DNA of 64,000 bases from Methanosarcina sp. 2.H.T.1A.6 (GTDB lineage: Archaea; Halobacteriota; Methanosarcinia; Methanosarcinales; Methanosarcinaceae), in contig NZ_JJOY01000038.1 of NCBI RefSeq assembly GCF_000979455.1, positions 24,682 through 88,681 on the forward strand. The letters run 5' to 3'. Position 1 is the first letter of the stretch. Every line of letters begins with the position of its first letter. Position numbers and translations under genes: made by a program. The notes below the pieces were generated by a model. That model made no database searches, was not told the origin of the DNA, and saw only the letters and a list, made by a program, of their open reading frames with translations. Below, piece by piece: positions 1-64,000 of the stretch.

Positions 1-145
1 TCAAAACATATGGATTTGTAAAGGTGTTTCGGATTGTTTCAAAAGATGGAGACACGCAACACCGGGTTACAGATGTGCAGGATATGGGTTAATCAAAACG
101 TGAAGATTTGGCAAATGTAGGTGTCAGGGAACTTTCTTCAGGGCT
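1..145. other. left-edge intergenic sequence
   Basis: No ORF, repeat or RNA could be supported here. It is the region downstream of the minus-strand flavoprotein gene. Confidence 0.4.
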
Positions 146-739
146 TCACTGAAGAGCCTCTGCCAGTTTTTTACCCGCTTCAAACGCTTTCCTCAGAAGT
201 TCTTCATCTCTAACCGCTCCCCTATGAAAATACCCGGTCACCGGAAACTTTTCCACTACCTCATAACCCAGAGATTCAAGGGGCATCCCGAGCGCTCCGA
301 GCGTAAAACCCATTTCTTCGATTTCCAGCTGCTCGCAGACTGAAAAAACAATCGCCTTTCGTTCCTGCCCGGCAAGCCTGCTTGAATACCGCCTGGGGAG
401 GTCGTTCGTGAAATTGTAGTAAGGATAGAGCCGGTCGATGAAGGCTTTCATCTGGGCGGTTACGTTGTAGTTGTAAGTGGGAGAGCCGAGGATAAGGCCT
501 TTTGCAGCTTCGATCTCGGGATAAAGGAGTCCCATTCCGTCGTGGAACTTTATGCAGGTCCCGGCTTTCCTGCACGCTTCGCAGCCGATGCAGGGTTCGA
601 TCGAATATTCCCTTAACAGGACTTTTTTCGTTTCAGCTCCTGCCGATTCCGCTCCTTTCAAAAAGCTGTCAAGCAGGATGTCGGTATTTCCTCCTTTCCG
701 GGGGCTTCCTCCGACTCCGAGAATTTTGACCTCATTCAC
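146..739 (-). CDS. iron-sulfur flavoprotein / NADPH-dependent FMN reductase family
   Basis: The 197-residue protein has a flavodoxin-like fold signature: a phosphate-binding GSPRKGGNT at residues 11-19 and a SPTYNYNVTAQMK segment near residue 85. Between them is a compact cysteine motif, C50-X2-C53-X2-C56-X5-C62, as in the [4Fe-4S] site of Methanosarcina Isf proteins. Isf family members bind FMN and an Fe-S cluster and pass electrons from ferredoxin to O2 or peroxide; that role is inferred for this copy. The ATG at 739 follows an AAGGTGA ribosome site by a short spacer. The gene stands alone. A plain NADPH:FMN oxidoreductase is the alternative, but the cysteine spacing favours Isf-like. Confidence 0.85.
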   Translation of the reverse strand: MNEVKILGVGGSPRKGGNTDILLDSFLKGAESAGAETKKVLLREYSIEPCIGCEACRKAGTCIKFHDGMGLLYPEIEAAKGLILGSPTYNYNVTAQMKAFIDRLYPYYNFTNDLPRRYSSRLAGQERKAIVFSVCEQLEIEEMGFTLGALGMPLESLGYEVVEKFPVTGYFHRGAVRDEELLRKAFEAGKKLAEALQ

Positions 740-880
740 CTTATTTCCCCATATTGTATCGGGGCTGGCAGGTTAAATAGGTTCCAGAAAGAAGTCCCAT
801 CCTGTTGTAGAACCTGAGTAGAAGTTCAAGTCAGGATTAATGAACCTGATTAAATCTCAGAACATTATTTATTATAAAAC

Positions 881-898
881 TCCAGATATTTATCTGGA
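881..898. promoter_or_regulatory. 18-bp palindrome in the promoter of the TPR gene
   Basis: TCCAGATA-TT-TATCTGGA is a perfect 8-bp inverted repeat just downstream of a TATA-like AT stretch (about 866-878) and about 90 bp before the start codon at 990. Position and symmetry suit a dimeric repressor operator. That is inference; no regulator is identified. Confidence 0.4.
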
Positions 899-989
899 CA
901 ATTATCAGGTTTAAAAAACTAATTTTGAATGCAAATTCCGGATAATACAGTTTCAGTTACGAATCCGAATACCGGTGATTCTAATACTT

Positions 990-1844
990 ATGGATGAGGC
1001 AAAAATGGCAAAAATGGCAAACACACTCAGAGACCTTGACAGATTCGCCGAGGAGAGCTACGGCAAAGCCAGGGTCTTTTTCCAGATGGGCAAATATGAA
1101 GAGGCTCTTGCTACTTATGGGAAAGCTGCTGATGCCTGGAATAAAATGGCAGACCTGCTTTTTGAAAAAGGGAAGGAGGACAGCGGACAAGAGTTCTTTG
1201 ACAAGGTTATGGAGGTTCGGTCCTGTTGCGGAATGTCTCTTTTCAAGCTCGGAAGATATGAAGAAGCTCTTGAGATTGTTGATGCTCTCCTGGAAGTTAA
1301 ACCAGACAGCCCGACCGAATGGTCCAACAGGGGTTTTGTGCTCTCTGCCCTCGGCAGGAATGAAGAAGCTCTTGAAGCCTTTGAAAAAGCGCTTTCCCTT
1401 GACCCAGCATCTCCCAAAATCCTGACCAGCAAGGGAGTTGTTTATTTCAGGATGGGGCTCCTCGAAAAAGCCCTGGAGACCTTCGATAAAGCCCTGTCAG
1501 CCAAACCCAAAAAGGCTTCTGACTGGGCATGCAAACTTCCAAGGTTCAGTTTCTTTTCCCGAAACAAGGCTCCCATCATGAGGCCTGACAATGCTGAGAC
1601 CTGGCACTGGAAAGGCAATTTGTTTATGGAACTGGGGGAAAGAGAAAAAGCCCTGGACGCATACAAAAATGCTCTAGAAAGCGATCCTGACCACCTGAAC
1701 TCCCTCTTCCGGGGTGGGGAACTCCTCTGCGAGATCGGGGAATATAAGGAAGCTTACAAGTGCTATGCGCGGACCCTTAAGTTAAGCCCCGGAAACGAGG
1801 TTGCAAAGAAGGGAAAAGAGCTCTGTGAAAAAAATATTACGTGA
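990..1844 (+). CDS. tetratricopeptide repeat (TPR) protein
   Basis: About 284 residues made of consecutive 34-residue TPR units, seen as repeated 'A-x-Y-x-K-A-x-x-x-x-P' and 'W-x-x-K-G-x-x-L-x-x-L-G-x-x-E-E-A' phrases from residue ~20 to the C-terminus. TPRs are protein-protein interaction solenoids; partner and role are unknown. An irregular segment near residues 175-190 (lysine/arginine-rich, 'KLPRFSFFSRNK') interrupts the repeats. ATG 990 is preferred because a GGTGAT box sits 10 nt upstream; a GTG at 975 is in frame. The 5' end is unusual in repeating AAAATGGCA. At least four other TPR genes occur in the window. Confidence 0.85.
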   Translation: MDEAKMAKMANTLRDLDRFAEESYGKARVFFQMGKYEEALATYGKAADAWNKMADLLFEKGKEDSGQEFFDKVMEVRSCCGMSLFKLGRYEEALEIVDALLEVKPDSPTEWSNRGFVLSALGRNEEALEAFEKALSLDPASPKILTSKGVVYFRMGLLEKALETFDKALSAKPKKASDWACKLPRFSFFSRNKAPIMRPDNAETWHWKGNLFMELGEREKALDAYKNALESDPDHLNSLFRGGELLCEIGEYKEAYKCYARTLKLSPGNEVAKKGKELCEKNIT

Positions 1845-2062
1845 GCCTGGGAAGGAGGGAGAACTGTTATCCCGGAAAACATAGCTTCCTTTTTTCCGGA
1901 TTATCTGTTAGCAGAGTTTTTCCGGATCATTCTGTAAGCACGGATTTCGTTTTTCAGGAAGAACAAAGCTTCCTTTCCGGCGGAGGTTTCTTTTTATGGC
2001 AAAAACAAGAGAAAACAAGGAGCTGATTTTAAGTAACAGGCTCCCTGTTTGACATCACTGCC

Positions 2063-3445
2063 TTAATCGGTTTGTATGTCAGCATTTGCTGCTGTTTTTT
2101 GTGCAACTTCTTTTGGGTCTTCCACTTTTGTCCTGTACCAGTAGAGGGGGAACACGAGTAACAGCACAAGAATTCCCGTAAGTACGTTTTTCCACCCGTA
2201 GGACATGCTGCCTACAACCAGGAAGATCATGTTGATTATCCCTATCAGGATGCTGACATAAACCATGTAGTCAGGGACCCGGTAGGGCCTGGGCAGGTCA
2301 GGGAAGTCTTTTCGCATGAAGTATATAGAGAAGTTGGACAGGATCACGGTTATGAAGTAGCCGATACTGCCTGCGACCACCATGAAGACAGGAGATTCCC
2401 CTGCAGATATTATAAGGCCCGAGTTAAGCAGCATGATGAAGAGCAGCGAGGTCGAAGGTGCCTGTTTTTCATTAAGCTTCATGAACCATTTTGGCATGTA
2501 TCCGAGTTTTGAGGACTCAAACAGGACCCTTGAGGAAGCCACGTAACACATGTTGACGCCGTTCATAAGCCCTATGATTAGCAGGACCCCGAAAATTTTG
2601 GTAAACGCCGACCCGAAGACAGCTTCTGCAAGCGGAAGCAGGGGAGTGAAGGGGTCATTTAAGACCACATCGAGCGGCAGGTACCAGGTCATGGCCAGGC
2701 AGATTGCAACAGTCATGAGCATCATCAGAATTGCGCTGTAAGCGACCGCTTTTTTTGTGTCCTTTACCGGATCCTTGTATTCCGCCGTAAGGGTAAGTAC
2801 GCATTCCAGGGCAAAAGCTGACCAGGCAACCAGGTAACAGGCCCCGAGGAAGGTCATAAGGTGGTTGGCCCCGGGCTGGTTGAAGTCCACCACACTGAAA
2901 TCCGGGGACAGGACCGGAAGTTTTCCAAATGACCCGATAAGGAGGGCTACAGTGGTGATGATCAGCGGGACCATCAGGGACTGGGCTTTTCCTGAAGCCT
3001 CGATTCCCCTGCAGTTCAGGACATAGCAGGCAACAACAATTGCAATTGCTCCGAGTACGATATCGAACTCGGGAATGAAGAACTGGATGAAATATCCCGC
3101 AAAGGTTGCAATCGCAGCCACTGCAAGCCCCCAGCCCATCACGTAACCCCATTCTGAAATTGCTCCCGGGATGGGGCTGCGTTTTTTATACCCTTCCATC
3201 ACGTACATGGCAAGCCCCCCGGCGCTGTCTTTGAACATGAGCGCCATTTCAAGGTATATGAAGCAGGAAATTGCCATGATCCCGACGGTAATGATCCAGG
3301 CAAGAGGAGCCCATTTTCCTACCATGGACACGGCCGGGCCGCTCAGGTAAGTCCAGTCCAGGATGCCTGTTGCAACCATGAACATGCCTATTTTCCAGGT
3401 AACGGCCCGTCTTAAGACGGGCTTGCCGGAATTTTCTTGTGACAT
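2063..3445 (-). CDS. APC-superfamily amino acid/amine permease of the methyltransferase cluster
   Basis: 460 residues with about 12 hydrophobic helices, the 'VTWKIGMFMVATGILDW' first helix and a 'NRVLF'-type loop ('ASSRVLFESSKLGYMP') characteristic of APC transporters. Homologous permeases (MttP, MtbP) accompany methylamine methyltransferase genes in Methanosarcina. Here it is the last gene of the minus-strand run, 13 bp after mtbB, with a GGAGGAAAC ribosome site before ATG 3445. It probably imports the methylated amine or amino-acid-like substrate of the adjacent enzymes. Substrate assignment is inference from context. Confidence 0.85.
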   Translation of the reverse strand: MSQENSGKPVLRRAVTWKIGMFMVATGILDWTYLSGPAVSMVGKWAPLAWIITVGIMAISCFIYLEMALMFKDSAGGLAMYVMEGYKKRSPIPGAISEWGYVMGWGLAVAAIATFAGYFIQFFIPEFDIVLGAIAIVVACYVLNCRGIEASGKAQSLMVPLIITTVALLIGSFGKLPVLSPDFSVVDFNQPGANHLMTFLGACYLVAWSAFALECVLTLTAEYKDPVKDTKKAVAYSAILMMLMTVAICLAMTWYLPLDVVLNDPFTPLLPLAEAVFGSAFTKIFGVLLIIGLMNGVNMCYVASSRVLFESSKLGYMPKWFMKLNEKQAPSTSLLFIMLLNSGLIISAGESPVFMVVAGSIGYFITVILSNFSIYFMRKDFPDLPRPYRVPDYMVYVSILIGIINMIFLVVGSMSYGWKNVLTGILVLLLVFPLYWYRTKVEDPKEVAQKTAANADIQTD

Positions 3446-3458
3446 AAGGTTTCCTCCT

Positions 3459-4841
3459 TTACCTCAATTTTTCCACGCAGGGGATCTCTATTCCCAGGAT
3501 ATCGGCGATCCTGGCTTTGGCCCTGAGCCCTTTTGCAGCCCCGGGGACAGCCATGACGGTGCCGATATCCAGTTCTTCCCGGACTTCCTTCATGCGGTAC
3601 TCGTCCGAGAGTTCAGGGACGCCAACGCCGAGTTTCCCGGCCACGTACTCTTTTGCTTCCTTTATCTTCATGCCTTTCATTTCCATTCTCATGACCAGGT
3701 CCCCGGCCGTCCTCATCCCGTTCATCCCGGAGGCCATGCCGTGGGCCACTGCCATGCCCATGGGGTCTCCGACTCCGATCTATATGCCGTCGACTCCGGC
3801 AAGTTCCACCATTGCCTTAGAAGCTTTTGTCACAGCATCCAGAGGGGGCATTTCTGCCATCGGAAGCCCACCCACCCCCATTCCCATGTTCGGGTGGAGG
3901 GGGATGTTCGCAACCCTGCTGCATTCTTTAGTGAAAGTGATTGCCCTTGCAATGTTCCAGGGTGTTGACTGGCGGGTATTTGTGTTGACAACCGGACCGA
4001 AGATGTCCACTCCGGCTTTTTCAGCCATCTTCACCTGCTTGTGGGGATACATGCCAGCAAGCACATTGCCATCATATTCGAGCCCTCCGTGGATGCCCAT
4101 TACGAACTCCGAAGCCATCCCCATTTCTATGGAAAGGCCGGTTTGCTTTTTCAGCTCTTCGCAGGCCTTAAGAGAGCTCAGGAAATCCCCGTCCCCGGCA
4201 GCTCCGGTAGTATCTATATTAATACAATCGACACCGACCCTGGTAAGCTGCTCGCTTACCCAGACGATATCCTCTTTTGCATGGTCCACGAGCCTTTCAT
4301 AAACCTCCATGCCTTCCAGGATTTTACCTTCGGCCATGAGATCCCCGACGTTTTCGAAAGGCCCGTCAGGCTTGTAGTACCCTCCGAGGTTTGGCATTGC
4401 CCCGTAGATGCAGGGGCTGACCGTGTTCATAAGGATGGACTCAAGCTCCTGCTGGTGCTGGGTGATTACGGCTTTTGCGGCTTTGAAACAGAAGTCCAGC
4501 CAGCCGTAAAAGACCGAATCAAATCCAAGGGCCCTTTCCATCAGCATGTTTGCGGTAACGCTGTGGATAGGAAGCCCCACGCCCCCGGCTTCGCTAAAGT
4601 TGCCGTAGAGGCTGTGGCAGCCGTTATCCGTGCTGAACACCACCGTGTTTTCGGGCTCCACACTTGCAACCCTTTCCGGAGAGATCATGATGTCCAGGAG
4701 GCGTTCCTGGGCGTCTTCGCTCAGGGCAGAGATTTTACCCCTTTCGGCAGCATCATTGCATCCGGCTTCGATATCCCTTATCATCTCCTCTTTTGACATT
4801 TCGACTAATCGTCCATCTCCCATTCTTTCCTTATACGCCAT
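3459..4841 (-). CDS. mtbB: MtbB-family dimethylamine:corrinoid methyltransferase with in-frame amber (Pyl354)
   Basis: A 460-residue protein if the TAG at 3780-3782 (codon 354) is read as pyrrolysine. The flanks VELAGVDGI-[Pyl]-IGVGDP match the diagnostic MtbB site. The upstream half carries MtbB landmarks 'YGAMPN', '[11 protein letters not shown]', '[10 protein letters not shown]' and 'GMGVGGLP'; the part after the amber ('[17 protein letters not shown]', 'EELDIG', 'VPGAAKG') completes the fold. MtbB moves a methyl group from dimethylamine to the Co(I) corrinoid of MtbC. ATG 4841 is 9 nt after AGGAGG; the in-frame TTG at 4850 is less likely. It lies 33 bp behind mtbC. The sequence looks clearly diverged from the classical MtbB recalled from M. 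barkeri, so a related secondary amine is possible. Confidence 0.93.
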
Positions 4842-4874
4842 GCTTTTCAACCTCCTTTGAAAATCTCCCTTTTT

Positions 4875-5525
4875 TCACTGTGCAGCCATCAGTTCCCTGG
4901 CTTTAGTTACGGCTTCGCTGGCGTTTTCGGCGTATGCGTTTGCCCCGATCTTGTCAGCCCAGTACTGGGTACAGGGAGCTCCTCCCACCATGGTTTTTAC
5001 CCTGTCTCGGATGCCGGCTTCCTTCAGGAGTGTTTCCAGATCTCCCTGGGCCTGCATGGTTCCTGTCATCAAAGCGGATGAAGCCACAATGTTTGCATTG
5101 AACTCTTTTGCCTTTTCGACGAATCTGCTCAGCAGGGCATCTCTACCCAGGTCGTGGACTTCGAACCCGTTCACGGAAAGCAGGATCTTCACTATGTTCT
5201 TTCCTATGTCATGCACGTCCCCTTCCACGGTACCTATGATCACAACTCCATTCTTTTTAGTAGTCTGTTCAGGGGACATTTTATCCTGCAGGCTTTGCAC
5301 GATCTGAGTCATCAGGCCTGCAGCCATCATGACCTGCGGTAAAAACAACTCTCCCCGCTCGAAGAGATCCCCCACTTTCTGCATTCCGGGAGACAGGCCT
5401 TTTTCAATGACCTCAATTGCTTGCAGCCCCTGGGCCAGCGCGCTTTCGACCGTCTGAACCGCGGTTTCCCGATCTACTTTCACAATAGATTCGCGGATGA
5501 TTTCCAGTAAGTTTTCATTGCTCAC
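4875..5525 (-). CDS. mtbC: MtbC-type methylamine corrinoid protein
   Basis: 216 residues: an N-terminal four-helix cap (about 1-90, with 'GELFLPQVMMAAG') and a Rossmann-like B12 domain with the cobalt-ligating DVHDIG motif (His lower ligand) within 'GTVEGDVHDIGKNIV', ending in the 'VGGAPCTQYWADKIGANAYAENA' signature. It carries the methyl group between a substrate methyltransferase and a MtbA-type CoM methylase, none of which is in this window. It is first in the mtbC-mtbB-permease run and has a GGAGGGAAT ribosome site before ATG 5525. It is closely related to the MttC-type protein at 7340-7990. The mtbC label rests mainly on linkage to mtbB. Confidence 0.9.
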   Translation of the reverse strand: MSNENLLEIIRESIVKVDRETAVQTVESALAQGLQAIEVIEKGLSPGMQKVGDLFERGELFLPQVMMAAGLMTQIVQSLQDKMSPEQTTKKNGVVIIGTVEGDVHDIGKNIVKILLSVNGFEVHDLGRDALLSRFVEKAKEFNANIVASSALMTGTMQAQGDLETLLKEAGIRDRVKTMVGGAPCTQYWADKIGANAYAENASEAVTKARELMAAQ

Positions 5526-5831
5526 TTTACATTCCCTCCATACTTCCTGATTTTTCAGAATTAGTTTCGGTTCGAACTCCTCAGGTTAAGTCTAAAATTT
5601 TCTGTAGATCCCGAACATCCCCGGTGGAATATGGGCCGAAGAGCGACAGCATCCGCTCGATAAATGCCTATTCCTACCCCTTTTCCTTCATTCCCTGTCC
5701 CTATTCCATAAGGGACGGCTCAACGCCCTGTCCGGAGCCCTTAGAAAGGGCAGGGGACATTGCACCTCGAAAAGAATTATATGGTGATGCAGAACCACAA
5801 TACTTATTAAAAACCTTCTACATCACTTCAT
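5526..5831 (-). promoter_or_regulatory. 306-bp gap upstream of mtbC with strong hairpin; probable separate promoter/leader
   Basis: A non-coding stretch separates mtbC from the preceding mttB-W gene. It contains GCCCTT-AGA-AAGGGC (5737-5751) flanked by further complementary CCCT/AGGG, and AT-rich sequence nearer 5770-5830 that could hold a minus-strand TATA box. Methanosarcina methylamine operons are known for long 5' leaders, so I infer a second transcription start with a structured leader. A terminator for the upstream transcript is the other reading. Confidence 0.4.
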
Positions 5832-7322
5832 TTACTTGAGAAATTCCTTGTCTCGCCTGGCAACGAATGCCTCAAGGTCCTTTACCACATCCCTGTCTAG
5901 GCCGCAGGGGTTGTGGTTTTCCAGGATCCACTCTACTTTTTCATGGGCTGCAAGTGCAGCATCCTTTGCCCCATTTCTTTCCCAGGACCCGCGCATGTTG
6001 CGGTCGAAGATCAGGGGATTGGACTGCTCATTCATGTTTTTCCTTGTGGATGCCCTAGAAATGAAGTGTCCTCCTATCCCGACTTCTTCTATCTCGTCCA
6101 GAGACAGGCGGCTTTCCGTCACATGCATCCCCTTAAGCAGGTTTTTGATCATGCCGATTACGTCGTTGTCTATGACCAGCTGTTCCAGGGAAATCGTCTG
6201 CCCCATTTCCAGCAGGCCGCCTCCGAAGATCAGGTTGGCTCCGGCAAGGGCGGGAATCATTCCGGTCATGCCTTTTTCGAACCCTGCCTGGGCATCGGGG
6301 ACCTTGCTGTCGGTCCAGCAGCCTGCCGCATCCCCGCAGGGAATGCCGTAGAACTGGGAGAGCCGGGCAACGGCAGCACTTAAAAGCGCCATTTCCGGAG
6401 CCCCGCCGGATGCGGTTCCCCTTCTCAGGTCCATGATGGTGGTTGCGGAACCGTAAGTCACAGGTGCCCCTTTGTTTGCAATCTGGGCGAGGGTTATGCC
6501 TGCCAGCACCTCCGCATTCTGGGTAAGGAGCGTGCCTTCCAGGGTGATCGGGCCCGTTCCGCCTGCCATAGACATGCTGATCACAACATCCGGGATCATG
6601 CGCCGTGCAGCTTTTATCGTAATCTGGGTGCTGTTTTCGCAGATCTGGAGAGGGCTTGTGGGACAGTTGCACACATTGATAAGCGGCCTCTTCCTGGCAA
6701 GTTCTTCATCCCCTCCGTATACGATCTTTGCCATTTCGAAATAGTCATCAAAACCATCGGACTCAGGTTCCCCGAAGGTAAAGGGCTTTGTGGTATTGCA
6801 AAGGGCAATCTGGACCTCATGCAGGTCGGCCCGCCCTTTCTCTGTCCAGTCCCTGGCTGCAATGGTGGGATCGGCTACGCTGAAACCGTCGCACCAGTCG
6901 CAGATGGTCATGGATTTCTTAAGGTCGGCTTCGGTGGAAGCCCGGACCTTGTGCTTCCCGTTTGCATCGAATTCCAGGCACTGGATCCCTACTCCGAAGG
7001 GCGCCCAGTTGACATAGGGCCCCGAGCGCAGGACAAGGTTCTTCTTTTTGTCGATAGCTGCAAGCCTCACCCTGCCAGGGGCGGACCGGAGAGCGTCTCC
7101 TACCAGATATTCCGGGATTTTGGCCACACACTTTTCAAAGTCCACTTCACAGCCCGCATCCGCATACAGCTGCAGGGCTTCAGGGTCTTTTGTTTCAATC
7201 CCTACATTCTCCAGCACGTCCATGGTAATTTCATTGATCAGCTTCAGGTCTGATTTATTTAGCATTTCAAGCCCGAGCCCTTCAATATGTTCCAGGCCGG
7301 CCGGAATGTTTGCCCTTAACAT
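5832..7322 (-). CDS. mttB: MttB paralog with Trp336 in place of pyrrolysine
   Basis: 496 residues, the usual MttB length, full-length similar to the Pyl-bearing gene at 8029-9528. At the family's pyrrolysine site the sequence reads AAGC-W336-TDSKVPDAQAG: codon TGG (6315-6317) where the neighbour has TAG, a one-base difference. The rest of the TIM-barrel is intact ('CNCPTSPLQ', 'MAGGTGPITLEGTL', 'MGQTISLEQLVIDND', 'EVGIGGHFI'). Pyl-less MttB relatives such as glycine-betaine methyltransferase MtgB use other quaternary amines without Pyl, so a changed substrate or a structural role is plausible. ATG 7322 follows AGGAGGT by 8 nt and starts 17 bp after mttC. Confidence 0.92.
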   Translation of the reverse strand: MLRANIPAGLEHIEGLGLEMLNKSDLKLINEITMDVLENVGIETKDPEALQLYADAGCEVDFEKCVAKIPEYLVGDALRSAPGRVRLAAIDKKKNLVLRSGPYVNWAPFGVGIQCLEFDANGKHKVRASTEADLKKSMTICDWCDGFSVADPTIAARDWTEKGRADLHEVQIALCNTTKPFTFGEPESDGFDDYFEMAKIVYGGDEELARKRPLINVCNCPTSPLQICENSTQITIKAARRMIPDVVISMSMAGGTGPITLEGTLLTQNAEVLAGITLAQIANKGAPVTYGSATTIMDLRRGTASGGAPEMALLSAAVARLSQFYGIPCGDAAGCWTDSKVPDAQAGFEKGMTGMIPALAGANLIFGGGLLEMGQTISLEQLVIDNDVIGMIKNLLKGMHVTESRLSLDEIEEVGIGGHFISRASTRKNMNEQSNPLIFDRNMRGSWERNGAKDAALAAHEKVEWILENHNPCGLDRDVVKDLEAFVARRDKEFLK

Positions 7323-7339
7323 ATTTTGTAACCTCCTTT

Positions 7340-7990
7340 TTATGCTACCAATGCCTTTGCTTTGGCAACGGCATCGTTTGCGTTTTCCGCATAGATATCC
7401 GCACCAATCTGGTCTGCCCATTTCTGGGTACAGGGAGCCCCTCCAACCATCGTTTTTACCTGGCCGCGGATTCCGGCTTCTTTTAGCTGTTCCTCAAGCT
7501 GGACCTGGCAGACCATAGTGGTGGTCATAAGGGCGGAGGAGGCAACAATATCCGGTTTGAACTTCTGTGCACTTTCAACGAACCTGGAAATTGCCACATC
7601 CTTTCCGAGGTCGATTACCTTAAACCCTGCAATCCCGAGCATCGAGGCCACAATTTCTTTTCCGATCGAGTGGATGTCGCCTTCGATCGTACCGATTACT
7701 ACTTTGCCCAGGCTCTTACTTTCTTCAGACCGTTTTTCCATTTCGGGTTTCAATACGGCAATGCCCGCGTTCATGGCTTCCGAAGCTGCAAGCACATGCG
7801 GTAAAAAGAGCTCTCCTTTTTCGAACTGCCCGCCTATGAACTCCATTGCCGCAGTAAAGCCCTTTTCAATAACTTCAAGGGGGCTTATCCCCTCTTTAAG
7901 GGCTTCATGTGCTGCCTTTTCAGCCATATCCTCATCAAAGTCCAGAATCGAATTTTTTGCTTTTTCGATAATTTCGTCTTTTACTGTCAT
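7340..7990 (-). CDS. mttC: MttC-type trimethylamine corrinoid protein
   Basis: 216 residues. The cap domain (1-90, 'GQFEKGELFLPHVLAASEA') precedes a B12-binding domain with the D-x-H-x-x-G motif DIHSIG inside 'GTIEGDIHSIGKEIV', 'SSALMTTTM', and the terminal 'VGGAPCTQKWADQIGADIYAENA'. It lies between the two mttB genes (38 bp after mttB-Pyl, 17 bp before mttB-W), so both probably methylate it. Role: methyl carrier from amine methyltransferase to a coenzyme M methylase. Naming relies on position; the MtbC-like protein at 4875-5525 is similar. Confidence 0.9.
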   Translation of the reverse strand: MTVKDEIIEKAKNSILDFDEDMAEKAAHEALKEGISPLEVIEKGFTAAMEFIGGQFEKGELFLPHVLAASEAMNAGIAVLKPEMEKRSEESKSLGKVVIGTIEGDIHSIGKEIVASMLGIAGFKVIDLGKDVAISRFVESAQKFKPDIVASSALMTTTMVCQVQLEEQLKEAGIRGQVKTMVGGAPCTQKWADQIGADIYAENANDAVAKAKALVA

Positions 7991-8028
7991 TTTTTCATAT
8001 CCTGTTTAATCGATAGTTAAAATCCTCC

Positions 8029-9528
8029 TCAGACCAGCTGCCTGAGAAATTCTTTGTCTCGCCTGGCAATGAATGCCTCAAGTTCCTTTACCACGTCCCT
8101 GTCTAGGCCGCAGGGGTTATGGTTTTCCAGGATCCACTCTACTTTTTCATGGGCTGCAAGTGCAGCGTCCTTTTGCCCGTTTCTTTCCCAGGACCCGCGC
8201 ATGTTGCGATCGAATATCAGGGGATTGGACTGTCCGTTCATGTTTTTCCTTGTGGATGCCCTGGATATGAAGTGCCCTCCGATTCCGACTTCCTCTATCT
8301 CGTCCAGAGACAGGCGGCTTTCCGTTACATTCATTCCCTTAAGCAGACTGTTGATCATGCAGATTATGTCGTTGTCTATGACCAGCTGTTCCAGGGATAT
8401 CGTTTGCCCCATTTCCAGCATGCCACTGCCGTAAATCAGGTTTGCTCCCGCAAGGGCCGGTAACATTGCGGTCAGGCCTTTTTCAAACCCGGCCTGGGCG
8501 TCCGGCACCTTGCTGTCGGTCTAGGAACCGGCTACATCACTGCAGGGAATTCCGTAGAACTGGGAAAGCCGGGCAACAGCAGCTCCGATAAGGGCCATTT
8601 CAGGTGCTCCTACAGATGCGGTCCCTTTTCTCAGGTCCATGATGGTGGTCGAACAGCCGTATGTAACCGGGGCGCCCCTGTTTGTGATCTGGGCGAGGGT
8701 TATGCCTGCCAGCACTTCCGCATTCTGGACCACGAGGGTGCCTTCCAGGTTTACCGGACCCGTGCCTCCCGCAAGGGCCATGCTCAGCACACAGTTAGGG
8801 ATGTTCTGCCTTGCGGAGTTGATAATCACCTGGGACCCATTGCTGCAGAACTCAAGAGGGCTTGTAGGGCAGTTGCACATGTTTATTAGAGGTCTTTTTC
8901 GGGCAAGTTCCTCGTCTCCCCCGTAGATTATCCTGTTTAGCTCAAAATAGTCATCAAAATGTGTTCCGTCGGCTTCCCCGTAGGTGAACGGCTTGGTGGT
9001 GTTGCAAAGAGCGGTGCCCAGTTCATGGAGGTCAGCCCTACCTTTTTCCAGCCAGTCTCTGGCCGTGACCGTGGGGTCTGCTACATTATAACCCTCACAC
9101 CAGTCGCAGACCGTCATGGACTTTTTGAGGTCAGCTTCGGTGGAGGGCCGGACTTTATGGTTCCCACTGCGGTCGTATTCGAAGAACTGGATCCCTACCC
9201 CGAAAGGTGCCCAGTTTACGTAGGGTCCCGAGCGCAGGACAAGGTCCTTCTTTTTGTCGATGGCTGCAAGCCTCACCCTACTAGGGGCAGACCTAAGGGC
9301 CTTTTCAACCACATATTCCGGGATTTTTACCACATGCTTTTCAAAGTCTACCTCACAGCCCGCATCCGCATATAGCTGCAGGGCTTCGGGGTCAGTGGTT
9401 TCAATTCCGACGTTTTTCAGTACATCAAGGGTGGCTTCGTGAATGGCCTGCAGGTCCGATTTCGTTAATATGTTCAGGCCGAGCCCTTCAATATGCTCCA
9501 GGCCTGCAGGAGTGTTTGATCCTGGCGT
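8029..9528 (-). CDS. mttB: MttB-family trimethylamine:corrinoid methyltransferase with amber (Pyl336) and probable ACG start
   Basis: 499 residues when the TAG at 8521-8523 is read as Pyl336, in VAGS-[Pyl]-TDSKVPDAQAG, the canonical MttB context. The reaction is methyl transfer from trimethylamine or a related tertiary/quaternary amine to MttC. The reading frame upstream shows MttB-like sequence (GLEHIEGLGL) to 9528 but no ATG/GTG/TTG before the in-frame TGA. ACG at 9526-9528 lies 5 nt after GAGGTGAT, and starting there puts Pyl at residue 336, the same number as Trp in the paralog. An internal ATG near 9333 would delete conserved sequence. First gene of the operon. If ACG does not initiate, the gene is silenced by start loss. 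Confidence 0.88.
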
Positions 9529-9660
9529 TTTATCACCTCATTAGAATATACCCAAATCTATGCGTTGTGGTTTTTTCGTATTGTTTGGGATTTTAACACA
9601 GTTTGCTCATTCAGCCAGTTGTTTTCTGGCTGGTTACTATATTAGATATTTATATGTGTC
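9529..9660 (-). promoter_or_regulatory. promoter and leader of the mttB-mttC-mttB operon
   Basis: On the minus strand an ATATAAATA TATA-like box lies at about 9643-9656. About 25-30 nt downstream, at the expected 5' end of the transcript, is CAGCCAG (9612-9618) and its complement CTGGCTG (9626-9632), a 7-bp hairpin with a 7-nt loop. The leader would be about 95 nt. Read directly from sequence; promoter activity is inferred. Confidence 0.4.
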
Positions 9661-10139
9661 CCGGGAGGATTAAACCTCGGTTCTTCGGGTATTTTTTCCA
9701 CAAATATCATTTTCTGAATTATACTATATAAATATAACTTTTAAAAAAAAAGACATGCATATATAGATTTCGTTTTATCATTCAAAAGGTTTATATCAAA
9801 TAAAAAGAAATTTAAATTTGTAGTCTGAAAAGCGAATCCTATAAATATCATAAAAAATTGAAAATGGTTTTGAGACCGAATTATCAGGCATAAGGAGAGA
9901 TTTAAGATAGAAATTAACGAATTAAAGATCAGCTAACTAAGATTCATTGGTCATCGGTTAAGGAATTTTCTTGCCCGAAAGCTATCGATTTTGCACCAGA
10001 AGTCTACCTTAAGTTTTGGCCTATTAACATGAAATCGATACCCTGTCCCAGCTTACAATAGGATCAAATATTTAATAACTGTTGTGAAGTGGAGGCAATT
10101 TATTACGATTCCTCACTTAACCGAAGACGCATGAACTAA
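9661..10139. other. AT-rich divergent intergenic region
   Basis: No gene was seen. The right part holds a TATA-like AAATATTTAATAA (about 10066-10078) suitable for the plus-strand MtmB-like gene. An isolated 18-nt copy of the core of the 26-bp repeat downstream occurs at 9923-9940. Confidence 0.4.
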
Positions 10140-10191
10140 GATTAACTAAAGATCAGCTAACTAAAGATTAACTAAAGATCAGCTAACTAAA
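10140..10191 (+). repeat. two perfect 26-bp tandem repeats in the leader of the MtmB-like gene
   Basis: Units 10140-10165 and 10166-10191 are identical, each containing TAAAGATCAGCTAACTAA. A third copy of this 18-nt core is at 9923-9940. The array ends 12 bp before the start codon at 10204, so with a TATA box near 10070 it would be in the 5' untranslated RNA. It could be a protein-binding or translational control site; this is inference. Confidence 0.75.
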
Positions 10192-10203
10192 GAGATCGGG
10201 AAC

Positions 10204-11562
10204 ATGTACCATATAATAGAACAGATGTTGAACGGGGAAAAAAGAAAAGAAAATGAACACGATGAACTGATCTACAGAACCAGTTCGGAACTTGTCAAAA
10301 CCCATGACATCTCCTTTGATCCCGGGCATCCGGTACCTTCGGATGTAAAAATGGCTGACAGGGTTTATACTGCAGCCCTTGAACTTCTGGAAAGGGTAGG
10401 CGTTTATTCGATAGATACCGGGAGGGTTATTAAACTCGAGAAGGATGAAATTATCAGCGGCATCCAGAATACCCGCAGTTCGTATATGATAGGAAATGGC
10501 ATTGACAAAACCGATGTTTTCTTCAGGGAATTGCTTGACGACAGGAAACCCGTTATCATGGGTGGGCCCTGTGGAACTCCGATTTCGGTTGATTCCTATA
10601 TCCCGGTTCACCGCTCCTATGCAAAGCTGAACTGTATTGATATCATAGCCCCGGCTACGATATATGAGACGTTTGACCCCCACCTTATGAAAACCCCTCT
10701 CAGCCTTTACACCGCCCACACTGCCGTTACACTCGTAAAAGAGGCGTGTGCCCTTGAAGGGCGCCCTGATATGGGTTTTACAGGACCACCTTCTATCTCG
10801 GATTTGAAAGCTGCAATGGCCATAACCCATCCCAGGTTCATGCGCGAATGGGATGTCCAGGAAATCTACCAGCAGCTTGACCTCAAAACCAATTTCGATG
10901 CCATCACAAAGGCTGTCCATTACAGGAGCATAGGCTGCGTTTATCTGTGCGACCAGGGTTTCATCCTGGGGGGCAGGACGACGGACAGGCCCGAACAGAT
11001 GGCAATTGAAGTGGTGGCAGAGGCGTTGAAAGCCAGGCTCATCCACCAGGGACACATGTACTTTAAGCAGGTCGACGACCTTCGGACAGGAGCAGGGTCA
11101 ACCCTGGAGGCCATGTGGGCTTCTTTCATAGGATCCATGGCTCTCACAAGGAATACCAGATACATCCATGGAACCGACATCAACAATTCGGCAGGCCCCT
11201 GCACAGCCATGATGATGTACGAGACTGCAGCCCAGACTATAGGCAACGTTACCTGCGGCACGGACATTCTTGCAGGCCCCATGCCGAATGAGGCCCATGT
11301 AATTGACCATGCCGGAGGCCTTGATGCCCAGTTGATGGCAGAAGTGGCCGAACTTGCAACAAGTTTGTCCCCGGAAGATGCAAACTTCCTGTGCCTTGAA
11401 CTCTTCAAGCTGTACGAAAACAAGCTGAAAAGGCCGGATTACGGGATGCCCTTTGGGGAATGTTATAATCCCAAAACCCTCGAACCTTCCATGGAATACC
11501 TGGAAAAATACCGCCGGGTGCTGCAGGATATTTATGAGCTTGTGGGTATGGGTTCCGAGTGA
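10204..11562 (+). CDS. MtmB-family methyltransferase lacking pyrrolysine (Thr193)
   Basis: 452 residues aligning with monomethylamine methyltransferase MtmB through most of their length: 'GGPCGTPISVDSYIPVH', 'ACALEGRPDMG', 'SAGPCTAMMMYETAAQ', 'ECYNPKTLEPSMEYL'. In MtmB the Pyl202 context is GRPGMGV-[Pyl]-GPE; here it is GRPDMGF-T193-GPP, codon ACA at 10780-10782, with no amber anywhere in the gene. By eye the MtmB active-site Glu229 is kept and Glu259 is Asp. MtmB normally transfers methyl from monomethylamine to MtmC; no mtmC is nearby. The gene is divergent from the mttB operon. Substrate unknown; a pyrrolysine-independent amine methyltransferase or a non-catalytic relative are both possible. 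Confidence 0.85.
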   Translation: MYHIIEQMLNGEKRKENEHDELIYRTSSELVKTHDISFDPGHPVPSDVKMADRVYTAALELLERVGVYSIDTGRVIKLEKDEIISGIQNTRSSYMIGNGIDKTDVFFRELLDDRKPVIMGGPCGTPISVDSYIPVHRSYAKLNCIDIIAPATIYETFDPHLMKTPLSLYTAHTAVTLVKEACALEGRPDMGFTGPPSISDLKAAMAITHPRFMREWDVQEIYQQLDLKTNFDAITKAVHYRSIGCVYLCDQGFILGGRTTDRPEQMAIEVVAEALKARLIHQGHMYFKQVDDLRTGAGSTLEAMWASFIGSMALTRNTRYIHGTDINNSAGPCTAMMMYETAAQTIGNVTCGTDILAGPMPNEAHVIDHAGGLDAQLMAEVAELATSLSPEDANFLCLELFKLYENKLKRPDYGMPFGECYNPKTLEPSMEYLEKYRRVLQDIYELVGMGSE

Positions 11563-11790
11563 GCCCAGACCTCCTACTCCCGATCCTCTCTAAAAAAAGG
11601 CAATTTTTCTTCGATTTGTGACTGACCACCAGGCAAGCTGACTAAGGCGCTTCTGACTAAGACGCTTATATGTACTGTGAATTGAAAAGTGGTTTCCGGG
11701 GGAAAGGAAAGTATTCTCTTAGACCGTGGGATTTTTTCAACATAATGCCTTTCTTACATAATGCCTTTCTTAATTGCGGCACCGGTTTTT

Positions 11791-11850
11791 CGATTGTTTT
11801 TTTAGCTGGTGGCAGGCCGGCCCAGTTCCGTGCAGTGCGGGGGGAGGAAA
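11791..11850 (-). repeat. core of dispersed GC-rich repeat, inverted copy
   Basis: Read on the minus strand it gives a GC-rich '...GGGCCGGCCTGCCACCAG' block followed by an A-rich tail, matching the left core of the elements at 36293, 40376 and 62662. Only the core is visible. It lies in the 11563-12126 gap, which otherwise holds the 14-bp repeat array and no convincing gene. Confidence 0.5.
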
Positions 11851-11908
11851 TGATAAATCTCCTCCCGGATTCCGGAATAGATCAACCAATTAATCAGGGA
11901 CCACCACA

Positions 11909-11964
11909 TTTTTTGATCAGTATTTTTTGATCAGTGTTTTTTGATCAGTATTTTTTGATCAATG
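11909..11964. repeat. four tandem 14-bp repeats containing TGATCA
   Basis: Units TTTTTTGATCAGTA (11909-11922), ...GTG (11923-11936), ...GTA (11937-11950) and TTTTTTGATCAATG (11951-11964). Each has the palindrome TGATCA, and the T-runs recur every 14 bp. The array lies about 160 bp upstream of the asparagine synthetase start codon. Function unknown. Confidence 0.8.
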
Positions 11965-12126
11965 TTTTTAATCTGCATTGTCAGCACATTTTTCCGGACC
12001 TATCTGCTTTCCGGGCAGCGCCCCGTCTTAGACTGTATGGTGATGCACTGCTGAGATGGCAAAATAATAAATACAGGGATGCGCTCGTGTATACCGGATA
12101 TAAAGGACAGAAAAAAAGGTGTAATC

Positions 12127-13599
12127 ATGTGCGGAATAGCAGGTTTGTTCGGAACCCCTGACAGTAATATAAAAGTAAAGAAAATGCTTGCGGCCCTGGG
12201 ACACAGGGGACCTGATGCCTGCGGAATCTATACGGCGGGAGACCTGAGCATAGGAAATACCCTGCTTAAAATAACAGGAGATATGCCCCAGCCCCTCACA
12301 GGGATAGGAGCTCTCGTACTCAACGGGGAGATATTCAATTTTCGCGAGCTTGCAGCCGAAATTAGGCTAAAAACCGATTCTGATACCGAACTGCTTTTTT
12401 CACTTATAGAAACAGGGGTAAAGGAGGGGAGCACGCCGATAAAAGCAGTCTTTTCCGCGCTTTCTAAAGTAAATGGGGACTATGCCCTTGCATATGCCTG
12501 CGGAGGAGAACTTGTACTTGCGAGAGACCCTTCAGGAGTAAAGCCTCTTTTTTATTGCTCCGGGGAAGGAGCAGAAAAGCCAGAGATAGCCTTTGCCTCC
12601 GAAAAAAAAGCCCTTACCTGCATTGGCAGAAAAGCAAGGCCCTTTCCTCAGGGAGGGATTCTGGGGTTCAATACCGAAAACGGGAAAATCAAAGAAAAAA
12701 CCCCGGAAGGATACCTGAAGACAAAATCGCCTGAAAAGAGAATCCATGCAGAAGAAGAGGCTTTATTTCACCTGAGGGTAGCCCTTGAAAAGGCTGTGGA
12801 ACTCAGGCTTACTCCAACTGCCGGAATTGCATTTTCAGGAGGAATCGACAGCACCTTTTTAGCAGCCCTTGCAAAGCGAATTGATCTTGATATTCCCCTT
12901 TATGCGGTTGGGCTTCCGGATTCCCATGACGTTGCCCAGGCAGAGAGCGCAGCTGAGGCTATCGGTATGAAGAGAAACCTGAAAGTTCATTTCCTTTCGC
13001 CTGAAGAAATAGAAGCTGCAGTCCCTCAGGTAATTTATGCAACCGGATCTACTGATCCGATGACGGTTGCAATAGGGCTTCCTCTTTACATAGTTGCAAA
13101 AACTGCAAGAGAAAATGGGAAACGGGTCCTTCTGACCGGGCAGGGTGCAGATGAACTCTTTGGAGGGTACAGGAGGCATGAAGGATTTCTCGAGCAGGGC
13201 CCTGATGTACTTGACAGGGAGATCTACTCTGACCTTGAAAGCATCTCAACAATCAACCTTGAAAGAGATGATATGGTTACAATGGCCAATTCCGTGGAAC
13301 TCAGGGTGCCCTTCCTGGATAAAGAAGTAATTAAAATAGGGCTTGCAATAAGTCCGGAACTTAAGGTCCTGAAAAAAGGTGGCCTTTATACTCGAAAATA
13401 TATCCTCAGGAAGGCGGCAGAAGGCCTGGTCTCTCCGGAAGTTCTCTGGAAAGAGAAAAAAGCAATGCAGTACGGGACAGGAGTACAGAAGGTACTCGAC
13501 TGGCTTGCCAGGGATTCGGGCTTTTCTAAAAAGCAGGGGAACCATATAGAAAAATACCTCATGAAAATTGCTTCGGAAAAAACCGGTATAAATGAGTAA
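12127..13599 (+). CDS. asnB: asparagine synthetase, glutamine-hydrolysing
   Basis: 490 residues. The start codon gives MCGIAGLFG, so Cys2 is the class II glutaminase nucleophile; the first ~200 residues are the glutamine amidotransferase domain ('GHRGPDACG', 'LVLNGEIFNF', 'RDPSGVKPLFY'). From ~236 follows the ATP-pyrophosphatase synthetase domain with SGGIDS and 'TGQGADELFGGYRRH'. It makes asparagine from aspartate, ATP and glutamine. ATG 12127 follows AAAGGTG; the in-frame upstream start at 12079 would bury Cys2 and is rejected. A TATA-like AAAATAATAAATA lies at about 12060. Confidence 0.93.
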   Translation: MCGIAGLFGTPDSNIKVKKMLAALGHRGPDACGIYTAGDLSIGNTLLKITGDMPQPLTGIGALVLNGEIFNFRELAAEIRLKTDSDTELLFSLIETGVKEGSTPIKAVFSALSKVNGDYALAYACGGELVLARDPSGVKPLFYCSGEGAEKPEIAFASEKKALTCIGRKARPFPQGGILGFNTENGKIKEKTPEGYLKTKSPEKRIHAEEEALFHLRVALEKAVELRLTPTAGIAFSGGIDSTFLAALAKRIDLDIPLYAVGLPDSHDVAQAESAAEAIGMKRNLKVHFLSPEEIEAAVPQVIYATGSTDPMTVAIGLPLYIVAKTARENGKRVLLTGQGADELFGGYRRHEGFLEQGPDVLDREIYSDLESISTINLERDDMVTMANSVELRVPFLDKEVIKIGLAISPELKVLKKGGLYTRKYILRKAAEGLVSPEVLWKEKKAMQYGTGVQKVLDWLARDSGFSKKQGNHIEKYLMKIASEKTGINE

Positions 13600-13642
13600 G
13601 TATAAACAGTTTGATGGTTATATCCGAGTAGAAAATTATTAC

Positions 13643-13722
13643 GTTTAATTTATAATCTGATTAAGTTTAATTTATAATCTGATTAAGTTTCATTTAGAAC
13701 CAAAGTTTCATTTAGAACCAAA
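13643..13722. repeat. two adjacent tandem duplications (22 bp x2, 18 bp x2) before cooC
   Basis: 13643-13664 equals 13665-13686 (GTTTAATTTATAATCTGATT plus AA); 13687-13704 equals 13705-13722 (GTTTCATTTAGAACCAAA). Both units begin GTTT and abut. The array ends just before the AGGGGG ribosome site of cooC, so it lies in its leader or promoter. Confidence 0.85.
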
Positions 13723-13740
13723 GTTTCAGGGGGAATTCAA

Positions 13741-14523
13741 ATAAAAATAGCAATTACCGGAAAAGGCGGCGTTGGAAAAACTACTCTCTCAGGTACTCTG
13801 GCAAGACTGTTTGCAAGGGACGGATACGAAGTCCTGGCAATAGATGCAGACCCGGATATGAACCTGGCATCTTCCCTGGGGATAGAAAACCCCCCAAAGC
13901 CCCTCACTGATTTCAAAGACCTTATCCAGGAAAGGGCAGGTACCGAAGGCGGGGCTTTTATCTATAACCCGAAAGTGGACGACATTGCAGGCAAATACGG
14001 AGTAATAGGGCCTGATGGAGTCAGGATGCTTGTTATGGGTACTGTGGATAAAGGAGGAAGCGGGTGCATGTGTCCGGCATCAGCTTTCCTCAGGGCTCTC
14101 CTCAGGCACCTGATGCTTAAGGAAAAGAGTGCAATTATCCTGGACATGGAAGCCGGAATCGAGCACCTTGGAAGAGGCACCACGCGCGGGATGGACCTTA
14201 TGATTGTAGTGGTGGAGCCGGGAGCCAGGTCCCTTGAAACAGCCGAACGGATAAAAAAACTCTCTTCCGAGATCGGGATAAAACATATTGCTGCCGTAAT
14301 TAACAAAGGAGGCGCCGGAAAAGTCAACGCCAGGCTTGAAGAGCTGGGCATCCCGGTACTTGGAGAAATTCCCTTTGACCAGCAGTTAATGCAGGCTGAC
14401 CTGGAAAAAAGGGCTCCGATTGAAGCAGGCGGCGAAGCTGTTAATGCCATAGTGAAAATCAAAGAAAAACTCATGGAAACCGTTGAGGAAATCAGGAAAG
14501 AAAATGAGGCAAGTAAAAAGTAA
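13741..14523 (+). CDS. cooC: CooC-type nickel-insertion ATPase, probable ATA start
   Basis: 260 residues from 13741. SIMIBI P-loop GKGGVGKT at residues 7-14, 'AIDADPDMNLA' Walker-A' region, and the CooC nickel/zinc motif C109-M-C111 in 'GGSGCMCPASAFLRALL'. The family hydrolyses ATP to mature the C-cluster of CO dehydrogenase. The frame is open back to a TAA at 13684 without any ATG, GTG or TTG before the P-loop; ATA at 13741 sits 7 nt after AGGGGG and replaces the Met of 'MKIAITGKGG' seen in homologs. ATG 13858 would remove the P-loop. No CODH subunit is in the window. Confidence 0.9.
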   Translation: MKIAITGKGGVGKTTLSGTLARLFARDGYEVLAIDADPDMNLASSLGIENPPKPLTDFKDLIQERAGTEGGAFIYNPKVDDIAGKYGVIGPDGVRMLVMGTVDKGGSGCMCPASAFLRALLRHLMLKEKSAIILDMEAGIEHLGRGTTRGMDLMIVVVEPGARSLETAERIKKLSSEIGIKHIAAVINKGGAGKVNARLEELGIPVLGEIPFDQQLMQADLEKRAPIEAGGEAVNAIVKIKEKLMETVEEIRKENEASKK

Positions 14524-14621
14524 AGGCTGAAAAACAGCCCTCTACACTTTTTTTACTCAATTTTCTTAATTTTCTTAATTTTCTCAAATTTTTTCCTGCA
14601 ATTTTTTTATATTTTTCAGGC

Positions 14622-15197
14622 TCAGTTAAAATTGCTGTCCGGGGAATCTGTTAGAGTTCCTTTTTTATAAATAAGCCCCAGAAGCCTCATCTGTTTCTCC
14701 CTGATAAGGACATCAGTAGGGTCTATTTCCAGAGCTCTTTCATAAGATTTCATAGCCTCTCCGTATCTTCCAAGATTTTCCAGGACCGAGCCTTTCTGGT
14801 ACCAGGAAAAAACATCTTCGGAGTTGACCTTAAGGACTTCGTCATAACACTCTATGGCTTTTTCAAAATCCTTCAAGTTATTGTAGGCAAAACCCTTGAG
14901 GCACTTTATTCCCAGGTGATCGGGATCGATTTCAAGAGCCCTATTGTAACAGGTCAGAGCTTCCTCAGACCTCCCTATCCTATCCAGGACAAAACCTTTC
15001 TGGAGCCAGGCATCAAGGTACATAGGGTCCAGATTTAAGGCTTGATCATAGAGCCTGAGTTTGTCTTCATAATTCTCAACTTTGCCTGCTGTGATAAGGA
15101 GCTGCCTGGGGTCCTCGGTTTCTTCGGTTTTTCCTGCCGCTTCCAGCTCCTTTTGCTTCATCTTAGCGCTTTCGGTGGTATTTTTTTCCTCTGCCAT
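14622..15197 (-). CDS. TPR protein
   Basis: 191 residues: a charged N-terminal ~45 residues, then about four TPR units ('YDQALNLDPMYLDAWLQKG', 'YNRALEIDPDHLG', 'YDEVLKVNSEDVFSWYQKG', 'YERALEIDPTD'). ATG 15197 is chosen because GGAGG lies 8 nt upstream; the frame extends to 15251. The gene is followed by another TPR gene and a PASTA protein on the same strand, suggesting one scaffold-type locus. Interaction partners unknown. Confidence 0.85.
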   Translation of the reverse strand: MAEEKNTTESAKMKQKELEAAGKTEETEDPRQLLITAGKVENYEDKLRLYDQALNLDPMYLDAWLQKGFVLDRIGRSEEALTCYNRALEIDPDHLGIKCLKGFAYNNLKDFEKAIECYDEVLKVNSEDVFSWYQKGSVLENLGRYGEAMKSYERALEIDPTDVLIREKQMRLLGLIYKKGTLTDSPDSNFN

Positions 15198-15395
15198 TTC
15201 GGAATCCTCCGTTTTCAGATAAAGATTTATTCGGGCCCCTTTCGGAATCATGTCCCATCCTTATTTTTTCCATCTTATGTATGGAATCAGGGTTAAACTG
15301 GTATTGAGCACTTTCGTTTTCAATGAGATATACCTTTTCTGATTCGAATTTTACTGGATACAAAGCAAGACATAAGTTTATGCAGAAAAAAGTTA

Positions 15396-16676
15396 TCAAG
15401 AGTCACTGGCTTTTTGCCGGCTGATTCTCGAAAGGATTTCGATCTTGATTTCAAGAGCAGGAACAAAGCCCGGTTTCAATTCGAGGGCTCTGTTGCAGCT
15501 TTTCAGGGCTTCTTCTTGTTTGTTCATTTCTAAAAGGACAAGTCCCCTGCCTGCCCAGAGGCCGGGATCTTCCGGGGTAGACTGAAGAGCCGTATCGTAT
15601 GCTGCCAGAGCCTCCTCAAACCTGCCCAGCCTGGAAAACAGGCTGCTGATACATTTCAGGGCTTCCAGGTAATCAGGCCTGATTTTGAGGGCTGAACTGT
15701 ATGCTTCAAGGGCTTCTTCTTTCCGGTCAAGTGCAGAAAGGATTGAGCCTTTTCCTGCCCAGGCTTCGGCGTATTCGGGGTTCCTCTTGAGCACTTTTTC
15801 GTAGCCTTCAAGCGCTTCTTCAAGTCTGCCAAGCCTGGCAAGAATAACTCCTTTATTGTCCCATGCAATTTCAAAAGCCGGTTCAAGCTCAATTACCCTG
15901 TCATAAGCACCTATTGCTTCTTCAAGCCGCCCCATTTCCGAGAGGATTACACCCCTGTTGTACCAGACCCTGAAGTCATCAGGGACTATTTCAAGCACTT
16001 GCTCTGTAAGCTTCAGGGCAGCTTCAAACCTTCTTGCCTTATAGAGCAGTATGGCTTTCTGAAAGAGCGCTGTGGCGTTCTGAGAGTCCTTTTCAAGCAT
16101 CTCAGTACAGGCCTGAAGTTCGTCGAAAAAAGGGAGGGAAGCATAAAGGTCCCTTACAGCCAGAAAAAGGGGAAGGAGTTCATACTTTTTTCCATCAACC
16201 ATCAAGGTTTTTGTTCCGGGATCGTATGAAAAAACCGCTGGCTCCTGCTGGCTGGGGTTTTCTTCCAGGGAATTTCCTTCTATTCTTTTACTTTCTCCTT
16301 CTATTCTTTTACTGTCCCCTTCTATTCTTTTACCTTCTCCTTCTATTCTTTTACTGTCCCCTTCTATTCTTTTACCTTCCAGTGTACGTTCCATTTCTTT
16401 AAACACTGTTTCCAGTCCTGAGAAAGCAGCAGGGTAAAAGAGAGAATCGTTTTTAATATAAAGTACTGATCTCAGATATTTCCTGATCTTTTTATTATTG
16501 CTGCTCCAGAGGACCTTTGAGATGTCTTCTGCCTCCTTCAAAAACTTCTGCAGACAGAGTCTCAAGGATAAGAGACTTTCTGAACGCTCAAGGGTGTTGA
16601 AAGCTGAAATCGCTGCTCTGGAATGTTCTCTGAGTTCGCTCAGATAATTCTCTGTTCTGGAGGGATTAACTTCCAT
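15396..16676 (-). CDS. TPR protein with in-frame minisatellite linker
   Basis: 426 residues in three parts: a helical N-terminal region (1-100); a linker with five 7-residue KRIEG-x-x repeats (about residues 100-134); and a C-terminal solenoid of about seven TPRs from residue ~180 ('WYNRGVILSEMGRLEEAI', 'WDNKGVILARLGRLEEAL', 'WAGKGSILSALDRKEEAL'). Likely an adaptor. ATG 16676. It is downstream of the PASTA protein gene on the same strand. The linker repeat number is expected to vary between strains because it is encoded by identical-length 21-bp units. Confidence 0.88.
   Translation of the reverse strand: MEVNPSRTENYLSELREHSRAAISAFNTLERSESLLSLRLCLQKFLKEAEDISKVLWSSNNKKIRKYLRSVLYIKNDSLFYPAAFSGLETVFKEMERTLEGKRIEGDSKRIEGEGKRIEGDSKRIEGESKRIEGNSLEENPSQQEPAVFSYDPGTKTLMVDGKKYELLPLFLAVRDLYASLPFFDELQACTEMLEKDSQNATALFQKAILLYKARRFEAALKLTEQVLEIVPDDFRVWYNRGVILSEMGRLEEAIGAYDRVIELEPAFEIAWDNKGVILARLGRLEEALEGYEKVLKRNPEYAEAWAGKGSILSALDRKEEALEAYSSALKIRPDYLEALKCISSLFSRLGRFEEALAAYDTALQSTPEDPGLWAGRGLVLLEMNKQEEALKSCNRALELKPGFVPALEIKIEILSRISRQKASDS
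16276..16380 (-). repeat. 21-bp x5 minisatellite coding for KRIEG repeats
   Basis: Five consecutive 21-bp units (16276, 16297, 16318, 16339, 16360), near-identical, inside the TPR gene. Being a multiple of three, copy changes keep the frame and lengthen or shorten a charged linker. Confidence 0.9.
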
Positions 16677-16700
16677 CTTAAAGCCCTTCTTACCCTTTTC

Positions 16701-17204
16701 TTAATCGTTGTCGGAAATATAGCTGCATACCGATTTTCTGTCAAGGGAGGGCAAAGACTTACCTTTTGATGCAACAACCAGCTTTACGGATGATCCTGCT
16801 GGCAGTTTTGTCCCTGGTTGTGGTTCCTGCCTGAGCACTTCCCCTGCCATAACTCCTATAGGTAAAACCTCTTTCTTTTCAACGACCTCTCCTGCTGAAA
16901 GCCCCGCCTCTTCCAGAGTTTTTCTGGCGTTTTCAAGGGGCTGCCTTATAACATTGGGAACCTCCACATTTCCTGTAAAAGTTCCGGGACTGGCTTTTAT
17001 TTCCGGCCCCTGCGCACCTTCGCTTTCTCCGAGCACTTCTTCAAGCAAGTCGATTGCCCCACTGATCCTTAGAAGGGTTTCGCCCAGGGCTTTCTTCCTG
17101 TTTTCGAGTTCTGCAAGCTTTAAATCAATATCTTTGAGGATTTTCTGCCCGGATTCATATTCTGCTCTGAGCTCCACTAAACGCTTTTCAAGTTGTGCAT
17201 CCAT
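16701..17204 (-). CDS. coiled-coil protein with C-terminal PASTA domain
   Basis: 167 residues from ATG 17204. Residues 1-60 form a heptad-rich coiled coil (MDAQLEKRLVELRAEYES... with DIDLKLAELENRKKAL); about 80-150 is one PASTA domain ('VEVPNVIRQPLENARKTLE ... VLRQEPQPGTKLPAGSSVKLVVA'). PASTA domains bind cell-wall fragments in bacterial kinases; archaeal roles are unclear. No signal peptide is evident, so it is probably cytoplasmic. The frame extends upstream to 17270, but the internal ATG gives the cleaner start; neither has a strong ribosome site. Confidence 0.8.
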   Translation of the reverse strand: MDAQLEKRLVELRAEYESGQKILKDIDLKLAELENRKKALGETLLRISGAIDLLEEVLGESEGAQGPEIKASPGTFTGNVEVPNVIRQPLENARKTLEEAGLSAGEVVEKKEVLPIGVMAGEVLRQEPQPGTKLPAGSSVKLVVASKGKSLPSLDRKSVCSYISDND

Positions 17205-17559
17205 AGTGCTTGTAAACCCCTTTAAATTTGTTATTTTTATAGTAAATGCGAATCGGTCTTCAGTTTTCAATCAGTTTTCAGCTGTGGTTTATTATTGACA
17301 TTTAGCTGTTTGCTTTCGACTTTTCCACTTTCTGCGGTTCTATATTCTCTTTTTCACGTTCTACGCTTCAATTAGTACTTAACCCATTTGTTTTATTCTC
17401 TTTACAATTTCAACCCAATACATTTTAAGTTTTATATTTTACACATGAGCGAGAATTTTATGGAAGTTAGTCAATTTCACCGCATGAGTCAGCCATACCC
17501 TGAATGATTTATACGGAAACAACCCGGTCCAGAAAACGGATCATCCGGCTTTCTCTTCT

Positions 17560-17609
17560 TCTGCCACACAGGTTGTGGCCGGCCTGCTGCCAGGTAAGAA
17601 AAAACAATG
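17560..17609 (+). repeat. partial copy of dispersed GC-rich repeat
   Basis: A GGCCGGCCTGCTGCCAGG block followed by A-rich sequence, matching the left core of the longer elements. The remainder of the 17205-17650 gap is AT-rich with no gene seen. Confidence 0.5.
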
Positions 17610-17650
17610 TCCGAACTTATTGGTAATACAATTAAGAGAACACGGATATC

Positions 17651-19039
17651 TTAAAAGAAGTAAAGGATTACAGGCAGTAAAATAACGCCCATTGCATGGG
17701 ATTTCCTGACTTTCATAAAAGACGGGAGCATGCCTATGGGGGTAGAAATTACAAAGAGGAAGAGCCCGAAAAACCCTGTAAAAAGAAAGACCGTTATTGC
17801 AAGCCCTGCAAGGACACCGGCACAGAGTTTTGTGTAGTCAAGTTTTTGAAGCATATGGTGGGCGTTATTCCCTATCCAGACTGTGGAAAAATACGAAAAC
17901 AGGGAGGTAAGGAGGATAGCGGTAAAAAAGAGCAGTATTACCTGAAAACCAAGTGACCCGATACCCAGGATTTCATTCACAGCAGCCATTGCACCGCTGC
18001 GGGTCTTTCCTATAACCAGGAGGGCTACCAGCCCGAAAATAGCATTTGAAGTATTTACTCCGGAAACCGAGACAATGAACTCCTTTGAGCTTTCAAGAGT
18101 TTGGCGATCTGCATAGGGGTCGGAAAAAAGAGAGGATTTTTGTCCTCCGGGCACAGGTTCGGAAGTTTCTTTATTTATGGACCTTCTGTCGAAGTCAGAC
18201 CTTACAAAGAGCCCTGCCAGAAGGGCAGCAATAGCAGAAGAAACTCCGGGCAGCCAGGCTACAAGGGAACCTGCAGTGCTGCCAGTAAATACTCCTCTCA
18301 GGATCCTTTTTCGAGAAAGTTCAAATCTTGAGACGGATTCTTTGGGAATCTCGGAGCTTGTGAGGAGGCTTATAATGAGCTGGGATGCCCCGAAAAGTCC
18401 GCTGAGGAGAGGTAGGAGCACGGATGCCTGCCCAAGGCTTATGAAGGGAACCAGCAGGTTTTCTCTGGAAAAAGCAAAGAGCCCCAGAGCTCCTGTGATC
18501 AAAAACAGGAAGAGGGCAAAAGCTTTGGACCTGTATTTTGCAAGTGGGCCCTGCCCCTCTACTTCCTCGCCTTTCTCGCTCGCAAGCATGATAAATACAA
18601 TCGTGAGCAGAACCCATGCCATATACTCTTGCAGGTAAGGGTAAATAGCCCCGAAGAAAAGAGAAAAAGGCAATACAAAGAGCATGGATGCAACCACCGA
18701 GCCTGCACTCCCGAGGGCAGAGAGACGTACCGCTTCTGCACCTGCGCCTTCAAGTAAAAGCCTGTGCCCTGGGAGGACTGCAAGCGCTGTGTCTCCGTCA
18801 GGTGCTCCTAAAAACACAGACGGAATTATGTCATGAAACGTATGTGAGACAGCGTTTGAGAGGATTATAAGGGCAATGTAAAAAGGGGCAATTCCTTTCT
18901 CAGCCAGAAAAGGCGCAAGAGCTACAAGTGCAAGTGCAAAATTATTTGTATGTATGCCAGGCAAAAGCCCTGAAAATATGCCAAGCAGATAGCCTGCAAG
19001 AACAGAACAAAGGAGCAAGAATAAAGAAACTTCTTCCAC
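17651..19039 (-). CDS. TctA-like / DUF112-related archaeal membrane permease
   Basis: 462 residues with about 11-12 hydrophobic helices. The 'GIFSGLLPGIHTNN' and 'GSTAGSLVAWLPGVSSAIA' glycine/proline loops, in two halves, resemble the duplicated 'GxxPGxG' elements of the TctA tripartite tricarboxylate transporter family and the archaeal COG1784 group. Transport substrate unknown; no periplasmic binding partner or TctB is adjacent. The start is GTG 19039 with a weak ribosome site. Monocistronic by position. Confidence 0.75.
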   Translation of the reverse strand: MEEVSLFLLLCSVLAGYLLGIFSGLLPGIHTNNFALALVALAPFLAEKGIAPFYIALIILSNAVSHTFHDIIPSVFLGAPDGDTALAVLPGHRLLLEGAGAEAVRLSALGSAGSVVASMLFVLPFSLFFGAIYPYLQEYMAWVLLTIVFIMLASEKGEEVEGQGPLAKYRSKAFALFLFLITGALGLFAFSRENLLVPFISLGQASVLLPLLSGLFGASQLIISLLTSSEIPKESVSRFELSRKRILRGVFTGSTAGSLVAWLPGVSSAIAALLAGLFVRSDFDRRSINKETSEPVPGGQKSSLFSDPYADRQTLESSKEFIVSVSGVNTSNAIFGLVALLVIGKTRSGAMAAVNEILGIGSLGFQVILLFFTAILLTSLFSYFSTVWIGNNAHHMLQKLDYTKLCAGVLAGLAITVFLFTGFFGLFLFVISTPIGMLPSFMKVRKSHAMGVILLPVILYFF

Positions 19040-20380
19040 TCAGCAGGCACCCCAGAAAATAATCTCTTTAAAATCCAATCAACTTATTAGAAGACTTTAT
19101 ACACTTACTATTAATAATTAATCTTGCTACGGAATATATTTTGTTTCAGAGAATGTATATTTAAAGTCTGAAACGGTTTATTTGAAACTGATATACATAT
19201 TCATACAGCGAAGAAATCAGAATAAATAAATTGTAAGAGAACAGAACTAATAAATAGAAAGAGATTGAACAGAGAATGAGAAACATAGAACATAAGAAAG
19301 AGATGAAAGAAGAAACAAGAAGAATCCGAAAAAATAACTTAAGTAAACTTGATCAAAATATAAATTTAAGAACAGAAATTTTGGATTTAATATTATAAAT
19401 AGGTTTCCTTTATAATAATGCCCTTTTACTGGACGGATGGCTCTCCGGCGGAAGATATAAATAATAGGATTTGCCAGCGCAAACAATTTTAGTTTACCGA
19501 TGCGATCAGCCACTTGAAAATTTTGAAGGTGCTTTATTACATCAAAGAAAAAGAAAAATCATTTCCACTTATGTTTTATATCTAACAGTTATACTATAAC
19601 ACGTAGTTCTAAATGCTAATATTGAATGGGGTTCATGAGAGCATTTAGCAAAAAACAGCAGATCAGGACAAATGAGGTTCGCCATTCCTCAATCCTGTTA
19701 TGCGCAACCCGGAACCCTGCCCGTATGAGGTGACGATCGAGGTTTTTTGCCATTCCTCAGTCACCGACGCCGGGAGAGGTTTCACAGCCGGAAGCCGGTT
19801 GGGGTTCGCCATTCCTCAACCGGCCCCCGCAGATATCAGAAGCAACGGAGAAGTGAGAGGCAAATCCCTCTCCAAAACTATTTTTACCTCTCACTTCACC
19901 CTGTTTTCTAAACTATCCCACTCTGTTATTCTGACTGTGAAGTAAATCCTCTTTCTATTTCCAGATGTACGGCTTGCTCCGTAACCACATCCCATGATTT
20001 TTGCTTTCGGAAATTTCCTCAATCTTCAGCCTCGATCTTTCAATCTTTACACCTTTAGGTCAGTCTTCTTTTTGTTTTCTTTTATCTCCCTCTCTGATTA
20101 CCTCTGCCTCTCCTGACTCTCCCCTGCCCGGATGCTCCTCTATAATATCACTACCTCTCCCAGGCAGTTTCTCTTTTTTGTCACTTCCCCTTCCCAGTTG
20201 ATTATGCCTCTTCTCATCCCCTCTTTTCGGTCTTTTTACTTTATTCCCAGGATTTTTCCGATCTATTTTTTGTTCTATGATATTTTCTCTTACTCAAAAG
20301 AACTTATCCGGCTTCGATTCTTGCCGCTGTTCCAGAGAGTGCTTCTCTTTACCTGAAAGAATCTCTTTTTTCAGCTGCTT
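19040..20380. other. long non-coding region
   Basis: No convincing gene in 1.3 kb; possible ORFs (for example minus 19247-19513) lack homology-like composition and ribosome sites. It holds three hairpins with a shared loop (19673-19823). From about 20000 to 20380 it is pyrimidine-rich on the plus strand, downstream of the pirin gene. Confidence 0.5.
19673..19823 (+). other. three hairpins sharing a GCCATT loop with different stems
   Basis: Copy 1: TGAGG (19673-19677), loop TTCGCCATT, CCTCA (19687-19691). Copy 2: GAGG (19739-19742), loop ending GCCATT, CCTC (19755-19758). Copy 3: CCGGTTGGGG (19795-19804), loop TTCGCCATT, CCTCAACCGG (19814-19823) with one G-U pair. Loops are conserved while outer stems change with pairing kept, which suggests structured RNA. 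Read directly; whether it is transcribed is unknown. Confidence 0.55.
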
Positions 20381-21115
20381 TCATCTTTTTGCCTGTTTTT
20401 TGGACCCTTGCCGGGGAACATCAATAAGGAAAAATTCTGCAGGCGTGCCGGAAGAAACAGCTTCCATATGGATAGCCTGTTCCAGGTCAATGCGAGCCTG
20501 ATCTCCCTGTCCTATCCTCTGGCCATTGACAGAGAGCTCACCGGCAGAAATGTAAATAAAAATGCAGCGTTTCTCCTGTGAATTAAAGTGGATAATGTTC
20601 CCCTTTTCGAGACAGGATCGGAAAATTGTTGCATCGGCATTTATCTTCAGGGCGTGCTCAAAACCCTGACCTGAAGCAAGGGGAAGTAACTGGTTCTTCC
20701 ACCCCGATTCCTCAAATTTTTTCTGCGAGTACGCAGGCTCAAGGCGGCTTCCTGAGGGTAAAATCCAGATCTGGTAAAAATGTAGAGGTTCCTTTCCTGT
20801 GTTCAGCTCAGAATGCTGTATTCCGGTACCTGCGGTAATGCACTGCACCTCTCCTTTTCCAAGGACTCCTTTATTCCCCATATTGTCTTCATGCGTTATC
20901 TCCCCTTCAAGCACAACCGATATAATTTCCATCTCGGAGTGCGGGTGAGTTGAAAAACCTCTGCCCTGCTGCACAGTATCGTCATTAAAAACGCACAGGC
21001 TTCCGAACCGGACATTATCCGGATCATAATAATTTGAAAAAGAAAAAAGCATGTAACTCTTCAGCCATCCGGAATCCTCAAGATGCCTGGTTTCTGCCGG
21101 AATGATTCTTATTAT
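20381..21115 (-). CDS. pirin-family cupin protein, probable ATA start
   Basis: 244 residues from 21115. The N-terminal cupin has the iron-binding set 'THPHSEMEIISVVLEGEITHED' and 'GTGIQHSELN' (His, His, His, Glu), as in pirin/YhhW quercetinase-type proteins; a second cupin lies at the C-terminus. Homology-like sequence 'RIIPAETRHLEDSGWLKSY' continues upstream of the first ATG (21052), as expected for YhhW-like N-termini. No ATG/GTG/TTG is available there; ATA 21113-21115 lies 7 nt after AAAGGGGG. Function in archaea unknown. If only the ATG at 21052 is used, the protein loses about 21 conserved residues. Confidence 0.85.
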   Translation of the reverse strand: MIRIIPAETRHLEDSGWLKSYMLFSFSNYYDPDNVRFGSLCVFNDDTVQQGRGFSTHPHSEMEIISVVLEGEITHEDNMGNKGVLGKGEVQCITAGTGIQHSELNTGKEPLHFYQIWILPSGSRLEPAYSQKKFEESGWKNQLLPLASGQGFEHALKINADATIFRSCLEKGNIIHFNSQEKRCIFIYISAGELSVNGQRIGQGDQARIDLEQAIHMEAVSSGTPAEFFLIDVPRQGSKKQAKR

Positions 21116-21366
21116 AAAGAAGCCCCCTTTCCTATTTCCCCTGTAATTATTTGAATACTGAGTAATAAGTAAGGTTTGATTGCTGAAAAGGATATACCTT
21201 TTGGAAACATAGTTTAGGAATTAAGTTGAGGAAGCCTTCTGAGGCAGATATAAAAAATACTTCGGCTTCTCCAAAAGGCACGTAAAAAACCATATATACG
21301 AGGTGTCCCTTTCCTAAAGCAGCCTGTCACAATTAAAATTCTTCATATCAATGAATAATTATTTAA

Positions 21367-21512
21367 AATGCTCCTAAATCTCTCTAAATACTCTTTAATC
21401 TCCCCAAACCTCTCTAAATACTCTTTAATCTCCCTAAATACCCTTTAATCTCCCTAAATACTCTTTAATCTCTCTAAATGTCCCTTAATATCTCTAAATG
21501 TCTCTAAATACG
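21367..21512. repeat. degenerate tandem repeats of TCTCTAAATACTCTTTAA type
   Basis: About eight 17-23 bp units built from TC(T/C)CTAAATA and CTTTAATCTCC blocks, ending about 90 bp before the ncsA start. They fill much of the 21116-21605 gap, which shows no gene. Confidence 0.7.
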
Positions 21513-21605
21513 TACGGCTATTTATAAATGTGCCCTGTACATACGTATCTCCCGTTTTTTCCAGATTATTCATAAGTAGAAAAAAGGATTTCAAAAGGAT
21601 TTCAA

Positions 21606-22514
21606 ATGACAATTAAATGTAAAAAATGTAACCATGAAGCTGTTATTTTTCAAAAATACTCCGGTATGCATCTCTGCAAAAGACATTTTATAGAGGACGT
21701 TGAAAGGAAAATAAAGCTGACAATCCGGAAAGAGTACAACATCAAGAAAAATGATGTAATAGCCGTTGCTCTGAGTGGGGGAAAGGACAGCTCAGTTGCT
21801 CTCTATATAATGCATAAAATTCTGGGGGATAGGCCTGATATTCAGATCGTGGCAGTTTCAGTCGACGAGGGCATACACGGATATCGTCCCCACTCCCTTG
21901 AACTTGCAAAACAGCTTACAGAAACGCTCGGAGTCCGGCACATCATAAAGTCTTTTAAAGACGAACATGGGGTTACAATGGACGAACTGGCTGTAATGAA
22001 CCGGGAAAAAGGTACATGCAGCTACTGCGGAGTTCTCAGGAAAAGCGTCCTTAACAGGGCAGCGCTTGAAATAGGGGCAACGAAACTGGTAACAGGGCAC
22101 AACCTGGACGATGAAGCCCAGACCATTCTCCTCAACCACTTCAGGGGAGATATGGAACGAATGGTCAGGCTTTCTCCTTCTGCAGCAATCGAAGGGCTCG
22201 TAATGAGGGCAAAACCCCTGCGGAATATTCCTGAAAAGGAAGTGGCACTCTATGCCCTGATAAACTCCCTGCCTGTGGACTTCAGCGAGTGCCCGTATGC
22301 GGGAGAAGCCCTTCGAGGGGAAATCAGAGAACTGTTAAACAGCTTTGAGAAAAACCATCCCGGCACCAAGTATTCCCTTCTCCGCGGCTTTGACAAGCTC
22401 GTAGGAGCCCTTGCAAAGGAGCTCCCTCCTGCAAAAATCGACAAGTGCAGGATCTGCGGGGATACCTGCACCGAAGATATCTGCCAAGCGTGTAAACTGC
22501 TCGGCAGGACCTGA
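21606..22514 (+). CDS. ncsA: NcsA/TtuA-type tRNA 2-thiouridine synthetase
   Basis: 302 residues. N-terminal zinc finger (C-x2-C 'CKKCNH', plus C and H near 26-30), PP-loop ATPase SGGKDSS at ~57, catalytic cysteines 'TCSYCGVLRK', 'GHNLDDEAQTILLN', and a C-terminal zinc ribbon 'CRICGDTC...CQAC'. The family adenylates U34 of tRNA and inserts sulfur supplied by ubiquitin-like proteins or sulfide. ATG 21606 is used. It stands alone, preceded by the tandem-repeat array. Confidence 0.93.
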   Translation: MTIKCKKCNHEAVIFQKYSGMHLCKRHFIEDVERKIKLTIRKEYNIKKNDVIAVALSGGKDSSVALYIMHKILGDRPDIQIVAVSVDEGIHGYRPHSLELAKQLTETLGVRHIIKSFKDEHGVTMDELAVMNREKGTCSYCGVLRKSVLNRAALEIGATKLVTGHNLDDEAQTILLNHFRGDMERMVRLSPSAAIEGLVMRAKPLRNIPEKEVALYALINSLPVDFSECPYAGEALRGEIRELLNSFEKNHPGTKYSLLRGFDKLVGALAKELPPAKIDKCRICGDTCTEDICQACKLLGRT

Positions 22515-22638
22515 ATAAAAGCAGAAAATATAGAAAGCAGAATAAATAGAAAAGAAAAAAAATCGAAAAAAAGCAGAAAAAAAGCAGAAAAAATAGAAAA
22601 GAAAAAAAATCGAAAAAAGTGTGGATTTCAGGAGCCTT

Positions 22639-23544
22639 TTAGAACCCATCCGGATCGGAAAGCAGGTCATAATGGTTATAAAGCTCCCTTTCCTCCCCGG
22701 CCAGGTAAAGGCGCGTCCACAGGACAGCAGTAAGCGGCTGCAGTACGAGCAGCGGGATGATATATGTAATTCCTGAGATCAGAGTGCTTTCCGAACCCAG
22801 AAGCTCCCCGACAAGACCATTGGCTAAAGCCAGCCCGACGGTAATTATCCAGATTAAGAAAACATCGAGTTTATTCTTCTTGAAAAACCTGTAACCTGCT
22901 TTTAGAGCGTCAAGAGGATCAAGTTCGTCGATCACGAGGGCGTAAGGGGCAAGGGAAAGTACGATATTTATGGTCAGGCTATAGATTCCCCAGACAAGGA
23001 TTCCTATAGCGAGTGCTCCCATACCTTCCACAACTGCTTCCGGATTCATTATCAGACCGCTCAGGTCCCCGATTGTAAGGGCTCCAGGCACTATGAATAC
23101 AATGCCCGCAAGAAGCATCAGGGTGACCAGCAGGCTTGTGAGGAAAAGCCTGAAAGCGTTTTTCGAACCGGACCTGAACATATCGGATAGTACGGTATCT
23201 CCGGTCTCAGAAGCCTTTTTTGCCATCCCGATTGCCCCTGCTGTGAAAAATGCCTGTAAGAACATGCCAAGCAGGGAAAAAACGATAATTGCCAGCACCG
23301 AGACTGCCATGTTGTCCCTAAATCCTTCCCAGAGCATATTATAAAGTTCTGCGGGAGGGAGAGTAGAAGGGTCAGCTATGCTTCCTGTGTTTGAGGCAAA
23401 GAGCAGGAAACCCATTAAACCAAAGAAAAAGACATAAACAATTAAACTAACAAAAAAATTAAGGATAAATGGAATACAAATGTTTAAATTCCTGGTCCAG
23501 GTCTTGAAGCCTCTGTTAAGTGTTGTTCCAAAATCTTCATGCAT
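22639..23544 (-). CDS. six-helix membrane protein (DUF7847/GlpQ-membrane-domain-like)
   Basis: 301 residues with six hydrophobic segments: about 21-48, 80-105, 130-155, 178-205, 224-250 and 258-285. 'GFKTWTRNLNICIPFI' at the N-terminus and 'DALKAGYRFFKKNKLDVFLIW' before helix 5 are typical of a broad archaeal family of predicted membrane proteins. No enzyme motif seen. The 123-bp gap to ncsA is nearly pure A/G with a duplicated 35-bp A-rich unit. Confidence 0.75.
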   Translation of the reverse strand: MHEDFGTTLNRGFKTWTRNLNICIPFILNFFVSLIVYVFFFGLMGFLLFASNTGSIADPSTLPPAELYNMLWEGFRDNMAVSVLAIIVFSLLGMFLQAFFTAGAIGMAKKASETGDTVLSDMFRSGSKNAFRLFLTSLLVTLMLLAGIVFIVPGALTIGDLSGLIMNPEAVVEGMGALAIGILVWGIYSLTINIVLSLAPYALVIDELDPLDALKAGYRFFKKNKLDVFLIWIITVGLALANGLVGELLGSESTLISGITYIIPLLVLQPLTAVLWTRLYLAGEERELYNHYDLLSDPDGF

Positions 23545-23731
23545 GTGAAATGACCTTCCGCTTATAAAGGCAGTGTTCCTGCCTGCCTCCTGGAATTCCG
23601 CTTTTACTTATTGTAAAAATCGGGCTGGTATGAAGGCTTACAGATACCATTTTCGGATACATATGCAGAAGATAAATATATAATCTCTTATTCAGGAAAA
23701 AACTAAATAAACAAACGCAGTAAGTGATTAT

Positions 23732-24241
23732 ATGAAAAAACTTGAATATTACAGAATTTCACAGGGCCATGAAAAATTCGAAACAAGCGACACTATTGAT
23801 GAAGTTATTGTCGTTGGCCACTGCCTGCTTAACCCCCTTGCAAGACTCAAAGGAGCAAAACCCGCCACCCCGGTTGACCCCAAAGGCGCAAACGTGATCC
23901 AGCTCCCCTGCCCCGAATCCATGTACCTTGGAATGAGGCGCCGGGAAATCACGAAAGACCAGCTCGACCACCCCTCCTACAGGCGCTTCTGCCGAAAAAT
24001 CTTCACCCCCCTTGCCGACATGCTTGAAGACCTCGCAGCCAACGGTATAAAGCTCAGGATTATCGGCGTCCCCAAAAGCCCCTCCTGCGGCGTATGTATT
24101 ACAAGCGTCGGCGGCGAGCCAGGAAAAGGAACAGAATTCCACCACAGCCATGCCCCGGGACCGGGTGTGTTTATGGAAGAGATTATAAAAGAGCTTGAAA
24201 GGCGCAATGTAAAGTTTGAGATAGAGGATGCCCACCAGTAA
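23732..24241 (+). CDS. TudS/DUF523-like putative desulfidase
   Basis: 169 residues. Three cysteine motifs are placed as in DUF523/TudS proteins: 'VGHCLLNPLARLKG' (~29-42), 'IQLPCPESMYLGMRR' (~57-71) and 'VPKSPSCGVC' (~114-123). TudS (2-thiouracil desulfidase) uses three such Cys to hold a [4Fe-4S] cluster. The lack of the usual 'xGxxxRYDG' makes this the CD3072-like branch. ATG 23732 is followed by a lone gene; its last ~15 codons are inside a segment duplicated at 25163. Confidence 0.72.
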   Translation: MKKLEYYRISQGHEKFETSDTIDEVIVVGHCLLNPLARLKGAKPATPVDPKGANVIQLPCPESMYLGMRRREITKDQLDHPSYRRFCRKIFTPLADMLEDLAANGIKLRIIGVPKSPSCGVCITSVGGEPGKGTEFHHSHAPGPGVFMEEIIKELERRNVKFEIEDAHQ

Positions 24242-24369
24242 AGAAATTGAGTAAAAATGCCAGCGTGAAAAATAATAATCCATTTTTACTTCAGTTCACC
24301 AGAACCACCGGAGTGAATCGGCTCGAAAAACCCCGGGCTCTCACCTGTTGTCGGAGGCGACCGGCTTTT
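24198..24369 (+). repeat. left copy of a ~172-bp direct repeat
   Basis: Runs from codons for the C-terminus of the TudS-like gene through its stop codon into downstream DNA ending GGCGACCGGCTTTT. It is about 90% identical by eye to 25163-25333. It includes 'GGAGTGAATCGGCTCG' and a GC-rich end that could terminate transcription. Confidence 0.9.
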
Positions 24370-24648
24370 CCTTGAAAATTTGCAGTCAATAAAGTAGAAG
24401 TCTGACCGTCCTTTTCACCTGAAGAAGTAAGGGAATGGCAGGGGTCTATTTTTCAAAGAGATTGATTTTTCAGATAAAAATGGTGAAACCAAATTACGCT
24501 TTTGATTATCTTAAGCAAACCATACTGATAATAGGTTAGAAGCCTTGCTTCGAAAAGTAAATCTTCCATTGAGACTTTTTATTATACAAATAATTAAATA
24601 AAAATCGAGTACAATTTTAAAATTCAGATGAACTTCAGTGGGGGAAAC

Positions 24649-25122
24649 ATGTCGTCTGATAATAATGACTTGGTCGCAAATGAGACGGTGACCGCAAATG
24701 AGATGGCGCTAAAAAAGCAAGGCCTAATTGTTTTTTTCTTAGTCATGTCGGTTATATCAATCGGAGGAACTCTTGCAATATACTATATCCCAGATGAGTC
24801 TGGTGACTTAGGAATAATTAAATTGGGATTTATATTGCTAGAAATCCTGGTTTTATCCCTACTCACGTTTGTAACTGTAAATTATCTGTCTCATCCAACC
24901 TGCTGGTCTGAAAAGATGGTCTGCAGAGGCCGTACTCTTGAATACCTTACTGTGATTTTAATAGTTGGAATCGTATTAGTGCTGGCTTTAATGCCAGATG
25001 AGGTTTTAAGCAGCGAGACTGTCGGAGCAATTCTTGCAGCAATCGCCGGCTATGTATTGGGGAGGTCGACCAGACCAAAAGAGGGGTCGGAAGAATTTGT
25101 GCCGAAATCAGGAAACCAGTGA
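24649..25122 (+). CDS. small four-helix membrane protein between duplicated segments
   Basis: 157 residues from ATG 24649 (164 from the in-frame ATG 24628); GTGGGGGAAAC precedes 24649. Helices at about residues 25-47, 56-80, 97-117 and 122-138, with a hydrophilic, Asn-rich N-terminus and a charged C-terminus ending in GRSTRPKEGSEE. Not recognised. It lies inside a ~790-bp stretch bounded by the 172-bp direct repeats, so it may have arrived as an insertion. Confidence 0.65.
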   Translation: MSSDNNDLVANETVTANEMALKKQGLIVFFLVMSVISIGGTLAIYYIPDESGDLGIIKLGFILLEILVLSLLTFVTVNYLSHPTCWSEKMVCRGRTLEYLTVILIVGIVLVLALMPDEVLSSETVGAILAAIAGYVLGRSTRPKEGSEEFVPKSGNQ

Positions 25123-25162
25123 ATGGTCAGATCTGTAACTCAGTGCCGGATACGCCGGTTTC

Positions 25163-25333
25163 AAAGGCGTAATGTAAAGTTTGAGATAGAGGATGCCCAT
25201 CAGTAAAGAAATTAAGTAAAAATGCCAGCATGAAAAATAAGATCCATTTTTTACTTCAGTAAGCCAGAATCACCGGAGTGAATCGGCTCGAAAAACCCCG
25301 GGTTCTCACCGGTCGTCGAAGGCGACCGGCTTT
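25163..25333 (+). repeat. right copy of the ~172-bp direct repeat
   Basis: Matches 24198-24369, including a copy of the last codons and stop of the TudS-like gene (relic of its 3' end) and the GC-rich tail. Small differences are spread along it, so the duplication is not very recent. Confidence 0.9.
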
Positions 25334-25760
25334 CTCATAAAAATACGTAGGCAAAAACGTAAAAACCGGAACATTCCAACTTCGCGGTTAATCTAACTTT
25401 TTTGTATGACAGCAGCCCGAATTACCGTATTTTCAAGACTGCCGCCTTTTCCGTTTAAGATATAATTTAACAATTCCACCAAGGTCCAACCCCACACCAC
25501 AAAATGTGGGATTCACTGAAACAACACTACGATTTTTTTTCTAGCAGAGTTTCTTCAGTATAGATTTTTCTTTGAAGTCCCTGCATAAAAAAATAATTGA
25601 ATTTGAAAAATAGAGAGGGTTGTCAGCTAAATACTGTTTATATTGTGTATCATAAATAGCGGAAAAGCCGCGCAAAGCGCGGGAAATGAACGGTTTGAGA
25701 TGCTAATCAGGCTATTTCAGTAATTAGAAAACAGATCAACAACGTTTTACCGGAGTTTTA
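25334..25760. other. intergenic region with two short hairpins
   Basis: No gene. CCCACA(8 nt)TGTGGG near 25491-25510 and CCGCGC-AAA-GCGCGG at 25668-25682 are the only structured parts. Confidence 0.45.
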
Positions 25761-26435
25761 TTACAGTTTCACTTTTTCCACCGCAGATCCAATCATACTC
25801 TCAAGATCTTCAACTGTGTTAATATTCGCAAAAGTCCTCAACTCAGGATCAATTTCCCTAATTTCCGAAACCTCAACAAAAACAACATTATGCATTTCAA
25901 AAACCGGCGCAAGCACTGAATGTTTACCTCTCTCAAAGGCTTTGTCGATTTCAGGAATCAATTTTCTGGAATAAACTGCATGCAGAGGCTCAAACATTTT
26001 CTCCTCCCACCTCGGGAGAGCAGCGTCATTACCTTCTGCTTTCTCAAACAGCAGGTCTACAACCCTGAAGTTTACAAAGGGCATATCCCCGGCGCAGACA
26101 AAAGAGTACTCTGACCATGATTCAAGCAGCCCTGCCCGGATGCCTTCCAGGGGACCGGCATCCTCTTTGGAATCAAAACAGAAACGGATTTCACGGGAAG
26201 GGAATTTTTCAAGCACAGGGATGAGTTTTTCTTTCTGAGCACTGTCTCGGACCGAGAGGATTACCTCATCCACAACCCGGAAGAGGTTTTCAAGCAGGCG
26301 TTCGAGAATCGTTTTTCCTTCGAATTCGAGGAGGGCTTTTTCGACCATACCCATCCGGCGGCCCCGGCCTCCTGCCAGCACGATCGCGCTTCTGGCTTTT
26401 GTTCTCCCCGGTTTAAGTTCTGTTTTTCCGCTCAT
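25761..26435 (-). CDS. mobA: MobA-type molybdenum cofactor guanylyltransferase
   Basis: 224 residues. Nucleotidyltransferase signature 'AIVLAGGRGRRMG' with lysine at 'EKALLEFEGKTILE', 'FVCAGDMPFVN' metal-binding Asp, and 'INTVEDLE' at the C-terminus as in MobA. It joins GMP from GTP to molybdopterin. The gene follows mobB-moaE by 107 bp on the same strand. Cofactor made here would serve formylmethanofuran dehydrogenase, the methanogen Mo/W enzyme (established role; not in the window). Confidence 0.9.
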   Translation of the reverse strand: MSGKTELKPGRTKARSAIVLAGGRGRRMGMVEKALLEFEGKTILERLLENLFRVVDEVILSVRDSAQKEKLIPVLEKFPSREIRFCFDSKEDAGPLEGIRAGLLESWSEYSFVCAGDMPFVNFRVVDLLFEKAEGNDAALPRWEEKMFEPLHAVYSRKLIPEIDKAFERGKHSVLAPVFEMHNVVFVEVSEIREIDPELRTFANINTVEDLESMIGSAVEKVKL

Positions 26436-26542
26436 TCAATTCCCTTCCCGGTTTTTGCTGCTTTTAGCTCTCGTTTTTAATCGGCTATTCTTCTCTTCTT
26501 CTCTTCTTCTTTTCTTTCTTCTCTTCCTGTTACATTTTGCAT

Positions 26543-27379
26543 TCAGGCGTGTTCCCGGTCGTGGACCCAGAACTCTTCTTTTTCCGTGAACTCTTTTTTC
26601 CAGATCGGAGCTTCGGCTTTTACCCTCTCGATGGCTTCGCTGAGGGCTGGGAAAAGTTCGGTCCTGTGGGCGGATGCGATCACGATGTAGACTATGTCTT
26701 CTCCGGCTTCGATGACGCCGGTTTTGTGGTGGATCAGGACTTCGAGGATGCCTTCTTTTTTCTTGATTTCGTCACGGATTTTGTCCAGGGCCTTTGAGGC
26801 TTCGGGTTCGTATTTCTCAAACTCGAGCCGGGCTGTTTTCTCCTCTCCTGCAAGCTCGCGGACGATGCCTGTAAAGGTGCCGATTGCTCCTGCTTTCCGG
26901 ATTGATGGGTTTTTCCTAGCTTTCTTTATAAGTGCGTCCAGGGTGTAGCGATCAGGCTGAGCAAGGGCCATTCCGACCAGGGAGGCTCTAAGTTCCTCAT
27001 GAATATCGGAGTTTTCCGGAAGCCTCATAACGACGTTGGAGACGCCTTCAAGGTCGCCAAGTACGAATTTAGGGAGATTGCTTTCCTTAAACCCTTCCAC
27101 AACCGCAAAATCAAGCCCCCGGTCGCAGAGCATATCAAGGGCATCTTCAAGGTCGGAGTCTCTGGAAAAGCTGACAAGTTCAGAGCCTGTAATCCCTATT
27201 ACCGTGTCAGCCCCAGCATCAAAGTGTCTGCCGGTGTCGGTTTCCTCGGGGTTGAGGCGCTGTTCTCCCATGTGCTTTACAGTACCTACTGTCCCAAACC
27301 CGGAAAGTTCCCGGACCAGGGCTGAAACAAGGGTTGTCTTACCCGATTTCTTATACCCTACAACAGAAATGACCTTCAT
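26543..27379 (-). CDS. mobB-moaE: MobB-MoaE fusion protein
   Basis: 278 residues from ATG 27379 (a TTG one codon earlier is also in frame). Residues 1-~150: MobB GTPase with P-loop GYKKSGKTT, 'GTVKHMG', and 'VVEGFKES'. Residues ~160-278: MoaE, large subunit of molybdopterin synthase, with 'GAIGTFTGIVRE', 'LEFEKYEPEA', 'HKTGVIEAGEDIVYIVIASAHR' and 'APIWKKEF' (catalytic Lys). MoaE adds the dithiolene sulfurs with MoaD; MobB binds GTP for the nucleotide step. Such fusions occur in archaea. Probably co-transcribed with mobA. Confidence 0.93.
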   Translation of the reverse strand: MKVISVVGYKKSGKTTLVSALVRELSGFGTVGTVKHMGEQRLNPEETDTGRHFDAGADTVIGITGSELVSFSRDSDLEDALDMLCDRGLDFAVVEGFKESNLPKFVLGDLEGVSNVVMRLPENSDIHEELRASLVGMALAQPDRYTLDALIKKARKNPSIRKAGAIGTFTGIVRELAGEEKTARLEFEKYEPEASKALDKIRDEIKKKEGILEVLIHHKTGVIEAGEDIVYIVIASAHRTELFPALSEAIERVKAEAPIWKKEFTEKEEFWVHDREHA

Positions 27380-27591
27380 CAAAGAGCCTTATGGGCTTAC
27401 CGGTATAAGTAAGGGTCGGCTCCTTTTCACCATCTCGGTTTAAAAATAACCATTTGAATGTCGAGAGATTATTCACAAGCTTCCAATTGGTAACATCAAT
27501 GTGTTTTTTTGGACAAACTGGCCCATTTCCAAAAAGATTCAAATATTAAAAATGCCAATAATAATTGTTACTAATATAACTTACTGTAAGC

Positions 27592-27687
27592 CCGAACAGT
27601 TACTACCCATAAGGGCACAGTTTAGTGCTCTGCACAGATTAGTTGCTCTGTATACAGCAGGTATGCCAGTAAGGAGTACCTGTTCGG
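27592..27687 (+). promoter_or_regulatory. structured leader before radC
   Basis: CCGAACAG (27592-27599) pairs with CTGTTCGG (27680-27687), enclosing smaller hairpins (GTGCTCTGCAC; GCTCTGTATACAGC). It lies downstream of AT-rich promoter-like DNA and ends 25 bp before radC. The fold is tRNA-like at a glance but lacks a T-loop and anticodon arm. A regulatory leader is inferred. Confidence 0.35.
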
Positions 27688-27712
27688 TCAGGATGAAAGA
27701 GGGGGATGGAAT

Positions 27713-28402
27713 ATGGAAGTAACAAAAATAAGGATTCATGACATTCCTGAGGAAGAGCGTCCCAGGGAGCGGCTTATTAAGAACGGACCGGAGTCCCTTT
27801 CAAACGCCGAACTTCTTGGGATAGTCCTGAGGACAGGGTCAAGGGAAGAAAATGTTGTCAGCCTGTGCAGCCGGATATTATCTGAATACAGTATCAAGCA
27901 GCTTAGCCTTGCAAATGTTTCAAGGCTTACCCAGGTCAAGGGGGTTGGAAAAGCAAAGGCTACCCAGATAGCTGCAGTTTTCGAACTTGCCAGAAGGCTT
28001 GAAACCTTTATAGAAGAGCCAAAAAGGAAAATCTGTTCTCCAAAGGATGTCTATACCCTGATGTATCCAAAAATGCGCGAACAAAAAAAAGAAAAATTTA
28101 TAACACTGTATCTTGATACAAAAAACCAGATCCTTAAAGAAGAAGTGGTATCCATAGGCAGCCTGAATGCCAGCATCGTACATCCTCGTGAGGTTTTTAA
28201 GTCGGCTCTTCTTGAATCTTCTGCCTCTGTAATCATGGTCCATAATCACCCCTCCGGAGACCCGAGCCCGAGCAGGGAGGACATAATGGTTACTGAAAAA
28301 CTGGTTGAGGGAGGAAAGCTCCTCGGGATCGACATCCTTGACCACATAATTATAGGGGATGGCAGGTACGTGAGCCTTAAAGATGAAGGGTTTGTAAGGT
28401 AA
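27713..28402 (+). CDS. radC: RadC/JAMM domain protein
   Basis: 229 residues. N-terminal helix-hairpin-helix region ('LTQVKGVGKAKATQIAA', 72-88) and C-terminal JAMM metalloprotease-like fold with H177-N-H179-P-S-G-D and S187/D190 zinc motif. Called RadC historically, though a repair role in bacteria was disputed; biochemical function unknown. ATG 27713 follows GAGGGGGATGG. Common in Methanosarcina and often horizontally exchanged; base composition is like its neighbours. Confidence 0.9.
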   Translation: MEVTKIRIHDIPEEERPRERLIKNGPESLSNAELLGIVLRTGSREENVVSLCSRILSEYSIKQLSLANVSRLTQVKGVGKAKATQIAAVFELARRLETFIEEPKRKICSPKDVYTLMYPKMREQKKEKFITLYLDTKNQILKEEVVSIGSLNASIVHPREVFKSALLESSASVIMVHNHPSGDPSPSREDIMVTEKLVEGGKLLGIDILDHIIIGDGRYVSLKDEGFVR

Positions 28403-28427
28403 AAAATTTGAAATTGACGAGACTCTT

Positions 28428-28529
28428 AAAATACCGAAACCCTCAAAATACCGAAACCCTCAAAATACCGAAACCCTCAATGTACCGAAACCCTCAATGT
28501 ACCGAAACCCTCAATGTACCAAAACTCTC
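28428..28529. repeat. six tandem 17-bp repeats
   Basis: Three AAAATACCGAAACCCTC units (28428, 28445, 28462) followed by three AATGTACCGAAACCCTC-type units (28479, 28496, 28513; the last degenerate). The block-wise variants show stepwise duplication. The rest of 28403-28961 is AT-rich with no gene. Confidence 0.9.
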
Positions 28530-28961
28530 TATAGAACTTATTTTTTGCAGAAGTCCACAAAAATCACTTATTTTTCTTAATACGGGAGTGTTAAAATCTC
28601 CCTACTTAATTTCAAAGAGTGGGGGGGGCTTGATTTTTTTCTGTTAATTTTTCTTTGTAAGGATGAACGGGAAAGTCTCATTGAAGTCTAAATCTGAAAT
28701 AAATTAGTGATTAAAATAATTAAGCTATACTTTGTAATTAATAATCTCATTAGAGGGGTAGAAATTATAGCAAAACTATCTTATAAAAACCGTTTTAAGT
28801 CTTTTTTTGATTTTTTATGCCATTTTTGTAACTGATATATGACCCACATCTCTGGAATACTATCTAAATAATATTAGCTCAATGAGATAACTATTTATAA
28901 TAAGTATATGTACTTTATATCAGGGTACAATCAAAAAAGAACTTTACAGTGGGGGAAAATC

Positions 28962-29369
28962 ATGAGAATAAGAGTTGTCAGTTCCAGAGAAGAAATCTTT
29001 ACACTTAATCCGAATGAGCGCGTTGTTCATCTTGCCTTCAGGCCTTCGAACAAGGACATCTTTGCACTGGTTGAGACCTGCCCGAAGATTGAGGTAATTC
29101 AGTTACCTAAATCTTACATGCATACAGTCTCAAAGTCCATAGAGATGTTCCTTCAGATGCAGAGGGTCCAGCTCCTCGAAGGAGATGTCTGGGGGCACAG
29201 GAAAGACATTAATGAATATTACGCAATTCCATCCTCAGTAATTGAAAAGATTAAGGAAATGAAAATAGAAGGTAAATCCGCTGAGGAGATTGAGAAAAAG
29301 ATTTCAAGGGAAAGCAAGCTGAACTCTGGAATGGTTGCTTATATCATGATAAAAGAAACTCCTGCCTGA
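28962..29369 (+). CDS. DUF1699 family protein
   Basis: 135 residues beginning MRIRVVSSREEI, the family's typical N-terminus, with 'VHLAFRPSNKDIFALVETCPKIEVIQLPKSYMHTVSKS' and a C-terminal helical part. This family is nearly confined to Methanosarcinales and has no assigned function. ATG 28962 follows GGGGGAAAATC; the upstream start at 28908 has no ribosome site. A long AT-rich region precedes it and a triplicated hairpin repeat follows directly. Confidence 0.85.
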   Translation: MRIRVVSSREEIFTLNPNERVVHLAFRPSNKDIFALVETCPKIEVIQLPKSYMHTVSKSIEMFLQMQRVQLLEGDVWGHRKDINEYYAIPSSVIEKIKEMKIEGKSAEEIEKKISRESKLNSGMVAYIMIKETPA

Positions 29370-29370
29370 A

Positions 29371-29684
29371 CTTAGCAGGATATGATGGGTTAGGGGTGTT
29401 TTACTGGAGATTAGAACGTACCGAAATAGGGGTATATCTGTCGTTCTCTAATCTCCAGCTTAATAGTGGGTGTACCTGAACTTTAGCAGGATATAACGGG
29501 TTAGTGGGTGTTTACTGGAGATTAGAACGTACTGAAATAGGGGTATATCTGTCGTTCTCTAATCTCCAGCTTAATAGTGGGGTATGTCTACTTTAGCGGG
29601 ATATAACGGGTTAGTGGGTGTTTACTGGAGATTATAACGCACAGAAACAGGGGTATATCTGTCGTTCTCTAATCTCCAGCTTAA
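29371..29684 (+). repeat. three ~110-bp tandem repeats, each a long hairpin
   Basis: Copies start near 29373, 29484 and 29594 (periods 111 and 110). Each has CTGGAGATTAGAACG, a ~23-nt loop including GGGGTATATCTGT, then CGTTCTCTAATCTCCAG: an 11-bp stem, 2-nt bulge, 4 more pairs. The third copy has changes in the left arm (ATTATAACG). They begin 2 bp after the DUF1699 stop codon, so they could cap the 3' end of that mRNA. Confidence 0.9.
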
Positions 29685-29705
29685 ATCTTGCGACTTTTCT
29701 TTCGT

Positions 29706-29936
29706 TTATGGCTTTTTTGATCCCTGTTTCTTTCTTGAAATCGTGCACATGTAGATATCGCCGTTCCCATTGCGATAATCATCCCAAAATGTTCTGTTAC
29801 CGTAGATCGCAGGGTATTCCTGTATTGATTCATTGGTAATCGGAGTTTCGGTGCAGGTAAAGAGATCGTGCATATATATATCTAAGCCTTCAGTTTCCCA
29901 CACTATTCTGCCTTCATAGATTTCTCGCCTGTTGCA
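29706..29936 (-). pseudogene. relic of a TolB/β-propeller cell-surface protein
   Basis: The minus-strand frame reads YEGRIVWETEGLDIYMHDL, TETPITNESIQEYPAIYG and DDYRNGNGDIYMCTIS, the repeating phrase of Methanosarcina TolB-like surface propellers ('DIYMYDLSTSTETQIT...YPAIYGNRIVW'). Only about one and a half blades remain, with no start, signal peptide or ribosome site. It is interpreted as a decayed fragment. Confidence 0.65.
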
Positions 29937-30224
29937 GCAATTCTTCGGGTGTTTTTCCAGGAAAACAGGTATAGTGTTGCACCGACATTAGATAGCTGCG
30001 GCGAGTGTTTTGCGAAGGATTTATATTGATAAGCCAATTTAATATTGTTTCAGCCGATTCTAACTCTTAAACTTTAAAATATATTATGTCATGTAAATCA
30101 GGTTAAAAATCCTGATATTTTAAATAATACCTTAATATACCTACATATATTTACAGGGAATGGGCTTTTCGATCAAACGATTCATCCTCCCACTTTCTAT
30201 CTCCATAAAAAGGAGGTCTTCGGC

Positions 30225-31202
30225 ATTACAAAACATATAAACGCCTGTGCACTGGATAACAGACAGACTGAAGAACTTACTCTGGACGACCCCTATACTG
30301 TGCCTTACCGGGGCATTTATGCGGTCTGTGACGCGAAAAACGAGTATGCGGAAATTATTGAACACTCCAACTGCTACAGCGGGGCAGCCTGGTCCCTTTA
30401 CCATTATGCAAAAGCTCCTCTTATCCTGAAAGCCCGTTCAACGGGAAATATGATCCGCTATTTTATGAAAACCGGAACCTCAAACCTCGAACTCAAACCC
30501 TCGGTTGCAGCCGCAGGCATAGAATCAGTGATCGTGCAGGGAGACGAAGTGGAGATCACCTATGCAGGACTGGGAGGCGGAGGGGTTGGTGCAACCCGCT
30601 GCAGAGCACTTGCAGACGGAGTTCTGAGCTACAGGATTTCCGAATCCGGAGGAGAGCGCTGTGCTAAGGGGACAGTTGTGGTTCCCCGCAGGGATCGCGT
30701 CCTTATAGGCATAGATGACACAGATTCAAAGGACATCGGAGCCACCTGGACCCTGACCCATAACATCGCAAAGGAACTGGACTGCCAGGAAGCCGTTTAC
30801 CTATCCCATGCCCTTGTCCAGCTCTTCCCTGTTCCGGAAAAAACCCAGAACTGCATGTCAACGGTCCTGGAATTTGGCTGTGTGGACGAAAAAGCGAAGT
30901 CAAGGCTCGTAGACTCTTTTAAAAAAGCCCTTGAAAAATACAGCGCGTCCAGAGAAACAGGGCTTGTAGTGCTATCTGATTTTTATGCAAAAGGGCTTTA
31001 CTCGTACAGCAACCGCTGCCGGACCGAAAGGGTCTCGAAGGCAGACACCCTGCGCTGCGCCGAAGAAAATAATGTGGAAGTCCTGCTTGACGGCAACGGG
31101 GTAATAGGTGCTCTTGCCTCCCTGCCCTGGTTCGGAAGACCCGAAGAATCTATTGTCCCTGGAACCGAGATAAAGCCAATGAGCATGGAAAAAACGAATT
31201 AA
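30225..31202 (+). CDS. methanogenesis marker protein 11, probable ATT start
   Basis: 325 residues from 30225. The middle has IGIDDTDSKDIGATWTL (~160-176), the DDTD element shared with the TiaS tRNA-agmatidine synthetase fold, and 'SNRCRTERVSKADT' later, both typical of TIGR03280-type marker 11. The family occurs in methanogens; function unknown. AAAAAGGAGGT at 30207-30217 is the best ribosome site near here, and 7 nt later comes ATT, in frame with 'LDDPYTVPYRGIYAVCD'. No ATG/GTG/TTG lies between; GTG 30300 has no ribosome site and would trim conserved residues. Followed at 85 bp by an IorA-like gene. Confidence 0.87.
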   Translation: MTKHINACALDNRQTEELTLDDPYTVPYRGIYAVCDAKNEYAEIIEHSNCYSGAAWSLYHYAKAPLILKARSTGNMIRYFMKTGTSNLELKPSVAAAGIESVIVQGDEVEITYAGLGGGGVGATRCRALADGVLSYRISESGGERCAKGTVVVPRRDRVLIGIDDTDSKDIGATWTLTHNIAKELDCQEAVYLSHALVQLFPVPEKTQNCMSTVLEFGCVDEKAKSRLVDSFKKALEKYSASRETGLVVLSDFYAKGLYSYSNRCRTERVSKADTLRCAEENNVEVLLDGNGVIGALASLPWFGRPEESIVPGTEIKPMSMEKTN

Positions 31203-31287
31203 AAACTTATTGAACACGAATTAAAAACGAATTAAACGGTACCGGAATCTACCGCAACTTCTATAATTCCCGGACGGGGGGGCCAAC

Positions 31288-33036
31288 TTGAAAGAAGAAG
31301 CAACACTATGTAACGGGTTTGAAGCCCTTTATCTTGCAGCCATTGACAGTGATGTTACACTTATAACAGGAGTCCCCGGATATCCTGTTACCTCCCTGAT
31401 GGAACTTTTTTTGAAAACAGATAACTCATCAACTGAAACAGATAATTCATCAACTAAAACAGATCACTCATCAACCAACGCCCACAGTTCAACTTATAGA
31501 GCCAGATGGCTTACAAACGAGAAAGTTGCGCTGGAAATAGCACTCGGAGCGTCGGTTTCAGGCAAAAGGGCTCTTGTGCTTGTAAAACACGTTGGGATGA
31601 ATCTGCTTTCCGACCCCCTTATAACCTCAGTTACGCACACTATAGGTGCAGGTCTGGTAATCATTGCAGGAGACGACCCGGGTGTAAAAGGTTCTCAGAA
31701 TGAGCAGGACTCCCGCTGGTATGGCAGGATAGCTGAAGTTGCGGTATTTGATCCGGCTGACCCCGATGCTGCATACAGGACTCTCAGGCGGGCTTACGAA
31801 CTTTCGGAGGAAATCCGGGCTCCGGTAATTCTAAGGGTAACCGCAGGCCTGGAGAAAAGTAAAGGAAAAGTCCGTCGCCTTCCCGCATCTTCAGCTGTCC
31901 ACCCCGGCTTTGACCGTTCTATCTGGGGACTCCGGATGGTGGAAAAACACCAGCATTTCCATTCTAAAGTTTATCCGGTACTTGAAGCAGAAGCCGAAAA
32001 TACTGACCTTAACGAAATTAAAGAAGGAATAGAAGAGATCGAAGCGGAAGCACAGACTTCTGAACAGAAAAGAGTCGAACGGGTTAAAGGAATTAAACGG
32101 GTTGGAATTATCTCCTCGGGTTTTGCGGCTTCAATTGTGGAAGATACGCTGAAAAAATCAGGCTGTTATCATGGAGTTTCTCATCTTGTCCTCAACCTTG
32201 TAAATCCCCTTCCTCTGCAGAAAATAGGAAACTTCCTTAAAAATAACAGGAGAGTACTGGTAGCTGAAGAGTCAGAACCTTTCATAGAAGAGCAGATCCG
32301 GATTTCAGGCAACGTCTACGGTAAAAAGACGGGTCACCTCCCATACGGGCAAATAATGCCTGAAGATATCGAGTTTGCTCTTGAGCATATCGAAGAAGAA
32401 AATGTCTCAAAACCTGAGGATTTCAAACTTATTGAATCCAGAAAGAAAGGCAGGGCTTCAATCTGCGAAGACTGCCCCTATCTTCCTCTCTACAATTTCC
32501 TCCGCATACCTGACATTCAGGTCGCCGGAGATATGGGCTGCTCTGTCCGGAGCGCCCCAGAACCTCTTGCTGCAGTTGATGTCAGCTTTGCACTGGGCTC
32601 GGCAATTTCGGTTGCCTGCGGCTTTGAGAAAAAAGGCATAGCAGTAATCGGAGACTTTGCCCTTGCACATTCCGGCATCCTCGGGCTCTTAAATGCTGCA
32701 AGCGAAGGTTATGAAGTACTTGTGCTTGTGCTCCAGAACGAAGTCGCAGCCATGACAGGAGGGCAAAAAGTCCCTGCCCTCAGGAAAGTGGTAGAATCGA
32801 TAGTGCCTGATGTGTCTTTTTTTGATTTAGATGGAGAATATGGAGAAGAAGGAAAAGAAGGCGGAGACAGAGAAAAAGAGGGTGAAAGTAATACCTGGCA
32901 GGAAACAGTAAAGGAGATGGAAAAGGAAGGAAAAAAGCTGACTCCCGGTTCAGAACTTTCGGACCTGATCCTGGAAAAACTCGCCCTTCCGGGAATTTCA
33001 GTTATTTTTATAAAAGGCCGGTGCAGAAAATATTGA
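31288..33036 (+). CDS. IorA-like thiamine-pyrophosphate oxidoreductase homolog without ferredoxin domain
   Basis: 582 residues. The N-terminal half resembles the pyrimidine domain of 2-oxoacid:ferredoxin oxidoreductases ('GVPGYPVTSLMELF', 'NEKVALEIALGASVSGKRALVLVKHVGMNLLSDPL'); the C-terminal half the TPP-binding domain ('CEDCPYLPLYNFLR', 'GDMGCS', 'FALGSAISVACGFEKKGIAVIGDFALAHSGILGLLNAA', 'QNEVAAMTGGQ'). Unlike indolepyruvate IorA it ends without the 2[4Fe-4S] domain. Low-complexity inserts occur at ~47-72 (Asn/Ser/Thr) and ~512-550 (Glu/Lys/Gly). Start TTG 31288 after GGGGGGGCC. Conserved next to marker 11, so a methanogen-specific role is possible. Confidence 0.8.
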   Translation: MKEEATLCNGFEALYLAAIDSDVTLITGVPGYPVTSLMELFLKTDNSSTETDNSSTKTDHSSTNAHSSTYRARWLTNEKVALEIALGASVSGKRALVLVKHVGMNLLSDPLITSVTHTIGAGLVIIAGDDPGVKGSQNEQDSRWYGRIAEVAVFDPADPDAAYRTLRRAYELSEEIRAPVILRVTAGLEKSKGKVRRLPASSAVHPGFDRSIWGLRMVEKHQHFHSKVYPVLEAEAENTDLNEIKEGIEEIEAEAQTSEQKRVERVKGIKRVGIISSGFAASIVEDTLKKSGCYHGVSHLVLNLVNPLPLQKIGNFLKNNRRVLVAEESEPFIEEQIRISGNVYGKKTGHLPYGQIMPEDIEFALEHIEEENVSKPEDFKLIESRKKGRASICEDCPYLPLYNFLRIPDIQVAGDMGCSVRSAPEPLAAVDVSFALGSAISVACGFEKKGIAVIGDFALAHSGILGLLNAASEGYEVLVLVLQNEVAAMTGGQKVPALRKVVESIVPDVSFFDLDGEYGEEGKEGGDREKEGESNTWQETVKEMEKEGKKLTPGSELSDLILEKLALPGISVIFIKGRCRKY

Positions 33037-33631
33037 GGCATCAGGCTCTTTAATTTTAACTTAAACTTTTTACATGTTGGCATGAAAGTACTGTAATTTG
33101 AAAAGTACTATCATTTATTTGTGCCTGTTATTTGAAGAATTTCATGTTTGTTTTTACTCAAAAACATCAACAATGTAAAGGTGGATGACCATACTTTTGG
33201 TGGATGACCATAATTTTAACCTGAATGAAATTATATGTTAGTAATCAGCATACACTTCTTGAAATTTTGTTAATTCCCAATCAGTTATTATTCTATTTTT
33301 GGCAGGAAAATAGTCAACTTCATTCTCTGAAAATGGCTCAACTTTTTTCTCACATAACCCAAAAATATTCACCCTTATTTTTTTGGAGCTGGCTTTCCAT
33401 AGAGACTTCAATAAACAAGGTTTGTTTTCATATTCAGATTCATAAGCCTGTTTTCTTCAAAACATAACTTCAAAATGGTTTGAAGTTTAATAAAGAATTA
33501 AATGCTTTGCGGAAAAATAAATAACTAAAGAGAAACAATTAGTTATAGGGAATCAGGGTATATTTTAACGACTTAAATAAATAATTTAAACAATTTAAAA
33601 ATCAAAATGGGATGTAAAGGGGATAAAAAAT
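33037..33631. other. AT-rich intergenic region
   Basis: No gene; GGTGGATGACCATA occurs twice (about 33180 and 33199). Contains possible TATA boxes for the small ORF downstream. Confidence 0.4.
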
Positions 33632-33796
33632 TTGAACAGAAAATTCCAAATTCTGCTGTTAATAGGGGTTTTACTACTTATTGCGGGCACACTTCTTAAT
33701 ATAACCAGAGATCCGCTTCTCTTGAGCTCAGGAGCTGTGGCTGCACTATTCATGATTCTACTTTTCAGAATAGACCCTCTGAGCCCTAACGAATAA
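33632..33796 (+). CDS. 54-residue two-helix membrane protein
   Basis: TTG at 33632 is preceded by AAAGGGGATAAAAAAT, and the ORF ends at TAA 33794-33796. The product has two hydrophobic helices (residues 6-23 and 29-46: 'FQILLLIGVLLLIAGTLL', 'SSGAVAALFMILLF') and the charged tail RIDPLSPNE. Not recognised. Composition and ribosome site look like a real small gene. It lies 95 bp upstream of the first DUF3160 lipoprotein on the same strand. Confidence 0.6.
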   Translation: MNRKFQILLLIGVLLLIAGTLLNITRDPLLLSSGAVAALFMILLFRIDPLSPNE

Positions 33797-33890
33797 CAGG
33801 GAAAGAGGGGTTTTATCTTTTTTACATACAAAAAACTTAATAATTTTACGTTAAACTTATTTTTTACTGGTTTTGCCTGAGGTATAGAGA

Positions 33891-36242
33891 ATGGATCTTA
33901 GAATCAAATTTGCATCAATCTTCCTGATGATTTTGCTTTTCGTTTTTTTTGCTGGCTGCTCCGGACAGGAGACAGAGCAGGACACGCCCGGCTACGCCGC
34001 AGATGTACTCAAAACAGAGGCTGTAACTTATTCGGGGCTTCTGGGCCAGGGTGCCTCCCTGCCGATAAATTATAATCTGGAAGCCCTCGATGTCGAGTTA
34101 AAAGCGCCTTCTTATGAGTTGCCCCTGGAAAGAAATAAAATCTCCAACTATGGAAACTTTTCAGGCAGAATCCCTCTGAACGAATCCGCTCTTAAAATGC
34201 TGGAAAGTAATGGTTTTGTGGTAATGGAAAACCCTTACAACCCCGCAGAAGAGGACATAACTTCAATGTACATTACCCTCAAAGAAGAGGAAATACCTGT
34301 TTTTATTACTACGGATTCACTTCTGCATCTCTATCACATTCAGTTTGATGAGACCCTGCGCCAGATAGAGGAAAAGGAGTTTTACGATACTCTCTGGGAA
34401 ACCGACCTTGCCCTGCTAAACGCCTCGGTAGAAGAATATAACAGTGATTTGAACAGTGATTCTAACAGTGCTTCAGGAGAGAAAAAGGAAGCCGCAAGAA
34501 GAAACACAGCCTACTTTGCGGTTGCTTTGAGCCTGCTCCAGCCGAAGCCTGAGCAGATACAGGCAGCAGAAGACCCTTACGGCTTTGTTGATGAGGCTCT
34601 TTTCCCGGCAGGTTCGGCAGAAAAATATCAGTTTGAGGTCCCGTCTTTTGTAAAAGAAGAGGTTGAAGCCGAACTCGCTCTGATAGAAGCTCACGGAGGT
34701 TTTGCCCCCTCTCCGATTTTCCTGTACGAAGAAGACTATTCCCAGTACGTGCCGAGGGGCCACTATACCCGCTCCGAGAAGCTGCAAAACTACTTCAGAG
34801 CCTTTATGTGGCACGGCAGGATGAGCATGCTCCTGAAGGACCGACTGATTAAATCCGAAGACCCTGCAAAAGATGCCCGCATCCAGACCATCCAGGCAAG
34901 CCTGATTTCTTCTCAGCTCGAAAACGAGCCTGAGCTTCTCAAAAACTGGGACAGGATCTACGGGGTTACGGCTTTTTATGTGGGCTTTTCCGATGACCTG
35001 GGGCCTTACGAATATATGGAATCAATGGACTCTGTCTTTGGCAATGGAGAAAGGGAGTTTAACGAAACAACGGTAGAGGAGCTAAAGACCGTACTTGCCG
35101 AAAATCAGGGCCCGAAGATCTACGGAGGCACAGGAAACTGTGTCCTGGAGCCGCCCTTCACCCCGGAGCAGGCTGACGAATGCCTCGAAAATACCACAGG
35201 CTTCCGTTTCATGGGGCAGCGCTTCATCCCGGACTCTTACATGTTCTCAAACCTGGTCGGAGCCTATACAGGAGAATATCAGGGAGAGAGGGAAGAGCCC
35301 TTCACTTTCGTAATCTCAGGAGCAGGAAGACCTATAAGGGGTTTCCCGCGCGGGCTTGATGCAATGGCTCTCCTTGGCTCGGAAAGGGCGGTTTACTGGC
35401 TCGACGAACTGGACGATTCCAGCTACGAAAATTACAGTGGCCGGTATGGGGAACTGGACTCGGAGTTTTCGAACTTCAGCGCAGCCGAGTGGAACAGGAA
35501 CCTCTACTGGTCCTGGCTATATTCCCTCCAGCCCCTCCTGAAGGACTATGGGGAAGGATACCCGACCTTCATGCAGACCGATGCCTGGCAGGACAAGGAA
35601 CTGAGCACCTCGCTGGCTTCCTGGACCGAACTCAGGCACGACACTATCCTCTATGCCAAGCAGAGTTACACTATAGTTGAAACATCTATGCCCATGCCTC
35701 CTGAAGAAAAACCGGTTGTAGGCTATGTGGAGCCAGTCCCTGATTTCTACGCGAGGCTGCTTGCCTTAACGAAGATGACAAACCAGGGCCTGGACGAAAT
35801 AGGCGTGCTTGACCCTACATCCAGAACAAGGCTTACAGACCTTGAAAACATACTTTCCAGGCTCCAGGCAATCTCGGAAAAGGAACTCGAAAACGAGGAA
35901 CTGACAGCAGAAGACTACGACTTCATCAAGAATTTTGGGGACCAGCTTGAAGGGGTCATAGCTGACGTAGACGATAAAGCCAGAAAAACAACAGTTGTGG
36001 CTGATGTCCATACCGACGGCAACACGGGAGCTGTACTGGAAGAAGGAGTCGGATACGTGGAAATGCTCGTAGTAGCATATGAACTTCCCGACGGGCGGAT
36101 TCTTGTAGGAGCCGGACCCGTTATGAGCTATTACGAGTTCAAGCAACCCATGTCCGATCGCCTGACCGATGAAATATGGAGAGAAATGCTGGAGGAAAAC
36201 CCGCCGGAAAAGCCGGAGTGGGTTTCCACATATACCTCTTAA
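33891..36242 (+). CDS. DUF3160 lipoprotein (first copy)
   Basis: 783 residues. N-terminal signal helix ending in a lipobox-like LFVFFAGC, so it is probably lipid-anchored on the outer face of the membrane. The remainder is one long DUF3160 domain, with 'TTDSLLHLYHIQFDETL', 'ARRNTAYFAVALSLLQP', 'PRGHYTRSEKLQNYFRAFMWHGRMSMLL', 'FRFMGQRFIPDSYMFSNLV', 'TFMQTDAWQDKELSTSLASWTELRHDTILYAKQSY' and 'MSYYEFKQPMSDRLTDEIWREML'. Function unknown. ATG 33891 follows GAGGTATAGAGA. A paralog follows 800 bp downstream. Confidence 0.9.
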   Translation: MDLRIKFASIFLMILLFVFFAGCSGQETEQDTPGYAADVLKTEAVTYSGLLGQGASLPINYNLEALDVELKAPSYELPLERNKISNYGNFSGRIPLNESALKMLESNGFVVMENPYNPAEEDITSMYITLKEEEIPVFITTDSLLHLYHIQFDETLRQIEEKEFYDTLWETDLALLNASVEEYNSDLNSDSNSASGEKKEAARRNTAYFAVALSLLQPKPEQIQAAEDPYGFVDEALFPAGSAEKYQFEVPSFVKEEVEAELALIEAHGGFAPSPIFLYEEDYSQYVPRGHYTRSEKLQNYFRAFMWHGRMSMLLKDRLIKSEDPAKDARIQTIQASLISSQLENEPELLKNWDRIYGVTAFYVGFSDDLGPYEYMESMDSVFGNGEREFNETTVEELKTVLAENQGPKIYGGTGNCVLEPPFTPEQADECLENTTGFRFMGQRFIPDSYMFSNLVGAYTGEYQGEREEPFTFVISGAGRPIRGFPRGLDAMALLGSERAVYWLDELDDSSYENYSGRYGELDSEFSNFSAAEWNRNLYWSWLYSLQPLLKDYGEGYPTFMQTDAWQDKELSTSLASWTELRHDTILYAKQSYTIVETSMPMPPEEKPVVGYVEPVPDFYARLLALTKMTNQGLDEIGVLDPTSRTRLTDLENILSRLQAISEKELENEELTAEDYDFIKNFGDQLEGVIADVDDKARKTTVVADVHTDGNTGAVLEEGVGYVEMLVVAYELPDGRILVGAGPVMSYYEFKQPMSDRLTDEIWREMLEENPPEKPEWVSTYTS

Positions 36243-36292
36243 TTTTGCTCTCAACTATTTTTTAATTTTTTTATTTTTTTCAGCTTTTTGTG

Positions 36293-36770
36293 GTCTCTCA
36301 TTAACTGTTTGATTTCTTCTATACCCGGAGCTGGAAGCTTTCAATCCGTCTCCCCCACGCCGCGTTGGGCCTGGGCCGACCTGTCAGCCAGATAAAATAT
36401 AACCCAAAAATCGACATCTCAATAAAGAGATGCAAACATTGAAGGAAATAGCCCCAGAACCGAGAGAATACTTTCATTTACCCAGGACCGGCTTTTCAAT
36501 TTACAGGGAAATATCAGCGCCTCCGCCAGCTTGTCTGGCGGCCCTACCCAGAAAGTAGAAAGAAGCAAAAAGAAACAAAATAATTACAGGTTTCCACGGT
36601 TACTTCTACTTATTTTTTACAGGTGCACTCAATTGTTTTTACTTTTCTGCTTTTATCTCCGTCCTTTTCTTTTTTTCGCGGGAAAGACCGCTCTCCTGCG
36701 TCGAGCGGAACAAGAACGGTTCGATATAGCGAATAGGGTTGTATGGGTCAGATACATTTTTTAATTTTTC
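36293..36770 (+). repeat. dispersed repeat element, copy A
   Basis: Starts TCTCTCATTAACTG; then a GC-rich core CGACCTGTCAGCCAGATAAA; then CTCCGCCAGCTTGTCTGGCG, a hairpin (CGCCAG/CTGGCG), at about 36521-36541; ends with CTGCGTCGAGCGGAACAAG and GGGTTGTATGGGTCAGA. The same blocks in the same order occur in copy B. No transposase ORF. The remainder up to 37049 includes CGAGC-AAA-GCTCG (37001-37013) in the leader of the next gene. Confidence 0.7.
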
Positions 36771-37049
36771 ATTTTATCAAAAAAGTCAACCCGGTAACAG
36801 GGAATGGCCTGTTTTTTATTTCTCAAATTTTTTAGCTGGATATGACTTAACCGGATTTTGAATAGATTGAAATATTGTAATGAGAATAACATATGGAAAA
36901 GTTAATTTTTTAAAAAGTTTGGCCCCCTATACGAACCTTCGGTTGCAAAACAGGAATAATCTGAACCCTGACTTAGAAGGTAAAACCCCACCTTTCTGAG
37001 CGAGCAAAGCTCGAATCCGATACTGATCCAAAGCGACCGAGATGAAATA

Positions 37050-39425
37050 ATGAAGAACCAAACTCAGACAGTTGTAGCCCTTTTGATGTTTCTTATTTTT
37101 TCAGTCTCCCTTTTTACTGGAGGATGCCTGGAGCAAAGTTCCGGGTTAAGCGGGGAGAACGGGACAGAACAAGGAGAAGAAATGGGTAATGAAATCGGTA
37201 ATAATAGAAGCTCTTCGACAGGTAATCTGAAAACCGAAGCAGTAAATCTTTCCGGTCTTGAGGCAGGAAATTCATCTCTTGCAGGAAACTACAGGCTTGA
37301 AGCTCTTGATATAGAGTTAAAAGCTCCCCAATACGAACTGCCCCTGCAGGAATCGGATGTTACGAATTACGGAGAGTTTTCTCAGAAGTTTTTGACAGAT
37401 GAAGCAGCCCTGGAGAAGCTGAAAGAAAACGGATTTGTGGTAATTTCTAACCCTTACAATCCGAAAGAAGAAGATATCACTGTTATTTATGACAGGCTTG
37501 GAAGGGAAGGACAGCTAATTTTCATAACTTCAGATACCCTTCTCCACCTCTATCACGTCCAGTTTGACGACAGCATGAGCCAGGTCGAGCAAAATGAATT
37601 ATATGACCTTTTGTGGGAACTCGATAAAGCCCTGCTTAATGCATCTGTAGAGGATTATAATAGAGTTTCAGGAGAAGAAAAGGAAGCCGCAAGAAGAAAC
37701 GCAGCCTACTTTGCAGTTGCATTGAGCTTGCTCCAGCCAGAAGAAGAGCAGATAAAAGAGATTAAGGACCCTTACGGCCCGGAAGCTGGAATATACTTTG
37801 ACCCGGCAGCAAAGGAAAAATATCAGTTTGAGGTTCCTGTGTTTGTAAAAGATGAAGTCAAAGCCGAACTTGCCCTGATAGAATCCCACGAAGGCTTTGA
37901 AATCTCTCCAATTTTCAGTTATAGGGAGGACTATTCTCAGTACGCGCCGAGAGGTCACTACACCCGCTCTGAGAAGCTGCAAAACTACTTCAGGGCCTTT
38001 ATGTGGCACGGCAGGATGAGCATGCTCCTCAAAGGTAAATTGATCCAGGCCGAAGACCCGGAAAAAGAATCACGCATCCAGACCATCCAGGCAAGCCTGA
38101 TCACCTCCCGACTCGAAGACAATCCGGATCTCCTTCAGAAATGGGATAGGATCTACGCGATTACTGCTTTTTACGTAGGCGTTTCTGACGACCTCGGACC
38201 TTATGAATATATGGAAGCAATGGAAACAGTATTCGGAAGCGGGTCAAGGAATTTTAACGCAACAACGATAGGAGAGCTGAAAGTGGAGCTTGCCGGGTAC
38301 CGGAGCCCGGAGATCTACGGAGGCACAGGAAGCGGAACTCATGAACCCATTCTAACGGCCGAGCAGGCCGATGAACTCCTTGAGGATACGAAAGGCTTCA
38401 GGTTTATGGGCCAGCGTTTTATCCCGGACTCTTATATTTTCTTCAGGCTCACCGGCCCCTATACTAAAGATTACACAGGAGATCAGGGACAGGTGCCATT
38501 TACCTATAGATATTCCGAATACGGAAACAACAGGGGTTTCCCGCGTGGGCTTGATGCAATGGCTCTCCTGGGATCGGAGAGGGCGGTTTACTGGCTTGAC
38601 GAACTGAACGATTCCAACTATAAAAATTACAGTCTTCGGTACGGGGAACTGGACTCGGAATTCTCGAACTTCAGTGCAGCCGACTGGAACAGGAATCTCT
38701 ACTGGTCCTGGCTTTATACTCTCCAGCCCCTCATGAATGATTATGGTGAAGGCTATCCCACCTTTATGCAAACCGATGCCTGGCAGGACAAAGAATTGAG
38801 CACCTCTCTGGCTTCCTGGACCGAACTCAGGCACGATACGATTCTCTACGCTAAGCAAAGCTATGGAATAGAGGATTCGCTTCCTGTGTTTGGGGACAAA
38901 ACCGTGGGGTACGTGGAACCTGTGCCCGAACATTATAACAGGCTGCTGGCCCTTACCCGGATGACTGCAGACGGGCTTGAAGAACTGGATGCGCTTGATG
39001 AAGATACTGGAAGAAACTTTGAAAGCCTCGAGAGAGTCCTGGAAAAGCTTATCGAGATTTCCGAAAAGGAACTTGAAAATGAGGAACTGACAGAAGAAGA
39101 TAAACTTTACATCTTCAAGTTTGGAGAAATAATCAGAGCGAGCGTGAGTGTCGACGAAGAAGCCAGGAAAACTACCCTCGTTGCAGACGTCCACACCGAA
39201 CCGAATGACGAACTTGTGCTTGAGGAAGGGACAGGATACGTGGATATGGTGATTGTGGCTTACAAGGTTCCTGACGGAAGGGTTTTCCTGGCTGCAGGGC
39301 CTGTTATGAGCTATTACGAGTTCAAGCAGCCAATGTCCGACCGCCTGACCGATGAAAAATGGAGAGAAATGCTGGAGGAAAACCCGCCGGAAAAGCCGGA
39401 GTGGAGCTCCACCTACATTTCTTAA
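37050..39425 (+). CDS. DUF3160 lipoprotein (second copy)
   Basis: 791 residues, full-length paralog of the 33891 gene; the signal helix ends in LFTGGC (lipobox) and is followed by a Gly/Glu/Asn-rich linker (about 35-60) that the first copy lacks. It shares the same block order, including the near-identical stretch around 'TFMQTDAWQDKELSTSLASW' and the C-terminal 'EKPEW'. Function unknown. ATG 37050. Most likely a tandem duplication later separated by a repeat element; the two may be functionally distinct since their N-termini and loops differ. Confidence 0.9.
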   Translation: MKNQTQTVVALLMFLIFSVSLFTGGCLEQSSGLSGENGTEQGEEMGNEIGNNRSSSTGNLKTEAVNLSGLEAGNSSLAGNYRLEALDIELKAPQYELPLQESDVTNYGEFSQKFLTDEAALEKLKENGFVVISNPYNPKEEDITVIYDRLGREGQLIFITSDTLLHLYHVQFDDSMSQVEQNELYDLLWELDKALLNASVEDYNRVSGEEKEAARRNAAYFAVALSLLQPEEEQIKEIKDPYGPEAGIYFDPAAKEKYQFEVPVFVKDEVKAELALIESHEGFEISPIFSYREDYSQYAPRGHYTRSEKLQNYFRAFMWHGRMSMLLKGKLIQAEDPEKESRIQTIQASLITSRLEDNPDLLQKWDRIYAITAFYVGVSDDLGPYEYMEAMETVFGSGSRNFNATTIGELKVELAGYRSPEIYGGTGSGTHEPILTAEQADELLEDTKGFRFMGQRFIPDSYIFFRLTGPYTKDYTGDQGQVPFTYRYSEYGNNRGFPRGLDAMALLGSERAVYWLDELNDSNYKNYSLRYGELDSEFSNFSAADWNRNLYWSWLYTLQPLMNDYGEGYPTFMQTDAWQDKELSTSLASWTELRHDTILYAKQSYGIEDSLPVFGDKTVGYVEPVPEHYNRLLALTRMTADGLEELDALDEDTGRNFESLERVLEKLIEISEKELENEELTEEDKLYIFKFGEIIRASVSVDEEARKTTLVADVHTEPNDELVLEEGTGYVDMVIVAYKVPDGRVFLAAGPVMSYYEFKQPMSDRLTDEKWREMLEENPPEKPEWSSTYIS

Positions 39426-39634
39426 TTTTTATATTTTTCAAAGTCAAAAAGATCGATATTACCTGAAAAATTTCTGGAGAGCATAGTAAGGACTGACTTG
39501 CATGGATTCGTTTACTGCGGTCAGAAATTGCCCGGAGATAGACATAGAAAGATATTAATTGTATAAGTATGAGTAATAATATGTGGGTTATATCATTATA
39601 GTAAGCCCCTTGATAAAACCATGAGGTAATAATT

Positions 39635-39787
39635 ATGTGTAGTGTTGGAGATTCGTTTGATATCGATATGGAAGGGAAATTGCCGTTTAAACAGTATGCA
39701 TGCAAGGACTGTGGGAATAAATTCAAAGGTATTGGCAAGAATGTGAAGTGTCCTTCCTGCCAGTCTGCAAATGTAGCAGAGTCCTGA
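39635..39787 (+). CDS. 50-residue zinc-ribbon protein
   Basis: MCSVGDSF... with Cys pairs CKDCGNKF and CPSCQS, a compact C-x2-C ... C-x2-C zinc ribbon, preceded by GAGGTAATAATT. Small zinc-ribbon proteins of this kind are known in methanogens; partners usually unknown. 35 bp before the next gene on the same strand, so probably co-transcribed. Confidence 0.8.
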   Translation: MCSVGDSFDIDMEGKLPFKQYACKDCGNKFKGIGKNVKCPSCQSANVAES

Positions 39788-39822
39788 TAATCAACTGGAT
39801 TTTTTAGATACTTATTTTTAAC

Positions 39823-40308
39823 ATGGAAAAACCGACTTCTTCTAAAGACATTTCACTGAAGGAAAGTGAAATGCTTCTCCTGCGCGGCACGGCAGGAATA
39901 GTGGCTATTGTGAAAGCAGGTCCGCATGGGCAGTACTTTCTGGAAACTGAAAACGAAGAAATTGTACTCGGACTGGAACCTCATGACCTGATTGTTGCTT
40001 CTGCGTTTTCGGTGGATGAGAAAACTGAAAAAGGTCTTAAATGCGTTCTCTTCATGATTCGGGAAATCAGGTCCCCATTAATAGTTCTTCCAAAGAAACA
40101 TCCTGCATCACCAAGGCTTCCAATCGTAGTTTCGGCTGGTAAAAAGACCGTGCTGAACTGCAATATCACACCTGGCACGCACCCGAATCAGGACGTGCTC
40201 TGCGGTTCAAATGAATTTGATAGCCTGGAGGTAACGGGAACACTGGAGGGCGTGCAAATTAAAAATATGCCACAGTGTGAGGTATTAAAAGTTAACTTTG
40301 ATATCTGA
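39823..40308 (+). CDS. conserved archaeal protein, possibly DUF22
   Basis: 161 residues, β-rich by sequence: 'GTAGIVAIVKAGPHGQYFLETENEEIVLGLEPHDLIVASAFS', 'IVLPKKHPASPRLPIVVSAGKKTVLNCNI'. I do not recognise it firmly; the length and 'PIVVS.G' region resemble DUF22. No signal peptide or membrane helix. Pairs with the zinc-ribbon ORF just upstream. Confidence 0.6.
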   Translation: MEKPTSSKDISLKESEMLLLRGTAGIVAIVKAGPHGQYFLETENEEIVLGLEPHDLIVASAFSVDEKTEKGLKCVLFMIREIRSPLIVLPKKHPASPRLPIVVSAGKKTVLNCNITPGTHPNQDVLCGSNEFDSLEVTGTLEGVQIKNMPQCEVLKVNFDI

Positions 40309-40375
40309 CCAACCCATTTCTTTAATCCAATTATCCCTAATTCTAATATCAGATGTCAGCTTCCTTTTTTTAGTA

Positions 40376-40815
40376 CTCTCTGATTAATTTGTGTATATAT
40401 TGATAAATATACTCCAGAGCCCGAGACAGAATTTTTCAGTTTCTCTTCGCGCCGCAGTGGGCTGGAGCCGGCCTGTCAGGTTAAGACAAAAACAATATTA
40501 AGCCAACCGCAGGTAGGGATCCTGGATAACACTTATAAACAGATCACGATCTGAAATGATACTTTTTCTTAACCCCGAACCTGTATTTAAATCCAGGTAA
40601 AAATAAGCTCCTCCGCCAGCTTGTCTGGCGGCCCTGCAAAAAAAGTAGAAAAGAGTAGAAGTAAGAAAGAAGAAGTTTGAAAATACAGTAAAAAGCAAAT
40701 TTAGATTACTACTTGCCTTTTCTCTTCTTCATATTGTTTTTAAGTCTGCTGTCCTGCATCGAGCGTGACAAAAACGACACAGTACAGCGAAAAGGTTGTA
40801 CGGGTTAGAAAGATC
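40376..40815 (+). repeat. dispersed repeat element, copy B
   Basis: Blocks in the order of copy A: CTCTCTGATTAA start, GCCGGCCTGTCAGG core with A-rich tail, CTCCGCCAGCTTGTCTGGCG hairpin at about 40611-40631, then CTGCATCGAGCGTGACAAAA and GGTTGTACGGGTTAGA. The left and right ends align better than the interior. It fills most of 40309-40845. Confidence 0.7.
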
Positions 40816-40845
40816 TGTAATACACTTCATATAGAGTAATACACT

Positions 40846-42066
40846 TCAGATCGAAATCTTCTCTTCCCCTTCAGGTTTACTTGTTTTCTGTTCCTGCCTG
40901 ACCTGACCAATTAGCTTTTCAAGCTGCTCCCGCGAGATGCTTTTACGCTTTTCTTCGGTGCAGACCTTGACTTTTTCGATCAGGGCACAGAGTTCATCCC
41001 GTTCGAGGCAGAAACCGATGCTATTGAGGATTCCTTTCAAGGCTTTTGTGCCCGTGTGCTTTCCGACAACAAGGTTACGCTTTCCGCCAACCATCTCAGG
41101 GAGGAAGAGTTCGTAGGTCCTCGGCTCTTCAAGGATTGCAGCGACGTGGATTCCGGATTCGTGGGTAAAGGCATTATGTCCGACAACGGCTTTGTTTACC
41201 GAGGGTGTAATGCCTGAGTATTCCGAGACCATTCTGGAAAGTGCAGTCAGCTTTGTTGTATCATAGCGGTCGATCCCGTACTGTACTCTGAGAGCTACCA
41301 TCACTTCTTCAAGGGAGGCGTTTCCTGCCCGTTCTCCTATTGCATTGACTGTTGTATGGAGCTGCTTTGCTCCGGCTTCGGCGGCTACAAGGGTGTTAGC
41401 GGTAGCCATTCCGAGATCATCGTGGCAGTGGATGCAGATTGAAGTGTTTACGGACTTAAAGATCTCACTCACAAGGTAGTGGGTTGTGATCGGGTTCAGG
41501 ATGCCAATAGTATCTGCGAGGCTTACATACTGCACTTTGTACTCGCTTTCAACTTCCTTGAAAGCCTGCTTGAGACGGTCAACCGGAGTACGGCTTGCAT
41601 CTTCGGCTGCAAAACGCACTTTTAAACCGTGGTCAGTTGCATATTCAATGGCTTCCTTGGCACAGCCGAGCATTTCCTCAAAACTCCTGTGGTATTTGTA
41701 TTTGAGGTGCATGTCGGACATTGCAATGAAAATGCTTACAATATCGACGTCACATTCAAGGGCAGCGTCAACATCCCCTTTTACTGCTCTTGAGAGACAG
41801 CAGATCCTTGAATTAAAGCCCTGGCTTGCAATTTCCTTTACGATTTCCTTTTCGTATGCGGAAACTACCGGAAATCCGGCTTCTATAACCTCAATACCCA
41901 TGGAATCAAGCTCATTCGCCATTGCCAGCTTCTGTTCTTTCGTGAACACAACGCCAGGGGTCTGTTCCCCATCGCGCAGAGTCACGTCGCAGATTTCGAT
42001 ATCAAGGGGGCGATATTTGACGAAGTCCATAAGTGTATTTCTGGAGTACTGCTCGCTCTCTGACAT
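40846..42066 (-). CDS. aksA: homocitrate synthase family protein (AksA-type)
   Basis: 406 residues. DRE-TIM metallolyase: 'CDVTLRDGEQTPGV' (catalytic Arg-Asp), 'IHCHDDLGMATANT' (His-x-His metal ligands), 'NAIGERAGNASLEE' and the C-terminal 'HESGIHVAAIL'. AksA condenses 2-oxoglutarate and longer 2-oxo acids with acetyl-CoA to build the 2-oxosuberate side chain of coenzyme B. Isopropylmalate or citramalate synthase are alternatives; it lacks the long regulatory domain of LeuA, favouring AksA/NifV-type. ATG 42066 has GGGAAAC 12 nt upstream. Confidence 0.82.
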   Translation of the reverse strand: MSESEQYSRNTLMDFVKYRPLDIEICDVTLRDGEQTPGVVFTKEQKLAMANELDSMGIEVIEAGFPVVSAYEKEIVKEIASQGFNSRICCLSRAVKGDVDAALECDVDIVSIFIAMSDMHLKYKYHRSFEEMLGCAKEAIEYATDHGLKVRFAAEDASRTPVDRLKQAFKEVESEYKVQYVSLADTIGILNPITTHYLVSEIFKSVNTSICIHCHDDLGMATANTLVAAEAGAKQLHTTVNAIGERAGNASLEEVMVALRVQYGIDRYDTTKLTALSRMVSEYSGITPSVNKAVVGHNAFTHESGIHVAAILEEPRTYELFLPEMVGGKRNLVVGKHTGTKALKGILNSIGFCLERDELCALIEKVKVCTEEKRKSISREQLEKLIGQVRQEQKTSKPEGEEKISI

Positions 42067-42318
42067 GGTTATTGTTTCCCGTGATTTTTATCATTTTGAG
42101 GAATTTATGATTATTTTTAATGATATTTGTATCAACTGCCCTGAAAAATAATTCAAAGGCCTGGATAAGAAAGTACGAGGCTAAAACGCCATTAAAAGTC
42201 AAAAAATCTAATATTTAGTAGAATTAAGCATTAGCTTTACCTACACATGTATAAATGTTTTCCTTGGAGGAAAAGAGTTTCCGAGACCAACGTTCCCATA
42301 TTCGGGGTAAAAAAGACG

Positions 42319-42348
42319 CTTTCAGTTCTTTAACCTGAGAGCTGAAAG
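42319..42348. other. hairpin in the 42067-42474 gap
   Basis: CTTTCAG (42319-42325) and CTGAAAG (42342-42348) form a 7-bp stem. The gap lies between the aksA promoter (TATA-like near 42250, minus strand) and the 3' end of the NAD kinase gene, so it may be that gene's terminator. Confidence 0.3.
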
Positions 42349-42474
42349 TGTCAGGGAATAAATTTCAGGGAATATCAGGTGTAAAACCCGGATTTTAAGG
42401 AAAAAGGTTCTAAAAAAATTGTGGCCATAAGACAAATTAAAGTTAATGAGAAGTCAAACCTGAAAGAAGGCTTT

Positions 42475-43302
42475 TCAGGAAAGTTTCCGCTGAACCCTCT
42501 CGTAAAAGCAGGTATCTGAAATCCTTACAAAACGCGCAGGGAATTTTGATTTCTTCAGTTTGACAACATCATCAGCCCTGATCCTGTAAGACTTCTGCCC
42601 GTCAATTGCAATTACAGCCTCTTTTTTAGGGTCTGACAATTTTACTGTAATCTCGCTGTCCGAAGGGATAACCCAGGGTCTTGACGATAGCTTGAAAGGA
42701 GCAACAGGGACTACCACGATTGCATTTACCCTCGGGTTTACGATAGGGCCTCCGGCGCTCATTGCATAGGCTGTTGAGCCTGTGGGGGTTGCAAAAACCA
42801 CACCATCCGCGCGAATATCATCAAGCCGGCAGTCATTAATGTGGACTTCAAACTGAATAATCTTTGCGGGTTTTGCAGACATTACAGCGACCTCGTTAGT
42901 GGCTGTTTCAAGCATCTCCCCATTAAGGAAAACGTCTACCCGCATCCTTTCGAGATACGAAAAACCATAGAGAACTTCCTCTATGGCCTCAATTGCATCT
43001 TCAGGCTCCACATCTACAAGGAAACCGAGAGTGCCCATATTAATTCCCATTATGGGAAGAGGGTCTTTCATTTTGGCAATGTTCCGCAGGACTGTCCCAT
43101 CGCCTCCCACAGTTATGATAAGTTCGACTCCCTCGTCCCTCATTCTTTCGACAGGAGTCCCCTCAATTCTCAGGACATCGGCTGTGGCAGTGGAAACATA
43201 GATCTGCACCTTCGACTGGAAGTTCGAGATAATATTCCTTACCATCTCAAGTACTTCAGGACTATCACAGCGCGATGCGAGCCCTATTTTTTTAATTGCC
43301 AA
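42475..43302 (-). CDS. nadK: NAD kinase
   Basis: 275 residues. GGDGT at 66-70, 'MGINMGTLGFLVDVEPED', 'TNEVAVMS', 'ADGVVFATPTGSTAYAMSAGGPIV' are the classical NAD kinase motifs. It phosphorylates NAD to NADP. Start TTG 43302 lies 1 bp after the stop of the FBPase/IMPase gene and follows GAGGG, showing translational coupling. In Methanocaldococcus the two activities are fused (NADP phosphatase/NAD kinase); here they are adjacent genes. Confidence 0.93.
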   Translation of the reverse strand: MAIKKIGLASRCDSPEVLEMVRNIISNFQSKVQIYVSTATADVLRIEGTPVERMRDEGVELIITVGGDGTVLRNIAKMKDPLPIMGINMGTLGFLVDVEPEDAIEAIEEVLYGFSYLERMRVDVFLNGEMLETATNEVAVMSAKPAKIIQFEVHINDCRLDDIRADGVVFATPTGSTAYAMSAGGPIVNPRVNAIVVVPVAPFKLSSRPWVIPSDSEITVKLSDPKKEAVIAIDGQKSYRIRADDVVKLKKSKFPARFVRISDTCFYERVQRKLS

Positions 43303-43303
43303 A

Positions 43304-44107
43304 TTATCCCTCTGCGAGTAAGCTTAAAAGTTTTTTATGTACGTGTCCGTTGGACGCGACCATCTCCACTCTGGCAGTAACATTATCAGGAAGTCTTAAA
43401 GTCTTTCCGTATCCGTCCGTAACAAGCCCACCGGCTTCTTCAAGGATAAGCTGGCCTGCTGCCACATCTGTTACACGCAGAGCCTTTCGGACATCCACAA
43501 AGGCATCAAGCCTGCCTGAGGCTACATAACACAGTTCAAGCGCCACGCTCCCAAACAGCCTCACGCGGCGGACATTACTGTATATCTTTTGGGTCCTTTC
43601 CACGTTTTGCCTGTAGCCGTATACACTGACACAGAGTTTATTCAGGTCCGAATTCGCGGAGGGTTTGATTTTATTCCCATTCAGATATGCGCCCTTTCCG
43701 GCTTCTGCATAATACTCTTCCTTGAGGGCAAGGTTGCTCACATACCCGAACCTGAGGTCTAAGAGGTCGTGAGAGGCAAAAGCTATTGAAACGCTGTAGA
43801 AAGGAATTCCTGCAGAAGCATTATATGTCCCGTCGAGGGGGTCAAGCACAACAGAAAACTCAGGAGACTTCCCGATAACAAGTTCACCAAATTCTTCACT
43901 GAGTATCCTCATGGACCTGCCGTCCGCCTTAAACACCTCGATAATGGCATCCTCTGCTGCAAGATCTATACCGGTAGTCGGCGTCCCGTCAGCTCCCATA
44001 CATACGAAGCTGCTTGCCGAATCAGTGCCCACAAGGTCACAGGTTGCATCGTATGCAGCCTTGAAAGCCTCCCTGCACAATTTTAAAAAGTTTGAATCTG
44101 AAGTCAT
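43304..44107 (-). CDS. suhB: inositol monophosphatase / fructose-1,6-bisphosphatase family (SuhB-like)
   Basis: 267 residues. Lithium-sensitive phosphatase motif: EE at 71-72, D89-PLD92-GT, and 'VTDVAAGQLILEEAGG' (~220) supplying the third metal Asp. Archaeal members hydrolyse inositol phosphate, fructose-1,6-bisphosphate and sometimes NADP. The coupling with NAD kinase makes an NADP-phosphatase role plausible. ATG 44107; located downstream of gap on the same strand. Confidence 0.92.
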   Translation of the reverse strand: MTSDSNFLKLCREAFKAAYDATCDLVGTDSASSFVCMGADGTPTTGIDLAAEDAIIEVFKADGRSMRILSEEFGELVIGKSPEFSVVLDPLDGTYNASAGIPFYSVSIAFASHDLLDLRFGYVSNLALKEEYYAEAGKGAYLNGNKIKPSANSDLNKLCVSVYGYRQNVERTQKIYSNVRRVRLFGSVALELCYVASGRLDAFVDVRKALRVTDVAAGQLILEEAGGLVTDGYGKTLRLPDNVTARVEMVASNGHVHKKLLSLLAEG

Positions 44108-44285
44108 TAAGGGTCGGATCCTTCTTATTTCAGGGTTCCAGGTTCCACATACCAGGTTTTCGGGTACCTGGAACTGAGGTTTCGTAAATCAGGACTCAGG
44201 AAATTCGTCAGAAATTTCAATAGAAAGTTCGTCCGAAAGTGTATCAGATACCCTGAGTCCCGGAAATCAAGAGCTTCGGGAAGGC

Positions 44286-45293
44286 TCAGAGCCCAAGGGC
44301 TTTGTTTGTTTTCAGGATTGATTTTGCGCCGTCGCTCTCAAGCTCCATCATTGCGCGGATAGCATCCACGTTTTCAGGGACCACAATGGATTCCTGATGG
44401 ATAGCCTGGAAGAAGTAGAGTTCCCCTTCGTGCATGGTGACGGAATCAGTCCAGACGCAGTTTTCCCACATATCGTTTCTGGGACGCTTAATATCCCTGG
44501 CAACTTCCATGATTTCAGCCGTGGAAGATATGCCCTGCCCTACGAAACGGACTCTGGACTGGGAACCAAGCACTTTCCTGACGTCTTCGGCAGTGCACTC
44601 GTTCTTAAGCTCCATGTTCACTGTGTGCAGGTGCATTAAGGTCGTCGGGATTTTCATTGCGGCTGAGGTGATATTTATATGGGGAATAACAGTCTTCACA
44701 TCGGGACCGTGGTGGGAAGGCAGCTTGATCGGGTCCGGCACGATTGCATTGATCGGTCCCTTCTTTATATCGTTGGGATCGGCTGATCTCCGGGCAAGGG
44801 TTACCCTGACCTTATTTACCCCAAAAGCTTTGTCTATGGGATAGATGACCCTGCAGAGCCCTGTGGTGTTGCAGGAAACAACCCTCACGAAGTCAAGGCC
44901 CAGGGCCCCTTCGTAGTTTGAGACGGCGTTAAAGGAAAAACCCGTAAGTTCGTGCTCCTCACCACCCTGCCAGATGGCCTTTACCCCGGATTTTTCGTAC
45001 AGGGCTTTATTAGCTTCCCCCACTCCTCCAGGAGTGCAGTCCACAACCAGGTCGGCTTTTTCCACCATTTCCTCAATGCTCCCGGCGGCAGGTATTCCTG
45101 CCTTTTCAAAAGCTCCCAGATTGGCGGCAGGGGCATAGATATCATACCCTAGCTGGTGGGCTACTGCAGCCTCATAGTTTGGCTTTGTCTTGGAAACGCC
45201 TATGATTTCCATGTCATCCTGAGCCTGTACGGCGTCTGCAACCCTTTTCCCTATAGTTCCGTAACCGTTTACTGCAATCTTTGCTTTAGCCAT
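44286..45293 (-). CDS. gap: type II (archaeal) glyceraldehyde-3-phosphate dehydrogenase
   Basis: 335 residues. N-terminal GYGTIGKRVADA dinucleotide fold, active-site Cys141 in 'VVSCNTTGLCR', 'RRSADPNDIKKGPINAI', and 'MWENCVWTDSV' near 280. Converts glyceraldehyde-3-phosphate to 1,3-bisphosphoglycerate with NAD(P). ATG 45293. The gene heads the gap-suhB-nadK run (178-bp gap, then overlap-level spacing), a gluconeogenesis/NADP set. Four TTAG(T/A)CTAA repeats lie just upstream. Confidence 0.95.
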   Translation of the reverse strand: MAKAKIAVNGYGTIGKRVADAVQAQDDMEIIGVSKTKPNYEAAVAHQLGYDIYAPAANLGAFEKAGIPAAGSIEEMVEKADLVVDCTPGGVGEANKALYEKSGVKAIWQGGEEHELTGFSFNAVSNYEGALGLDFVRVVSCNTTGLCRVIYPIDKAFGVNKVRVTLARRSADPNDIKKGPINAIVPDPIKLPSHHGPDVKTVIPHINITSAAMKIPTTLMHLHTVNMELKNECTAEDVRKVLGSQSRVRFVGQGISSTAEIMEVARDIKRPRNDMWENCVWTDSVTMHEGELYFFQAIHQESIVVPENVDAIRAMMELESDGAKSILKTNKALGL

Positions 45294-45335
45294 TTATTAT
45301 CCTGTCCTGTTTATCCTGAACTATCCAATTCAGGA

Positions 45336-45392
45336 TTAGTCTAAATTATATTAAATTAGTCTAAGTAAATTAGTCTAAGTAAATTAGACTAA
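45336..45392. promoter_or_regulatory. four TTAG(T/A)CTAA motifs upstream of gap
   Basis: TTAGTCTAA at 45336-45344, 45356-45364 and 45370-45378, and TTAGACTAA at 45384-45392; the last three are exactly 14 bp apart. Each is a near-perfect 9-bp palindrome. About 45-100 bp before the gap start codon on the minus strand, so they overlap its promoter or leader. A regulator-binding array is inferred. The remainder of 45294-45910 shows no gene. Confidence 0.5.
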
Positions 45393-45910
45393 ATTAAAGT
45401 GAATTACAGTCTAATAGCCTGAACAGCTGAAAATTATTTTTTATACGTTTGTGATTTCCGGGCAGTGAATTACACTAATCTAAATATATGCATAAATTTA
45501 AAGTGTTTCATGGATTTATAATGTACGTCTGAAATTAAGAGATGCTAAAAACTGCCCGATCTTCGAACTAAGATACTGATTTAAATGATAAATATTTTGA
45601 GTGCTTTAAATTTACGCCTGATTGTTGATTGTTATATATCAGGTAACATTGAGGTTATAGAGAAGAATAGATAAATGCTTTTCCCGGGTAGTTATTGCAA
45701 ATTAAAGAAACTGATAGAGAGATTCAGTGCTTTCGGAGCTTCCAGATGGTTTTCCGAAAGGTTAGATATTCACCGGTTCTTCAGTAAATTAGCAAGACTC
45801 CTTATCAGAACTGTCTTCCCACTAAAACAGATGATCTAATTCCTGCTAAAGAAAAAAGGTCAATAAGCAGGTAAAACTAAGGAAGAAGTAATGTAAAAAA
45901 AGTAAAAAAA

Positions 45911-46099
45911 TCAATTTGACAGAATAAGGGCTTCCCCGCGTGAGAAATTGATTTCCTTTATCGAGCCTTCAACCGTCATTTTATCTCCGAGGATTCCAGT
46001 AAGCTGAATTGATTTTCCTTCAACCAGAATCTTTGCTACAGATTCCATGACCTTCTCTCGGTTTTCTCCACGAAGCATAATTACATTAAGTTCACACAT
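45911..46099 (-). CDS. cooT: CooT-family small nickel-binding protein
   Basis: 62 residues beginning MCELNVIML, with 'GKSIQLTGILGDKMTVEGSIKEINF', the single β-rich domain of CooT-like proteins. CooT in Rhodospirillum binds Ni via Cys2 and helps load CO dehydrogenase; Cys2 is present here. ATG 46099 follows AGGAGAG. It is not next to CODH genes, but a CooC is elsewhere in the window. Confidence 0.8.
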   Translation of the reverse strand: MCELNVIMLRGENREKVMESVAKILVEGKSIQLTGILGDKMTVEGSIKEINFSRGEALILSN

Positions 46100-46200
46100 C
46101 TTAGATCTCTCCTTATATTGTTCTACTTATACCGTTTAAATAACATATAATTATAAATCAATAAATATCTGGCTGGTCTGTATTTTGAAACTGTCAAATC

Positions 46201-46241
46201 TTATAAAATTCCGCACTGACATTATAAAATTCCGCACTGAC
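46201..46241. repeat. 21-bp direct repeat pair
   Basis: TTATAAAATTCCGCACTGAC occurs at 46201-46220 and 46222-46241. It lies in the 46100-46443 gap, which has no gene. Confidence 0.85.
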
Positions 46242-46443
46242 CTTAAAGTATTTTTCATTAACTATATTTAATTTGTAGCCCTGCTCAATAAAAAGTTGCC
46301 GAAAAAATCCGGCAGCCGGAAAATCTGAAAAAAACATGAAATTCTTCAAATAACACAAAGAAATGAAAGTACTTTTCAAATCAGTACTTTCATGCCAAAT
46401 ATACCACGAAATATCAGGACAAAAGATCCGGCGGGCGCGAACT

Positions 46444-47325
46444 TCAGGGGAAGTTCATCAGTTTTGCAACCGACAGGCCCTGTTCAAGCCCGAGGTCTTC
46501 AGCCACACACTCGCATTTTGTAAGGAGCATATAGGCAATCGGCCCGAAATTATGTTCGGAGAGAGTCTCGTAGTTTGCCATGCCCTTGCTGATGATAAGG
46601 GTTGCATCTTTCATTACGTCGAGAAGTTCGGCAGGGGCTTCTTCGATCAGGATACCTACAGCGTTTGAACCTGTGGTCATTATCCTGTCAACCTTTTTGT
46701 CGATTTCAAACTCTTTTACCTCTTCTAATGTAACATCTGTGAGAATGGGACCTCCTCGGACCACCAGTGTGATATTTCCGCCGAGTTTTTTAATCACGTC
46801 GAAAACAATAAGATCAAAAAGGATCTCTCCGCAGTTGTCAGCAATGTAGACAACATCCTTAAGGAGCCCCATCATCTTTGGGGTATCATCAACGTCAAGT
46901 CCATGTTCGAAAAGTTTTAGAAAAGCAGCTTCAAATTTATCTTCGCTTGCATCAAAGCCCATAATCCCGAAATCAAAATAATTCGCGATAACCGACGCAA
47001 GCACTGCCCGCCTGAAAAGTTCTCTGTCATCAGGAGAGTTTTCGTAAATTTTTTCTTTTGCTGCGGGCAGGACTTTTAATGCAGCCCGGTTGATGAGCTT
47101 TTTTGTGACTTCATATGGATCATTGTCTTCGAGGATTTCGTAGCACTTTCGATGAATTTTAGTAGCTACGGATGCTGATACCGCCTCAGGGTCATAGTGT
47201 TTATTCATGACGTCAAGGCATTCATGAATCGTCTTGCAGATCAGATCTTCATCATCCGTTGAAAGCTTTGATTGAAAATGTACTCTAGAAAGCAGGCAGT
47301 ATGTACAGCGTGGGTTCATCTTCAT
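46444..47325 (-). CDS. DUF89 / damage-control phosphatase family
   Basis: 293 residues. N-terminal 'CTYCLLSR' Cys pair, central metal-binding 'VVYIADNCGEILFD' (Asp-Asn) and 'LIISKGMANYETLSE' near 250, the hallmarks of subfamily I DUF89 proteins. These metal-dependent phosphatases remove damaged phosphometabolites; the archaeal substrate is unknown. ATG 47325 is 5 nt after a GGGAGATT site. Monocistronic. Confidence 0.9.
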   Translation of the reverse strand: MKMNPRCTYCLLSRVHFQSKLSTDDEDLICKTIHECLDVMNKHYDPEAVSASVATKIHRKCYEILEDNDPYEVTKKLINRAALKVLPAAKEKIYENSPDDRELFRRAVLASVIANYFDFGIMGFDASEDKFEAAFLKLFEHGLDVDDTPKMMGLLKDVVYIADNCGEILFDLIVFDVIKKLGGNITLVVRGGPILTDVTLEEVKEFEIDKKVDRIMTTGSNAVGILIEEAPAELLDVMKDATLIISKGMANYETLSEHNFGPIAYMLLTKCECVAEDLGLEQGLSVAKLMNFP

Positions 47326-47618
47326 GGGGAATCTCCCTGTTTTTTGGATTATATGATAGGGTTTTTCAGAATGTTACTGGTATGCGTGGCAAGTGTTATA
47401 CCTTTACTCCTTCTGGTACAATAAACCTTTAAAAAAATAAACCTTTAAAAAGGTAACCTTAAACCTGGATCTGAAAAAAATTTAGGTATGGAGATTTCAC
47501 TACAGCCTCGTATTTATGTCCTCTGCATCTCACAAAATGGATAAGGCAGTGAACTTTGCCAGCAGATTTTTTTGAAAAGGGAAATTCTTTATAGCTGATG
47601 AATCTAAAATAATTTACG

Positions 47619-49139
47619 ATGATTCCAGGGATCCGAAACTTCAAATTATTTCCAATTCTGGTTTTACTTACAACACTGTTGATCCTTTCTGCAGCTTTTC
47701 CAGTTCCTGCATCTGCACTTACCGAGGTTGAGATAAACCCTGTCAATACACCCGACGGTGCAGTCGTGTTGATCGTTGACGGCTTAAGCGCTCCTTTTAT
47801 CTATCCGGAGCTTACACCGCATGCACTTGACGGTACACCCCTTGAAAACGCCAGGCTTGAGAATATTCCGGAAATAGGCAAAACCAGTGCCCGGATTCTC
47901 GAGTTTCGTGCTCCTCAGACATTTACCGAAGGAGGGCACTCGGTCCTTGTTACCGGAAACCCGGGTGCAGACAGTGAATTTGTCAGTTTCAAAGATGCAA
48001 ATATTTTTGATGTTTTACACAGCGAGGGGTACTTTTGTATTGCTGTTATGGAAAAAGGGGATTCCTGGTCAATCTGCGCCGAACAGGATGCTGTCCTGAG
48101 GGATGAAAACAACTCTATAAAGAAGATGGAGATCGTGCTTGCGCAGTATGAACATTCTCAGGATAATCCTGTGCCATCCGGGCTTTTGCAGCTAATGGAA
48201 GCGGAGGCTGACCTGGCTCCGGGATATGTCACCTCAAAAGAGACTGGGGAAAAGTATAACGGATATAACAGGTGGGGTATTGAAGCCGCCTGTGCTGTTG
48301 TAGAGTACATGGAAAAAAACTGTCCCGGGCAAAAATACCTGCTGACTGTCAATGTAGGGGCAATTGATATGAGCGGGCACTACAGGGGCAACTATGGATA
48401 TATAGACTGCATAGAAAACCTTGATTCGGAGCTTTTATCCCTCTATAAACTATGTGAAAAAAACAACCTTGCTTTTGTCCTGACCTCAGACCATGGGATG
48501 GCTTTTTCGGCAGATGGTTCTAAAGGAGGGCACCAGTCCGAAAAATACTCGGTATCGGATGAAGCGCAGATGGTCCCACTCATCGTATATGCGCAGGATG
48601 TCGAGAGCGGGGTTATCAGGGGAGAATTCGGGCAGGAGGACTTTGCTCCCACCCTTCTTGGAATCCTTGATGTCCCGGACAGGCCCAGGTTTATGCAAGG
48701 AGAGCAGATCCTGCTTACAGGGCACGTGAACCTGAAAGTCAAACTTCCGGAAAAAGGATCCGTAGAACTCATGAAAGATGGAAAAGTAATCTCATCTCCA
48801 GGAAACGATGACCAGTTCCTTTTCCTCGGCCTTGAGCCGGAGAACTCCTATGCTGTCGGGGCTGTTCTGAATTCCGGAAATAGCCTTGAAGAAAAGGAGA
48901 AAGAGGTTTTTCTTAAAACTGATTCGGTGGTCGAATTCGGGAGTAAAGGAGCCAAAACAAAGGAAAGCGAATCCTCCCCGGAGGGAGCAAAAGAAGAAAC
49001 CAGCTCTGCAGGTGTTTTCGGAGAAGGAGATTCGATTTTTGGCAGGAACTCAAAGCACCTGATAGGATATTTCCTGATAGGAGCAATAAACCTTGCAGGG
49101 TTTTTTATCATTATGAAAATTCTGAAAAAACACGGTTGA
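47619..49139 (+). CDS. membrane-anchored alkaline-phosphatase-superfamily protein
   Basis: 506 residues. Signal peptide 1-33 ('FPILVLLTTLLILSAAFPVPASA'), metalloenzyme core with 'AVVLIVDGLS' (metal Asp and nucleophile Ser), 'VNVGAIDMSGHYRG' and 'LTSDHGMAFSADGSKGGH', then a β-domain, a Ser/Glu-rich stalk (~430-470) and a C-terminal helix 'HLIGYFLIGAINLAGFFIIM' with basic end. An extracellular phosphatase or phosphotransferase anchored at both ends is expected. The ATG lacks a clear ribosome site. The 47326-47618 gap upstream shows nothing else. Confidence 0.8.
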   Translation: MIPGIRNFKLFPILVLLTTLLILSAAFPVPASALTEVEINPVNTPDGAVVLIVDGLSAPFIYPELTPHALDGTPLENARLENIPEIGKTSARILEFRAPQTFTEGGHSVLVTGNPGADSEFVSFKDANIFDVLHSEGYFCIAVMEKGDSWSICAEQDAVLRDENNSIKKMEIVLAQYEHSQDNPVPSGLLQLMEAEADLAPGYVTSKETGEKYNGYNRWGIEAACAVVEYMEKNCPGQKYLLTVNVGAIDMSGHYRGNYGYIDCIENLDSELLSLYKLCEKNNLAFVLTSDHGMAFSADGSKGGHQSEKYSVSDEAQMVPLIVYAQDVESGVIRGEFGQEDFAPTLLGILDVPDRPRFMQGEQILLTGHVNLKVKLPEKGSVELMKDGKVISSPGNDDQFLFLGLEPENSYAVGAVLNSGNSLEEKEKEVFLKTDSVVEFGSKGAKTKESESSPEGAKEETSSAGVFGEGDSIFGRNSKHLIGYFLIGAINLAGFFIIMKILKKHG

Positions 49140-49200
49140 TATTTTTGGATCAAAGTTTCTGTTCAGCTAATGCTTTCGTTTTTACCTTATTATATGCAGG

Positions 49201-49266
49201 CAGACTCAGGAGGGCTCAGGTAGACTCAGGAGGGCTCAGGCAGACTCAGGCGGGTTCAGGCAGGCT
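49201..49266. repeat. three tandem 20-bp repeats
   Basis: CAGACTCAGGAGGGCTCAGG at 49201, 49221 (TAGACTC...) and 49241 (...CGGGTTCAGG), plus a fourth partial CAGGCT. G/C-rich in an AT-rich context. The rest of 49140-50030 is AT-rich with no gene seen; upstream of the TPR gene at 50031. Confidence 0.85.
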
Positions 49267-50030
49267 AAAGCGGCAGGTGAGATTATGCGCTGGATAAAAG
49301 ATACATCTGTATACCTATAGGGAGTTAAATCTAATAAATGGGCTTTATAAATACCAAAAGGGAGTTAAAAAGAATGTAACGGAACTGTCATTCAGGTTTC
49401 CCGGAATAACATCAACAGATTTCTCAGGCACTTCCAAAAAAGCGATAAAATTGATGAAATTATAAAAACGATCAAAATAGCTAAAAACAGTATAAACCTA
49501 TGGTTTACTTATGGTTTACCTGCTGTTTACCTCTAATTTGATACAAACCAGTTATTTTTAAATGTTGAATTTATGCCTTAGTAGAAATTATTTAATTCCT
49601 TTCCCCTCTGGCTAATACTATCATTAGATATGCTTTTCTTTTCTATTCGTATTTTTATTTATTTAGTTTTCGTTTTTCCATACCAGTTAATAGTAACATT
49701 TTTTATGTTTTTATAGTCAATGATATATTTTAATCACGTATTCTGCCCTACCTCTCTTGTTTTTTATCCTGCAAAATATATTTTTTTAGAAAACCGCTGT
49801 CGTTCAATGCAATCAGCTGTTTTATTTTGCGTAATAAAGGGATAGAATGTTATATGATAATTATAATATTATACTCGGCCTCTTATACACTATTCAAACA
49901 CTAATGGTATGTCTAATAATCTTACGCAATATTCACTCACTAATATATTCAATTAAGCGTAAACTATACTCCGGATGTTACACTGACAACCCCCCTACCA
50001 GAACACTCACTTTTCTGAGGTGCCGGATAC

Positions 50031-51218
50031 ATGGACTTTGATGCTATTGACGATTTTGTGTACGATGTTATTGGAATAATCGGATCTGACCAGAAAAACC
50101 TATCCTGTGCAGCTGATTTTGCTCTGAAAAGCTCAAAAGAAAAATCTTATCCCCCAAAACTTCTACTTGAACTCTCTAACGCATGCAAGCAGCAAAAAAT
50201 GCATCTGGAAGAATACGTTTTTGCAAAGGTCTGCTTAATGCAGGCTTCCGGAAAGCTCCGCGAAGATTCCTGCTATGCGCTGGGTATTGCAGCACATGTA
50301 CTGGGTTTTTCCCCTGAAGCCGAAGCAAGCTATCTTGAAGTCCTGAATGAAAACCCTGAAAATGCAGATGTAAGATGTGCTTACTCTGAGCTTCTTTTAG
50401 AGCTCGGAAGAGTTCAGGAAGCCGAAAATGAGTATAAAACCGTACTTGAAACCTCGCCCGAAAATGTAAAGGCAAATACCGGGTACGCTTACCTTCTGGC
50501 CGAATACGGGCATGTAGATGAAGCAGAGGAATGTTACTCGAGAGCACTTGCCGGTAACCCGAACTATGTCCCTGCCAGAGGTGGGTATGCAAACCTGCTT
50601 TTTGAGCTTGGAAGACTAAGAGAGGCCGAAAAAGAGTACAGGCTTGCCATGAACCTTGACCCTGAAGACCCAAGCCTCCACCACAATTTCGGTGTCTTGC
50701 TCTCATTCCTTGGCCGCTCTTCTGAAGCCGAAGTTGAGTACAGGAAAGCTCTTTCACTTAACCCCAGGCACAGAAGAACTCTTTTCAACTATGGGAACCT
50801 CCTTGCGAGGGAAGGCAGGGTCTCGGAAGCTGAAGAACAATACATGGAAGCCCTTTCCCTTGACCAGAATGATGCAAAAGTCCATTCCAATTATGCAAAC
50901 CTTCTTGCCCGCTTCGGAAGAAGGTACGAAGCTGAAATGGAATATAAAAAAGCTCTAAGTCTTGACCCGGAAAGCGTTGAGGGACATTACAGCTACGGAA
51001 ACCTTCTTTCGGAACTCGGGCGCTTACCTGAAGCAGAGGACGAATACAAGAAAGCCCTTGTTCTCAATCCATATTATCCTCCACTTCACTACAACTACGG
51101 ACTGCTCATGAGAAAAATGAGTCGTTTTGACGAAGCTAAAATCCAGTATACAAAAGCAATGCAACTCGACCCGGATATAGGGAACAAAATGACCGATTCC
51201 TGGATTATTCTGGATTAA
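50031..51218 (+). CDS. TPR protein, solenoid type
   Basis: 395 residues: a helical N-terminal ~90 residues, then nine TPR units with the repeated phrase 'A-x-x-x-Y-x-K-A-L-x-L-x-P' and 'NYGNLL..GR..EAE' (from ~95 on). N-terminus MDFDAIDDFVYDVI matches that of the TPR gene at 59419 (MDIDAVDKLVFHVI), so the two are paralogs. Each repeat keeps an acidic Glu pair and Tyr, typical of recently expanded TPR arrays. Role unknown. ATG 50031 follows GAGGTG. Confidence 0.9.
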   Translation: MDFDAIDDFVYDVIGIIGSDQKNLSCAADFALKSSKEKSYPPKLLLELSNACKQQKMHLEEYVFAKVCLMQASGKLREDSCYALGIAAHVLGFSPEAEASYLEVLNENPENADVRCAYSELLLELGRVQEAENEYKTVLETSPENVKANTGYAYLLAEYGHVDEAEECYSRALAGNPNYVPARGGYANLLFELGRLREAEKEYRLAMNLDPEDPSLHHNFGVLLSFLGRSSEAEVEYRKALSLNPRHRRTLFNYGNLLAREGRVSEAEEQYMEALSLDQNDAKVHSNYANLLARFGRRYEAEMEYKKALSLDPESVEGHYSYGNLLSELGRLPEAEDEYKKALVLNPYYPPLHYNYGLLMRKMSRFDEAKIQYTKAMQLDPDIGNKMTDSWIILD

Positions 51219-51445
51219 GAGCAATTAACCATCAAATATAACCATCAAATATAAGCATCAAATATAACCAAATAATCCGAACCAAAATATTCCGACATTC
51301 AAAAATAACAACTATCGACAATCCGGCATATATAAAGACTCCAGTTTGAAGTAGTGACTCAGGCTGGAGCAACTTTTCATTGATTTTAACTGATTTTTTG
51401 CTTTAATCCGGCTTTTTCTTTCCTGTTCAGGCTAAATTTTCGGTT

Positions 51446-52468
51446 TTACTGAGAACGATTTCCAAAGGTAATAATTTTCAGTTCTTCATTTTCGAGCAGG
51501 GCAAAAGCAGCAGCATTTCCGAGCCCCACATAATCCGGGCAGGAAAATAGGGAAAGCAGTTTACCGTCGAACCACCATTCATATCCGGTTCTGAGAGCTG
51601 TATGCCCTCTCACAATCCTTTTCAAACCATTTGTTTCTAAAAAGCCGTCAACAATCTCAGGCCCGAATTCCTTAACAGTAGAACCTCTTGATGAAGTGCT
51701 CAGCCCCGGATGTTTCGAAGGGTCATTCCATAGATAAGGAAAAGCGCCTTCTTTTGTGATGGCATCAACACTTTCGGTTCCATTGATTCCTCCGTGTACG
51801 CAGAAGGTATGCCCCGAGATTATTGCTGCTACCGGCAGCCTGTCATATGTCCTGCTGACATTCAGGAGAAAAACCTGGTCAAAGCCAATTTCCTCAAAAA
51901 AGCCGTAATAGAGGTTCATATCCACAGTTTCATGGTTCCCTCTGAGCAGGAAAATGTTTTGAAGCTCTTCAAGTTTCAGCCGGAAAAGCCTTATAAGGAC
52001 TTCTGTGCCCTGCATCCCGCGGTCCACATAATCACCCAGAAAAAGCATGTATTTACAGCCAAGTTCTTCTCTCATTTCCATTACAAAGTTAAGGGCATCA
52101 AGGTCCCCGTGGATATCTCCAATAAGCATAATAGACTCCGTAAATGCCGGGTCAATCCGGAGCACGGCAGGTTCGGACTCAAGTACGTTATTTATCTTCG
52201 GGAGGAGAAGGCTAAGTTCTTCTTTTGTTTTTGTCTTCTCAAGGTCATTTACTGATGTTATGGAACCACCCCGATAAATCCAATTAAACAATGTCTGAAG
52301 AGGTTTTAAAGATTGTAAAGACCGCCTGTCGGAAATTTTTCTAATGAGATTAGAGGGAGTTTTACTCGATAAGCATTTCTGAGCCAGATACAAAAGATCA
52401 GTATACAGCTCATATTCAATAATAAATTCCTGCAAGAATGTGCAGCTATTAAGCCTGATTACCTGCAT
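51446..52468 (-). CDS. PPP-family serine/threonine protein phosphatase
   Basis: 340 residues. All PPP signatures are present: GDIHGD (~117), GDYVDRG (~145), RGNHE (~175), 'SGHTFCVHGGI' (~218) and 'VRGHTALRTG' (~288). It should bind two metals and remove phosphate from Ser/Thr. An N-terminal ~115-residue helical extension, not part of the catalytic domain, is present. The gene is convergent with the TPR gene at 50031. ATG 52468; ribosome site weak. Confidence 0.92.
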   Translation of the reverse strand: MQVIRLNSCTFLQEFIIEYELYTDLLYLAQKCLSSKTPSNLIRKISDRRSLQSLKPLQTLFNWIYRGGSITSVNDLEKTKTKEELSLLLPKINNVLESEPAVLRIDPAFTESIMLIGDIHGDLDALNFVMEMREELGCKYMLFLGDYVDRGMQGTEVLIRLFRLKLEELQNIFLLRGNHETVDMNLYYGFFEEIGFDQVFLLNVSRTYDRLPVAAIISGHTFCVHGGINGTESVDAITKEGAFPYLWNDPSKHPGLSTSSRGSTVKEFGPEIVDGFLETNGLKRIVRGHTALRTGYEWWFDGKLLSLFSCPDYVGLGNAAAFALLENEELKIITFGNRSQ

Positions 52469-52609
52469 ATACTAAAACAGGAAAAACCAGTTCAAGCAGG
52501 GAAGACCGAAAGCAGGAATGACCGAAAGCAGGAAAAAGCGGTTAAATAATAAAGAATGAAAAACAAATATATTTGTGAAGTTTAAGGATCTGAACGGGAG
52601 TACAGGACA

Positions 52610-52999
52610 ATGGAACTTGATATAAGTGAGCAGGACCCGGAAGAGATGGACCTTGCCGATGTTGCGCTTGAGTATGAAGAGCTTGTCTCTGCAATATCCA
52701 TTCTGGAAAAGAGGCGGGAAGAACTTAGAGCCCGCATTATGGATACCTTTGCAGAAAAAGAAATTGATGTCCTGAGAATAGGGCATGTGGAGCTCAGGCG
52801 GCAAAAGGCGGATTGGAAGCTCTGGCACATTAACAGGCTAAAGCCTTATCTTGTGGAACGTGAACTCTGGGATATGGTCGAATCAGTTGACAGGAAGAAC
52901 CTCAGTAAGCTAATTGAGAAAGGTTTCCTGACTGAAGAAGAACTCAAGGGTATGTATGATGTGGAAACAAGGTACAGTTTGCGTGTGAACAGAGTTTAA
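52610..52999 (+). CDS. conserved hypothetical, coiled-coil
   Basis: 129 residues, strongly charged. Residues 18-55 are a likely coiled coil (ALEYEELVSAISILEKRREEL); the rest has 'VELRRQKADWKLW' and 'LVERELWDMVESVDRKNLSKLIEKGFLTEEELKGMYDV'. Not recognised, resembling phage Gp157-like or small archaeal regulators only in length. No membrane segment. ATG 52610 lies after ACGGGAGTACAGGACA. Confidence 0.65.
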   Translation: MELDISEQDPEEMDLADVALEYEELVSAISILEKRREELRARIMDTFAEKEIDVLRIGHVELRRQKADWKLWHINRLKPYLVERELWDMVESVDRKNLSKLIEKGFLTEEELKGMYDVETRYSLRVNRV

Positions 53000-53036
53000 T
53001 TTAGTGATCGGATCTTTGCGGCACTGACTTTCAATT

Positions 53037-53095
53037 TGTTACTTCATCTGGCTGGCAGGTCGATCCAGAACCCGCGAGGTACATGACGAGAATAG
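53037..53095 (-). repeat. core of dispersed repeat, inverted copy
   Basis: Minus-strand sequence 'CGACCTGCCAGCCAGATGAAG' matches the core of copy A at 36377 with few differences. Only the core is seen; the rest of 53000-53552 has no gene. Confidence 0.5.
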
Positions 53096-53409
53096 TGAAA
53101 GTAACTTGTGGAGAAAAGTGGGGAATCGTACCAGCCTGTGCATGATCTCACAGCCAGGGGCTGTAAAGTAGTTCAAGAATACTATAAGTCAATACAGGTA
53201 TTGGCTTAGTATATTTTATTTTGTGTTACTTCTGATATTTATAATATGCAGAATATGGTTGTAGTCGAGTATTCGTTATATAGTTTCTGGCCAGATCATC
53301 GAACTATCAACGATCAGGAGATAACTTCAGATTCAAAACAGGTATGAAAAACGGATAGTTAGAGAGAATGGCCAGAAAACTTATAAGGAGTTAGATCGAA
53401 GGGATTTAT

Positions 53410-53447
53410 GGAGTTCAGAAGTGCTTTCCAGGTACCGCCCGAACTCC
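53410..53447. other. hairpin upstream of the peptidase gene
   Basis: GGAGTTC (53410-53416) and GAACTCC (53441-53447) form a 7-bp stem with a 24-nt loop about 105 bp before the start codon. It may be a leader structure. Confidence 0.3.
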
Positions 53448-53552
53448 ACAAAACACGCCCTGAAGGCATGAGTTATGTTAGCTTTGTCTGTATTTAAGGC
53501 TTAGCTTGCCTGATCCTGCCTCCTGGGTATAAGATACACAGGAGATTAAAGT

Positions 53553-54761
53553 ATGAACCGTAATAAAATTGGAGTAAGTATACTTGTTTTAGCAACACTG
53601 CTGGTTGGTATGGTGTTAATACCGGCAGTAAGTGCACAGGAAGAAAAAGATTATTCTGTAACTGCTGAGGAAGCTTTTAAGCATGCCAATGCGAACATGA
53701 TAAACTTTATCGCAACTAACACATCAGGATTTGAAAACTGGACAGGAGCATCTATTGATTCCAAACCACTGGAGCTCTACGATCCAACTGGTCAAAAGTT
53801 GTATTATCAATTTTCTGTATTAAAAAATAAAACCCTGATAGGTATAATCGACATTGCTGCAGATAAAAGGCTTGGGCAAACAGTCCAACTTGTTTTATTT
53901 GAGCCAAAACCTTTTGATGCCACTACAGCTATGAATAAATCAAGAGAAATCGCTAAAAATGAATACCCTGAGGGGGAAATCAAATCAACACAGATGGTTG
54001 TATACGATTATCCTATCGTAGGAGCAATGACTATAGTAAAGGACAAGACTACAGGAGTTGAACATCGGATATTTGTGGATGCATACACTCTTGAAAAAGT
54101 AGAAGATAAACCTGCAACTGAAACTGAACCCGGAATATGGTCAATATATGAACAGAGATTGAAGAATGGGATAGACAACAACCTAAGACACTGGCAAAAA
54201 AGTGATGAACTTGCTAAATCTATAGAACAAGCAGCAGTTAATAAGGGGGTTAGTATTAATGCGGCAGTCACTGAAGAAAATATTAAAAAACTCAGTGCCG
54301 ATATAACAAAATCGAGAACTGATGTTGAAGTAGATCTTGGTGCTACTGTATATGCGCAAATAACGAGCTACTACTGTGGTCCAGCAACTGCCAAAATGCT
54401 TACTGAATATTACAATGATGAAAATCCTCACCAAACTACTATATATGAAATGATGAACGGAGTAGCTCCTAACGGGGTTACTAATTCCCAGCAGTTACTT
54501 TATTATCGTTCAAGCAACGGAATGAATAAACCTGATTCATTCAGTACAACCACTGTATCTTTTGCTGGAGCTATGAATGAAATTAACAATGGTGGACCCT
54601 TCAAGAGTGGAGTTCCAGGTCATGCTCGAATGTGTCGTGGATACAAAATAAGTGGTTCGAATGAATATTTGCGTATAGGTGACCCTAATCCCATATATTT
54701 CTGTGTACCTTATTGGGAAGCATTCGGTTCTGAAGATGACCGTATATATGTGAGGAGTTAA
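53553..54761 (+). CDS. secreted C39-like cysteine peptidase
   Basis: 402 residues. Signal peptide 1-28 ending VSA. Residues ~30-270 form a propeptide-like region (two β-rich halves 'YYQFSVLKNKTLIGIIDIAADK...'). The C-terminal domain has Cys in 'SYYCGPATAKML' (~274), His in 'VPGHARM' (~350) and Asp in 'IGDPNP' (~376), the C39/papain-like triad. Probably an extracellular protease or toxin-processing enzyme. ATG 53553 follows CAGGAGATTAAAGT. Confidence 0.82.
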   Translation: MNRNKIGVSILVLATLLVGMVLIPAVSAQEEKDYSVTAEEAFKHANANMINFIATNTSGFENWTGASIDSKPLELYDPTGQKLYYQFSVLKNKTLIGIIDIAADKRLGQTVQLVLFEPKPFDATTAMNKSREIAKNEYPEGEIKSTQMVVYDYPIVGAMTIVKDKTTGVEHRIFVDAYTLEKVEDKPATETEPGIWSIYEQRLKNGIDNNLRHWQKSDELAKSIEQAAVNKGVSINAAVTEENIKKLSADITKSRTDVEVDLGATVYAQITSYYCGPATAKMLTEYYNDENPHQTTIYEMMNGVAPNGVTNSQQLLYYRSSNGMNKPDSFSTTTVSFAGAMNEINNGGPFKSGVPGHARMCRGYKISGSNEYLRIGDPNPIYFCVPYWEAFGSEDDRIYVRS

Positions 54762-54777
54762 AACTCCTCATTTTTTT
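54751..54777 (+). terminator. perfect hairpin plus T-tract overlapping the peptidase stop codon
   Basis: TGAGGAGTT-AA-AACTCCTCA (54751-54770) then seven T. The stop codon TAA lies within the loop-stem. Looks like an intrinsic terminator, yet the next gene begins only 18 bp later, so it may attenuate rather than end transcription. Confidence 0.65.
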
Positions 54778-54787
54778 GGTGATTGAT

Positions 54788-55324
54788 GTGAATAAAATTA
54801 GCAAAGTAGTAGTTGTTTTTATTGCTCTTCTAACCTTCTTAGCACTGATGATTCAATCTCAAGAAGTTAAAATAGCTGGTTTATTTATTCAATTTGAAAA
54901 TGAAACTAGTGAGGCGGAAGTTAAAGCCATTCTTGAAAATTACGACATACCCGTGAATTATACCATAGACTATAATTCTAATATTGGGCGAGGAATGTAC
55001 TACATAGAAGTTGATGAAGATAAAATATATGAATTAAGGAAAGATGAAAACTGGACTTCTGTAGTTGAAATCAAAAAAGGAAATTATAACATAATTATGT
55101 TATCTGAAGAATTTGTTCCAGATGAAAATGTTCTCGCAATGCTGGAAAAAAATAACCTTCAGTTGAAAAAGGCTGTTGTGTGTTATATCCATTTTGGAGT
55201 TGGACCAGCGGACTGGGTTGTGGGAAAGAATTGTATTCTGGAAAAGGATGCAATAAGGATCAAAAATGAGCTTGAAACAAATGAGAAAATTTTGATTGTA
55301 GGCCTGGATGATATTGAAGGGTAA
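54788..55324 (+). CDS. UPF0228 family protein
   Basis: 178 residues from GTG 54788, after GGTGAT (the TTG at 54776 is in frame, inside the terminator's T-tract, and less likely). Signal-anchor helix at ~5-22 ('VVVVFIALLTFLALMI') then an extracellular β-α domain: 'IQFENETSEAEVKAILENYDIPVNYTI', 'YYIEVDEDKIYELRKDENWTSVVEI'. UPF0228 is practically Methanosarcina-specific and has no known function; the fold pattern resembles the peptidase-inhibitor I9 propeptide. It follows the C39-like peptidase gene directly. Confidence 0.8.
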   Translation: MNKISKVVVVFIALLTFLALMIQSQEVKIAGLFIQFENETSEAEVKAILENYDIPVNYTIDYNSNIGRGMYYIEVDEDKIYELRKDENWTSVVEIKKGNYNIIMLSEEFVPDENVLAMLEKNNLQLKKAVVCYIHFGVGPADWVVGKNCILEKDAIRIKNELETNEKILIVGLDDIEG

Positions 55325-55338
55325 TACTCCAAGCTTCG

Positions 55339-55390
55339 TCATTGGGAAGCTTGGCTTGCCAATATGGGAGTGGAAGTTCAAAAAGAAGTT
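55339..55390 (+). pseudogene. relic of a propeller-protein C-terminal anchor
   Basis: 'CATTGGGAAGCTTGGCTTGCC...' aligns with the LGSL-CLYGGWKL-coding 3' end of the YVTN genes at 56868 and 58618. Nothing upstream of it matches a gene. It marks a third, deleted copy of this surface-protein family. Confidence 0.6.
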
Positions 55391-55602
55391 ACAGTGTATT
55401 GGATAAGCAAAAGTCGTTGGAAAAGTATATGCATTTAGATTCTGGTTCGAAATAAAAATAATTGAAGTCTCTGATTCAAAAATCAACCGTATATAAGTGG
55501 GATTTATGCTCCCCTCATTTTTTAAGTACTGGTATGAATAGAATCTATGAGGCAGTCGATGATGTTGTTGCTTTTTAATAAGTCCATAAGTTGGGATTTG
55601 AA

Positions 55603-56922
55603 ATGGAAGAAATAACATTTGATAAAACATATCGAGAGCATACTCTCATAAAAGTTTTGGGAATGACAGCACTTACGATTTTAATATTCGCTGGTGTAGC
55701 AGGTGCGGCTCCATTTGCATATGTGACAAATCTGGGAGATTATGATCAGAGAGGTTATTATTACGATACGAATTATAATGGTACTCTTCCTACTCATAAT
55801 GTCGCTGTAATTGACACAGCAACTAACAATGTTACAGTTAGAGTGCCTGTAGAAGGCTGGCCTAGAGATATTGCAGTCAACCCTGCAGGAACAAAGGTAT
55901 ATGTGGCAACTCCAGCAGGACTCGATCCAACTATCTCGGTAATTGACATAGCGACAAATACGGTTAGTGATACAGTGAATGTAGGAGGTTATCCTATGCA
56001 AGTTGCAGTCAACCCCGCAGGAACAAAAATTTATGTGACGGACCGTGATAGCACCAATATCTCTGTAATTGACACAGCTACAAATACTTTAATGGAACAG
56101 ATTAATGTGGGGATGATTACTCGTAATGTTGTCATTAGTCCTGACGAAAAAAAAATTTATGTTACGAACACTTTCAACAATACTACTTCTGTAATTGACG
56201 CAATTACAAACAAAGTTACAACCACTATATCTGTAGGAGACAGTCCTTATGAAGTTGCAATTGCTCCTGATGGAAATAAGGTTTATGTGGTTAATTCAGG
56301 CAGCAACAATATTTCTGTAATTGACACAGCTACAAACAATGTTACAGGAACTGTACCTGTAGGGAATGGGCCTGGTGACATTGCAGTCAGTCCCGATGGA
56401 AAAAAGGCATACGTGACAATTTCTGGTAAATACTATGATCCCGGTAACACTGTTTCTGTAATTGACACAGTAAATAACATTGTTACAGCCACAGTTCCTG
56501 TAGGAATTACTCCTTCAGGAGTTGCAGTTACCCCAGATGGAAAAAAGGTATATGTGACAAACGCCAGAAGTGACAATGTATCCGTAATTGACACAGACAC
56601 AGACACTGTTACGGCTACGGTGAATGCAGGAGTCCACCCTACTAATGTTGTAATTGTGCCTCTTAAGGATTCCAATATGACTGCCAAAAGTACAGGGACA
56701 AACTCCAATGCAACTGAAAATTCAGAAATTGAAAAAACTAATTTATCCTCCTATGAAAAAAATGCTGTCGAACTAAATAATTCAAACAATAATAATTCTG
56801 AATCTAATAATGGTAGTAGCTCAGGTGGAAATGAATCAAGTAAAAATAACTCTACTCCAGGTTTTGGATTATTGGGAAGCTTGATCTGCCTGTATGGTGG
56901 ATGGAAACTCAGGAAGAAGTAA
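55603..56922 (+). CDS. YVTN β-propeller surface protein (first copy)
   Basis: 439 residues from ATG 55603 (frame open from TTG 55591). Signal helix ~15-36 ('LGMTALTILIFAGVAGAA'). Then about seven blades of the 'V-IDT-TN-V-ATV-VG--P-GVAV-PDGKKVYVTN' type. C-terminus: Asn/Ser-rich stalk and TPGFGLLGSLICLYGGWKL, a PGF-CTERM-type sorting helix with basic end (archaeosortase substrate). Expected to be exposed on the cell surface, possibly in adhesion. It is next to a paralog with the same layout. Confidence 0.88.
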   Translation: MEEITFDKTYREHTLIKVLGMTALTILIFAGVAGAAPFAYVTNLGDYDQRGYYYDTNYNGTLPTHNVAVIDTATNNVTVRVPVEGWPRDIAVNPAGTKVYVATPAGLDPTISVIDIATNTVSDTVNVGGYPMQVAVNPAGTKIYVTDRDSTNISVIDTATNTLMEQINVGMITRNVVISPDEKKIYVTNTFNNTTSVIDAITNKVTTTISVGDSPYEVAIAPDGNKVYVVNSGSNNISVIDTATNNVTGTVPVGNGPGDIAVSPDGKKAYVTISGKYYDPGNTVSVIDTVNNIVTATVPVGITPSGVAVTPDGKKVYVTNARSDNVSVIDTDTDTVTATVNAGVHPTNVVIVPLKDSNMTAKSTGTNSNATENSEIEKTNLSSYEKNAVELNNSNNNNSESNNGSSSGGNESSKNNSTPGFGLLGSLICLYGGWKLRKK

Positions 56923-57336
56923 TAAAGGACCTGGATAACCCGGAATTATTGGCATTAATGATCCAATGACTGGTGGGTCGAATGGTACACCAAAAATTGA
57001 ATTCACCACCAGTCAAGAAAAAAACGTATATATAAACCAAACTTCCTCAAAGAAGTTCGAGAAATCTCTGAAACAGTTGCATATACACTTTATATATAAC
57101 CAGTCAAAAAGTAGGGTTTATCAAAATTCTCGCCACATTTCAATATATTTGCTAAAATTTAGATACAAAATACTAATTAGGCAGTAAATAATATTTTCTC
57201 CTGAAATTTTTTGTCTTGTAGCTCGTTTGTTTTATCCTGAAGTTGACTTAAATTAACGAAGATTTTTAGAAATATATCTTAGTCCAATTTTTTAATAGTG
57301 GCACTGGTATAAAAGGCAAACATTGCTTGGGGATAA
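56923..57336. other. AT-rich spacer between paralogs
   Basis: No gene is supported. A TATA-like run near 57290-57310 and TTGGGGAT before the next start are the visible signals. Confidence 0.4.
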
Positions 57337-58671
57337 ATGATGAAAAATAAAAGTATATCAACAATACCGATTGACACTTTTTCTATTACAATTCCATCTG
57401 TAGTGATGTCTAATAAAGCACGCAGAAAAAATACTCTCATAAGAGTTTTAGGAATAACTGCACTTATGATTTTAATACTGATGGGTGTCGTAGGTGCAGC
57501 TCCATTTGCCTACATTACTAACTACGACAGTAATAATCTCTCTGTAATTGACACAGCCACAAATAAGATTACAGCCACAGTAGATGTAGGAGAACATCCC
57601 TCGGGAGTTGCAATCAGTCTGGATGAAACAAAGGCATATGTTGTGAACTCACGTAGCAACACTGTATCTGTAATTAACACCACCAAAAATAAAGTTATAG
57701 CCACAGTGAAAGTAGGAACCTATCCTCAAAAAATTGCAGTAAGTCCAGATGGGACAAAGGCATACGTGACGAGTTTCAGCAACAACACTGTTTCTGTAAT
57801 TGACACAGCCACAAATAAGATTACAGCCACAGTGCCTGTAGGAAACTTTCCTTTCGGAGTTGCCGTTAGCCCGGATGGGAAAAAGGTATATGTGGCGAAT
57901 TCTGGCGGTTACTCAACTAACTTTACAGGTACAGTCTCTGTAATTGACACAACCGCAAACACTGTTGCAGCCACGATACCTACAGGAAACAATTCACTTG
58001 GGGTTGCAATCAGTCCGGATGGGAAAAAGGTATATGTGGCGAATATGGCAAGCAGCAGTATTTCTATAATAGATACAATTTCAAATGCTGTTGTAAGTAC
58101 GGTTAAAACAGGAAGAAATCCTAAGGGAGTAGCGGTAAGTCCGGATGGAAAAAAGGTATACGTAGCGATAAATCCCATCACTTCACTTACAGGTGCTGTT
58201 GATATTATTGATACAGCCACAAACAAGGTCACAGCCACTGTGCCTGTAGGAAAGGCACCTTGTGGAATTGAAGTTACCCAAGACGGAACAAAGGTATATG
58301 TGGTGAATTATGCGAGCCACACTGTTTCGGTAATTGACACAACCACAAACACGGTTATAGACACAGTAACAGTAGGAATATATCCTACAGGAGTTGCTAT
58401 TGGGCCCTCTGTAGATTCCAATATAACTAATCAAAGCGCAAAGGCTACCTCTAACGCAACTGAAGGTACAGAAGTTAAAGAAACTAACTTATCATCCTCA
58501 GAAGAAAAAAACGCTGTCGAACTAAATAATTCAAACAATAATATTTTTGAATCCGATAACGGTAATCGCTCAGGTGAAAATGAATCGAGCAAAAATAACT
58601 CTACTCCAGGCTTTGGATTATTGGGAAGCTTGACCTGCCTGTATGGTAGATGGAAACTCAAGAAAAAGTGA
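57337..58671 (+). CDS. YVTN β-propeller surface protein (second copy)
   Basis: 444 residues. An extra N-terminal ~30 residues precede the signal helix (~35-55). The blades are more regular than in the first copy ('NNTVSVIDTATNKITATVPVGNFPFGVAVSPDGKKVYVANSGG'), and the C-terminal stalk plus 'TPGFGLLGSLTCLYGRWKLKKK' match the first copy almost exactly. That points to recent conversion of the 3' ends. Expected surface-anchored. Confidence 0.88.
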   Translation: MMKNKSISTIPIDTFSITIPSVVMSNKARRKNTLIRVLGITALMILILMGVVGAAPFAYITNYDSNNLSVIDTATNKITATVDVGEHPSGVAISLDETKAYVVNSRSNTVSVINTTKNKVIATVKVGTYPQKIAVSPDGTKAYVTSFSNNTVSVIDTATNKITATVPVGNFPFGVAVSPDGKKVYVANSGGYSTNFTGTVSVIDTTANTVAATIPTGNNSLGVAISPDGKKVYVANMASSSISIIDTISNAVVSTVKTGRNPKGVAVSPDGKKVYVAINPITSLTGAVDIIDTATNKVTATVPVGKAPCGIEVTQDGTKVYVVNYASHTVSVIDTTTNTVIDTVTVGIYPTGVAIGPSVDSNITNQSAKATSNATEGTEVKETNLSSSEEKNAVELNNSNNNIFESDNGNRSGENESSKNNSTPGFGLLGSLTCLYGRWKLKKK

Positions 58672-58800
58672 TGCAGGATTGGATAATCAGATTGCAGGTT
58701 TTTTAATTAAACAACGTGACTGAGAGGAAAATTTGTAATTAATATCATTGCCCGGATCGAATAAGTTACCCTCTATTACTAATTTTTTATCCCGTTTAAA

Positions 58801-58875
58801 TTGTCCGGATCTCAGGATGGATGGACAACAGTAAATGGTCAGCTTTTTACAGGAGAAGGAACGTACGAGGTATAA
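58801..58875 (+). pseudogene. short relic reading LSGSQDGWTTVNGQLFTGEG
   Basis: A 25-codon stretch ending in TAA that looks protein-like, with no start or ribosome site. It sits in the 58672-59418 gap, which otherwise shows no gene. Low confidence; could be chance. Confidence 0.25.
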
Positions 58876-59418
58876 TATGAAATCCCACCCATTAAAACCG
58901 GTGGTTTCCTGATTAATTACCTGTTGTTCTTATTACATACAAGTATACCATAATTAATCCTAATGCTTTACTTGCTGAATTTACTCAACAAGTTTCAGAA
59001 CACATAGTATTCTTTTTATTGGATTTTTTACATATCATGCTATTCTGACTTCAAAACATCTTAACATTTGCTATTTTTGATTAGCCCTGGTGTGGTCTTG
59101 CAAAACCGCTTGATGCGGAAAATCGTCTATATGCGGATTTGTGGGTGGTGCTGTGGGTGCTATGCAGCAGCCTCAAAATGAGATATATCGCCCAATTGAT
59201 GGTGAACAACTAAGCATATATTAAAATCCTGAACGTACTCGTTTTGAAATCAATATAGTAAAACCACATTTATTTATACTGTGTTCCATAAATATAATAA
59301 TGTTTTTAAGTAAAACCAAACAACTGCGCCTATAATAGTCGGACGAATATAAATGGGTATTTATTTATAGCCTGCCAAATAAATTAACTGTATAGGTAAA
59401 ATTTAGGAGGTTTTGGGC

Positions 59419-60471
59419 ATGGATATAGATGCCGTAGACAAGCTGGTTTTTCATGTAATCGAAAAGGTTGCAGAAGATGAATGTGATCTCGATGAGGTCG
59501 TTGAGTTTGTCATTTCTTTTTCACGTGAGCACTCGCTTTTGACAGAGACTCTGCTGAAACTCTCCTTTATTTTCGGCAACGATAAGATGTACAGGGAAAA
59601 GTATGCATTTTCCAGGGCATGCGCGTTACTTTTATCAGGGAAAATGCGGGAAGAAGCCCACATGGAGGCGGGGAAAACAGCTTCTTTGCTGGGGCTTGGG
59701 GACCTTGCTGCCAGGGAATTTGAAGAAGTGCTTGAGGAAAACCCGGAAAATATAGAAGCTCTCTGCGGATACGGAGCTATGCTAGCCGAGCTCGGGAAAC
59801 TTGATGCTGCAAAAGTCCAGTATGAAAGAGCTCTTGAAATCCACCCTTTCCATGTCGATACGCTCTGCAATTACGGATGCCTGCTTTACAGGCTCAAGGA
59901 CCTGGACGGCGCTGAAGAAGCGTACAAAAAAGCCCTTCTCCTTGACCCGAGGCATGTGGGAGCTCACTGCGGGTATGGAATCTTGCTTTACAAATGCGGG
60001 CAAAAAACCGAAGCTAACTACCATTATATCCGGGCGCTTGAACTTGATCCCGGGCATGTGGAGTCCAATTTCCGCTATGCCCGCCTCCTTAAAGAAAAAG
60101 GGGAGCCCCTGGAAGCTGAAGCTCACTACATAGAAGCCCTCAAAGCAGACCCGGAAAGCCCGAAGCTCCACCTGTTCTATGCCCGTCTGCTTGCAGACCA
60201 TGGAATTATTCATGGGGCAAGGGTACACTTCAGGTATGCCCTTAAAATTGACCCCGGGGATGTGGAAACTCACTGTGAATATGCAAAGCTGCTTGCCCGG
60301 TTCGGGCACAGGCACGAAGCCGAGGTCCAGTACAAAAAAGCCCTTGAACTCGATCCCGGACATTTCGGGAGCCTTTGCGGATACGGAGATCTGCTGAAAG
60401 AAAAAGGGCAGTACGCAGAAGCCGAAGAAATCTACAGGCAGGCAGAATATTCCAGACAGAGTTTCTGGTAA
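59419..60471 (+). CDS. TPR protein, paralog of the 50031 gene
   Basis: 350 residues from ATG 59419, 8 nt after AGGAGG (TTG 59413 also in frame). N-terminal ~90 residues (MDIDAVDKLVFHVI...) then eight TPRs with 'HVDTLCNYGCLLYRLKDLDGAEEAYKKALLLDPRH' and similar phrases. Same architecture and start as the gene at 50031, so a duplicated scaffold pair. Partners unknown. Confidence 0.9.
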   Translation: MDIDAVDKLVFHVIEKVAEDECDLDEVVEFVISFSREHSLLTETLLKLSFIFGNDKMYREKYAFSRACALLLSGKMREEAHMEAGKTASLLGLGDLAAREFEEVLEENPENIEALCGYGAMLAELGKLDAAKVQYERALEIHPFHVDTLCNYGCLLYRLKDLDGAEEAYKKALLLDPRHVGAHCGYGILLYKCGQKTEANYHYIRALELDPGHVESNFRYARLLKEKGEPLEAEAHYIEALKADPESPKLHLFYARLLADHGIIHGARVHFRYALKIDPGDVETHCEYAKLLARFGHRHEAEVQYKKALELDPGHFGSLCGYGDLLKEKGQYAEAEEIYRQAEYSRQSFW

Positions 60472-60510
60472 TTAATTAATGAATCTTGCCTGCTCAGTCA
60501 AGTACAATTT

Positions 60511-60606
60511 CAGGTTCGTGGAGCCTCAGGTTAGTAGAGCTTCAGATTAGTAGAGCCTCAGGTTAGTAGAGCTTCAGATTAGTAGAGTTTCAGATTAGTA
60601 GAGCCC
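60511..60606. repeat. six tandem 16-bp repeats
   Basis: CAGGTTAGTAGAGCTT-type units at 60511, 60527, 60543, 60559, 60575 and 60591; the A/G at unit position 4 and the terminal CT/TT partly alternate. Lies between the TPR gene and the converging DUF434 gene. Confidence 0.9.
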
Positions 60607-60610
60607 TAAT

Positions 60611-61312
60611 TTAATACAGCCTCACAGGCTCAATTCCTATTTTTTCCATGAGGCAAGCCGGAATATCAAGTACCTGAAGGACTGAGTCAATTACGATTCC
60701 GTCGGAGGTTGCTACAACGAGGTTATTTTTGGAATTTCTGCCTTCGGTTTTCAGGTCGAAATCCGTAGTTTTTGAGGTACGAGCCTCGCCCGAAATCCCA
60801 TGTTCTTTGAGTTTGTAGCGGATAAAGCCGGCAAGTTCTCCGCTTCGGCTGATCTGGGCATCAAGCAGGAAGGTTACTGACTTCGGGCGAGCTTCTGATA
60901 AAAATTCAAGAACAGAATCCAGAGCCTCCTCGATATCTTCAGCCTGGCGTGCCTTGCTAAAGTAATAGCGGGTGTCCCTGATATATCCGTCGTCGCAGAA
61001 CCACATAGGTTCGTTTTTCAGCAGGCTGTCCACGCTGAGGAGGACATTGTACCCGTCAAGGAGGAGGTCCCTATCTTTTATATCGTCGCAGGTTATTTTT
61101 TTCCTGACTCTGGATACGACTTTATCCGGGGGCATAATCACCCTTGTGAGAATATTTCGTTCCTTGACACTGAGCTGAGAGTGGTCAGCCACGAAGCGGA
61201 TGGTTGCAAATTTAGGATAACCCCAGCGCAGAATGCTTCTGATGTCTCTGGCGGGCTTCAGCAGTTTTTCTTTCAGGTAGGGTCCGGAAAAAGCAGCAGA
61301 ACTCTCTTGCAT
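60611..61312 (-). CDS. DUF434 domain protein (PIN-like)
   Basis: 233 residues. 'KDRDLLLDGYNVLLSVDSLL', 'DSVLEFLSEARPKSVTFLLDAQISRSGEL' and 'NLVVATSDGIVIDSVLQ' fit COG2454 (DUF434 plus a PIN-like nuclease fold with Asp residues). A nuclease activity is possible from the acidic residues but unproven. ATG 61312 follows GGAGAAATT. Divergent from the alanine dehydrogenase gene. Confidence 0.85.
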   Translation of the reverse strand: MQESSAAFSGPYLKEKLLKPARDIRSILRWGYPKFATIRFVADHSQLSVKERNILTRVIMPPDKVVSRVRKKITCDDIKDRDLLLDGYNVLLSVDSLLKNEPMWFCDDGYIRDTRYYFSKARQAEDIEEALDSVLEFLSEARPKSVTFLLDAQISRSGELAGFIRYKLKEHGISGEARTSKTTDFDLKTEGRNSKNNLVVATSDGIVIDSVLQVLDIPACLMEKIGIEPVRLY

Positions 61313-61538
61313 AATTTCTCCTTTAAGGAAGGAAGTTCTTTAAATGAGTGAAGATATATGTTATATATACATATTTGCGCGAATAAAAATAGCAATTTGT
61401 GCTGTCTGGCAATCGATGTGACTGTTTGCTTGCCGGTTTTTATTCCGGTTTTATTCGAGATAAGCTTGGTTTTCAGCCGGAAGCCAGCTTATGGTTCGGA
61501 TGTGAGAAAGGTCTATGGCTCCGGTGGAGGGTTCTGTT

Positions 61539-62519
61539 ATGGAAGTTTTGTGGCTGTCTCAGGAAGAGGTAAAAAGCGTTGTGGATATGCATTCTGATAT
61601 GCAGGTAGTGGAAAGAGCTTTTAGACAGCATGGGCTTGGCAAGGTGCAGATGCCCCCAAAATCCTATCTTTACTATACAGCTTACAACGGTGACCTGAGG
61701 ACAATGCCTGCATATCTTGAAGAAGAGGACATTACAGGCGTAAAAATCGTAAACGTCCATCCCGGAAACCCCACGCTCGGCCTTCCTACAGTAATGGCGC
61801 TAATTATTCTCATTTCCCCAGAAACCGGAGCCCCTGTGGCAATTATGGACGGGACTTACCTTACCGACATCCGGACAGGAGCAGCCGGAGGTATTGCTGC
61901 AAAATACCTTGCAAGAAAGGACTCTAAAATTATCGGCCTTGTAGGCGCGGGAAACCAGGCAAGGACGCAGCTTGAAGCCCTCTGTGAAGTTTTTGAGCCC
62001 GAAACTGTGAAAATCAGTTCCAGGACAAAAGAAAGCTGTGAACAATTTATAAGGGAAATGGCAGACTTCGTGCCCTGTGAAATCCTTTATGAGGAAAGCA
62101 TTGAAAAGGTATGCGACTGCGATATCCTTGTCACGACAACTCCTACCCGAAAACCAATCGTAAAAGCCAGCTGGATTAAAGAAGGGACCCATATAAACGC
62201 AATAGGCGCAGATGCGGTAGGAAAAGAAGAACTAGACCCCGAACTCCTCCTCCGCTCCAAGATCATTGTCGATGATATGGTACAGGCGCTCCACTCAGGG
62301 GAAGTAAACGTGCCCCTTTCAAAGCACTACATCTCGGAAAATGATATTCACGCCCAGCTTGGAGAAGTTATCGCCGGACTCAAACCCGGCAGGACAAGTG
62401 AAGAGGAGATTACGATCTTTGATTCCACAGGGCTTGCGATTCAGGACGTCGCAACTGCGCACATGGTTTATGAGAGGGCTGTCCGGGAAGGGCTTGGCAG
62501 ACAGGTCCGGATGTTCTGA
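61539..62519 (+). CDS. ala: ornithine cyclodeaminase / alanine dehydrogenase family
   Basis: 326 residues from ATG 61539 (after GGAGGGTTCTGTT); an in-frame ATG 61515 adds 8 residues. 'MPPKSYLYY' substrate-binding region, 'GVKIVNVHPGNPTLGLPTV', 'GTYLTDIRTGAAGGIAAKYLA', NAD site 'IGLVGAGNQARTQLEAL' and 'DSTGLAIQDVATAHMVY'. Archaeal relatives such as AF1665 are alanine dehydrogenases; others convert ornithine to proline. Either reaction is possible. Confidence 0.88.
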   Translation: MEVLWLSQEEVKSVVDMHSDMQVVERAFRQHGLGKVQMPPKSYLYYTAYNGDLRTMPAYLEEEDITGVKIVNVHPGNPTLGLPTVMALIILISPETGAPVAIMDGTYLTDIRTGAAGGIAAKYLARKDSKIIGLVGAGNQARTQLEALCEVFEPETVKISSRTKESCEQFIREMADFVPCEILYEESIEKVCDCDILVTTTPTRKPIVKASWIKEGTHINAIGADAVGKEELDPELLLRSKIIVDDMVQALHSGEVNVPLSKHYISENDIHAQLGEVIAGLKPGRTSEEEITIFDSTGLAIQDVATAHMVYERAVREGLGRQVRMF

Positions 62520-62661
62520 AACCTGTTTACTATTTCCTTTTCTACTTCTTACGGTTTTACTCTTTTTCGATTTTCGATTTTCTACTTCTTACGGTTTTAC
62601 TCTTATTCGAGTTTCTACTTTCTGTCTCTACACTTTTTTCAATTGTTCTATTTTTTCGGTA

Positions 62662-63205
62662 GTCTCTGATTAACTGGTTTATCTATCCGGAATCCGGAAA
62701 AGGAATACCTCAGTTTTCTTTCCCTGCGCCGCGCGGAGCCGGAGCCTGCCTGCCAACCAGATTAAAAAACAAATCTTGTACCAGTACCGCAACTAAGAGT
62801 GACAATATCCGGGGTATTGTTCCGTTAGCCTGCAAACGGCTTTTCCCGCAAAAAAATAGGAGACGCAATTTCACCATCTACAAACCCAGCGAGGCTCCCG
62901 CCTCCAATACCGCATTTCCCAAAGACTGCATCAAGAACGATTGCATGGCCAATTTCAAGGATATCGGCTTCGTGTTCTATGCTGGCAGGAGAAGGGGATA
63001 CTCATCGTCAAAATCAGAAATGCCATCTCGCGATCAGCAGCGTCTGCAGAAAGGAAAAGGCAAATATAAGTTTCTCAACCAGCTTGTATGGAGGCTATTC
63101 CTTATTGTGCTCATCTATTGTTTTCCCTTTCTGGCGATTATTTTTAGCTTTTCTCTTTTAATCCTCTTTTTATTGAGGGAAAGGCCGCTCTGTTCAAGTT
63201 TTCTA
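62662..63205 (+). repeat. dispersed repeat element, copy C (long, diverged)
   Basis: Left end TCTCTGATTAACTG at 62662; GC-rich core GCGCCGCGCGGAGCC...GCCTGCCAACCAG at 62726-62760; right end near GGGAAAGGCCGCTCTGTTC. The ends match copies A and B; the interior is different. A frame at 62945-63208 inside it is not convincing as a gene. Confidence 0.55.
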
Positions 63206-63632
63206 TAATTTTGAACGTTCTTTACTATTCTTAGAAATATTCACTGTCGGTCAGCCTTTAATTTTTTTAATTTGTATTTTTTTCAGATGAGTTGCAGCCA
63301 CTTGATATATCTTTATTTAAATATTTTTTTTTGCTATATTTATAATTATTTATCATGATAAATATGCGAAACTTTTAAGTATATTATTATAATATTACCC
63401 CCCGACTTCCTGAAGATGATTTCTGAACAGGGGGCCTGTTTAACCTGCCTTTTTCAGGTAGCGAAGGTCAATGTATGAAATTGTACACATTGCATGAGTG
63501 CATTCCTGAGAACGGGCAAAATATTTGAAGAATTATCCAAAATCTGAAAAATCATCTATATGAAAAATCATCTAAAATCTGAAAAATTGCTTATTTACGT
63601 CAAATATTAAGAGTTGTATCAGGGATGAATCT
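63206..63632 (+). other. promoter and leader region of hdrC
   Basis: Very AT-rich with TATA candidates around 63290-63400 and a short hairpin ACCTG(7 nt)CAGGT at 63443-63459. It suggests a leader of roughly 200 nt. Repeats AAAATCATCTA(A/T)... occur at about 63548-63580. No gene. Confidence 0.4.
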
Positions 63633-64000
63633 ATGAAACACCCTATAAAAACCTCAGAATCCGATCCTACCTTTTTTGAGGAGATCAAAGAGGAGACCGG
63701 AGCCGAAAAGATTCTGATGTGTTTTAACTGCAAGGGCTGCTCTACAGGCTGCCCGGTTACCGATGTTGTACCTCAGTACAACATAAAAAAACTTCTGCGC
63801 ATGTCTGCAATGGGGCTGCGGGACCGTGTGCTCAACAGCGAGCACCTCTGGTACTGCACTACCTGCTTCAGGTGTCAAGAACGATGCCCAGAGGGAGTAA
63901 AAACCGTGGACACCATGCTTAAGCTTCGAAGTATTGCCGTAAAAAACGGTGTCATGCTTCCAGCTCATAAAAAAATCGCAGAGTACGTGATGCGTACTGG
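63633..64000 (+). CDS. hdrC: heterodisulfide reductase subunit C (cut off by the window end)
   Basis: 122 codons visible. Two ferredoxin-type [4Fe-4S] motifs, C-x2-C-x2-C-x3-CP: CFNCKGCSTGCP (~residues 31-42) and CTTCFRCQERCP (~73-84), as in HdrC. HdrC carries electrons to HdrB, where CoM-S-S-CoB is reduced. ATG 63633 is in frame; hdrB is expected just downstream, outside the window. Confidence 0.9.
   Translation, partial: MKHPIKTSESDPTFFEEIKEETGAEKILMCFNCKGCSTGCPVTDVVPQYNIKKLLRMSAMGLRDRVLNSEHLWYCTTCFRCQERCPEGVKTVDTMLKLRSIAVKNGVMLPAHKKIAEYVMRT

Follow-up and report, generated by a model that had tools for sequence, protein, structure and literature searches.

An apparent exchange of pyrrolysine for tryptophan in one of two sister mttB genes flanking a single mttC in Methanosarcina

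The MttB methyltransferase of Methanosarcina barkeri contains pyrrolysine (Pyl), the rare 22nd amino acid, at residue 334, where it is activated via a water molecule held by Tyr364 and Gly110 (PMC9842639). Complete conservation of both residues among Pyl MttB proteins has been reported, and a Y364F substitution in the M. barkeri enzyme drops Vmax from 48 to 1.7 per min (PMC9842639). The corrinoid protein MttC is gripped by a loop (residues 396-452) contributed by the adjoining subunit (PMC9842639). Those non-Pyl relatives of MttB that have been characterised demethylate quaternary amines, and Pyl-TMA is regarded as a mimic of such an amine (PMC6855144, PMC8604678, PMC12155760). All non-Pyl MttB enzymes described in the literature consulted are distant from the Pyl enzyme and therefore give little information on what Pyl adds. 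Within the MtmB family, the non-Pyl homolog MtqB demethylates tetramethylammonium and choline (PMC13044021), and gene duplication followed by Pyl loss has been called a "theoretically possible" route to new substrates (PMC13044021, 2026). A codon exchange with the opposite outcome, the gain of an amber codon by neutral drift, has been described for Thg1 of M. acetivorans (review PMC2933860).

A 64,000-nucleotide stretch of the genome of Methanosarcina sp. 2.H.T.1A.6 (hereafter the window) encodes two mttB paralogs that are 80% identical in pairwise alignment (Table 1). The original prediction had placed TAG at codon 336 of one copy (the Pyl form) and TGG at the same codon of the other (the Trp form), with the pair flanking a single mttC; translation confirms both coordinates and the residue number, and mttC does lie between the two genes. 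Alignment with an MttB structure, which the prediction had also suggested, equates codon 336 of both genes with Pyl334 of M. barkeri MttB (PDB 7xcl). Canonical MttB proteins are 45-47% identical to the pair, as measured through the Trp-form sister. Both proteins score above the curated cut-offs of TIGR02369 (cut-off 525; Pyl form 610.7 bits, Trp form 573.3 bits) and of PF06253 (Trp form 303.6 bits, Pyl form 302 bits). Annotation based on TIGR02369 would label the Trp form as a TMA methyltransferase, a warning for its use. The source genome (4.07 Mb) has a PylS gene with an adjoining tRNA-Pyl(CUA) and, elsewhere, two canonical mttB genes with TAG in addition to the pair. Short tandem repeats are found beside the divergent MtmB homolog at 11909-11964 and 10138-10189, with 14-nt TTTTTTGATCAGTA units and 26-nt AAGATTAACTAAAGATCAGCTAACTA units.

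Table 1. Coordinates of the mttB pair, its neighbors and the features within them (window positions)
Feature	Position	Strand	Remarks
APC-family amine permease	2063-3445	-	Profile match
mtbB, dimethylamine-type methyltransferase	3459-4850	-	TIGR02368; start uncertain, 4835 or 4850
In-frame TAG of mtbB	3780-3782	-	PYLIS_2 match 3683-3782
mtbC, second corrinoid protein	4875-5525	-	Profile match
mttB, Trp form	5832-7322	-	Intact 496 aa ORF, ATG start, GGAGG upstream
Homogenised tract, Trp copy (codons about 374-480)	5883-6203	-	Covers dimerization/MttC-binding loop
Phe366 codon of Trp form, at place of Pyl-activating Tyr364	6225-6227	-
Trp336 codon TGG of Trp form (Pyl position)	6315-6317	-
mttC	7340-7990	-	TIGR02370, B12-binding domains; sole corrinoid protein gene between both mttB
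mttB, Pyl form	8029-9528	-	499 residues if read from ACG
Matching homogenised tract, Pyl copy	8089-8409	-
In-frame TAG, Pyl336 of Pyl form	8521-8523	-	PYLIS_3 match begins here
Presumed start codon ACG, Pyl form	9526-9528	-	Preceded by Shine-Dalgarno-like GAGGTGAT
Divergent non-pyrrolysine MtmB homolog (family of MtqB)	10204-11562	+

A species-genome scan recovered a matching mttB pair, likewise carrying TGG at codon 336 of one copy, in STD2_68, a Methanosarcinaceae MAG of another genus (L009/G031:C9, contig JAQVBP010000050.1). Gene order in STD2_68 is that of the window, namely the divergent non-Pyl mtmB homolog, mttB-TAG, mttC, mttB-TGG, mtbC, mtbB-TAG and the permease, and the Trp forms of the two genomes are 86% identical. 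The pair is known from these two genomes only, with no further copy in 112 genomes of the family, a 393-genome sample of the phylum or the species-genome scan. Every match at E<=1e-100 in the phylum sample holds one TAG, except the Trp form.

A 48-sequence MttB tree places the four pair genes in a single clade (98/99), in which the Trp and Pyl forms are sisters, and the Trp form is nested with its Pyl sister inside the Pyl family. Outside this clade every sequence in the tree, including a bacterial one, has TAG, except a distant non-Pyl gene (L075:3832-5280), and all other MttB found at >=41% identity have TAG at the Pyl position. Because every near relative carries TAG, the Trp state is most simply read as derived by Pyl loss, and a change from Pyl to Trp is the shortest account by parsimony. 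The opposite direction, from Trp to Pyl, was rejected by the same parsimony argument, with the near relatives, bacterial one included, all having TAG. The Trp form also matches PYLIS_3, the Pyl insertion sequence of mttB (gathering threshold 38), at 6218-6317 on the minus strand, where the match starts at TGG and scores 71.0 bits, apparently as a relic; the Trp form of STD2_68 likewise matches from its TGG (70.3 bits), and the Pyl form of the window matches at 8424-8523 on the minus strand, at TAG, with 74.6 bits. PYLIS_3 was absent from the one distant non-Pyl mttB that was tested. The match in the Trp genes reflects mainly sequence conservation and is no proof of a working element. Comparison of the window with STD2_68 reveals strong purifying selection on both copies, with dN/dS values of 0.097 (Trp form) and 0.088 (Pyl form). 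The value falls to 0.006 over Pyl-form codons 337-375, directly after the amber codon, an argument that translation continues past TAG.

The residue equivalent to Tyr364 is Phe366 in both Trp forms and remains Tyr in the Pyl form, whereas Gly110 is retained in both. Further changes in the Trp form include A251S, S293A, V306G, V332A and M370L; at positions 67, 251 (beside Met249), 293, 306, 332 and 370 it deviates from a residue that its paired Pyl form has in common with the Pyl relatives. A natural Pyl-to-Trp exchange around one mttC, as originally proposed, is upheld and given its direction by parsimony, but its premise that all other MttB landmarks are intact in the Trp form is refuted by the loss of the activating tyrosine and by these additional changes. 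Thr111 is replaced by Val in both copies, at a position that is variable in other Pyl MttBs too. One canonical-clade Pyl MttB (L035, G102:C67), one of two copies in its genome, also has Phe for Tyr364, together with Val for Met in the same loop, so Phe alone is compatible with Pyl. An AlphaFold model of the Trp form (pLDDT 88, pTM 0.88) superimposes on 7xcl at 1.5 A (TM 0.92) and on MtgB (9yce) at 2.3 A (TM 0.88).

Among the four genes, informative nucleotide sites over residues 1-375 number 86 in support of ortholog, 25 of paralog and 16 of cross grouping, versus 0, 27 and 3 over residues 376-475 (Fisher p 1.3e-14 for the two patterns, with the boundary picked after inspection of the data). 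The best-tract score was reached by 0 of 5,000 permutations. Protein trees give the same division, with paralog grouping rejected for the N-terminal part (p-AU 1e-66) and ortholog grouping for the C-terminal part (p-AU 0.0002). These patterns show a barrel (1-375) that groups by ortholog and a C-terminal tract evidently homogenised between the copies by gene conversion within each genome's lineage. The tract starts four residues past the last active-site difference and spans the dimerization loop (396-452 in M. barkeri), which suggests that two divergent pockets have been kept on a common interface serving one MttC.

The Pyl form has no in-frame ATG, GTG or TTG at its N-terminus in either the window or STD2_68. 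At the place of the window's ACG, the STD2_68 gene has ATT (L009:3614-3616), preceded by GAAGGTGA. N-terminal codons 2-65 of the Pyl form are constrained (dN/dS 0.22), and a standard start codon lies nearby in all other mttB genes checked. Translation of the Pyl copy is therefore likely to initiate weakly. STD2_68 has tandem repeats upstream of its Pyl-form mttB (L009:3395-3500) and between the Pyl form and mttC (5130-5250), with none at the matching places of the window.

Alignments, trees and codon comparisons document the duplication, the derived loss, the conserved Trp and Phe, selection on both copies and the conversion tract. From these a history of the locus may be proposed. An ancestral amber-bearing MttB-type gene was duplicated around its mttC, one copy retaining Pyl while TAG became TGG in the other. 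The Pyl-activating site of the Trp copy was remade by the change of Tyr364 to Phe and the other substitutions, with gene conversion within each lineage keeping the C-terminal dimerization and MttC-docking loop alike in both copies. The preferred reading, to which we give an even chance by analogy with described enzymes, is that the Trp form may be a working corrinoid methyltransferase that shares MttC and demethylates a quaternary amine directly, without Pyl-imine chemistry. Both proteins would pass methyl groups to the Co(I) corrinoid of their shared MttC. For the Pyl form the methyl donor would be a tertiary amine bound as a Pyl adduct; the substrate of the Trp form would already be quaternary and need no adduct, and the Trp side chain may occupy the Pyl cavity and pack against the ammonium methyls. 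Together with MtbB(Pyl), MtbC, the divergent MtmB homolog and the permease, the two enzymes could carry out successive or parallel steps that strip one methylated amine, and we infer a pathway in which methyl groups are removed step by step from a quaternary amine that is not glycine betaine. The quaternary-amine step is proposed by analogy with enzymes only about 31-33% identical to the Trp form.

Three outcomes had been put forward for the Trp form: a new specificity, regulation of the Pyl form or a mixed complex. A new specificity, or second active site, is favored by the conservation of W336 and F366, the purifying selection and the unconverted barrel, although conservation would also be expected of an inactive partner protein. 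The common interface makes sharing of MttC plausible, and possibly mixed oligomers too. The main rival, which we consider unlikely, holds that the Trp protein is mainly structural or regulatory and pairs with the Pyl protein in mixed hexamers as a loop donor for the Pyl subunit. The dimerization loop is homogenised in both genomes, each MttC in MttB docks on one subunit while the other subunit of the dimer holds it with its loop, and the weak, non-ATG start could make Pyl subunits scarcer than Trp subunits, all of which would suit such a partner. Conversion follows equally, however, from one shared MttC or from sequence similarity, and the conserved remodelling at W336, F366, A251S and M370L better fits a working pocket than a silent one. 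It is improbable, in our estimate, that mixed Pyl/Trp hexamers operate on one MttC in such a way that Trp subunits take the quaternary amine and pass the tertiary product to Pyl neighbors, with the Pyl dose limited by the non-ATG start. Similarly low in probability is a Trp form that has retained, without Pyl, the demethylation of a tertiary amine such as TMA or of another small methylated compound. Its retained overall fold and MttC interface and its score above the TIGR02369 cut-off would be in keeping with such an activity, but tertiary amines are believed to owe their quality as methyl donors to the Pyl adduct, the tyrosine that helps adduct formation is also gone, and two canonical Pyl MttB genes are already present in the genome. 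A sequencing error or a decaying pseudogene copy, suggested by TGG being one transition away from TAG, was rejected as very improbable because a second genome, of another genus, has the same TGG pair and the same Phe, and because the ORF is intact with the low dN/dS given above.

The divergent MtmB homolog belongs to a 10-member subgroup of non-Pyl MtmB homologs (including L071, L072, L076, L077, L080 and L082) found repeatedly in the neighborhood of divergent Pyl-MttB, Pyl-MtbB and corrinoid proteins. Several members lie near Pyl MtbB and divergent Pyl MttB with corrinoid proteins in four genomes (G027, G056, G061 and G039), and one lies close to MtbB in G031:C115. These clusters may represent another methylamine gene set of the Methanosarcinaceae, parallel to the first and made up of MtmB-, MtbB- and MttB-type enzymes. 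The mttB pair looks like a case of duplication plus Pyl loss of the kind so far considered in theory. It combines Pyl loss inside the Pyl family, at 80% identity between the sisters, with one corrinoid protein shared by the two and a correlated substitution of the tyrosine that activates Pyl. Such natural sisters allow a direct test of Pyl function through exchanges at residues 336 and 366, and they offer a natural experiment on what pyrrolysine is for.

The methylamine pathway is already known; this Pyl-loss variant was not found in the literature searched, nor was any report of a Trp/Pyl exchange in MttB. The pair resembles the Pyl MttB of M. barkeri (7xcl/7xcn) in fold, in the hexamer/MttC loop region, in Gly110 and Met249 and in its adjoining mttC. 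The Pyl form also keeps Pyl and Tyr364, whereas the Trp form has neither, and both copies differ from M. barkeri MttB, to which identity is 46-47%, in Val for Thr111 and in one additional residue (Cys329) ahead of the Pyl loop. MtgB, MtpB, MtcB, MtyB and MthB, the non-Pyl quaternary-amine members of the MttB superfamily, are like the Trp form in lacking Pyl and in their fold. MtgB lies on a distant branch, however, at 31-33% identity, and has Leu at the place of Pyl. Its predicted glycine-betaine ligands Y94, N199, R309 and H345 correspond by alignment to Val111, Asn219, Gly330 and no residue in the Trp form. Since these ligands are mostly absent, the Trp-form pocket is not MtgB-like and glycine betaine is an unlikely substrate; an ordinary MtgB-type enzyme was rejected on the low identity and the missing Arg and His ligands. 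MtqB sets a precedent, in a methanogen, for a Pyl enzyme having a relative that lacks Pyl, but in the MtmB rather than the MttB family, which it shares with the MtmB homolog of the window. Proximity of MtmB homologs to pylS in five genomes did not single out the MtqB subgroup. Thg1 of M. acetivorans resembles the pair in that a single codon of a methanogen able to decode Pyl has switched between amber and sense; Thg1 acquired Pyl at a site that is not essential, whereas in the mttB pair it was lost at the catalytic site together with its activating tyrosine.
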